In this document: piece by piece, positions 1 through 37,498 of the stretch
How the letters are laid out: each line of letters starts with the position of its first letter
How positions within the stretch are numbered: the stretch's first letter is position 1
Origin: a bacterium
GTDB lineage: Bacteria > JAHJDO01
Assembly: GCA_018812485.1 (NCBI GenBank)
Contig: JAHJDO010000108.1
Span: 1-37,498, forward strand
Length of the DNA stretch: 37,498 nt
Direction of reading: 5' to 3'
Made by a program: the position numbers and the translations under genes
Notes under the pieces: model-generated
Told to the model about the DNA's origin: nothing
The model's input: the letters and a program-made list of their open reading frames with translations, nothing else
Databases searched by the model: none

Positions 1-1050
1 ATTAATTATATCTTTTAAAGCAGCATTAGCAAGGTTAATATCAATTTTTTCCCCGGTTAGAGAGGCAAAGGCGGTAAGTCTAACCAACGCACCTTCTAAC
101 TCTCTTATATTTGCTTTTATATTATCAGCAATAAGGTATGCAACATCATTAGGCATGGACAGTCCCTCGCGTTCAGCTTTTTTCTGCAATATAGCTATAC
201 GGGTCTCAAGGTCGGGAGGTTGAATGTCTGTAATTAATCCCCACTCAAATCTTGAGATAAGGCGATTTTCCAGCTCCGGAATGTTTTTAGGTGATTTATC
301 ACTTGATATAACTATCTGTTTATGAGCGTCATGAAGATCGTTAAAAGTATGGAAAAACTCCTCTTGCGTACTTTCCTTACCAGCTATGAAATGAATATCA
401 TCTATTAGAAGGAGCTCAGTGTTTCTATATTTTCTTCTAAATTGATTCGTCTTTCCATTTCTAATAGCGTCTATAAACTGATTTGTAAATTTCTCGCTGG
501 ATATATACGCGACCTTTTTCTTTGGATTTTTGCTTATAACAAAGTGGCCAATTGCCTGCATCAAATGCGTCTTTCCCAATCCAACGTCTCCATAGATGAA
601 TAGAGGATTGTAAGTTTTTGCTGGAGATTGTGCCACAGCAAGGGATGCGGCATGTGCAAAACGATTGCTGGAACCGACTACAAAGCTATCAAAGGTGTAT
701 CTAGGATTGAGTATGCTGTCCATATTGGAAGCGTGTAATTTATCTTCAGAGATAATTCTTTTAATACTATGGGTTCGTTTCTGTTTTGGAGTATATTTAA
801 CCTCAGGGGTAGTAAACTTAATAGAAGCAGATTCTCCTGTAACGCTTGTAACAGATTCTATGAGCAAATTCATGTATTTTTCCCTTAACCAGCTTTCAAT
901 AAAATTACTAGGCACCTCTAAAACAAGTTCGTTTTTAGCAAAGGATACGGGCTTTATTGTTTTTACCCATATTTCAAAACTTTGCCCTGTGGATTTTTTT
1001 TGAATATACTCAACCATTTCACGCCAAAGAAGTTCTGGATTCATGTTCAT
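1..1050 (-). CDS. dnaA: Chromosomal replication initiator DnaA, partial (C-terminus outside window)
   Basis: Initiates chromosome replication by binding DnaA boxes and melting oriC. The first 350 residues are present and the frame is open to the window edge. Domain I is at about residues 3-85 (starts [14 protein letters not shown]). The AAA+ domain has Walker [10 protein letters not shown] near residue 153 and Walker [10 protein letters not shown] near 215, followed by the ISSDKSPK and RLISRFEWG segments. Domain IV, the DNA-binding helix-turn-helix, lies beyond the edge. Two in-frame ATGs are 6 bases apart. I chose the upstream one at 1050 because AGGGG lies 7 bases before it. The gene points away from the origin spacer and is divergent from tgt. 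Identification is certain from the motifs; only the missing C-terminus is unverified. Confidence 0.97.
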
Positions 1051-1290
1051 GTTTAATCCCCTATTAACTACAAGTTATCCACAAACGCATAAATAGCGAA
1101 ACCTTCGCCATCGCAAGCCATTAGATAATATAAAAACTTAAAAACCTTATCAGTAAACATAATTCAGCTTAGATAACTTAACTTATTGAATAGCAAGAAG
1201 TTAGCAGAGCTTAAAAACAAAACAAGAGTTTGACCAGCGTCAATATGTGTGCTTTTCATATAGGACGGATGTCTAATCGCGCGAAAAAAG

Positions 1291-1310
1291 TTATCCATAA
1301 GTTATCCACA
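1291..1310 (+). promoter_or_regulatory. Paired DnaA boxes
   Basis: Box TTATCCATA at 1291-1299 and box TTATCCACA at 1302-1310 share orientation with starts 11 bases apart, so two DnaA protomers would sit on the same helix face. With the distal box at 1075-1083 they form the likely initiator binding cluster. They could also mediate DnaA autoregulation of dnaA. Confidence 0.8.
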
Positions 1311-1367
1311 ACATAAACTCAACAGGGTAAAAAGGACTGATGAAGTCTATCAAAAAGATATTTTTAG

Positions 1368-2549
<1,182 letters not shown>

Positions 2550-2623
2550 TTTTATTCCTAAATGTGATATTTATTTAATCCTTAATACTTATAACTTAAT
2601 CCTAAAAATGAGAGGAGGCTAAA

Positions 2624-2959
2624 ATGCTAGGTATACTTTATGCAATGGGAAGTGCTGGGGGAGGGGGAGCGTCACAGCAGGGACAGGGGAATCCATTCGG
2701 TTTTCTAATTATGATGGCACTGATATTTGGGATCTTCTATTTTTTAACGATCAGACCTCAGCAGAAGAAGCAGAAGGAGCGCAAGGAAATGATTTCCAAG
2801 GTAGAAAAAGGGGATAAGGTAATTACCAGCGGCGGCATTTATGGCATGGTTGTAGGGACAAAAGAAAAAACGCTGGTAATAAAGGTCGCAGATAATGTAA
2901 AGATAGAGTTTTCCAGAAGCGCAATAAGCCGCGTAGAAGAGAAAGCTGAGCAAGCATAA
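2624..2959 (+). CDS. yajC: Sec translocase accessory subunit YajC
   Basis: Small inner-membrane partner of SecDF in the holotranslocon. The 111 residues comprise a glycine-rich N-terminus, one membrane segment at about residues 26-43 (GFLIMMALIFGIFYFL), the family signature TIRPQQKKQKERK, and a cytosolic beta domain with KGDKVITSGGIYG. A strong RBS (GAGGAGG) lies 6 bases before the ATG. Its stop codon overlaps the secDF start by one base (TAATG), implying translational coupling. Confidence 0.96.
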   Translation: MLGILYAMGSAGGGGASQQGQGNPFGFLIMMALIFGIFYFLTIRPQQKKQKERKEMISKVEKGDKVITSGGIYGMVVGTKEKTLVIKVADNVKIEFSRSAISRVEEKAEQA

Positions 2960-5505
2960 TGAAATCACTTAGATGGCGGATAGCATTAGTTGTAGCAGTT
3001 GTTATTGCAGGCATAGTGTGTAATCTGCCATCAACAGGGATTTATGGATACTTTCTTCCTGTGTGGCTGCAGGGCGTGCTCCCTGAAGAGGGAATAAAGA
3101 CAGGCATAGACAAGAATGGATGTGGCTATTTTTCTCTGGAGCTTGATTTTGCAAATCTTCCCAAGAATGTAGAACCGATCACAGCCTTTGGCAGGGCTTC
3201 AAACATAGTAAAAACCCGCCTGGAAAAACAGGAAATACATAAATTATCTACACAGATCGACGAGAAAGAGAATGTCATTACATTCACACTGCCAACGGTT
3301 AAAGAAGAATCTGTAGTTAATGATATCCTAAAACGTACAAGGCTCTATGGCAATATACCTATATTCTTAAAGCAATTTTTGCCTCAGAAGCTTATTAATC
3401 TTGGCTTGGACCTTCAAGGAGGAAGCCATCTTGTGCTTGCTGTTGACACTAAAGGAATGTCAGGAAAGGAAGCAAAAGATGTCCAAGAAAGAGCGCTTGT
3501 AGTTATACGCAACCGTATAGATGAATTTGGGGTCGCAGAACCTATTGTAATACCAGTTAAGGGGAGAAACAGAATAATTATAGAATTACCTGGCATTAGA
3601 GAGCCTGAGAGAATAAAAGAAATTATAAGGCGCCAGGCTGTGCTTGAATTTAAACTCGTTTGTGAAGACAAGGACAAGGTTAAACAGGCTTTATCGGGAA
3701 AGGTTCCAGATGGATATGAATTAGCATATCTTGCGAGAACAAAAGATGACGGCACAATCTATAAAGAGCCATATCTCCTGGAAGCAAAATCTGCTCTATC
3801 AAGCAAGAAAGGAGAGCTTTTAACAAATGCCTATGTGACGTATGGTCAGATGAATCAATCCATTGTAGCAATTAAGTTTAATAGGAAAGGTTCAAAGGCC
3901 TTTGCAAGACTTACCGGCTCACATATTGGAGAAAGACTTGCTACATCGCTTGACGGTAAGTTGAGACTAGTTGCAACAATACAGGACAGGATCATTGGAG
4001 AAGGGCAGATTACAGGCGTATCTGCTCAGGAAGCGCCGGATCTTGCAAATGTTCTAAAGTCTGGTGCACTGCCTGCGCAAGTTGAAATTCTTGAAGAAAG
4101 AACAGTGGGACCTTCTTTGGGAGCGGATTCTATAAGGAAAGGCATAAGGGCAGGTATTCTGGGGCTGATAGTTGTATTCTGTTTCGTAATGATTTATTAC
4201 ATGTTCCTTGGCTTAATTGCAGGAGTTGCTCTGTGTCTTAATCTAGTTATAATAATGGCAGCGCTGGCATCTTTTAGCGCCACACTCACCCTGCCGGGCA
4301 TTGCAGCCATCATACTGACAATTGGTATGGCAGTAGATGCAAATGTGCTTATTTTTGAGAGAATAAGGGAAGAGCTTTCAAGCGGCAAAACCATTCGCGC
4401 ATCTATTGGGAGCGGGTATCAAAAAGCATTTAGGACTATTGTAGATGCGAATGTGACAACACTCATAGCGGCAGTCGTGCTTTATCAGTTTGGAACAGGA
4501 CCTATAAGAGGATTTGCTGTGACACTAACACTGGGTATTCTTGCAAGCATGTTTACTGCGATTGTTGTAACAAGAGTTATTCTTGATTTGTTTTGCAGGA
4601 GAAGAAGTTTTGTTAGTATAAAGATGTTGCAGCTTTTTCATAAGCCTAACCTGGATTTTGTTAATAAGCGTTTTATAGCTCTTGGTCTTTCACTAATATT
4701 AATTTTGGTTGGAATGACAGGCTTTTTTATTAAAGGAGAAGAGAATTTTGGCATAGATTTTACGGGGGGGAAACTTATACAGCTCAGGTTTATTCCAAGT
4801 GTGTCGATAGGAGCAATAAGAAGGGTTTTAAAAAATGTAGGCCTTGGGAAAAGCGTGATACAGCAATTTGGGAGCGAAAATGATCTTATTATCAAGATGC
4901 CTCTGGAAGTAAAGGACAATATTACTAATTTACTAAGGAACTCTTTTAAGGATATAGATATAACAGAGGAACGAACAGAAATGGTCGGCGCTCAGGTTGG
5001 CAGAGACTTGAGAAACCAGGCAGTGTTGGCAATTATATTTGCTATGATAGGTATTTTGGCATATGTTACCTGGAGGTTTGAACTTAGATTCGCAATCGGG
5101 GCAATACTGGCGCTTGCGCATGATGTGCTTATTACAATGGGCGCATTCGCTATTATGGGAAAAGAGATAACCTTGCCTATAGTCGCGGCTCTACTAACAA
5201 TTGTGGGATATTCTCTCAATGATACAATAGTTGTATTTGACAGGATAAGAGACAATGTGCGTTTTATGAAAAAGAGCAATGAAAAAGAGATTATCAACGC
5301 TAGTATAAATCAGACATTATCTAGAACAGTGCTGACTTCTGTTACCACTCTTTTTGTAGTGGTGTCTTTATTCTATCTGGGCGGAGAGGTCATTCATGAT
5401 TTTGCTTTTGCTCTGATAGTTGGGATAATTGTGGGAACGTATTCCTCTATTTACATAGCAAGCCCAACTCTCCTAATGTGGCAAAAATTCAAATCAAAGA
5501 GCTGA
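2959..5505 (+). CDS. secDF: Fused protein translocase subunit SecDF
   Basis: Proton-motive-force-driven helper of Sec-dependent export. At 848 residues it joins SecD (about 1-545) and SecF (about 555-848), as in Bacillus and many PVC genomes. The first membrane segment is at residues 5-22. The SecD signature LGLDLQGGSHLVLAVD is near residue 150 and the SecD transmembrane block carries GMAVDANVLIFERIREE. The SecF signature NFGIDFTGGKLIQLRF is near residue 595, and the second block has GYSLNDTIVVFDRIRDN. The fusion is continuous with no frameshift at the junction. It is coupled to yajC. Confidence 0.97.
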   Translation: MKSLRWRIALVVAVVIAGIVCNLPSTGIYGYFLPVWLQGVLPEEGIKTGIDKNGCGYFSLELDFANLPKNVEPITAFGRASNIVKTRLEKQEIHKLSTQIDEKENVITFTLPTVKEESVVNDILKRTRLYGNIPIFLKQFLPQKLINLGLDLQGGSHLVLAVDTKGMSGKEAKDVQERALVVIRNRIDEFGVAEPIVIPVKGRNRIIIELPGIREPERIKEIIRRQAVLEFKLVCEDKDKVKQALSGKVPDGYELAYLARTKDDGTIYKEPYLLEAKSALSSKKGELLTNAYVTYGQMNQSIVAIKFNRKGSKAFARLTGSHIGERLATSLDGKLRLVATIQDRIIGEGQITGVSAQEAPDLANVLKSGALPAQVEILEERTVGPSLGADSIRKGIRAGILGLIVVFCFVMIYYMFLGLIAGVALCLNLVIIMAALASFSATLTLPGIAAIILTIGMAVDANVLIFERIREELSSGKTIRASIGSGYQKAFRTIVDANVTTLIAAVVLYQFGTGPIRGFAVTLTLGILASMFTAIVVTRVILDLFCRRRSFVSIKMLQLFHKPNLDFVNKRFIALGLSLILILVGMTGFFIKGEENFGIDFTGGKLIQLRFIPSVSIGAIRRVLKNVGLGKSVIQQFGSENDLIIKMPLEVKDNITNLLRNSFKDIDITEERTEMVGAQVGRDLRNQAVLAIIFAMIGILAYVTWRFELRFAIGAILALAHDVLITMGAFAIMGKEITLPIVAALLTIVGYSLNDTIVVFDRIRDNVRFMKKSNEKEIINASINQTLSRTVLTSVTTLFVVVSLFYLGGEVIHDFAFALIVGIIVGTYSSIYIASPTLLMWQKFKSKS

Positions 5506-5572
5506 TTCGTTACTTTTAAGCCTGCACTTCTCGCAAGAACACTTTTAGTAGGTGAACTAGTTTAAAAATTAG

Positions 5573-5601
5573 TTGAATATTATAATTTTACATGGTATTA
5601 T
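5573..5601 (+). promoter_or_regulatory. Promoter for the EIIA gene trio
   Basis: TTGAAT at 5573-5578, a 17-base spacer and TATTAT at 5596-5601, with an extended -10 TGG at 5593-5595. Transcription would start near 5608, giving a leader of about 50 bases that consists largely of a threefold 10-base repeat. Confidence 0.6.
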
Positions 5602-5630
5602 AAGTTAAAATAAGTTAAAATAAGTTAATA
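5601..5630 (+). repeat. Three tandem copies of a 10-base repeat
   Basis: TAAGTTAAAA occurs at 5601-5610 and 5611-5620, and TAAGTTAATA at 5621-5630. The period of one helical turn, located at the predicted transcription start, could be a repressor site array or simple slippage. The HTH-EIIA gene downstream encodes a candidate DNA-binding protein. Confidence 0.8.
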
Positions 5631-5657
5631 TCTAATCCAAGGATAGAGAAAATAACA

Positions 5658-6368
5658 TTGAAAAATAATACAATAATGACTACGAGGGAATTGGCAGATT
5701 ATATAAAGTTAAATGAAAAAACCATTTTAAAAATGGCGCAAACAGGAAAACTTCCCGGAATAAAAATTGCTAATCAATGGCGTTTTTATTTGTCTGCAGT
5801 CGATACACATTTACAGAAAAGCACAATAAAATCTTCCAGTGACAATTTAAATATCCTTATTAAAACTATAGAAGAAGATATTATTCCATTATCTAGATTG
5901 ATGAAGATTTCTTCTATAAATTTAGACTTAAAATCTAGAAAGAGGGATGATGTTCTCTATGAGTTAGCGCAGATTGCGAATAAGGCCGGTTTAACTCTCT
6001 ACACTAAAGAACTGTTTCATCAATTAAGAGAAAGAGAGAATATGCTAAGCACTGCGGTAGGAGATGGTATTGCTATCCCGCATCCACGCAACCCTACAGC
6101 CAACTTATTTAAAAAACCAAATATAATAATGGCACGTTCAAAAAAAGGTGCGGATTTTTTTGCTCCCGATAATAAAAAAGTACATTTATTTTTTATGCCA
6201 TGTGCCACCAACACAATTACACATTTGAGACTCTTAAGAAAAATTTCTAAATTATCTCATACTACAAATGTTGTTCAAAAATTTATGCGGGCAGGTGACG
6301 AAAGTGAAGTAATAAAAATATTGTTGGAGTTCGAAAAAATAAATATATGTCCAACAGAAGAAACTTGA
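5658..6368 (+). CDS. Helix-turn-helix domain fused to PTS EIIA (PtsN-like) protein
   Basis: The N-terminal 55 residues form an excisionase/MerR-type helix-turn-helix (TTRELADYIKLNEKTILKMA). A linker leads to an EIIA domain of the fructose/mannitol/PtsN class at about residues 75-225. The phosphorylatable histidine lies in DGIAIPHPRN. This architecture would let phosphorylation state control DNA or partner binding, though the target is unknown. Start choice is uncertain: TTG 5658 has a weak upstream GAGA, while ATG 5676 (six codons later) fits the family start better but has no RBS. It heads a cluster of three EIIA genes with no EIIB or EIIC nearby, so a regulatory role is more likely than sugar transport. 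Confidence 0.85.
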   Translation: MKNNTIMTTRELADYIKLNEKTILKMAQTGKLPGIKIANQWRFYLSAVDTHLQKSTIKSSSDNLNILIKTIEEDIIPLSRLMKISSINLDLKSRKRDDVLYELAQIANKAGLTLYTKELFHQLRERENMLSTAVGDGIAIPHPRNPTANLFKKPNIIMARSKKGADFFAPDNKKVHLFFMPCATNTITHLRLLRKISKLSHTTNVVQKFMRAGDESEVIKILLEFEKINICPTEET

Positions 6369-6401
6369 AAACTAAAATATATTACATGAGGAGAGTTTAG
6401 A

Positions 6402-6860
6402 ATGAAAATTAGAGATTATCTTAGAGATGATAGGATGATTTTTGATCTGAAGGCGCGTAACAAAAAAGAAACACTCAAAAAAATATCTGCACCTTTAAAA
6501 AAGGCGATGGAAATGATTGACTTTGATCTCTTTCTTAAAGATATTTTTGCACGGGAAGAGCTAAAGACAACCGGAATTGGTAAAGGGGTGGCTATCCCTC
6601 ATGCTAGAACTGATGCCGTCAAGGATTTTGTAATAGTTTTTGCAAGATTGCCTGAGGGAGTGGAATTCAACTCTTTAGACGGCAAACCGGTCAAACTTAT
6701 CTTTTTGATTGGCACGCCAAAAAAGAAAAATTTAGACAGGCATTTAAAAATATTGGCCCGTTTGACCAAGCTCTCACAGGAAAAATCTTTTAGGGATTCG
6801 CTTCTTAACGCGTCCAGTTCAAAAGAGGTTATAGAGAAATTTAGAAAGGTTGAATTCTAG
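6402..6860 (+). CDS. PTS EIIA / PtsN-like phosphocarrier, first stand-alone copy
   Basis: A single EIIA domain of 152 residues. The active histidine is in GKGVAIPHARTDAV, near residue 67, and the family segment VKLIFLIGTPKKK follows. The RBS GAGGAGAG lies 8 bases before the ATG. It is paralogous to the next gene throughout (compare MKIRDYLRDD with MKISDYVSEK). With no cognate permease in the window it probably acts in a regulatory phosphorelay, like nitrogen-PTS EIIA. Its phosphodonor (HPr/NPr) is not encoded here. Confidence 0.9.
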   Translation: MKIRDYLRDDRMIFDLKARNKKETLKKISAPLKKAMEMIDFDLFLKDIFAREELKTTGIGKGVAIPHARTDAVKDFVIVFARLPEGVEFNSLDGKPVKLIFLIGTPKKKNLDRHLKILARLTKLSQEKSFRDSLLNASSSKEVIEKFRKVEF

Positions 6861-6867
6861 GTAAATT

Positions 6868-7347
6868 ATGGAAAAAAAGAAGATCTTAAACATGAAAATA
6901 TCGGACTATGTCTCAGAAAAAATGATTTGTCTGGATTTGAAAAATACCACAAAGGAAAGTGCAATAAAAGAGCTGGCTGAATTATTAAAAGACGCTGAAG
7001 AAGTCGCAGCTTTTGATATGTTCTTAGAGGATGTTTTTGCCCGAGAGAAATTGTGTCCTACTGCAATAGGAAATGAGATAGCTATCCCGCATGCCAGAAC
7101 AGATGCTGTAAATAATATTATTATTGCGTTTGGAAGATCTATCAATGGAGTTAATTTTAACGCGCCGGATAACAAACCTGCAAAACTGATTTTTTTAATG
7201 GGAACCCCAAAGAAGGATATCAACAAATACTTGCAGGTTTTAGCGCATCTGATAAGATTACTAAAAAAAGAAGCTTTCCGACAACGGCTTTTATACGCGG
7301 AGAATAAGACTGAGATATTGAATGCTATAAGAGAAATTGAGGACTAG
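6868..7347 (+). CDS. PTS EIIA / PtsN-like phosphocarrier, second stand-alone copy
   Basis: A 159-residue EIIA domain with the active histidine in NEIAIPHARTDAV and the conserved block AKLIFLMGTPKKD. It starts 7 bases after the preceding paralogue, so the two are one operon and look like a tandem duplication that has diverged. An internal ATG at 6892 (MKISDY) aligns with the paralogue start and could be the true one. ATG 6868 has a weak upstream AGGT. All three EIIA proteins keep the phosphorylation-site histidine, so none looks degenerate. Confidence 0.9.
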   Translation: MEKKKILNMKISDYVSEKMICLDLKNTTKESAIKELAELLKDAEEVAAFDMFLEDVFAREKLCPTAIGNEIAIPHARTDAVNNIIIAFGRSINGVNFNAPDNKPAKLIFLMGTPKKDINKYLQVLAHLIRLLKKEAFRQRLLYAENKTEILNAIREIED

Positions 7348-7382
7348 TTTAGTATGTAATTGATTTATAAGAACTAGTTTTG
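7343..7382 (+). terminator. Weak terminator-like hairpin after the EIIA operon
   Basis: ACTAGTT at 7343-7349 pairs with AACTAGT at 7372-7378, with a 22-base loop and TTTT after the second arm. The stem is short and the T run minimal, so this is a weak candidate. Confidence 0.25.
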
Positions 7383-7415
7383 TAAACTACAACGAAAAAT
7401 CGGGAACAAAAGAGT

Positions 7416-7709
7416 ATGCCGACATATGAATATGAATGCAAGGATTGTGGACACAGTTTTGAGCTATTTCAGTCAATGACAGAAAAACGTATGGAAAAAT
7501 GTCCACAATGTGGAGGAATCCTCAGAAGATTGATAGGAAAAGGCACGGGCATAATCTTCAAGGGCTCTGGTTTTTATGCGACTGACTACAGAAGCAGTGA
7601 TTATAATAAAAAAGCAAAGGAAGAAACAGGTAAAGCAGAGAAAAAAGAGGATAAAAAATCCACCCCTGAATCCAAATCCAAAAAGAAGAAAGATGAAGGG
7701 AAAAATTAA
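7416..7709 (+). CDS. FmdB-family zinc-ribbon protein
   Basis: Small regulatory-type protein of 97 residues. The N-terminus MPTYEYECKDCGHSFE plus EKCPQCGG gives two CxxC knuckles, a single zinc ribbon typical of the FmdB/CxxC_CxxC_SSSS family. KGTGIIFKGSGFYATDYR follows, and a highly charged Lys/Glu tail closes the protein. The biochemical role of the family is not established. No strong RBS is visible. The last 17 bases overlap the next gene in another frame. Confidence 0.9.
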   Translation: MPTYEYECKDCGHSFELFQSMTEKRMEKCPQCGGILRRLIGKGTGIIFKGSGFYATDYRSSDYNKKAKEETGKAEKKEDKKSTPESKSKKKKDEGKN

Positions 7710-8520
7710 GTTAGTTTTATTCTGCCTGTTTTTTTTGTCTTGTGCGGGTTTTTCAGAAGAATTTAAGAGAGAGAATAAGGTTGCTGGGTTTCATTACAAT
7801 ATCAACTACCATCTCTCGTTCTGTAAGCTGATAAAAATCGCAGAAGCTGAGATCTTGATAGAAAAGGGGATATACAGAGAAGTTCCTTCTTTTCGCATTG
7901 TCTTTCAGATAGATTCCTTGGATGAAAAAAATCCAATTATAAAGAAGTTCTATATGATGCATAATAGAATGGAATCGTTTATTAGAAAGACAGATTTCAG
8001 TTCTCTAAGGCTGTTGAAAACAATTAATCAGAGGATTAGAGGATTTGGGGGCATTAGAGAGAAAAATTACTATGAAGTAGTAGATTTCCCTTTAAGCCAA
8101 ACAGACCCTATAATCATAGATAAATATGATTATAAACTTGGCAAAAGAGAAAAATTAGATTTGCAGGTGCCTGGCTTAGAACCTGTCTCGGATATATTGG
8201 GTATTCTGGCAAAAGGTTATTTTGTCAAAGAACATAAAACAGATAGCATAAAGTTGTATGCAAAACATGAAATCAGAGCAGTTAAACTATTGCTTGATAA
8301 AGAGAAAATAGATAGTAAATTACTCGGCAGAGTTGATACAATAAGAGTCAGTTGCAGTGCAAAGTTTCCCACTATGGGTGGCAAAGAGGGTAACTTTATA
8401 ATCTGGTTTTTAGAGGGGGACAGGCAAATACCTGTCCAATTACAGCTTGAGCTGCCAATTGGATCGGCAAAGATTACTTTGAGTAGATTTGAGGATTTTG
8501 ATGATAATAAAGAACATTAG
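7693..8520 (+). CDS. DUF3108-like exported protein
   Basis: 275 residues with an N-terminal Lys-rich, hydrophobic signal ([20 protein letters not shown]). It is therefore exported, possibly as a lipoprotein at the Cys near residue 15, although the lipobox is imperfect. The mature part is beta-rich. The end, with [26 protein letters not shown], matches the usual DUF3108 close. The frame is open back to 7576, but that extension is the out-of-frame shadow of the zinc-ribbon gene, so ATG 7693 was chosen. The AAGATGAAGG context gives only a weak RBS. It overlaps the neighbours on both sides, so translational coupling with fmdB-like and lepA is likely. Function unknown. Confidence 0.75.
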
Positions 8521-10291
8521 AAATTTTTGTATTATTGCTCATATAGACCACGGAAAGTCTACATTAGCAGACAGAATTCTTCAATATACAAACACAATAG
8601 ATGATAGATTGTTTCGGGAACAGGTTCTGGACGATATGGATCTGGAAAGGGAACGCGGCATAACAATAAAAGCCAGAGCAGTAAGAATAAATTATGAACA
8701 TAAGGACAACAAGTCTTATATATTAAATCTTATAGATACTCCGGGTCATGTGGATTTTAGCTACGAAGTATCAAGAAGCATGAAAGCCTGTGAGGGAGCA
8801 ATTCTCCTAGTAGACGCTGCGCAGGGTATTCAAGCGCAGACAATGGCAAATCTTTATCTAGCATTGGATGCAGGTTTGACAGTAATTCCTGTAATAAATA
8901 AAATAGACCAGAAGAATGCAGATATAGAAGGGGTAAAGACACAGCTTAATAATATCGGGCTGGATAATAAAGATATCATATTAGCAAGCGCAAAAGAAGG
9001 GATAGGCACAGAGGAGATTTTATCAGCAGTAATAGATAGAATCCCATATCCGGAGGGTCAGGCAGACGCTCCTCTTCAATGCTTAATTTTCGATTCTAAT
9101 TTTGATACGTACAGAGGGGTGATTACATATGTCCGCGTTGTTAATGGGGAAGTTTATGCTTCAATGAAAATCAAAATGATGGGGACAAATAGAGTATATG
9201 AGGTTGATGAGATAGGTGTATTTAAGCCGGATATGATTCGCGCAGACAAGCTTTCTGCAGGCGAAGTAGGGTATGTAATGGCTAATATGAAAAACATATC
9301 TGATGCAACAATAGGAGATACGATCACAGGCGAGGCTTATCCTGCTAAATCTACTCTGCCCGGATACAAAAAAGCAAAGCCATTTGTATTCTGCGGTCTT
9401 TACCCGGTAAATTCTGCAGATGTTGATGCTTTGAGAGATGCGCTTGGGAAATTATCACTTAATGATGCGTCTTTTAGTTACCAGCCTGAGAGCCTGCCTT
9501 CTTTAGGATATGGATTCAGGTGCGGATTTTTGGGATTGCTGCATATGGATATTGTTCAGGAAAGACTTGAAAGGGAATACAATCTCAACCTCATCATCAC
9601 CATACCGAATGTCAGGTATCAGATAAAGAAGACTAACGGGCAAATTGTTGAGATGCATAACCCATCCGAGCTTCCTGATCCGGCGCGCATAGAAACTATA
9701 GAAGAACCGTATGTAAAGGCAATGCTTATTGTGCCAAAAGAATACGTCGGAGGCGTTATGGAGCTTTGCCAGAATAAAAGAAGCATATATAAGAGCATTG
9801 ATTATATAAATAAAAAAGCAGCAATGCTGGTTTATGAGATGCCTCTTATGGAAATGATAACAGATTTTTACGATCGGCTAAAATCTATAACCAAGGGATA
9901 TGGTTCAATGGATTATGAATATATTGGTTATAGAGAGGCAGATATAGTCAAGCTTGACATATTGATAAACGGAGAAGCGGTAGCTGCAATGTCTTCTATG
10001 GTGCATAGAGATAAGGCTTATTATAGAGGGAGGGAGCTAACAGGCAGGTTGAAACAGACAATACCAAAGCAGCTTATAAGCATTGCTATCCAGGCGGCAA
10101 TAGGAAGTAAAGTTATTGCAAGAGAAACTATTTCCGCTTTGAGAAAGGATGTTATTGCAAAACTATATGGTGGAGATGTTACAAGGAAAAATAAACTTTT
10201 AGAGAAGCAGAAGAAGGGCAAGAAGAGAATGAAACAGATAGGAAGCGTTTCTATCCCGCAAGAGGCATTTGTGGCTATGACCAGGGTTTAG
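8501..10291 (+). CDS. lepA: Elongation factor 4 (LepA), ribosome back-translocation GTPase
   Basis: Ribosome-binding translational GTPase of 596 residues. G1 is AHIDHGKST, switch region [15 protein letters not shown]3 DTPGHVDF and G4 NKID. The EF-4-specific C-terminal domain is intact and ends with the basic [18 protein letters not shown] segment. ATG 8501 has GAGG 6 bases upstream, whereas the in-frame TTG at 8489 has no RBS and adds non-family residues. The gene overlaps the DUF3108 gene by 20 bases and is followed by the signal peptidase gene, the classical lepA-lepB pairing. Confidence 0.97.
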
Positions 10292-10327
10292 GAATTTTAA
10301 ATTATGGATTTTAACATAGGAGTATTT

Positions 10328-10975
10328 ATGAACATATTGATCAAAAGAGTGCCGATGCATATCTTTTATCTTGCTATAGGATTGATTGTAGCAAGTGCTG
10401 TATTAAAGTACTTTATTAAAAGAGACAAAGTATCCTCTAAATGTAGCAAGATACTCAAATTTATTTTTGAATATGCGGATTCTGCAAGATCGGCATCTAT
10501 TCTTGCATTAATAATTGTTACGTTTATTGTGCAGACTTTTAGAATACCAACAGGGTCAATGATCCCTACCCTGAATATAGGGAATCATCTTATGGTAAAC
10601 AAGTTTATATACTATTTCAAAAAACCCAGAAGAGGGGATATTATTGTATTTGTGTATCCTGTTAATCCCAAAAAGGATTTCATAAAAAGATTGGTAGGTC
10701 TTCCTGGAGAAACAATACAGATAAAAGATGGGGGTGTTTTTATAAATGGAGAGGAACTGAAAGCTCCCCAAACAATAGCAGAACGGTATTATTACAATGA
10801 GGGGATGTATGGAGAAGGGCTTATTAAGATACCTGATAATGTATATTTTGTTATGGGAGACAATACAAGAAACAGCAAAGATTCGCGCTTCTGGGGATTT
10901 GTTCCAAAGAAGAATCTGTTAGGTAAGGCATTCTTTGTATACTGGCCATTAACAAGAATGCGTATAACAAGGTAA
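10328..10975 (+). CDS. lepB: Signal peptidase I
   Basis: Cleaves signal peptides from exported proteins at the outer face of the inner membrane. The 215 residues contain two N-terminal membrane segments (about 10-28 and 60-76) and the catalytic serine in RIPTGSMIPTL. The catalytic lysine is in FIKRLVGLPGE and box E is MGDNTRNSKDSR. ATG 10328 is preceded by AGGAG at 5 bases. An upstream in-frame ATG at 10304 has weaker support and would add eight residues. It lies 36 bases after lepA. Confidence 0.95.
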   Translation: MNILIKRVPMHIFYLAIGLIVASAVLKYFIKRDKVSSKCSKILKFIFEYADSARSASILALIIVTFIVQTFRIPTGSMIPTLNIGNHLMVNKFIYYFKKPRRGDIIVFVYPVNPKKDFIKRLVGLPGETIQIKDGGVFINGEELKAPQTIAERYYYNEGMYGEGLIKIPDNVYFVMGDNTRNSKDSRFWGFVPKKNLLGKAFFVYWPLTRMRITR

Positions 10976-11025
10976 CTTTATTGTAATATATAAGGGCTTA
11001 ATGTAGAATACATCAGGAGAAAATA

Positions 11026-12315
11026 ATGCGCATATGTGTGATAGGAACGGGTTATGTGGGGCTTGTAACAGGTGTATGCCTGGCAGATATCGGCAATAAT
11101 GTAATCTGCGTGGATATTGATAAGGAGAAAATAGAAAAATTAAAGAGGGGCATTATCCCTATCTATGAGCCCGGATTAGAGGAAATGGTTGAAAGGAATT
11201 TGAGCAAAAGAAGAATTTCCTTTACCGCAGAGATTTCCGAAGGGGTAGGGAATTCTGAGATAATCTTTATTGCAGTTGGAACCCCTTCAAAAAAGAATGG
11301 AGAGGCGGATCTATGCTATGTTGAATCTGTGGCTCGCAGTGTGGCAAAGGCAATGGATGGGTATAGAGTAATTGTTGAAAAAAGCACAGTGCCTGTACAT
11401 ACTGGAGAATGGGTTAGACGAACAGTGAAGTTAAATAATATACATGGTGTTGATTTTGATGTTGTTTCTAATCCAGAATTTTTAAGAGAAGGTTCTGCAA
11501 TATCAGATTTTATGCATCCTGACAGGATTGTAATTGGGGTTGAGAGCGAAAAAGCAAGGAAAATAATGGCAAAATTATACCAGCCGCTTAATGCGTCAAT
11601 GGTTGTTACGGACATAAAAAGCGCAGAGATTATTAAACACGCATCGAATTCATATCTTGCGCTCAAGATTTCTTATATTAATTCAGTTGCTAATATATGC
11701 GAGCGAGTAGGAGCGGATGTGGAAAAGGTTGCAGAGGGTATGGGGCTTGATAAAAGGATAGGGAAGAGTTTCTTACGCGCCGGCATAGGATATGGAGGAT
11801 CCTGTTTTCCAAAGGATGTTTCTGCATTCATCAAGATAGCTGAAGAGGCAGGGTATGACTTTGAAATGCTCAAGTCTGTTGAAAGTGTTAACAGAATGCA
11901 AAGAGAAGATTTGGTTAGAAAAATAAAGCAGGAAATGTGGGTTATGAATAACAAAACCATAGGGATATTGGGTCTTTCTTTTAAGCCAAACACTGACGAC
12001 ATGAGAGAAGCGCCCTCAATATACATTATAAACAAACTCCAGCAAGACGGCGCGAAGATTAAAGCGTACGATCCTGCGGCTGGACCTAGGGCAAAGGAGA
12101 TCCTAAAAAACGTGCAATATTGCAAAGACCCTTATTGTGTGGCAGAAGGTAGCGACGCGCTTGTTATTATTACAGACTGGCCTGAGTTTAGTAAGCTAAA
12201 TCTTGGGAAGATAAAAACCTTGCTTAATCAGCCTGTAATTATTGATGGCCGTAATATATATGACCCGGAGAAAATGGAAAAGCTTGGTTTTGTTTATAAG
12301 AGCATTGGAAGGTGA
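11026..12315 (+). CDS. ugd: UDP-glucose 6-dehydrogenase
   Basis: Oxidises UDP-glucose to UDP-glucuronate, the precursor for the decarboxylase encoded three genes downstream. It has 429 residues. The NAD-binding motif VIGTGYVGLVTG is at the N-terminus, VGTPSKKNGEADL and NPEFLREGSA lie centrally, and the catalytic cysteine is in GIGYGGSCFPKD. The C-terminal UDP-binding domain contains GLSFKPNTDDMREAPS. The RBS AGGAG lies 6 bases before the ATG. A promoter-like TTGTAA (10981-10986), 17 bases, TAGAAT (11004-11009) lies just upstream but would give a very short leader. It opens the envelope polysaccharide cassette. Confidence 0.95.
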   Translation: MRICVIGTGYVGLVTGVCLADIGNNVICVDIDKEKIEKLKRGIIPIYEPGLEEMVERNLSKRRISFTAEISEGVGNSEIIFIAVGTPSKKNGEADLCYVESVARSVAKAMDGYRVIVEKSTVPVHTGEWVRRTVKLNNIHGVDFDVVSNPEFLREGSAISDFMHPDRIVIGVESEKARKIMAKLYQPLNASMVVTDIKSAEIIKHASNSYLALKISYINSVANICERVGADVEKVAEGMGLDKRIGKSFLRAGIGYGGSCFPKDVSAFIKIAEEAGYDFEMLKSVESVNRMQREDLVRKIKQEMWVMNNKTIGILGLSFKPNTDDMREAPSIYIINKLQQDGAKIKAYDPAAGPRAKEILKNVQYCKDPYCVAEGSDALVIITDWPEFSKLNLGKIKTLLNQPVIIDGRNIYDPEKMEKLGFVYKSIGR

Positions 12316-12322
12316 ACAAACA

Positions 12323-13630
12323 ATGTCAAACTCGTTAATTCACAAAATAAAGAATAAAAAAGCCCAAATTGCAGTAATTGGTTTAGGATATGTAGGGCTT
12401 CCTTTGTGTATGGAATTTGCAAAAAAGGGGTTCTGCGTAACAGGCATAGATGTTGATAAAAAGAGAGTGGAGAGTGTTAACAAAGGAGTTTCGTATATTG
12501 GAGATGTGAAATCTTCAGACATTAAATCGTGTGTGAAGGATAAATCTTTTCGGGCAACTACGGATTACAGAGTTCTTGGCAAGCAAGACGCTATTATAAT
12601 GTGTGTTCCGACACCATTGAGAAAAACAAAGGAACCAGATATTTCCTATATAATTGACGCATCTAAAAAAATAGCAAAATATCTTAAAGAAGAACAGCTG
12701 GTTGTGTTGGAAAGCACTACGTATCCGGGGACAACAGATGAAGTTATACAGCCGATACTGGAGAAAAGCGGATTAAAGGCAGGAGAAGACTTCTACCTTG
12801 CATTTTCGCCGGAAAGAGTAGATCCCGGAAACAAAAGATACAATACTGCCAATATCCCAAAGGTAATAGGCGGGATTAATGACATATCTACCCGAACCGC
12901 AAAAGCCTTATACAGCCAGATTAATGGACATGTTATTGCAGTCTCTTCTTCGCGTGTGGCAGAAATGGTAAAACTCTTGGAGAACACGTTCCGCAGTGTA
13001 AATATAGCACTTGTGAATGAACTGGCAATAATGTGTGGTTATCTGGATATAGATGTGTGGGAGGTTATAGGAGCTGCTGCAACGAAACCATTTGGATTTA
13101 TGCCATTCTATCCAGGGCCCGGCATAGGCGGACATTGTATACCTCTTGATCCATTCTATCTTACCTGGAAATCCAGGCTCCATGGGTATGAGGCAAAATT
13201 TATAGAGCTTGCCGGTGAGATTAATAGGACAATGCCTGCATATGTAATCGGAAAGATAAGAGACATCTTGAATAGTCATAAAAAAAGCATTAACGGTTCG
13301 ACGGTATTTATACTTGGTGTTGCTTATAAAAAGGATGTGGGGGACTGGAGAGAATCACCAGCAATAGAAATCATAAGCATGCTATTAAAAAAGGGTGCGC
13401 ATGTATGGTTTAACGATCCTTATGTTTCAGAAATAAATGCAGGTGATACATTAATGCGCTCAAAGAAGCTCAGCAAATCATTGCTGGAAAAATCCAATTG
13501 CACAGTTATTATTACAAATCATAGTATTTATGATTATAAATTTATTGTTGAAAATTCGTCTGCTGTGTTAGATACAAGAAATGCAACAGGTAGCTTAAAG
13601 GGGTCTTTTGAGAAAGTATTTAAACTGTAA
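12323..13630 (+). CDS. UDP-N-acetylglucosamine 6-dehydrogenase family (WbpA-like)
   Basis: Second nucleotide-sugar dehydrogenase, of 435 residues, from the WbpA/WbpO/TviB branch. It most likely oxidises UDP-GlcNAc to the uronate. Features are VIGLGYVGLPLCMEF, VLESTTYPGTT, FSPERVDPGN and the catalytic cysteine in GPGIGGHCIPLDPFYL. The C-terminal GVAYKKDVGDWRESPA is typical of this branch. The frame is open further upstream inside ugd, but ATG 12323 has GGAAGGTGA just before it and starts at the family N-terminus. It lies 7 bases after ugd. The exact acetamido-sugar substrate cannot be fixed from sequence. Confidence 0.88.
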   Translation: MSNSLIHKIKNKKAQIAVIGLGYVGLPLCMEFAKKGFCVTGIDVDKKRVESVNKGVSYIGDVKSSDIKSCVKDKSFRATTDYRVLGKQDAIIMCVPTPLRKTKEPDISYIIDASKKIAKYLKEEQLVVLESTTYPGTTDEVIQPILEKSGLKAGEDFYLAFSPERVDPGNKRYNTANIPKVIGGINDISTRTAKALYSQINGHVIAVSSSRVAEMVKLLENTFRSVNIALVNELAIMCGYLDIDVWEVIGAAATKPFGFMPFYPGPGIGGHCIPLDPFYLTWKSRLHGYEAKFIELAGEINRTMPAYVIGKIRDILNSHKKSINGSTVFILGVAYKKDVGDWRESPAIEIISMLLKKGAHVWFNDPYVSEINAGDTLMRSKKLSKSLLEKSNCTVIITNHSIYDYKFIVENSSAVLDTRNATGSLKGSFEKVFKL

Positions 13631-13638
13631 AAATTAGA

Positions 13639-14577
13639 ATGAGTATATATCTGGTAACAGGTGGTGCAGGCTTTATAGGCTCTCATATTGTAGAGTCGCT
13701 TGTAAGTCATGGCAAAAAAGTTAGGGTAATAGATAACCTTTCTACCGGGAATATCGATAATCTTGCGCACTTAATAAATAATATAGAGTTTATAGAAAAC
13801 GACATAAGAGATACAAATCTTTTAGACAAAGCTATGAAGGGTGTTGATTTTTGCTTTCATGAAGCAGCGCTTCCTTCCGTAGCAAGGTCCATTGAGGATC
13901 CAATAACAGCAAATCAGGTCAATATAGATGGCACATTAAACCTGCTTTTTACTGCAAAGAAAAACAAGATAAAGAGATTTATCTATGCCAGTTCTTCTTC
14001 TGCATATGGAGACTCACCCTCTTTACCTAAAAAAGAAGACATGAAATCTAACCCACTATCCCCTTATGCTGTAAGCAAACTAACCGGCGAATACTACTGC
14101 CGTGTTTTTTATTCTGTTTATGGTCTTAACACCGTATGTTTGAGATATTTTAATGTTTTTGGCCCCAGACAGGATCCAAACAGTCAGTATGCCGCTGTTA
14201 TTCCTAAGTTTATAACTTGTTTTTTGAAGAAGACTGCTCCTCAAATCTATGGAAATGGAGAACAGTCCAGAGATTTCACGTACATAGACAATGTTGTTTC
14301 TGCAAATATGCTGGCTGCTGAAGCAAAAAACACATCTGGTCAGGTGTTGAATATTGCCTGCGGCAGACAAACATCTCTTAATGATTTAGTTAAGCTGCTT
14401 AAAAATCTACTTTCAAGTGAAGTAAAACCTGATTATCTTGAGCCAAGACAAGGGGACATAAAGCATTCTTTGGCAGATATATCAAAAGCCATGGACATGC
14501 TGGGGTATAGCCCAAAAACTAGTTTTGAACAGGGCATAAAAAAGACCATAGCATGGCATAAAGACAATAAATTATGA
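13639..14577 (+). CDS. NAD-dependent UDP-sugar 4-epimerase (WbpP/GalE-like SDR)
   Basis: Extended short-chain dehydrogenase of 312 residues. [11 protein letters not shown] is the NAD-binding loop, [11 protein letters not shown] carries the catalytic serine, and YAVSKLTGE holds the Tyr-Lys pair. [21 protein letters not shown] is typical of UDP-GlcNAc/UDP-glucose 4-epimerases of the WbpP type. It probably interconverts UDP-GlcNAc(A) and UDP-GalNAc(A) with the preceding dehydrogenase. Its stop overlaps the next start by 4 bases (ATGA). No strong RBS is visible. Confidence 0.88.
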
Positions 14578-15506
14578 AAACAGTCCTAATTACAGGTGGT
14601 GCAGGCTTTATAGGATCTCATCTTTGCGACTTTTTATTAGCTAAAGACTATCGTGTAATCTGTATGGATAACTTAATAACAGGAAGCGAAGATAACATTG
14701 CTCATATACTGCAGAATAAGAATTTTGCATTCATAAAACACGATGTTACTAATTATATTAATATTAAAGGCAGGCTTGATTATATTCTGCATTTTGCTTC
14801 CCCAGCAAGTCCAATTGACTATCTTGAGCTGCCTATTCAAACCTTAAAAGTAGGTTCTCTGGGAACGCATAAGGCGCTTGGTCTTGCTAAAGAGAAAAAA
14901 GCTGTATTTTTACTTGCTTCCACGTCTGAAGTGTATGGAGATCCTCTAGTCAATCCACAACCAGAAACCTATTGGGGGAATGTAAACCCTATTGGGCCTC
15001 GCGGGGTTTATGATGAGGCAAAGAGATTCGCAGAGTCCATGACTATGGCTTATCAGCGCTTTCATAAGATTCGAACGAGAATTGTAAGAATTTTTAATAC
15101 ATATGGACCTCGAATGCGAATAAATGATGGGAGAGTGGTCCCGGCATTTATAAACCAGGCTTTGAGAAATAAGGCACTTACGGTTTTTGGAAAGGGGACT
15201 CAAACACGCAGTTTTTGTTATATCTCTGATCTCGTGGAAGGAATATATAGATTACTCCTTTCAGATGCGAGCACTCCTGTAAACATAGGAAATCCGACCG
15301 AGATGACGATTTTAGATTTTGCAAAACAAATAATTCAAATCACAGGAAGTAAAAGCAAGATTATCTTTAATCCTCTGCCTGTTGATGATCCAAAAGTGCG
15401 CAGGCCTGACATTTCCAAGGCAAAAAGAGAGCTTAATTGGGAGTCTGTTGTTGACATTCAACAGGGGCTTGAGAACACAATTAAGTATTTCAGGGCAAAG
15501 GTTTAA
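14574..15506 (+). CDS. UDP-glucuronate decarboxylase (UDP-xylose synthase)
   Basis: Converts UDP-glucuronate to UDP-xylose. It is an SDR of 310 residues with [16 protein letters not shown] at the N-terminus. [16 protein letters not shown] and [18 protein letters not shown] are hallmark UXS segments, and the catalytic Tyr-Lys is in [11 protein letters not shown]. Substrate-binding residues lie in [18 protein letters not shown]. Together with ugd it completes a UDP-glucose to UDP-xylose route in one operon. It is translationally coupled to the epimerase by a 4-base overlap. Confidence 0.93.
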
Positions 15507-15512
15507 ATTCTT

Positions 15513-16280
15513 ATGAAGGATTTAAAAGGGAAAGTCACTGTTATTATGCCAGCATATAATGAAGAAAGGCATATTCTTCATAATATAGAGGAGACTATTA
15601 GGGTCTTTGATCAATTCACTTGCAATTATGAAATCATAGTGGTTGATGATGGGAGTTTGGATAATACTTATAAAGAGGCAGTAAAAGCCCAAAATGGGCA
15701 TGCAAATGTTATTGTTAAAAGAAACATAATAAACAGAGGTAAAGGCCGTGCAATAAAACGCGGCTTTAGATTTGCGCAGGGAGACTACATTGTATTTCTA
15801 GATGCGGATCTTGACCTACATCCTGAGCAGATAAAGGGGCTTTTTGATATTATGAAAAGAGAGGACTCAGATATTGTAATAGGTTCAAAAAGACATTCGG
15901 CATCTGTTCTTAATTATCCCAAAAGAAGGAAAATAATAAGCTATGTTTATAATTTGCTTGTCAGGATACTGTTTGCCTCTCAGATTAGGGACACTCAGAC
16001 AGGCTTGAAAGTATTTAAGAGAAAGGTATTAGATTCCCTTTTTCACGTAATACTTGTTAAGCGGTTTGCCTTTGATGTAGAGCTTCTAATGGTTGCGCAT
16101 CACATTGGGTACAAGATATCAGATGCACCTATTGAGATCAACTTTGGCAGAGAGCAAAGAATAGGAAGGATAAGGGTTATAGATATTTTAAGTACGTACT
16201 GGGACACATTAGCAGTATTTTATAGGATGTATCTGAGGCGTTACTATATTAAAAGGCTTTCGGGAAAGCGCAAGATATGA
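15513..16280 (+). CDS. GT2 glycosyltransferase, dolichyl/polyprenyl-phosphate glucosyltransferase type
   Basis: A 255-residue GT-A fold enzyme resembling ALG5/DPM1-type polyprenyl-phosphate sugar synthases. It shows VIMPAYNEERHI at the N-terminus, VVDDGSLDNT, GKGRAIKRGF and the metal-binding FLDADLD near residue 93. DTQTGLKVFKRKV and FAFDVELLMVAH follow, as in this subgroup. It likely loads a sugar onto a lipid phosphate for envelope glycan assembly. It sits 6 bases after the decarboxylase and overlaps the next gene by 4 bases. No multi-helix membrane domain follows. Confidence 0.85.
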   Translation: MKDLKGKVTVIMPAYNEERHILHNIEETIRVFDQFTCNYEIIVVDDGSLDNTYKEAVKAQNGHANVIVKRNIINRGKGRAIKRGFRFAQGDYIVFLDADLDLHPEQIKGLFDIMKREDSDIVIGSKRHSASVLNYPKRRKIISYVYNLLVRILFASQIRDTQTGLKVFKRKVLDSLFHVILVKRFAFDVELLMVAHHIGYKISDAPIEINFGREQRIGRIRVIDILSTYWDTLAVFYRMYLRRYYIKRLSGKRKI

Positions 16281-16987
16281 AAAAAGCAATGCAGGTTGTA
16301 ATTTTGTGCGGGGGCAGAGGCACAAGAATGGGGCATCATACAAGATTTCTTCCAAAGCCCTTAATAAAGATAGGGCAAAGGCCGATTCTATGGCATATAA
16401 TGAAGATTTATTCTTTTTATGGATTTAATCGCTTTGTTTTATGCCTTGGGTATAAAAAACAGAAGATAGAGGAGTATTTTTCTCATACAAGAGGCTGGAA
16501 TATCACATTTGTAGACACCGGGCTGAGCACTAATACAGGAGGAAGGATTAAGAGAATAGAGAAATATATCGAGGAGGATAATTTTCTTGCAACATACGGT
16601 GACGGTGTAGCAGATGTCAATATAAATAGACTGATTCAGTTCCATAATAAAAACAAAAAAATAGCAACTCTTACGGCAGTAAAACCACGTTCACAGTTTG
16701 GTATTATGGATATAGAACCTGATAATACGGTTAAGGATTTCCATGAAAAACCTGTTCTTACTCACTGGGTAAATGGAGGTTTTTTTGTGTTTAACAGGCG
16801 TATATTTGAATATTTGGAAAAAGATGATATTCTCGAAAGAAAGCCTTTCTATCAATTATCCAAAGACAAAGAATTAGCTGCTTATAAGCATCATGGTTTT
16901 TGGGAGTGTATGGATACATATAAGGATAATCTTGAACTTAATCAGGCATGGAAATCCGCTGCTGCCCCCTGGGCTGTATGGAGCTAA
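16277..16987 (+). CDS. Nucleotidyltransferase, glucose-1-phosphate cytidylyltransferase (RfbF)-like
   Basis: A sugar-phosphate nucleotidyltransferase of 236 residues. The nucleotide loop is LCGGRGTRMGHHTRFLPKP, followed by IGQRPILWHIMKIYS, TYGDGVADVNI, WVNGGFFVFNRRIFEYLE and HHGFWECMDTYKDN. This order is that of glucose-1-phosphate cytidylyltransferase, which makes CDP-glucose. It is about 20 residues shorter than RfbF, and no CDP-glucose 4,6-dehydratase is in the window, so the product is inferred from family only. It overlaps both neighbours in the same operon. Confidence 0.82.
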   Translation: MKKAMQVVILCGGRGTRMGHHTRFLPKPLIKIGQRPILWHIMKIYSFYGFNRFVLCLGYKKQKIEEYFSHTRGWNITFVDTGLSTNTGGRIKRIEKYIEEDNFLATYGDGVADVNINRLIQFHNKNKKIATLTAVKPRSQFGIMDIEPDNTVKDFHEKPVLTHWVNGGFFVFNRRIFEYLEKDDILERKPFYQLSKDKELAAYKHHGFWECMDTYKDNLELNQAWKSAAAPWAVWS

Positions 16988-18555
16988 CTTCTCTCACAAG
17001 ATCTGCAGGCAAGGTTGGACTTGCAACAATTATCAGCAGAGTTTTTGGCTATATTAGAGATATCTTATTAGCCTCGCTTTTTGGCACATCAATGTTTGCA
17101 GATGTCTTTTTTGTTGCTTTCAGAATTCCAAATACACTGAGACGTCTCCTTGGAGAAAATGCATTTAATGCCTCTTTTATTCCTGTGATGGGAGATTATC
17201 TTAAGAAAAAAGGTGAAAAAGAAGCATGGAATATGGCTGTATCTATAGGAATGATATTCTTTTGTATATTACTTTTTATTACCGCTATTGGCATTGTCTT
17301 TTCACCTCTTATCATGAAGATAGCGGCTCATGGGTTCATCCAAACTCCAGGGAAAATAGAGCTTGCAACAAAACTCCTGAGAATAATGTTCCCATATATC
17401 TTATTCATAGGAATAGCCATTCTCGTGACAAGCATCCTGAATTCCTTTAGAATCTTTTTTATTCCCGCACTTGCTCCCAGTATCCTGAATATATGCATGA
17501 TTACAGCTCTTATATTTTTCTGCCGCAGGATGAAGGAACCAGTAGTAGGCCTGGCAATTGCAGTCCTGATTGGAGGAATAGGGCAACTTGGGATTCAATT
17601 ATCCAGCTTGATAAAGCGAGGCAGGGGATTTTTTAGAGAACTAAAACCCAGATTTAATCATCCAGCAGCCAAGACGATAGGAACGCTCCTGATTCCTGTC
17701 ATATTGGGCTCAGGGGTGTATCATATAAACATTCTTGTTGATACATTTCTAGCCTCGTTCTCTCATATAGTAGGCGAAGGAGCTGTATCTGCACTCTATT
17801 ACGCTAACCGCTTGATACAATTTCCTCAGGCTGTATTTGCCATAGCCCTAGGCACTGTTATTTTACCTGCTATGAGCAGTTTTGCTTCGGAAAATAATAT
17901 TGATAAACTAAAAGAAACCTTTACCTTTTCCATAAAAATGATTATTTCAATCACTATCCCCTTGAGCGTATTATTCATAGTCCTGAGATTTCAAATCATT
18001 CAGTTATTATTTGGATGGGGGAAATTCCAATTCTATTCTATAAAAGCAACAAGTTTTGGACTCTTATGTTATAGCTTTGGACTTGTTGCATATTCAGCTA
18101 ATCAGATCATTACACGTGCATTCTATTCAGTTAAAGATACAAAAACTCCTCTAAAAATAGCATGCTTAAGCATGATTATGAATGTTATACTTAATTTAGT
18201 GCTGATGTGGCCATTAAAGCTAGGAGGACTGGCTCTGGCAACTTCCATTTCTGCTACAGCCAATATGGTGATTCTCTTCATTCTATTTGATAAAAAAATA
18301 GCTAAAATAAATTGGCATGGTATAAGGGATACGTTGTCCCGTTTGTTGCCCGGATCAGCAGTAATGGCAATAACCTGCTGGCTTACACTGAGATGCGTAA
18401 TATCCATAGAAGGAAATTTACTTACAGTACGTCTTATTCAGTTTTTTATCCCTGCTTTTGCTGGAACTATTAGTTTCCTTATCATATCCTACCTCTCAAA
18501 ACTCAAAGAATTAAGACATGTGTGGGGAGTAATAAAAAACCTTGGGAAAAGATAA
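16978..18555 (+). CDS. murJ: MurJ/MviN-family lipid II flippase
   Basis: Polytopic inner-membrane lipid-linked oligosaccharide flippase of the MOP superfamily. It has 525 residues and about 14 hydrophobic segments. The N-terminus RSAGKVGLATIISRVFGYIRD and the segment FADVFFVAFRIPNTLRRLLGE are diagnostic for MurJ, and ALYYANRLIQFPQAVFAIALG is the central signature. ATG 16978 was chosen because the open upstream extension is out-of-frame coding sequence of the cytidylyltransferase gene and lacks family similarity. No clear RBS is present, so coupling through the 10-base overlap is likely. Linked to polysaccharide genes, it could flip lipid II or another lipid-linked glycan. Confidence 0.93.
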   Translation: MELTSLTRSAGKVGLATIISRVFGYIRDILLASLFGTSMFADVFFVAFRIPNTLRRLLGENAFNASFIPVMGDYLKKKGEKEAWNMAVSIGMIFFCILLFITAIGIVFSPLIMKIAAHGFIQTPGKIELATKLLRIMFPYILFIGIAILVTSILNSFRIFFIPALAPSILNICMITALIFFCRRMKEPVVGLAIAVLIGGIGQLGIQLSSLIKRGRGFFRELKPRFNHPAAKTIGTLLIPVILGSGVYHINILVDTFLASFSHIVGEGAVSALYYANRLIQFPQAVFAIALGTVILPAMSSFASENNIDKLKETFTFSIKMIISITIPLSVLFIVLRFQIIQLLFGWGKFQFYSIKATSFGLLCYSFGLVAYSANQIITRAFYSVKDTKTPLKIACLSMIMNVILNLVLMWPLKLGGLALATSISATANMVILFILFDKKIAKINWHGIRDTLSRLLPGSAVMAITCWLTLRCVISIEGNLLTVRLIQFFIPAFAGTISFLIISYLSKLKELRHVWGVIKNLGKR

Positions 18556-18574
18556 AACTTAACGACTCTCCAAA

Positions 18575-18627
18575 AAAAGTGACAAAAAGATTTGCTAAAA
18601 ATAGTACACTTTTAATTTTTTTGTCTG
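18575..18627 (+). terminator. Weak terminator-like inverted repeat after murJ
   Basis: AAAAGTG at 18575-18581 pairs with CACTTTT at 18607-18613 across a 25-base loop, and a T-rich run follows to 18622. The stem is AT-rich and short, so this is a weak call. It sits where the polysaccharide operon should end, before a strong new promoter. Confidence 0.3.
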
Positions 18628-18642
18628 ACAAATAGAGAAAAA

Positions 18643-18660
18643 TATACTTGACAAAGTATA
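18643..18660. promoter_or_regulatory. Perfect palindromic operator candidate
   Basis: TATACTT (18643-18649) and AAGTATA (18654-18660) are perfect 7-base inverted arms around GACA, covering the -35 box. A further AAGTATA half-site lies at 18676-18682 across the -10, and TATACTT occurs again at 22238-22244. The GntR-LacI regulator coupled to the downstream gene is the natural candidate ligand (inference). Confidence 0.65.
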
Positions 18661-18677
18661 AGAAAATAATGTATAAA
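18648..18677 (+). promoter_or_regulatory. Promoter of the rhamnosidase-regulator operon
   Basis: A consensus -35 TTGACA at 18648-18653, an 18-base spacer and TATAAA at 18672-18677. Transcription is predicted near 18684, a 20-base leader before the ATG. The overlap with a palindrome suggests repression by steric block. Confidence 0.75.
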
Positions 18678-18703
18678 GTATATAAAGAGATTAGATATTA
18701 CTT

Positions 18704-21115
18704 ATGAATCAGATAATTAACTGGATCTGGTATAGACCAACAAAAAATCCTAATAATTTTTTTCTGTATCTTAGAAAAGATTTTGAATTAAAAAACTCTG
18801 TGGAAGAAGCTGCCTTTTCTGTTACAGCTAACAGTCTGTACATGTTATATGTCAACGGTACTCTTTTAGGTAGAGGGCCTAATCCTGGTGCAAAGAATTA
18901 CTGGTATTACGATACATATAATGTGAAAAAATATTTAAGAAAAGGTAAAAATGTAATAGCTGTTCTGGCTTATCATTATGGAAAGGATATGAAAAATTGG
19001 CTAAATGTCTCAATAGGAGATGCTGGATTCTTATTCCATGGGAGAATAAGATTTAGAAAAGGTAAGTCTTTGAACATTGTAAGCGATAATACATGGAAAG
19101 TAAAACAGGCACAATCATGGGAAAAGAACACTCAACTGATTTCTGAACACCGTGGAGAATATAAGGAAATATTTGACGCAAATAAAGAAATTATGGGATG
19201 GCATAACATAGATTATGATGATAAATTATGGGATTCTGCTGTGCTTTTAGACAAATGTCCAATTAGTAAGTCAACTAAATTACTAAAACGAGAAATTCCT
19301 CTCTTTAAACCTGTTAACGTATTTCCTCAAAATGTATTTATGCTTGGATACAATATGGCTTACGGTCATCTTGATAATAGAAAGTGGGAAGTGGAAAATC
19401 CGTATAATCTGGCTCAGGATAATGATAAAAACACAACAGTCAGAACATATAAAAAGAACCAATCTCCTTCTATAATTATCGACTTTGGTAGGGATGTTGT
19501 TGGGCATCCGGTTGTTGAAATATCCGAAAGTAGCGGAGGAATTATAGATATTGCCTATGGAGAATCTCTCAATATGACTTATATTGACTCTCTTATTATG
19601 AGAAAAGGATATCAAAAATTTTCTCCCTTTAGACGGAGAGCCTGTAGATATCTTATGCTTACCTTTAGAAATTACACACGCGCAGTCGATATAAAAAGGG
19701 TGTACTTTGATTTCATTGCTTATCCCGCAAAAGAGAAAGGAAGTTTTAAATGTTCGGATAATAGGTTAAATAATATTTGGAAGACTGCTCAATACACATT
19801 AAATCTTTGCATGCAGGACCACTATGAAGACTGTCCATGGAGAGAGCAAGCTTTATACGGAGGAGATATGAGGTCACAGGCATTATTTGCTCAGTATGCA
19901 TTTGGAGAGACAAAACTTACAATTAAATCTATTCGCCAGCTAGCAAGGATTCAAGACAAGGATGGCTTTATACCAAGTAAGGGTCCAACATCAATATCTT
20001 CGGGAGGAGTGATTCCAGGATACTGCACTTATTGGCTGGTAACTTTAGTAGATTATTACCGCTATACAAGAGACATAAAAATAATTAAAGAACTATATAG
20101 TAATATTTCTAGACTGATGGAGTGGTTCAAAAAGCAGGAAAAAGACGATTCCATCATACCTGAATTAACTGGTAGAAGGATATATATTTTCATTGATAAT
20201 CTTACTAGAGAAATAGATAAAGAAGGCATTTCGACTTTTCTGCAAGTTCAATATTTCTGGGCACTAAAAGAAGCAGCTTTTTTAGCAAAAGAGATAGGAG
20301 AAAATAAACAATCTCTTAGTTGGGAAATAATGGCTGATAGATTAAGATTAAAAATAAATGAAAAATTATGGGACAAGAAGAAGGGCGCATATGCAGACGC
20401 CTGTCATAATGGAAAACTCAGTTCTCATATCAGTCAGCAGACCAATGCATTAGCTGTAGTTACCGGTGTAGCTGAAAAGTCAAAATATAACTCTATCCAT
20501 AAAGCCATTTTTAATCGTAAGCTCACTGAGCCCTGTAGAGCAGGATATTTTATGTTTTATCTTATTGAGATGCTATGTATGATGGGACGAAGAAAGAAAG
20601 CAATGCAGAGGCTGAGAACTTATTGGGGAGAAATGATCAGACGAGGAGCTACAACTTTTTGGGAAACACATGATCCTGAAACTCCTGAAGGTAAGTTGCC
20701 GGATAAAAAATGGAGTCTATGTCATGCTTATTGTGCTGGACCCCTATTTCATTTACCTGCCGAGATACTAGGAATAAGAACTAAGGATGTTGGTTTTAAG
20801 AAAATTAGAATATCCCCTATGATTGAATTATGTGAGTTTGCCAAGGGAACAGTTCCTACTACAAGAGGAAACATAGATGTTTTTTGGGAAAGAGGTGAAA
20901 AAGGAATAAATGTTTTTAACTTGAAGATTCCCTCGCAAACTTGCGCCAAAATTAAACTGCCTATTCAAAAAAATGTAAATTTATCTCGAATTTACTGTAA
21001 TAATATTAATATAAAGAGAAACATTAAATTAACATCCAAAAACTTATACTTTACCGTAGAAGGGCCAAAGAAGATTGATATTAAAATATATAACCAGAGA
21101 AGTATAAATGATTAA
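18704..21115 (+). CDS. GH78-type alpha-L-rhamnosidase-like glycoside hydrolase
   Basis: An 803-residue protein with an N-terminal beta-sandwich (about 15-155, with YMLYVNGTLLGRGPNPG) and a second beta domain. A six-hairpin (alpha/alpha)6 catalytic domain from about residue 350 and a C-terminal beta domain follow. The catalytic-domain signature DCPWREQALYGGDMRSQ lies near residue 375. ATTFWETHDPETPEG and SLCHAYCAGPLFHLPAEILG fit family GH78. It has no signal peptide and begins NQIINWIWYRP, so it is probably cytosolic and acts on imported oligosaccharides. Its last 8 bases overlap the regulator gene. Rhamnose specificity is inferred from the family; other terminal sugars are possible. Confidence 0.82.
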   Translation: MNQIINWIWYRPTKNPNNFFLYLRKDFELKNSVEEAAFSVTANSLYMLYVNGTLLGRGPNPGAKNYWYYDTYNVKKYLRKGKNVIAVLAYHYGKDMKNWLNVSIGDAGFLFHGRIRFRKGKSLNIVSDNTWKVKQAQSWEKNTQLISEHRGEYKEIFDANKEIMGWHNIDYDDKLWDSAVLLDKCPISKSTKLLKREIPLFKPVNVFPQNVFMLGYNMAYGHLDNRKWEVENPYNLAQDNDKNTTVRTYKKNQSPSIIIDFGRDVVGHPVVEISESSGGIIDIAYGESLNMTYIDSLIMRKGYQKFSPFRRRACRYLMLTFRNYTRAVDIKRVYFDFIAYPAKEKGSFKCSDNRLNNIWKTAQYTLNLCMQDHYEDCPWREQALYGGDMRSQALFAQYAFGETKLTIKSIRQLARIQDKDGFIPSKGPTSISSGGVIPGYCTYWLVTLVDYYRYTRDIKIIKELYSNISRLMEWFKKQEKDDSIIPELTGRRIYIFIDNLTREIDKEGISTFLQVQYFWALKEAAFLAKEIGENKQSLSWEIMADRLRLKINEKLWDKKKGAYADACHNGKLSSHISQQTNALAVVTGVAEKSKYNSIHKAIFNRKLTEPCRAGYFMFYLIEMLCMMGRRKKAMQRLRTYWGEMIRRGATTFWETHDPETPEGKLPDKKWSLCHAYCAGPLFHLPAEILGIRTKDVGFKKIRISPMIELCEFAKGTVPTTRGNIDVFWERGEKGINVFNLKIPSQTCAKIKLPIQKNVNLSRIYCNNINIKRNIKLTSKNLYFTVEGPKKIDIKIYNQRSIND

Positions 21116-22190
21116 TAATATTGATAAAAATAGCCATACTCCTTTATATATACAGTTAGAAAAAGCCCTAAGAAAAAAAATATCAAATTCTTTAGACTCA
21201 GATGCTTCATTAGGCACTGTGAATGAACTTTGTAAGACATATGATGTAAGTGCTATTACCGTCAAGCGAGCACTTAAGGAGCTCGCAAGCGCAGGAATTA
21301 TCAAATCTATAAAAAGCAAAGGTAATTTCGTAATAAGACAACCCTATGCTAGATTCAAAGAAAAAACCATGGCATTTGTGAGTTATAACACCTTGCATCA
21401 TGTGCTTAATCCAATGTACGCCAAAGTATTTGAAGGTGCTAAAGCAGCTTTATCTAATGAAGATGTGTTTCTTGATTTTTATTCAATGCCTATAACTTCT
21501 TTCAAAGATGCCATATTAAGCAATTATATAATGGGGTTTATAGTTGTAGGAGTTCGTGATTATGCCTTTTATGAAACACTTGTTCGGGCAAATAAAAATT
21601 TTGTACTTATAGATGTAACATCCAATATTGTTCCCTCCATACTTACGAACCATCAGCTTGGAGGGGAGTTGGCAACAGAATATCTTATTAAACTGGGGCA
21701 TACTAATATAGCAATTTTTAATGGTAATCTGGAAGATGAAACATTCAAATCGAGATTTGATGGCTATAAGAAAGTTCTTAAGAAAAACAACATAAAATTG
21801 AGAGGCAGTTACGTAATAGATAGTTTAAGCATATCACAGGATGGAAAACAAAACTGTATTGATAAACTTTTACACCTTAAACCAAGACCTACAGCAATAT
21901 TTTTTACTGCTGACGAGTATGTTTTTGACTTTATGCCAGTTTTAAAAAAAATGGATATAAGCATTCCAAAAGATATAAGTATTGTAGGGTATAATGATCT
22001 GGAAGGTGCTTCTTATACTAAACCACCTCTTACAACAATAAAACAACCCATGTTTGAAGTTGGACAAAGGGCAGCCAGCATTTTACTTAACATGTCTGAC
22101 AGACAGAAACTGAATAATTTTAAACCTACTCTAATTGCTCCAACACTTGTCGAAAGAGCATCATGTCGAAGGATTAAGAATGATATATAA
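21108..22190 (+). CDS. GntR-type HTH fused to LacI-type sugar-sensing domain, transcriptional regulator
   Basis: A 360-residue regulator with the AraR-like hybrid layout. Residues 10-78 form a GntR winged helix (TPLYIQLEKALRKKI, VSAITVKRALKELASAGIIK). Residues 85-355 are a periplasmic-binding-protein-like effector domain ending with PPLTTIKQPMFEVGQRAASIL. It is translationally coupled to the GH78-like gene and probably controls it through the palindrome at 18643-18660. The usual GntR segment between the first helix and the recognition helix is somewhat shortened. The effector is likely a mono- or disaccharide released by the hydrolase (inference). Confidence 0.88.
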   Translation: MINNIDKNSHTPLYIQLEKALRKKISNSLDSDASLGTVNELCKTYDVSAITVKRALKELASAGIIKSIKSKGNFVIRQPYARFKEKTMAFVSYNTLHHVLNPMYAKVFEGAKAALSNEDVFLDFYSMPITSFKDAILSNYIMGFIVVGVRDYAFYETLVRANKNFVLIDVTSNIVPSILTNHQLGGELATEYLIKLGHTNIAIFNGNLEDETFKSRFDGYKKVLKKNNIKLRGSYVIDSLSISQDGKQNCIDKLLHLKPRPTAIFFTADEYVFDFMPVLKKMDISIPKDISIVGYNDLEGASYTKPPLTTIKQPMFEVGQRAASILLNMSDRQKLNNFKPTLIAPTLVERASCRRIKNDI

Positions 22191-22206
22191 AGAAGGGTAA
22201 TGAAAT

Positions 22207-22329
22207 ATGGATTTCCTGGAACGTTTTTTAACTGCAATATACTTTGAAGAGCCAGATTGAGTACCAATAAATATTTGGATATATCGGCCAGAGATGATTA
22301 AATTAGTAGAGAAAAAATTTAACTTTTGA
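22207..22329 (+). pseudogene. URO-D family N-terminal remnant with internal stop
   Basis: Reading from ATG 22207 gives MDFLERFLTAIYFEEPD, a TGA at 22258-22260, then VPINIWIYRPEMIKLVEKKF and a final stop at 22327. The usual URO-D/methyltransferase start is an xxxRxxxAxxxxEPDRVPxxxW pattern, so the TGA stands exactly where the arginine codon CGA is expected: a single nonsense change. Only about 40 codons remain; the rest of the roughly 350-residue protein is gone. The remnant fills the gap before the metallophosphatase gene, whose RBS follows it. It also contains a TATACTT half-site. Confidence 0.72.
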
Positions 22330-22364
22330 TAACTATTACAAATAACCAAAGGAGGTTCCAAAAG

Positions 22365-24836
22365 ATGTCTACTCAACGGAAAATATTGAACTGGAAATTG
22401 GTATGGGTAGGAATGGTCATTTTGGCATATAATTTTCTATGTGAATGTAATATGCCTGCTTTACATGCTCAGGAATCAAAGAAGCATTTGTTTAGTTTTG
22501 TAGTAGTAGGGTGCCCGCATCTCACTGAAAACAGAAAGGGCGAGCTAACGGGAGTAGAGAAGTTTGAAATCTTGCTAGAGCAAATAAACTCATTTCAAGA
22601 AAAACCTGACTTTATGCTAATTGCAGGAGATATACATATTAGAGGATTTAAAGAGGTATATCCAAAAATTAAAATGCCTGTCTATGTGAGCTTTGGCAAT
22701 CATGAATCACTAGATGCAAGAAAAGAATTTAGAAAGATGTTTCCTGATCTTTTTAGGAAAGCGGATTATTATTCATTCAAGCACAAGAATTGTCTGTTTA
22801 TACAGATTTGTGATGCTATCCCCATAGATCATTTTGGGCATCTCAGTTCAGAATTTATTTTCCCTGCTTGGGGAGGAAGTCAATGTGAATGGCTTGAAAA
22901 ACAATTGGTTAATAATTGCAATAAGGTTATCCACACATTTATTTTCGGGCATATTCCTCCCCATCCCCAAGGTAAAGACCAAAATGAGTATTTAGCAGTA
23001 AATGATCAGCTATACCTTGAGAAATTAATTCGAAGATATAAACCTACTGCTTTATTCTTCGCCCATTTGCATAGGAGACTAGAATTTAAGATTGGCGACA
23101 GTGAGGTTGTGGTGGTTGGCTCCAGTAATTGGCATCACGACAAGAATTTGCCTATTGGTTTTATGAAAGTAAAAGTGTTTGCAGATAGAATTGAGAAGGA
23201 ATTTATCCCTTTAGAAACAAAGGAGACACAGAAACCAATCGGGATTTCTATAATCTCTAAAGGCTCTTCAGAGTGGTTATATACCGAGCAATATCCAGCC
23301 GAAGTTCCTCCTCTGGATTCAAATTCCAGAAAGTGGCATGAGACAGACTATGACACTTCTAAGTGGCTTAAAGGCGGTTGTCCATTTGGTTATGGAGATG
23401 AACCAAAGGTAACATATGGAACGAAATTATCCAATAACCAAGGGAATTACTACTTTAGAAAAATTTTTGAGGTAAAGGATACCCTCAAAGTCAGTTCCGG
23501 CATTTTAAAAATTGCCTCTGATAATGCAGCCATTGTCTACCTTAACGGAAAGACGGTAGACAGAGACTCTCTCTTCCTTCATGATGAATTTAAGACCAAC
23601 CCCCTTGGAGGTCATGAGTTTTCTTATTGGAATAGAGAAGTAACGCTTAAGGCATCTCTTTTTAAAAAAGGGAAAAACCTTCTTGCTGTTGCCCTTTATA
23701 ATGATCAAAGCAGTTCTGATGCCTATTTGGATTTAGAGTTACTTGGAGAAGATAGCAAACCGGAACCGCTGGCTTTACTCAAAGGCCCTTATCTTCAAAA
23801 CTTAGGTCAGGATAAGGTAACTATCATGTGGGAAACTAATATCCCTACAATAGGTTATGTGAAATACGGAGAGATTTCTTGTGATAAACAAGAAAAAGAG
23901 GGAGAGAAGAATTTCAGTAAAATTCATGAGATTATCCTTAAAAACTTAAAGCCGGCAACTACTTATCAATATCACGTCTATTCCCAAGCAAATAAAGTAG
24001 ATAAGGAATTAGGGGCTAAAGGATTTTTTGCCACAGCACCAGACAAGAACCGTCCTTTTCAATTTGTAGTGTATGGTGATACTCGTACTCACTATGAAAG
24101 GCATAAATCTGTTATAGATGCGATGCTTGAATGCCCGGAAGGAAAGCCTGAGTTTGTTATTCACAGCGGGGATTTTGTTGAAAATGGTAACGAATACGAG
24201 TGCTGGGGAAGAGAATTTTTCGGGCCTGCTTCTCATCTTATGAAGAACATTCCACTTTGGCCATGTCTTGGTAACCATGAACAAAATGCACAGTACTATT
24301 TTGATTTCTTTTCTCTTCCTAATAATGAACGCTGGTACAGCTTTGATTATCTAAATGCACGCTTCATCCAGCTTGATAGTTATTTCAGTGATTTTAAGCC
24401 CGGCAGTAAACAATTTCAATGGTTGGAAGAAGAATTAAACTCATGTACAAAACAGTGGAAGTTTGTTACTCTTCATTCTCCTCTGTTTACATCAGGTCCA
24501 CATGGAGCTTTGGGGGAAGACGGAACAAAACCTCAGGAAGAGTCGATCGCCTATGGGCAGGAGTTTCTGCTACCACTCTTTGAAAAGTATGGAGTGGATA
24601 TGGTCTTTTCTGGACACGATCATGCCTATGAGAGAAACAAGAAGGGAGACATTTATTATATCGTATCAGGGGGAGGAGGCGCACCAAATTATGGCAAGAG
24701 TGTGAAGAATCCTTACAGTCAGGTTTTTAAATCCACACCTCACTATTGTTTGATTCAGATTAATGGAAGAAAATTGTGTATGAGTGTATGGGATACTCAA
24801 GGAAATCAGATTGATTCACTCCAAATACCGAAATGA
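22365..24836 (+). CDS. Secreted protein with two metallophosphatase domains (C-terminal purple acid phosphatase-like)
   Basis: 823 residues: signal peptide (about 1-40, ending PALHAQ), calcineurin-like phosphoesterase domain 1 (45-285), a galactose-binding-like beta domain (about 292-460), a purple acid phosphatase N-terminal fibronectin-like domain (465-555) and phosphoesterase domain 2 (560-790). Domain 2 has GDTRTH, HSGDF, GNHEQ and GHDHAYERN. Domain 1 has AGDIH, FGNHES, FGHIPPHP and AHLHRR. However, its first metal motif reads GCPHL with Cys50 in place of the usual Asp, so its metal site may be altered. ATG 22365 follows AAAGGAGG; an upstream in-frame start lacks this. It is likely periplasmic or extracellular, releasing phosphate from organic or glycan-linked esters. 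Confidence 0.87.
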   Translation: MSTQRKILNWKLVWVGMVILAYNFLCECNMPALHAQESKKHLFSFVVVGCPHLTENRKGELTGVEKFEILLEQINSFQEKPDFMLIAGDIHIRGFKEVYPKIKMPVYVSFGNHESLDARKEFRKMFPDLFRKADYYSFKHKNCLFIQICDAIPIDHFGHLSSEFIFPAWGGSQCEWLEKQLVNNCNKVIHTFIFGHIPPHPQGKDQNEYLAVNDQLYLEKLIRRYKPTALFFAHLHRRLEFKIGDSEVVVVGSSNWHHDKNLPIGFMKVKVFADRIEKEFIPLETKETQKPIGISIISKGSSEWLYTEQYPAEVPPLDSNSRKWHETDYDTSKWLKGGCPFGYGDEPKVTYGTKLSNNQGNYYFRKIFEVKDTLKVSSGILKIASDNAAIVYLNGKTVDRDSLFLHDEFKTNPLGGHEFSYWNREVTLKASLFKKGKNLLAVALYNDQSSSDAYLDLELLGEDSKPEPLALLKGPYLQNLGQDKVTIMWETNIPTIGYVKYGEISCDKQEKEGEKNFSKIHEIILKNLKPATTYQYHVYSQANKVDKELGAKGFFATAPDKNRPFQFVVYGDTRTHYERHKSVIDAMLECPEGKPEFVIHSGDFVENGNEYECWGREFFGPASHLMKNIPLWPCLGNHEQNAQYYFDFFSLPNNERWYSFDYLNARFIQLDSYFSDFKPGSKQFQWLEEELNSCTKQWKFVTLHSPLFTSGPHGALGEDGTKPQEESIAYGQEFLLPLFEKYGVDMVFSGHDHAYERNKKGDIYYIVSGGGGAPNYGKSVKNPYSQVFKSTPHYCLIQINGRKLCMSVWDTQGNQIDSLQIPK

Positions 24837-24986
24837 AGATTAGCACCAAAAATCATTATTGTCATAGACAACGTTTCATGTAACACTTTAGCTACAAAAA
24901 GCAATGAGAGAATTTATTTTACAGAAAACAGAGAAATGATACTATATACCAAGGGCAGTCAAGGCGAGAAAGGAGGTGCGCAGAAC

Positions 24987-25067
24987 TTGAATTGCCAAGA
25001 CCTTTTTAGAGATAAAAATAAAATGCAAAAAAAGCTAAAAAAATTAACTTTTTTAGCTAAACTATAA
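24987..25067 (+). CDS. Possible small leader ORF (26 codons) upstream of the giant hydrolase
   Basis: AAGGAGGTG at 24970-24978 is a near-perfect ribosome binding site, 10 bases before TTG 24987. The frame reads LNCQDLFRDKNKMQKK and continues Lys/Leu-rich to TAA at 25065, 28 bases before the next ATG. The same frame is open all the way from the metallophosphatase stop (24837-25067, 77 codons). The end of this frame contains the 10-base inverted repeat at 25033-25058, so translation could alter that hairpin. No homology is recognised. It could be a leader peptide, a degraded gene or chance. Confidence 0.3.
   Translation: MNCQDLFRDKNKMQKKLKKLTFLAKL
25033..25058. promoter_or_regulatory. Perfect 10-base inverted repeat before the giant hydrolase gene
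   Basis: AGCTAAAAAA (25033-25042) pairs with TTTTTTAGCT (25049-25058) across a 6-base loop, 37 bases before the ATG at 25096. It lacks a following T run for a plus-strand terminator. It may be an mRNA hairpin in the leader, or an operator. Confidence 0.5.
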
Positions 25068-25095
25068 CCATAAATATAAAAAGGAGAACTAAATT

Positions 25096-28000
25096 ATGAA
25101 AAAAGATGTATTGCTAAGTAGTGTTAGATGTGTTTTGGCGGTAATGGTAGTATCTTTATTTTCCAATTTAGCTTTACAATCTCTGTGTTTCGCACAAGAA
25201 AATCAGGAAAATTTGGTAGCAAATCCAAGTTTTGAACTGGATGAAAACGAAGATGGATGTCCTGATGGCTGGACATTTGGGGGCTCAGCAAACGCACGCT
25301 TAATGAAGGGAATAGCAAAGACAGGAGATTATTGTGTAGAATTAAAACAAGGCGATGTAAAAGGCACTTATATTGGTCAGAGAATTAAAATGACGCCTGG
25401 AAAGGTATACGAAATATCTGTTCATTATAAGATGAAAGATATATCCGGGTCAAGTGGGCCAGCTGTTTACTATTATTGGAAGAAAGGCGGATGCTTTGTT
25501 AAAAAACCGGGAATAGAGGGTTACTTGCACGACTGGATTGTAGTTACCGGAGCAATAAAAGGGAGTAGCGAAGATTGGATAGAGGTTTCTAAGACCATTA
25601 TCTGTATTGAAGAAGCTGATAGCATAAAGCTAGCTCTACACATGTATGGCGAGCAAGATACTAATGGCACAATATGGTTTGATGATATAAGCGTAATTGA
25701 GATAAAAGAGAAAGAAATTGAAAGTGTTTCTGAGGGGCAAGATGGAAAGAAGGGTTCCACAAAAGGGGATGTGTTGTGTTACATCCCCTTTGAAAAAGAT
25801 ATTCAGCCATTAAGTGAGCTGATTGATATAATGCCAGAAACCGCAGGCGATTATTCACTGGCTGACGGCAAAAGAGGCAAAGCCATCAAATTTAATCCTG
25901 GTCTCTTTGAAGCCAGATATTATTATAAAAATAAAGTACCTCCATCAGCAATAAACTTTTGGATTAAAATAGAAAAGGATATTATTGAAAACCAAAAAAT
26001 TTACAGGATTTTACAGACTTCTTTTGGAACTGATTTTATTAGCCTGTTAGAGTTAAATAATCAAATCTTAAGGTATGTTATCAAAAAGGATAGTGCTCAA
26101 AAATGTTATTATTATCCAGTAAGTGATTGGGTTAAAAATAAATGGCATTACATTTATATTCCATTTAAAGATAATAATAGTCCATTTTACGTAGATGGGA
26201 TGCCTTCTTCAGTTATTTCGGATCCCAAGGTATCTGCAGAGATGCTGAAAGATGTGCCAATTACAACCAGGTATTTTTTCCAGATTGGTTCTTTTGGACA
26301 GAGCATTGAGAAAGTTAAGGACAGTATTTTAATTGACGAATTGCGAGCTTCCTCGGTTACTCTTTCAAAAGATGAAATAAAGGAAAGCTACTTATCTGGG
26401 CTAACCGATAAGTTAACATACCGTCCTCCTGTTGTCGAAGCCACGAGGTGTTCAAAGTCACCAGTCATAGATGGAATAATAGAGGAGAAAGAATGGCAAG
26501 ATGCTGGAAAATACACGGGTTTTGTGCATTTTGACAATGGCAATTATGCGGATAGACAGACATGGTTTTATGTTATGTATGATGATGTATCTTTATATAT
26601 GGCATTTGAATGTGAAACTAATGCTCTAATACAAGGTAAATCAAAGGAACGAGATGATAATCAAATCTGTATGGATGAATCAATAGAAGTGTTTCTGCGG
26701 ACAGTGGATACTCTTGAACTGGGATATTATCATTTTACGGGTAATTTCAGAGGAGATATATATGACGGATGGGGAATGGATAAAAAATGGAATGGAAGTT
26801 GGATATGGAAATGTCATAAAACAAATAATGGATGGTCTGGAGAGCTTTGTATTCCAGCAAAGGATTTAGGTGTTAATCATATCAATTACGGGGATAAATG
26901 GAGAATTAATGTTTGTCGAAACTATGGAGGCATGCCCTCTGAAGATAGATGGACTCAATGGGCGCATACTCCCGGCTCATATCACGATCAATCTAATTTT
27001 GGCAATCTGATATTTCCAAAAAACCCACTTATAGTGCATGCAAAAGAGATTAAAATTATTCCAGGGAGAGAGATTAGTATAAAGACAGATATTTCTGCCA
27101 CAGACCTGAAAGGTAAAAAAATTTATTCAACCTTAAAAATATATGCCAAGAATTCAGTTACAGATTCAATAGTTAAACATTCACAAAAAACAGCGGTTTC
27201 AAAGGGCGAATTCAAAACTATGGATATAGTCCAAAAATTGAGCTCCGCCGAAGGAGTGTTAGCCTACTCAATTAGAGATGCAACAGATGATAAAACTTAT
27301 TTATATCAAATGATTAATTTTGGAGAAAGAAAAGCTAAATCGAAGCGACTAGGAGATAAGGAGAAAAAACATGAACTTACCAAAACGAAACAAAAAAGCA
27401 AATATCTTACGCAAAGTGAGATCGATAAAGCAAAAGATGAGCAAAAGATATGGAAGAATAATAACCTGGGTAAGACCAGATGCGTGCTCCCCTCTTGGGA
27501 ACCCCTTCAGATTATAGATAATAAAGTAGTTACATGCTGGAATAGAAAGTATGCGGTAGGTGATAGCATTTTTATGAAGAACGTTAAAATCAATGAAAAA
27601 GATATATTTAATGAAGATATAAAACTTGTGATTATAGACGAAATGGATAATCGCACGATTTTTGATGTTGGGGAAAATAAGGTTGTTTCTTTTGAAAAAG
27701 ATAAGGCTGTTTTGAAATGTTCTACGATAAAAAATAGCTTTAAAATAGACATCAAGAAAGAAGTTGAATATGACGGAATGGTTAGGTTTGATTTCAGCAT
27801 TGAGCCTGTACAGAAGAAAGTTAAAATAAAAGAGATGTTTTTGGAACTATCCTTTAATAAAGAGTTAATGAAGTATTTTCACTATTTTTCGAGAAATCGA
27901 ATTCCTCCCGGTTCAGATGCAGGGCTTATTCCAAAAGAAGGCATATCGCTTGATTTCAGACCATTTGTATGGGTTGGAGATGACAACATGGGATTCGCAG

Positions 28001-29391
28001 TATTTAGGGAATCTGAAAGAAATTGTTATGTTTATAAAAGCAATAATAATTTTAAGATAATACCAAAATCTGATGTACTTATATTGAGATTAAACTTTAT
28101 AGATACATTATATGATTTGCATGAACCTTTGCAATATACAGTGGGCATGCAGGCTACGCCGGTAAAACCGCTTCCTGAAGATTGGCGGACCTGGGGGTAT
28201 GAGAGAACATTTGCAAATCCGTGGAGCACATTGCAGGAATGGGATTCGTTTGGAAAGGGAGAAGAAATGTGTGTTGACCCAGTGCAAGCAAAAATAATGG
28301 CAAGAAGATATCGTAAGCAAGGGAAAAAAGTGATGCCGTACTATCCAATTGGCATGTTTAGGCATTGGTTGCGAGATGGGCGATTACGACCTGAGGCTAA
28401 GTTATTTGGAAATGAATGGCTGGCAGCCGGTACAAAAATAAAGCCCGGAGTAGTTCCTCGAAAATATGAAATTGCATATGGATCAGGAATGTCCTATATT
28501 TCTGTATGTCCAAGGTCTGACTGGGCAGATTACTATATGTGGAATCTAAATCGGATGATAGATGATTTAGAGATAGGAGCAGTCTATCTGGATGGTTCAT
28601 TTTCTTTGTGTGCTAATGAGACACATGGATGTGGGTACATAGATAAGAATGGAGATTGGAAACCTGAATACAATTTTTTTGCCTGTCGCGATCTTGTGAA
28701 AAGAATACGCACTCTCTTTTATGAAAAAGGTGAAAAACCGCCATGTATATTCATCCACACATCTGGTTGGACCAATATCCCTGTTATTTCTTTTGCAGAT
28801 ATATACTGTGATGGTGAACAGTATAATGCGGGAAATGTTCGGGTAAAGGAACATTATACAGAAGTATTGCCTATTGATAAAATACGGGCAATGACTATGG
28901 GGAAACAGTGGGGTGCGGCTCAGCTATTTCTCCCTGAACTGCATGGTGATTGGGATAAGCCGGAAGCTCCGACCAGAGAACTTTTGGCTATGCTCTTGAT
29001 CCATGATATCCTAATATGGCCTGCTTATTGTAATGCAGAAGTTGTTAGAAGTGTTTATGAAATCAAAAAGGATTTTGGAATGGAAAAGGTGGAATTTTTT
29101 CCATACTGGGAAAGACATCAGGTATTCTGCGATAATGATAAGATTAAAATAAGCTATTATAAAAAGATTTCCTCAAATGACCAGAAATACCTGTTAATAG
29201 TCAGCAATTTAACTAATGAAGTGCAATTTGCTCAGATCAAACTAGATTTTAATGTCCCTAATAGTAAAATGATTAAGCTTTTTGACTTGGAAAATAAGAG
29301 ATTTCTTGATTGCGAAAATAAGTCATTTTCTGTACCTGTAAAGAGTTATGATTTTAGATTGATTGAGGTAAATATTTCTGGACTGGAATAG
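25096..29391 (+). CDS. Large secreted multidomain glycoside-hydrolase-like protein (CBM, LamG-like, CBM9-like, DUF6067/GH123-like)
   Basis: 1431 residues with a signal peptide of about 33 residues ending SLCFAQ. Domain 1 (about 38-200) is a CBM4/9-like beta-sandwich starting NLVANPSFELDENEDG. Domain 2 (about 224-440) resembles a LamG/concanavalin-like sandwich. Domain 3 (about 445-640) is CBM9/DOMON-like (SPVIDGIIEEKEWQDAG). A Lys-rich linker leads to a region from about 790 to 1425 of DUF6067/GH123 type: a beta domain and then a TIM-barrel-like part with GAVYLDGSF, ADIYCDGEQYN and LPELHGDWD as candidate active-site loops. The RBS AAAGGAG is 10 bases upstream. It probably degrades a complex polysaccharide outside the cytoplasm. 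The substrate and the catalytic pair are not determinable here. Confidence 0.75.
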   Translation: MKKDVLLSSVRCVLAVMVVSLFSNLALQSLCFAQENQENLVANPSFELDENEDGCPDGWTFGGSANARLMKGIAKTGDYCVELKQGDVKGTYIGQRIKMTPGKVYEISVHYKMKDISGSSGPAVYYYWKKGGCFVKKPGIEGYLHDWIVVTGAIKGSSEDWIEVSKTIICIEEADSIKLALHMYGEQDTNGTIWFDDISVIEIKEKEIESVSEGQDGKKGSTKGDVLCYIPFEKDIQPLSELIDIMPETAGDYSLADGKRGKAIKFNPGLFEARYYYKNKVPPSAINFWIKIEKDIIENQKIYRILQTSFGTDFISLLELNNQILRYVIKKDSAQKCYYYPVSDWVKNKWHYIYIPFKDNNSPFYVDGMPSSVISDPKVSAEMLKDVPITTRYFFQIGSFGQSIEKVKDSILIDELRASSVTLSKDEIKESYLSGLTDKLTYRPPVVEATRCSKSPVIDGIIEEKEWQDAGKYTGFVHFDNGNYADRQTWFYVMYDDVSLYMAFECETNALIQGKSKERDDNQICMDESIEVFLRTVDTLELGYYHFTGNFRGDIYDGWGMDKKWNGSWIWKCHKTNNGWSGELCIPAKDLGVNHINYGDKWRINVCRNYGGMPSEDRWTQWAHTPGSYHDQSNFGNLIFPKNPLIVHAKEIKIIPGREISIKTDISATDLKGKKIYSTLKIYAKNSVTDSIVKHSQKTAVSKGEFKTMDIVQKLSSAEGVLAYSIRDATDDKTYLYQMINFGERKAKSKRLGDKEKKHELTKTKQKSKYLTQSEIDKAKDEQKIWKNNNLGKTRCVLPSWEPLQIIDNKVVTCWNRKYAVGDSIFMKNVKINEKDIFNEDIKLVIIDEMDNRTIFDVGENKVVSFEKDKAVLKCSTIKNSFKIDIKKEVEYDGMVRFDFSIEPVQKKVKIKEMFLELSFNKELMKYFHYFSRNRIPPGSDAGLIPKEGISLDFRPFVWVGDDNMGFAVFRESERNCYVYKSNNNFKIIPKSDVLILRLNFIDTLYDLHEPLQYTVGMQATPVKPLPEDWRTWGYERTFANPWSTLQEWDSFGKGEEMCVDPVQAKIMARRYRKQGKKVMPYYPIGMFRHWLRDGRLRPEAKLFGNEWLAAGTKIKPGVVPRKYEIAYGSGMSYISVCPRSDWADYYMWNLNRMIDDLEIGAVYLDGSFSLCANETHGCGYIDKNGDWKPEYNFFACRDLVKRIRTLFYEKGEKPPCIFIHTSGWTNIPVISFADIYCDGEQYNAGNVRVKEHYTEVLPIDKIRAMTMGKQWGAAQLFLPELHGDWDKPEAPTRELLAMLLIHDILIWPAYCNAEVVRSVYEIKKDFGMEKVEFFPYWERHQVFCDNDKIKISYYKKISSNDQKYLLIVSNLTNEVQFAQIKLDFNVPNSKMIKLFDLENKRFLDCENKSFSVPVKSYDFRLIEVNISGLE

Positions 29392-29429
29392 ACTAAAAGC
29401 TATAATAATTAAGAGGAGGTCTTGCAAAA

Positions 29430-29756
29430 ATGGAAATATTTGGAGCAGGAGTAATAGGTTTAAATATGGGAGAAGGGCATATTAAAGGATATTTAGACAA
29501 TCCTTATACTGAAGTAAAGGGAATATGCGATACTAATAAAAAATTATTGGAATGTATAAAGAAAAAATCACCTTTCACAAAAACATTCGTTATAGAACTG
29601 GCTGGAGGTTACCTTGGATATATTGCTACAAGCGAATCTTTTAAACAGGGAGATTATGAATCAACAGGTTCAGCTTTCAAGCCAGAAACGGGTAATATTT
29701 TAAGAGATAAGGCATTAGAATTACTCAACTTATTGTATGCAAATAAAAACATATAA
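29430..29756 (+). pseudogene. Chimeric remnant: Gfo/Idh N-terminus joined in frame to ceramidase-like C-terminus
   Basis: The 108 codons split into two unrelated parts. Residues 1-45 (GAGVIGLNMGEGHIKGY, then EVKGICDTN) are the start of a Gfo/Idh/MocA Rossmann domain, including the nucleotide loop and the Asp at the end of the second strand. Residues about 47-108 (SPFTKTFVIELAGGYLGYIA, then a YES...ETGNILRDKALELL end) match the extreme C-terminus of neutral/alkaline ceramidase-like proteins. The junction is near base 29565. A strong RBS (GAGGAGG) remains, so a product may be made, but neither half could be active. A deletion joining two formerly adjacent genes is the simplest origin. Confidence 0.7.
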
Positions 29757-29770
29757 GAAAGGGAGAGAAA

Positions 29771-30400
29771 ATGTTAACTAAAATCAGGAAAGTTTTGGGA
29801 AACAGGAAAAGTTTTACGCTCATTGAGCTTTTGGTCGTGATAGCCATAATAGCTCTGCTTGCATCAGTGCTTTTGCCTGCATTATCAAAAGCAAGGGAGA
29901 TGGGAAGACGGGCAAAATGCATCAGTAATCTAAGACAGATGCATACAATGCTTATGATGTATGCATCGGATTGGGATGACTATTTGCCAATGGGTTATGG
30001 TGGCGCTGGTTATACATGGTGTGAGCAATTACAAATGTACGGCGCTAAATTCGGCAATAAAGGGGTTAGTTCAGTATTGTTTTGCAAAAGTAATCCAAAT
30101 GCTATGATGGCAACAGGTGCATTTCCTGGATATAGTGTCAACTATGCTTATAACCTGTATTTTGGAAATACTGATTTCTTGCCTAGGCAGTTAAGACTAT
30201 CTAAGATTAGCATTCCCACAGAGAAAATGATAGCGTGTGATGGTGGGGAAGATATTAATGGAGGAGCACATTATCGAATAAGCAATAGTTCTAGAGTTGG
30301 TCATGTGCATAACGATGGCGCAAATTTTCTTTTCTGTGACGGACACGTTAGCTGGTACGCAGAGGGCGACGTAGATGATGACCGGTGGTCTCTTCCTTAA
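29771..30400 (+). CDS. Type IV pilin-like protein with H-X9-DG C-terminal motif
   Basis: 209 residues. The prepilin peptidase site and hydrophobic helix read [20 protein letters not shown] with Glu at the fifth position after cleavage, followed by [23 protein letters not shown]. The C-terminal [14 protein letters not shown] has a His, nine residues and Asp-Gly: the H-X9-DG processing-associated motif. Such proteins are greatly expanded in Planctomycetes, Verrucomicrobia and Lentisphaerota, which is one of the main taxonomic clues here. The RBS GGGAG is 7 bases before the ATG. It is probably a pseudopilin-like envelope protein; its link to polysaccharide breakdown is positional only. Confidence 0.9.
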
Positions 30401-30418
30401 AAGTTAGAGGATAATAGG

Positions 30419-30591
30419 ATGACACCTAAAGAATGTTTTAAAGCAATTTTTAAGTATAATGAAGACTTTGACAGGCATCCTACCACATACTATATACTAT
30501 GAAACACCGGGAATAAATCAAGAACTAATGGATTATTTCTCTATCAATTCGCGGGAAGAATTAAGACATAAAATTACTATAGGAGATTGCT
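30419..30591 (+). pseudogene. URO-D family N-terminal remnant, frameshifted and truncated
   Basis: ATG 30419 (preceded by AGAGG and AGG) reads MTPKECFKAIFKYNEDFDRH and stops at 30502. The next frame continues with YYETPGINQELMDYFSINSR then EELRHKI up to the next gene. Joined, these match the first 55-60 residues of URO-D/cobamide methyltransferase-like proteins, with the FDR(H)P motif and a helix pair. A frameshift lies near 30475-30490, and everything after the N-terminus is missing. The intact Gfo/Idh gene starts directly afterwards with its own RBS. Confidence 0.65.
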
Positions 30592-31806
30592 ATGAAAAAA
30601 AGATATGCTTTGGTCGGAACAGGCGGGCGTGGAGTAGCTATGTTTGCCAGACCTATTGTTGAAAAGTATAAGAAACAAGCAGAACTTGTTGCCATGTGTG
30701 ATGTCAATCCGAAGAGACTGGAACTTGCTAATAGCATTATAAAACGCCATGTCCCAACTTATACTAATTTTGATAAGATGCTCAAAGAAGTCAAATTTGA
30801 TACGCTTATTGTTGCTACAAAGGATTCAACCCACCATGAGTTTATTATTAGGGCTCTGGAGACCGGACATGATGTTATTACTGAAAAGCCAATGACAATC
30901 GATGATGAGAAATGCAGAGCTATACTTGGAGCTGAGAAAAAGAGTGAAAAAAAAGTTACAGTTACTTTCAATTACCGTTATGTTCCATATGTAACACGCA
31001 TAAAAGAACTTCTTTGTAAAGGTATTATTGGTGATATTATCTCGGTTGATTTTAGCTATTATCTGGACACCTCACACGGAGCAGATTATTTTCGCAGATG
31101 GCACAGGAGAAAGGAAAATTCAGGCGGGCTTCTTGTCCACAAAGCAACGCATCACTTTGATCTGGTTAACTGGTTTTTAGATGATGAGCCTGAAGAGGTA
31201 TTTGCCAGAGGGGCATTGAGATTTTACGGTCATACCAGAGAAGATAGAAGCGAGAGGTGTTTGACATGTAAGTATAAAAAGACCTGCGAGTTTTATTTTG
31301 ATATTGAAAAGAAAGAACTGAATAAAAACTTTTATCGTAAGGCAGAAGACGAAGATAAATATTACAGGGATAGATGTGTATTCAGTGATGAAATTGATAT
31401 TGAGGATACAATGTCAGTGTGTGTGGCCTATAAAAAGAGCACATTCTTAAATTATAGCCTTAATGCCTTTCTGCCTTATGAAGGATGGAGGATGTCTTTG
31501 AATGGGAAAAAAGGAAGGCTTGAAGCAGAGGAGTTTCATAGTTTTCCGGGAGGCATACCTGAGGAGAAGCAAATAAGGATTTACCCATTATTTAAGAAGC
31601 CGAGAATTATCAAGGTTCCTAAAGCTGCGGGCGGACATGGCGGAGGGGATGAAAGGCTTGAGGATATGCTTTTTAAAGAGAGGATTCCAGATCCTCTGGG
31701 GCATCAGGCTGGTTCATGGGGTGGAGCTATGTCTATATTGATTGGAATTGCCGGAAATAAGTCTATAAAGACGGGAAAACCTGTTAAGATTAAATCATTA
31801 CTTTGA
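30592..31806 (+). CDS. Gfo/Idh/MocA family oxidoreductase
   Basis: NAD(P)-dependent sugar or cyclitol dehydrogenase family member of 404 residues. The nucleotide-binding loop LVGTGGRGVAMF is followed by AMCDVNPKRLE, and the catalytic lysine is in TEKPMT near residue 98. NSGGLLVHKATHHFDLVNWF is the usual C-terminal-domain histidine block. An insertion carries four cysteines at about residues 223, 226, 232 and 262 (RCLTCKYKKTC, RDRC), which could bind a metal. The RBS AGGAG is 7 bases before the ATG. It forms a probable operon with the alpha/beta hydrolase 12 bases later. The substrate is unknown. Confidence 0.9.
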   Translation: MKKRYALVGTGGRGVAMFARPIVEKYKKQAELVAMCDVNPKRLELANSIIKRHVPTYTNFDKMLKEVKFDTLIVATKDSTHHEFIIRALETGHDVITEKPMTIDDEKCRAILGAEKKSEKKVTVTFNYRYVPYVTRIKELLCKGIIGDIISVDFSYYLDTSHGADYFRRWHRRKENSGGLLVHKATHHFDLVNWFLDDEPEEVFARGALRFYGHTREDRSERCLTCKYKKTCEFYFDIEKKELNKNFYRKAEDEDKYYRDRCVFSDEIDIEDTMSVCVAYKKSTFLNYSLNAFLPYEGWRMSLNGKKGRLEAEEFHSFPGGIPEEKQIRIYPLFKKPRIIKVPKAAGGHGGGDERLEDMLFKERIPDPLGHQAGSWGGAMSILIGIAGNKSIKTGKPVKIKSLL

Positions 31807-31818
31807 AAGGAAATAATA

Positions 31819-32859
31819 ATGGCTAAAGCAAGACGTAATTTTTCTATGCAGAGTTATTGGGAAAAGATAGCTGAAGACTGGGAGCCGTTTCTAAAATTTA
31901 AAGGTAGAACTAAATCTGACTGGACTAGCTGGAGGAAGAGTGCTTATCCGAAATTTTTAGAGCTATTGGGAAAATTCCCTAAAAAAGTTCAACTGCAGGC
32001 AGAAGTAGAGTCAAAAGTAGAGGACGGTGATCTAATTAGGGAAAGAGTGGTATTTAATTCCGAGGAGTTTATGTCTGTCCCCTGTCAGGTCTTAAGGCTG
32101 AAGAAGATGAAGGCGGATAAGAAAAACCCTGCCATTATCTGCAGCCATGGACATGGTGCTTTTGGAAAAGATCCAATAGCAGGAATCCGTTCTTCAAAAG
32201 AACATATAGCTTTTATTAATGAACATAACCATAACTATGGCGAACAGATGGCTAAGGCTGGTTTTTTGACCATAAGTCCAGATCTGCGAGTTTTTGGAGA
32301 ACGCAGAGACGGTCATAACCCTTTCCCGGGCAGAGATGCCTGTAATGTCAATTTTGTTAAGGGAGCTCTATTAGGAATCTATCCACTTACCCTAAATATC
32401 TGGGACATGAAGTGCTGCATTGATTACTTAGAAACAAGGTCTGAGGTTGATAAAAAACGTATTGGCATGATGGGGCTCTCTCAAGGTGGCACTATGACCA
32501 CCTTTACTGCAGCTGCTGAACCAAGGATTAAGGCTGCGGATATTATTGGTTATGTAAATCCTTGGCAGGGATTTGGTATAAAAAGAGCCAATTTCTGCGG
32601 TTCTCAGATTGTGCCTGATATTTATCGCTATTTTGATACTGATGACATTGCTGGCTTAATCGCACCTCGACCTCTTCTTTTGGAGATGGGAATTTATGAT
32701 AATTGCTTTTTTATTCATGACATGCTTAAAGGTTATGAGGGAGTTAAAAAAATTTATAAAGCAGCTGATGCAGAGAATAAACTCTGGGCTGATATTCATC
32801 CCGGCCCCCATGCCTTTGCCGGGAATAAAGCTTTTGTATTTTTTAAAAAATACCTATAA
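31819..32859 (+). CDS. Alpha/beta hydrolase (acetyl-xylan-esterase/dienelactone-hydrolase-like)
   Basis: 346 residues without a signal peptide. The N-terminal helical part (MQSYWEKIAEDWEPFLKFK) precedes an alpha/beta hydrolase core. The core has the oxyanion region ICSHGHGAFGKD, nucleophile Ser221 in GMMGLSQGGTM, an acid candidate in LEMGIYDNCF and the catalytic histidine in DIHPGPHAF. It resembles the large Abhydrolase_7/acetyl-xylan esterase-like group found in polysaccharide loci. The RBS AAAGGAA is 7 bases before the ATG. It follows the Gfo/Idh gene closely, suggesting sequential action on a sugar derivative, perhaps deacylation. Confidence 0.87.
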   Translation: MAKARRNFSMQSYWEKIAEDWEPFLKFKGRTKSDWTSWRKSAYPKFLELLGKFPKKVQLQAEVESKVEDGDLIRERVVFNSEEFMSVPCQVLRLKKMKADKKNPAIICSHGHGAFGKDPIAGIRSSKEHIAFINEHNHNYGEQMAKAGFLTISPDLRVFGERRDGHNPFPGRDACNVNFVKGALLGIYPLTLNIWDMKCCIDYLETRSEVDKKRIGMMGLSQGGTMTTFTAAAEPRIKAADIIGYVNPWQGFGIKRANFCGSQIVPDIYRYFDTDDIAGLIAPRPLLLEMGIYDNCFFIHDMLKGYEGVKKIYKAADAENKLWADIHPGPHAFAGNKAFVFFKKYL

Positions 32860-32908
32860 GGAATTTAACTAATTAGTACAAGAAAACGCTTGGGAAAAGA
32901 TACCTTAG

Positions 32909-33130
32909 CTTGGTAATCCTGAGTGGCAGAACACGCCTACTGAAATGTTCACAGAGTATCGTGATGCATTAAGATCCGGGGTAATTTTGGCGGACATGAC
33001 ACAGATGTGGATGGATCTATTGAAGTTCAAGAGATATCACGACCTCACAGGAAATGGCGTGAATCATCCGAATGATTTTGGGCATCGTATCTACGCACAG
33101 GTATTATTAGGTTTGCTTGTGACTGATTAG
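32909..33130 (+). pseudogene. SGNH/GDSL-hydrolase C-terminal remnant
   Basis: The open stretch begins just after a TAG at 32906 and reads GNPEWQNTP, MFTEYRDALRSGVILADM, then YHDLTGNGVNHPNDFGHRIY and ends at TAG. The NHPNDFGH segment carries the Asp and His of the SGNH catalytic triad. The N-terminal serine block and the rest of the about 200-residue domain are missing. ATG 32945 could serve as a start but no RBS is apparent. It is the downstream end of a deleted gene lying after the intact alpha/beta hydrolase. Confidence 0.72.
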
Positions 33131-33159
33131 TGGGAGTGAAGTAGAACAAGGCATTACAG

Positions 33160-33245
33160 TTGGATAGTCCTAGTGGGCGTATTCGCTGGGCTTAACTGCT
33201 AGCACGCCAAGTGCAGCTTCTTGCAGGGTGCAAGTCCCCGCATAT
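33160..33245 (+). ncRNA. Possible group II intron 5' fragment
   Basis: The stretch from about 33160 has no coding sense and a GC-richer, structured look. It contains GTGGGC near 33173 and the hairpin GCAGGGTGCAAGTCCCCGC near 33224-33242. The GGGTGCAAGTCCC element recalls domain I stems of bacterial group II introns. No reverse transcriptase or domain V is present, so at most a fragment remains. Other structured RNA, or chance, is possible. Together with the SGNH remnant this accounts for the 32860-33258 gap. Confidence 0.25.
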
Positions 33246-33258
33246 TTTGGAGAAAAAG

Positions 33259-34404
33259 ATGAAAACAATGACAGAACGAGAGAGGTATGTGAATACACTG
33301 CTTTTTCAGGAGGTGGATAAGATTCCTTTTACGCCGGGCGCCCCACGTGAATCTACACTGAAACGCTGGCATAAAGAGGGACTGGCTGAAAACAGAAATT
33401 ATCTGGATGCTGTGAGTGAAAAGATTGGCATAAAATTAGATACTTCCCAGAATAAGCGGCGTGTGGGTGTTGGTGTTTCTTTTAAGATGATTCCTGCTTT
33501 TGAAGAAAAGGTGCTTGAACATAAAGACGGACATTATGTCGTTCAGGACTGGATGGGAAATATCACTGAGATATCAGACAAATACGATTATACGTATATT
33601 CGCAGTGGCAAGGATTTTGTTACCCGTAGATGGCTTAAGTTCCCGGTTGAGGACCACAAAAGCTGGGAGGATATGGAAAAAAGGTATAATTCAGAAACAG
33701 CAGGCAGGTTTCCAGATGATTTCAACGAACGGTGTGAGAGATTACAGAATAGGGACTATCCTGTCGGCATTTCCTTTCCAGGGCCGTTCTGGCAGTTGAG
33801 AGAATGGTGCGGATTTGAGCCGCTATGCATTCTTATGATAGAAGATCCCGAATTTGTTATGGATATGATTTCATTCTGGGCAGATTTTGTTGTCAGAACT
33901 ATGGAGCCAATTCTTGAAAAAATCAAACTTGATTTTGTCTGGATGTCTGAGGATATGGCATACAAAGCGCACAGTATGATTTCCCCTGAAATGACACGCA
34001 GGTTTCTGCTTCCTGTTTATCAGAAATGGATTCCTTTGATAAAGCAAAGCGGATGTCCCATTGTTGATATGGATTCCGATGGATATGTTGGAGAACTGGT
34101 CCCTATCTGGATTGAAGCGGGTATTAATTGCTGTGATCCTATGGAGGTTGCTGCGCAGAACGATATTGTCAGCTATCGTCAGAAATTTGCAAAACGGATG
34201 GCGTTCAAAGGCGGTGTTGATAAACGTGCTATTGCAAAAGGCGGAGATATTATTAAGAAAGAGTTAGAGCGCATTATCCCGCCCTTGTTCAAGGACGGTG
34301 GGTATATACCTGGTTGTGACCATGGAGTTCCTCATGATATTTCGTGGCAAAACTTTGTTTATTATTGCAGGCTGCTGGCTGAATATACAGGATGGTTGAA
34401 ATAA
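33259..34404 (+). CDS. Uroporphyrinogen decarboxylase (URO-D) family protein, methyltransferase-like
   Basis: A 381-residue URO-D superfamily barrel. The N-terminus TERERYVNTLLFQEVDKIPF is the family start, with FPGPFWQLREWCGFE and MSEDMAYKAHSMISPEMTRR centrally. The C-terminal CDPMEVAAQND, KGGVDKRAIAKG and GCDHGVPHDISWQNF correspond to the substrate/metal end of the barrel. It is unlikely to be the haem-pathway HemE; members in such loci resemble corrinoid-linked methyltransferases, and their role here is unknown. ATG 33259 has GGAG 6 bases upstream. ATG 33268 is an alternative. It is the only complete member among four URO-D sequences in the window. Confidence 0.85.
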   Translation: MKTMTERERYVNTLLFQEVDKIPFTPGAPRESTLKRWHKEGLAENRNYLDAVSEKIGIKLDTSQNKRRVGVGVSFKMIPAFEEKVLEHKDGHYVVQDWMGNITEISDKYDYTYIRSGKDFVTRRWLKFPVEDHKSWEDMEKRYNSETAGRFPDDFNERCERLQNRDYPVGISFPGPFWQLREWCGFEPLCILMIEDPEFVMDMISFWADFVVRTMEPILEKIKLDFVWMSEDMAYKAHSMISPEMTRRFLLPVYQKWIPLIKQSGCPIVDMDSDGYVGELVPIWIEAGINCCDPMEVAAQNDIVSYRQKFAKRMAFKGGVDKRAIAKGGDIIKKELERIIPPLFKDGGYIPGCDHGVPHDISWQNFVYYCRLLAEYTGWLK

Positions 34405-34460
34405 TCAACATCTGCTTCGCGATTCTTCTTTATTGAATTTTACTACAACTGGACTTTGTT

Positions 34461-34884
34461 ATGAGAACTAAACTATTACAAAAGACTTATAGAATAGCCA
34501 GCTGGTGGTTAGTTTGGGAAGATTTAATATATCCTGATAAGGGAATTGAAGAGAAGATTACAAAAAAAGCTGAGAGATTCAAGGAATCTGGTTATAGAAT
34601 TAGGGCTTGATATACTTGAAGAGATTCAACCTGATGCTGCAGGTATGGATACTGAAGAACTACATAATGAATTCTATGGTAAAATTGCTTTCTGCGGTAG
34701 TATAAGCACCCAACATCTATTACCATCTGTCACTGTTAATCAAGTTATAAAGGCAATAAACTTAAGAAAAGAACTGTTTGCTAAAGGCGGATTGATAATC
34801 GCTCCAGATCATAATATTCAGGTTGGCACACCAATAGAAAACATAATAGCAATGTATGAAACTATTGGAAGTTTAAGAATATAA
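34461..34884 (+). pseudogene. Chimeric remnant: glycosidase-like N-terminus joined to URO-D C-terminus
   Basis: ATG 34461 reads RTKLLQKTYRIASWWLVWED, then an IEEKITKKAERFKESGY segment and a stop at 34608. I associate this start with large glycoside-hydrolase-like proteins of polysaccharide loci, from memory of the pattern. From about 34588 a different frame reads LVIELGLDILEEIQPDAAGM to IIAPDHNIQVGTP, ENIIAMYE and a stop at 34884. This is the last 95-100 residues of a URO-D family protein. The joint is out of frame, near 34590. The URO-D half is recognised with more confidence than the first half. Confidence 0.68.
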
Positions 34885-34974
34885 AAATCTTCATGATTTT
34901 TCCAATATGTTATGGACTCATACATACGAACGTTCTGGTTATTCAGGAAGATCATACTATCGAACAGCCAGTAC

Positions 34975-35304
34975 TCAGCCTTGTGTGGTAATTTTATCTA
35001 TTTCTTTATCATATGCATGCAAGAATTTTAATCCATATTCATAAGTATCCTTTACTGAAGCAGGCCCTGACCATACGGCTTGAGCTACAATTTCTTCTGC
35101 GTAATCTTGCCCTGAAAACATAGGCTTGATTCTTATTGTTCCACCTTTTTCTATTCGAAATTTCCCTGCTATTTTTATGCCGCTTTTACTTATGTCCTTG
35201 CAATATGCGTGCACACTCATTTTTTTCTTGAGAGCCAGATTCAGGGGAAGTCGATAGGTAAGCTGTGTGCGGGGATGCTTTCTTCTTTCTCTTGATTTTA
35301 TCAT
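34975..35304 (-). CDS. PilZ-domain protein
   Basis: A stand-alone PilZ domain of 109 residues. The c-di-GMP-binding signatures are RERRKHPRTQ (RxxxR) near the N-terminus and KDISKSGIKIAG (D/NxSxxG) near residue 40. It likely senses cyclic di-GMP and controls surface or motility functions. ATG 35304 is 5 bases after AAAGGAG. The in-frame GTG at 35310 directly abuts the RBS and is rejected. It is downstream of glycerate kinase on the same strand, 19 bases apart. Confidence 0.88.
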   Translation of the reverse strand: MIKSRERRKHPRTQLTYRLPLNLALKKKMSVHAYCKDISKSGIKIAGKFRIEKGGTIRIKPMFSGQDYAEEIVAQAVWSGPASVKDTYEYGLKFLHAYDKEIDKITTQG

Positions 35305-35322
35305 ATTCACTCCTTTCTGTTG

Positions 35323-36471
35323 TTATGCCAAAACCTGTTTAGTAATTACAGCTAAACGCATTGTATTAGCTGTAATCTGCTGAATAAGTTTTTTGCATTG
35401 ACCTATTTGTTCTTGGGTAGTTAGGAAACTATTAAACTGGGTTATTATTACATCAATTCCATTTTTGTACACTTCTTCATATCCTTCATCCACCATTCCA
35501 CATACTGCGATAACTGATTTGCCGTATTTTTTGGCCAGTTTTGCAATCCCTATGGGTGTTTTCCCAAATATAGTCTGTCCATCAATCTTCCCTTCACCAG
35601 TTATCACCAGATCAACATCCTGAATATGTTTCTCAATACCACCTGCCTTAATAACCAGTTCTATACCACTTTTTAGGCGTGCGTCGAGAAAAGCAACCAG
35701 TCCGGCTCCTAATCCTCCAGCAGCTCCTGCCCCTGCTAGATTCTCCACTTTTACTCCAATATCTCTGCGAATTACGCTGGCAAAATGGGATAATGCTCTA
35801 TCCAGGATGCGTACCTGTGTTTTTGTCGCTCCCTTTTGTGGGCCATATACATATGCTGCTCCCTTTGTGCCGCAAAGCTGGTTGTCAACATCGCATGCAA
35901 CTTCAAAATCACAGGCTTTAATGCGCTTGTCCATAGAGCTAATATCTATTTTAAACAACTTTGATAAGCTGCCTCCACCAAATCCTATTTCCTTACCTGT
36001 CTTGTCAACTAGTTTCGCTCCTAAGGCCTGTGCCATGCCTGCTCCACCATCTACAGTCGCGCTGCCGCCAATGCCTATTATGAATCTCTTGCACCCTTTT
36101 TCCAGAGCGTATTTTATTAATTCACCGGTTCCGTATGTGGTGGTTTTCATCGGATTTCTTTTTTCAGGGGGCACAAGTGGAAGACCAGACGCCTCAGCCA
36201 TTTCAATAACAGCAGTTTTATTATCCCCAAGAATTCCAAATTTGGCTTTAACCTTTTCTCCAAGAGGATTTGTTACCACTTTGGTGATGAATCTGCCTTT
36301 TGTAGCCGCTATGAGACCCTCAACAGTCCCCTCTCCTCCATCTGCCATTGGGATTTTTATGGTCTCTACTTCTGGACATACCTGCTTAATCCCGTTTTCA
36401 ATAGCATTACATACCTCCAGAGCTGAAGCAGCCCCTTTAAAAGAATCAGAAGCTATGAGAATCTTGCCCAT
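35323..36471 (-). CDS. Glycerate 2-kinase (GarK/GlxK family)
   Basis: Phosphorylates D-glycerate, feeding sugar-acid breakdown into glycolysis. 382 residues is the normal length for this family. The protein shows IASDSFKGAASALEVCNAIE, IPMADGGEGTVEGL, GIGGSATVDGGAGMAQALGA, CDVDNQLCGTKGAAYVYGPQKG, GAGAAGGLGAGLVAFL and ITGEGKIDGQT, all family blocks, in order. The RBS is weak. It is preceded 12 bases upstream by a small exported protein gene and followed by the PilZ gene, so the three may be one minus-strand operon. Confidence 0.95.
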   Translation of the reverse strand: MGKILIASDSFKGAASALEVCNAIENGIKQVCPEVETIKIPMADGGEGTVEGLIAATKGRFITKVVTNPLGEKVKAKFGILGDNKTAVIEMAEASGLPLVPPEKRNPMKTTTYGTGELIKYALEKGCKRFIIGIGGSATVDGGAGMAQALGAKLVDKTGKEIGFGGGSLSKLFKIDISSMDKRIKACDFEVACDVDNQLCGTKGAAYVYGPQKGATKTQVRILDRALSHFASVIRRDIGVKVENLAGAGAAGGLGAGLVAFLDARLKSGIELVIKAGGIEKHIQDVDLVITGEGKIDGQTIFGKTPIGIAKLAKKYGKSVIAVCGMVDEGYEEVYKNGIDVIITQFNSFLTTQEQIGQCKKLIQQITANTMRLAVITKQVLA

Positions 36472-36483
36472 GTTATGACACTT

Positions 36484-36750
36484 TCATTTTCTCTTTATTA
36501 TATACACACTACTAATAGCTGTGTGTGATCTAAGAACAATATAAATATCTCCGTTTTCTGCTTCAAAACACAGCTGATTAAAGCTTGGACTGGCAGCAAC
36601 AAGCCTGCCATATTCAGATGGAATGATGTAGGATAATACAGTCTGCTTAAAAGGACGCTCCTTTTTTTTCATGGTTTGCGCAAGTATTGATCCGCTGATC
36701 AATACCAAAAGCACGATTACACTTACACCGATAACAGCTAGTTTCTTCAT
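36484..36750 (-). CDS. Small exported or membrane-anchored protein of unknown function
   Basis: 88 residues with an N-terminal Lys-Lys and hydrophobic stretch (KKLAVIGVSVIVLLVLISGS) ending ILAQ, a signal peptide or membrane anchor. The remaining 60 residues (about 27-88) include PSEYGRLVAASPSFNQLCFE and GDIYIVLR, beta-rich in appearance. The RBS GGAGGG lies 3-5 bases before ATG, strong though close. It is not recognised as a known family. The gene heads the minus-strand group with glycerate kinase and PilZ. Confidence 0.65.
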   Translation of the reverse strand: MKKLAVIGVSVIVLLVLISGSILAQTMKKKERPFKQTVLSYIIPSEYGRLVAASPSFNQLCFEAENGDIYIVLRSHTAISSVYIIKRK

Positions 36751-36768
36751 ATTCCCTCCTTTTTACTG

Positions 36769-36834
36769 TTTTGGATTTTGAGTTTTAACTATTTGAATTT
36801 GTTTCGAGTTTCTGATTTCTGATTTCGAATTTAG
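36769..36834. repeat. Low-complexity AT-rich repeat between divergent genes
   Basis: A run of related 6-8 base units such as TTTGAATTTG, TTTCGAG, TTTCTGA, TTTCTGA and TTTCGAATTT. Such TTC/GAA-type intergenic arrays occur in several uncultured bacterial groups. No coding sense is evident. The rest of the 36751-36926 gap holds the smpB promoter candidate. Confidence 0.6.
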
Positions 36835-36910
36835 GAAAATTATTCTATACTCTTTAATGGAAGTTTTGATGATATTTGTAATATAGCATATAGAATTTTC
36901 CCAGTCAAAG

Positions 36911-36919
36911 TGATACAAT
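36911..36919 (+). promoter_or_regulatory. Extended -10 promoter element of smpB
   Basis: TGATACAAT combines the extended TGn with TACAAT (36914-36919). A weak -35 candidate (TAGAAT, 36891-36896) lies 17 bases upstream. The predicted start falls at about 36926-36927, the smpB ATG, suggesting a leaderless message. Confidence 0.45.
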
Positions 36920-36926
36920 TTCTGTC

Positions 36927-37373
36927 ATGGCAGATGTAAAAGTTGTAGCAGTTAATAAACGCGCAAGGCATGAGTATTATGTATTAGAGACTTTTGAGGC
37001 AGGGATTGCTCTTAATGGCAGTGAAGTAAAATCAATGCGTACGGGAGGCGTAAATATAAAGGAGGCGTTTGCAAAGATTGAAAATGCAGAGGTTTTAATA
37101 CATGGTATGCATATAAACCCTTATGAGCAGGCCAGCAATTTTAATCATGATCCTCTTAGAATTCGCAAGCTTTTGCTTCATAGGCAGGAGATAAAACGCC
37201 TTATTGGACAGACTTCCCAGAAGGGACTTACTTTAGTGCCTCTGCAGATTTATTTTAAGAAAGGTAAGGCAAAGATAGAAATTGCTCTTGTAAAGGGCAA
37301 GAAGCTGTATGATAAACGCGATGCGATAAAGAAGAAGGTTATAAGCAGGGAAACAGAAAAAGCTGTTAGCTAA
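36927..37373 (+). CDS. smpB: SsrA-binding protein SmpB
   Basis: Partner of tmRNA in rescuing stalled ribosomes. The 148 residues form an OB-fold core with HEYYVLETFEAGIALNGSEV and GGVNIKEAFAKIENAEV, followed by IHGMHINPYEQASNFNHDP, the RKLLLHRQEI helix, and GLTLVPLQIYFKKGKAKIEI. The basic tail KGKKLYDKRDAIKKK is complete. No Shine-Dalgarno precedes the ATG. The tmRNA gene ssrA is not in the window. Confidence 0.97.
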   Translation: MADVKVVAVNKRARHEYYVLETFEAGIALNGSEVKSMRTGGVNIKEAFAKIENAEVLIHGMHINPYEQASNFNHDPLRIRKLLLHRQEIKRLIGQTSQKGLTLVPLQIYFKKGKAKIEIALVKGKKLYDKRDAIKKKVISRETEKAVS

Positions 37374-37375
37374 AA

Positions 37376-37411
37376 TTTAAAAGTGCACAGTTTAAAGTTT
37401 AAAAGTGCACA
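37376..37411 (+). repeat. Two copies of a 14-base repeat
   Basis: TTTAAAAGTGCACA at 37376-37389 and again at 37398-37411, a 22-base period, each containing the palindrome GTGCAC. The second copy overlaps the end of the partial minus-strand frame. It may be a duplicated site near a mobile-element end or a weak transcription signal. Confidence 0.7.
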
Positions 37412-37498
37412 ATATTTAGGTCTTCATTTTTAGCTGTTTGAACACCAATAAGCCTATTGTCATACCAGCATCTGATTTCCCCTTTTAGATAACGTCCA
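37399..37498 (-). CDS. Partial C-terminal end of an unidentified protein
   Basis: Reading leftward from the window edge, 32 codons stay open: GRYLKGEIRCWYDNRLIG, then VQTAKNEDLNIVHF, ending at TAA (37399-37401). The IRCWYDNRLIG pattern vaguely recalls C-terminal beta barrels of integrase-type transposases, but this is too short to claim. It converges on smpB. It may also be chance. Confidence 0.3.
   Translation of the reverse strand, partial: GRYLKGEIRCWYDNRLIGVQTAKNEDLNIVHF

Follow-up and report, generated by a model that had tools for sequence, protein, structure and literature searches.

The short open reading frame at positions 29430-29756 of the window, which is the whole stretch of 37,498 nucleotides analysed here, is very probably the in-frame deletion scar of a two-gene cluster made up of a Gfo/Idh oxidoreductase gene and a neutral-ceramidase-like gene. 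It is most likely an ordinary remnant of gene decay whose product is not a working new protein. This explanation is supported by the match of the ends of the frame to natural gene ends, by the recurrence of the same gene order in other genomes, by the absence of a second ceramidase middle, and by a split URO-D gene nearby. The window is contig C108 of its own genome (G000; 2.68 Mb in 172 contigs), and the features referred to below are as follows.

29412..29419, + strand: strong Shine-Dalgarno-like stretch AGAGGAGG, read from the sequence
29430-29756, + strand: chimeric open reading frame, ATG at 29430, stop ending at 29756, 108 amino acids
29430..29567, + strand: 5' remnant of a Gfo/Idh-type oxidoreductase gene, codons 1 to about 40-46, 50% identity to the G042 protein
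29549..29567, + strand: junction interval, set by the similarity limits of both halves
29556..29756, + strand: 3' remnant of a neutral-ceramidase-like gene with its stop near the natural one, 75% identity to the end of the protein on contig C11 of G000
30411..30566, + strand: URO-D-like 5' remnant, frame broken, 83.3% nucleotide identity to the start of the gene on contig C67 of G000
34546..34886, + strand: URO-D-like 3' remnant, 90.8% nucleotide identity over 34592-34886 to the end of the C67 gene, PF01208 2.5e-05

The two halves and their junction

The first-pass annotation described an in-frame chimera of a Gfo/Idh start and a ceramidase-like end, and both halves are matched beyond chance. 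Residues 1-46 of the frame align with residues 1-46 of a 336-aa Gfo/Idh protein from genome G042, the best relative of this half (E 2.3e-9), start codon on start codon, which bears out the Rossmann N-terminus proposed for residues 1-45. The G042 protein scores 4.5e-32 against GFO_IDH_MocA, and a scan of genome contigs found it, 100% identical, in the record Ca. Desantisbacteria bacterium CG1_02_38_46. Like the Gfo/Idh/MocA oxidoreductases (PF01408, PF02894), the chimera begins with the start of a Rossmann domain; unlike them, it lacks about 290 residues, comprising the remainder of that domain and the C-terminal domain. The complete Rossmann domain (about 120 aa) is absent, as only about 46 residues align, and a tblastn search of 29300-29900 with a full Gfo/Idh relative gave a significant E value for residues 1-46 only, the C-terminal alpha/beta domain being absent. 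No Gfo/Idh model in Pfam matched the frame at E<=1. Two NCBIfam matches, at 0.017 and 0.032, lie far below their cut-offs and were not used; the second, to a Gfo/Idh-type model over residues 6-46, agrees with the Gfo/Idh reading. The own genome contains 18 places related to the G042 protein at E<=1e-10, the best two at 31% and none above 38% identity, and with the N-terminal half as query only the chimera itself and a single weak match (E 0.26) came up, so the remainder of the lost Gfo/Idh gene was not located at any other place in the assembly.

Within the own genome, residues 43-105 correspond to the final part of an intact protein of 441 aa encoded on contig C11 (E 2.0e-26). That protein itself scores 1.2e-09 against PF04734 (neutral ceramidase), and the frame stops only a few codons away from where ceramidases naturally end. 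The ceramidase-like end assigned in the first pass to residues 47-108 is thus confirmed. The chimera resembles the neutral/alkaline ceramidase family in carrying this protein end and differs from it in that the first roughly 377 residues are gone, including the N-terminal part scored by PF04734 in relatives (about residues 2-220). In Pfam the chimera reaches only E 0.11 with Ceramidase_alk, so that Pfam alone, giving no Gfo/Idh match either, would miss it. The other four genomes of the phylum that were searched all belong to the same genus as the own genome. Three of them contain a full-length relative with 69-77% identity, which extends only from residues 42/43 to 104/106 of the chimera, and the fourth (62% complete) gave no match to the chimera at E<=1e-6. 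These relatives are assigned by sequence as ceramidases of putative activity. At the three places read at length (in G000, G002 and G003), a gene that by eye looks aminotransferase-like, with a similar start in each, lies 3' of the ceramidase gene.

The own genome has one intact ceramidase of the C11 kind besides the fragment in the window, and the missing ceramidase middle is absent from the other contigs of the assembly. In a tree of 15 rows and 67 columns, the C-terminal half of the chimera is sister to four sequences of the genus, with support of 85/82 for the four and 97/95 for the five. The C-terminal half therefore seems to derive from an older, second ceramidase copy and not from the C11 gene, and the sister position is that expected for a remnant of such a copy. 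Derivation from the C11 gene by mis-joining was considered and rejected, given a nucleotide difference of about 18% between them.

Similarity to ceramidases starts sharply at codon 43 (29556), the preceding codons being unlike ceramidases, and similarity to Gfo/Idh proteins fades between codons about 40 and 46. A break therefore exists where one was first reported, near 29565, although it is placed slightly earlier, within about 29549-29567. The join falls at an A-rich run: ATAAAGAAAAAATC at 29556-29569 (codons ATA AAG AAA AAA TC) matches the beginning of the G002 ceramidase segment at all 14 bases.

The GAGGAGG reported upstream of the frame is present within AGAGGAGG, ahead of the ATG at 29430. 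In the window this motif lies no more than 20 bases 5' of 3 of the 867 ATG triplets on the + strand; the survey also took in 24 open reading frame starts, which were set mechanically and some of which are probably wrong. The site was most likely inherited from the lost Gfo/Idh gene.

Gene order in relatives and the proposed deletion

Gene order was read at 25 loci carrying relatives of the G042 Gfo/Idh protein. At five of them (L046, which is the G042 locus, L053, L055, L057 and L062) the Gfo/Idh relative is followed directly by a ceramidase-like gene on the same strand, with 3-74 bases between. G042 has one ceramidase-like gene directly after its Gfo/Idh gene and another directly before it; a directly upstream gene is also found in L052, and one further upstream in L065. 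The remaining 18 loci, several of which end at contig ends, show no ceramidase-like open reading frame (at least 120 aa, E<=1e-3). The five downstream genes match PF04734 at 9.3e-13 to 1e-4, and four of them fall below the Pfam cut-off (21.5-31.8 against 32.1 bits), for which reason "ceramidase-like" is the right wording. The five loci with the pair come from Desantisbacteria and gut Clostridia bins. A search of the literature by title found nothing on a Gfo/Idh-ceramidase gene pair, the titles seen being general ones on pseudogenes and gene fusion (e.g. PMC9336565, PMC522871).

With the genes in this order, the chimera is obtainable by one deletion. The starting point would have been an adjacent Gfo/Idh oxidoreductase gene and neutral-ceramidase-like hydrolase gene, in that order. 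A single internal deletion of about 2 kb (2.0-2.1 kb, as estimated from relatives), perhaps at A-rich microhomology, would have removed roughly 290 codons of the first gene, a short spacer and roughly 377 codons of the second. The break would have kept the frame, so that the ribosome site and start of the first gene now run on to about the stop of the second. A simple deletion accounts for the chimera, as its ends correspond to the natural start of one gene and the natural end of another, and these genes lie side by side in several other genomes. The lineage would once have had the intact pair, and the product of the join would be without function. Three observations were counted against the deletion: 20 of the 25 Gfo/Idh loci have no ceramidase directly downstream (some are cut by contig ends), the intact pair was not found at this locus in any of the four genomes of the same genus, and the C-terminal half, free of stops and frameshifts, still has a low dN/dS against relatives.

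The chimera lies between an open reading frame of 1431 aa that runs from 25096 to 29391 and a pilin-like protein of 209 aa that starts at 29771 (N_methyl 3.4e-07, SBP_bac_10/DUF1559 4.4e-10). Neither flanking gene has a close relative in the four same-genus genomes. Further downstream, two URO-D pieces about 4 kb apart correspond to one intact 352-aa URO-D-like gene on C67 (10283-11341), with 72% and 81% of their amino acids identical, and no middle piece was matched. Between them lie a Gfo/Idh gene, an esterase-like gene and another URO-D-like gene. Together with the chimera, the split URO-D gene makes two cases of a broken gene within about 5 kb. Separately, a 51% relative of the window's Gfo/Idh gene at 30592-31806, located on contig C60 of G000 (9327-10586, L092), contains one in-frame TAA and is possibly an eroded gene. 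The arrangement around the chimera is like that of prokaryotic pseudogenes left as truncated or fused remnants, with enzyme fragments, intact relatives in the own or related genomes and an eroded gene adjoining. Unlike the usual gene remnants, the chimera kept its frame across the join and so forms a clean open reading frame.

Competing explanations and significance

That all 108 residues form one conserved small family, the finding that would have overturned the chimera, is exceedingly improbable. Pfam and NCBIfam gave no family match for the chimera at cut-off, and the halves match separate families. With the chimera as query at E<=0.001, matches were obtained in 13 of 59 genomes, the own genome included, and all rows but one, the window itself aside, cover a single half, ending at residue 46 or beginning at 39-49. 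The one exception, and the only point in favour of a single family, is a row from G013 that spans the junction (32% over residues 23-107, E 1.2e-4); it was not reproduced by tblastn at E<=1, and the long open reading frames at this place (L011) are on the opposite strand and, judged by eye, resemble an NtrC-like regulator and a histidine kinase. A scan of genome contigs with the chimera found no relative. Matches in the PDB to phosphofructokinase (whole-sequence value 2.8e-05 at best, made up of several weak stretches with a best i-Evalue of 2.6) and to 14-3-3 proteins (0.1 and worse) were taken as chance.

The main rival to the deletion scar, though an unlikely one, is an assembly artefact of the metagenome bin, in which two contigs or strains were merged at the A-rich stretch. 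The assembly is indeed fragmented (172 contigs), with an estimated contamination of 4.93%, and the join does lie at an A-rich run. However, what is shared with known ceramidases is a short stretch of 14 bases at most, no other contig of the assembly carries the ceramidase middle, and the two halves represent the ends of genes adjacent in other genomes, joined in the right order with the frame kept. The first-pass suggestion of a new small protein, translated from the inherited strong ribosome site and kept for some function, is possible but unlikely. The open frame and the ribosome site favour it, as does the state of the two halves: neither carries a disabling change, the C-terminal half having no stop or frameshift, and the dN/dS of the latter against the genus sequences is 0.10-0.29, with 0.07-0.27 among the genus sequences themselves (62 codons). 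Decay after the join is therefore not demonstrated. These ratios, however, mostly reflect evolution that preceded the join. If the join is recent, as it may be, an intact C-terminal half with low dN/dS is to be expected and reveals little about how selection acts on the fusion. The dN of the C-terminal half to the genus sequences is 0.14-0.15, against 0.04-0.09 among them, over 62 codons and with the chimera also being the more distant copy. Half of a nucleotide-binding domain joined to a hydrolase end, with the rest of both proteins missing, would be unlikely to fold by itself, and the structure model of the chimera is poor (mean pLDDT 52.8, pTM 0.39, residues 1-35 below 50); its input was an alignment of 11 rows, in which no other row spans the junction, and with so thin an alignment the poor model is by itself weak evidence. 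Both halves in one frame were seen in no other genome searched. A new small protein is thus not supported, given the natural gene ends, the simple deletion that accounts for them, the most likely inherited ribosome site and the poor model, to which the restriction of the chimera to this genome and the second nearby gene in fragments are added.

The case serves mainly as a caution: the scar of a deletion that keeps the frame can pass for an intact small gene preceded by a good ribosome site, and a hypothetical protein would be annotated there. Birth of a gene in one step by deletion between neighbouring genes, with a translated 108-aa fusion that took over the ribosome site and gained some role, is improbable here. 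Should the product prove to be translated and retained, it would exemplify the origin of a new gene in a single deletion.
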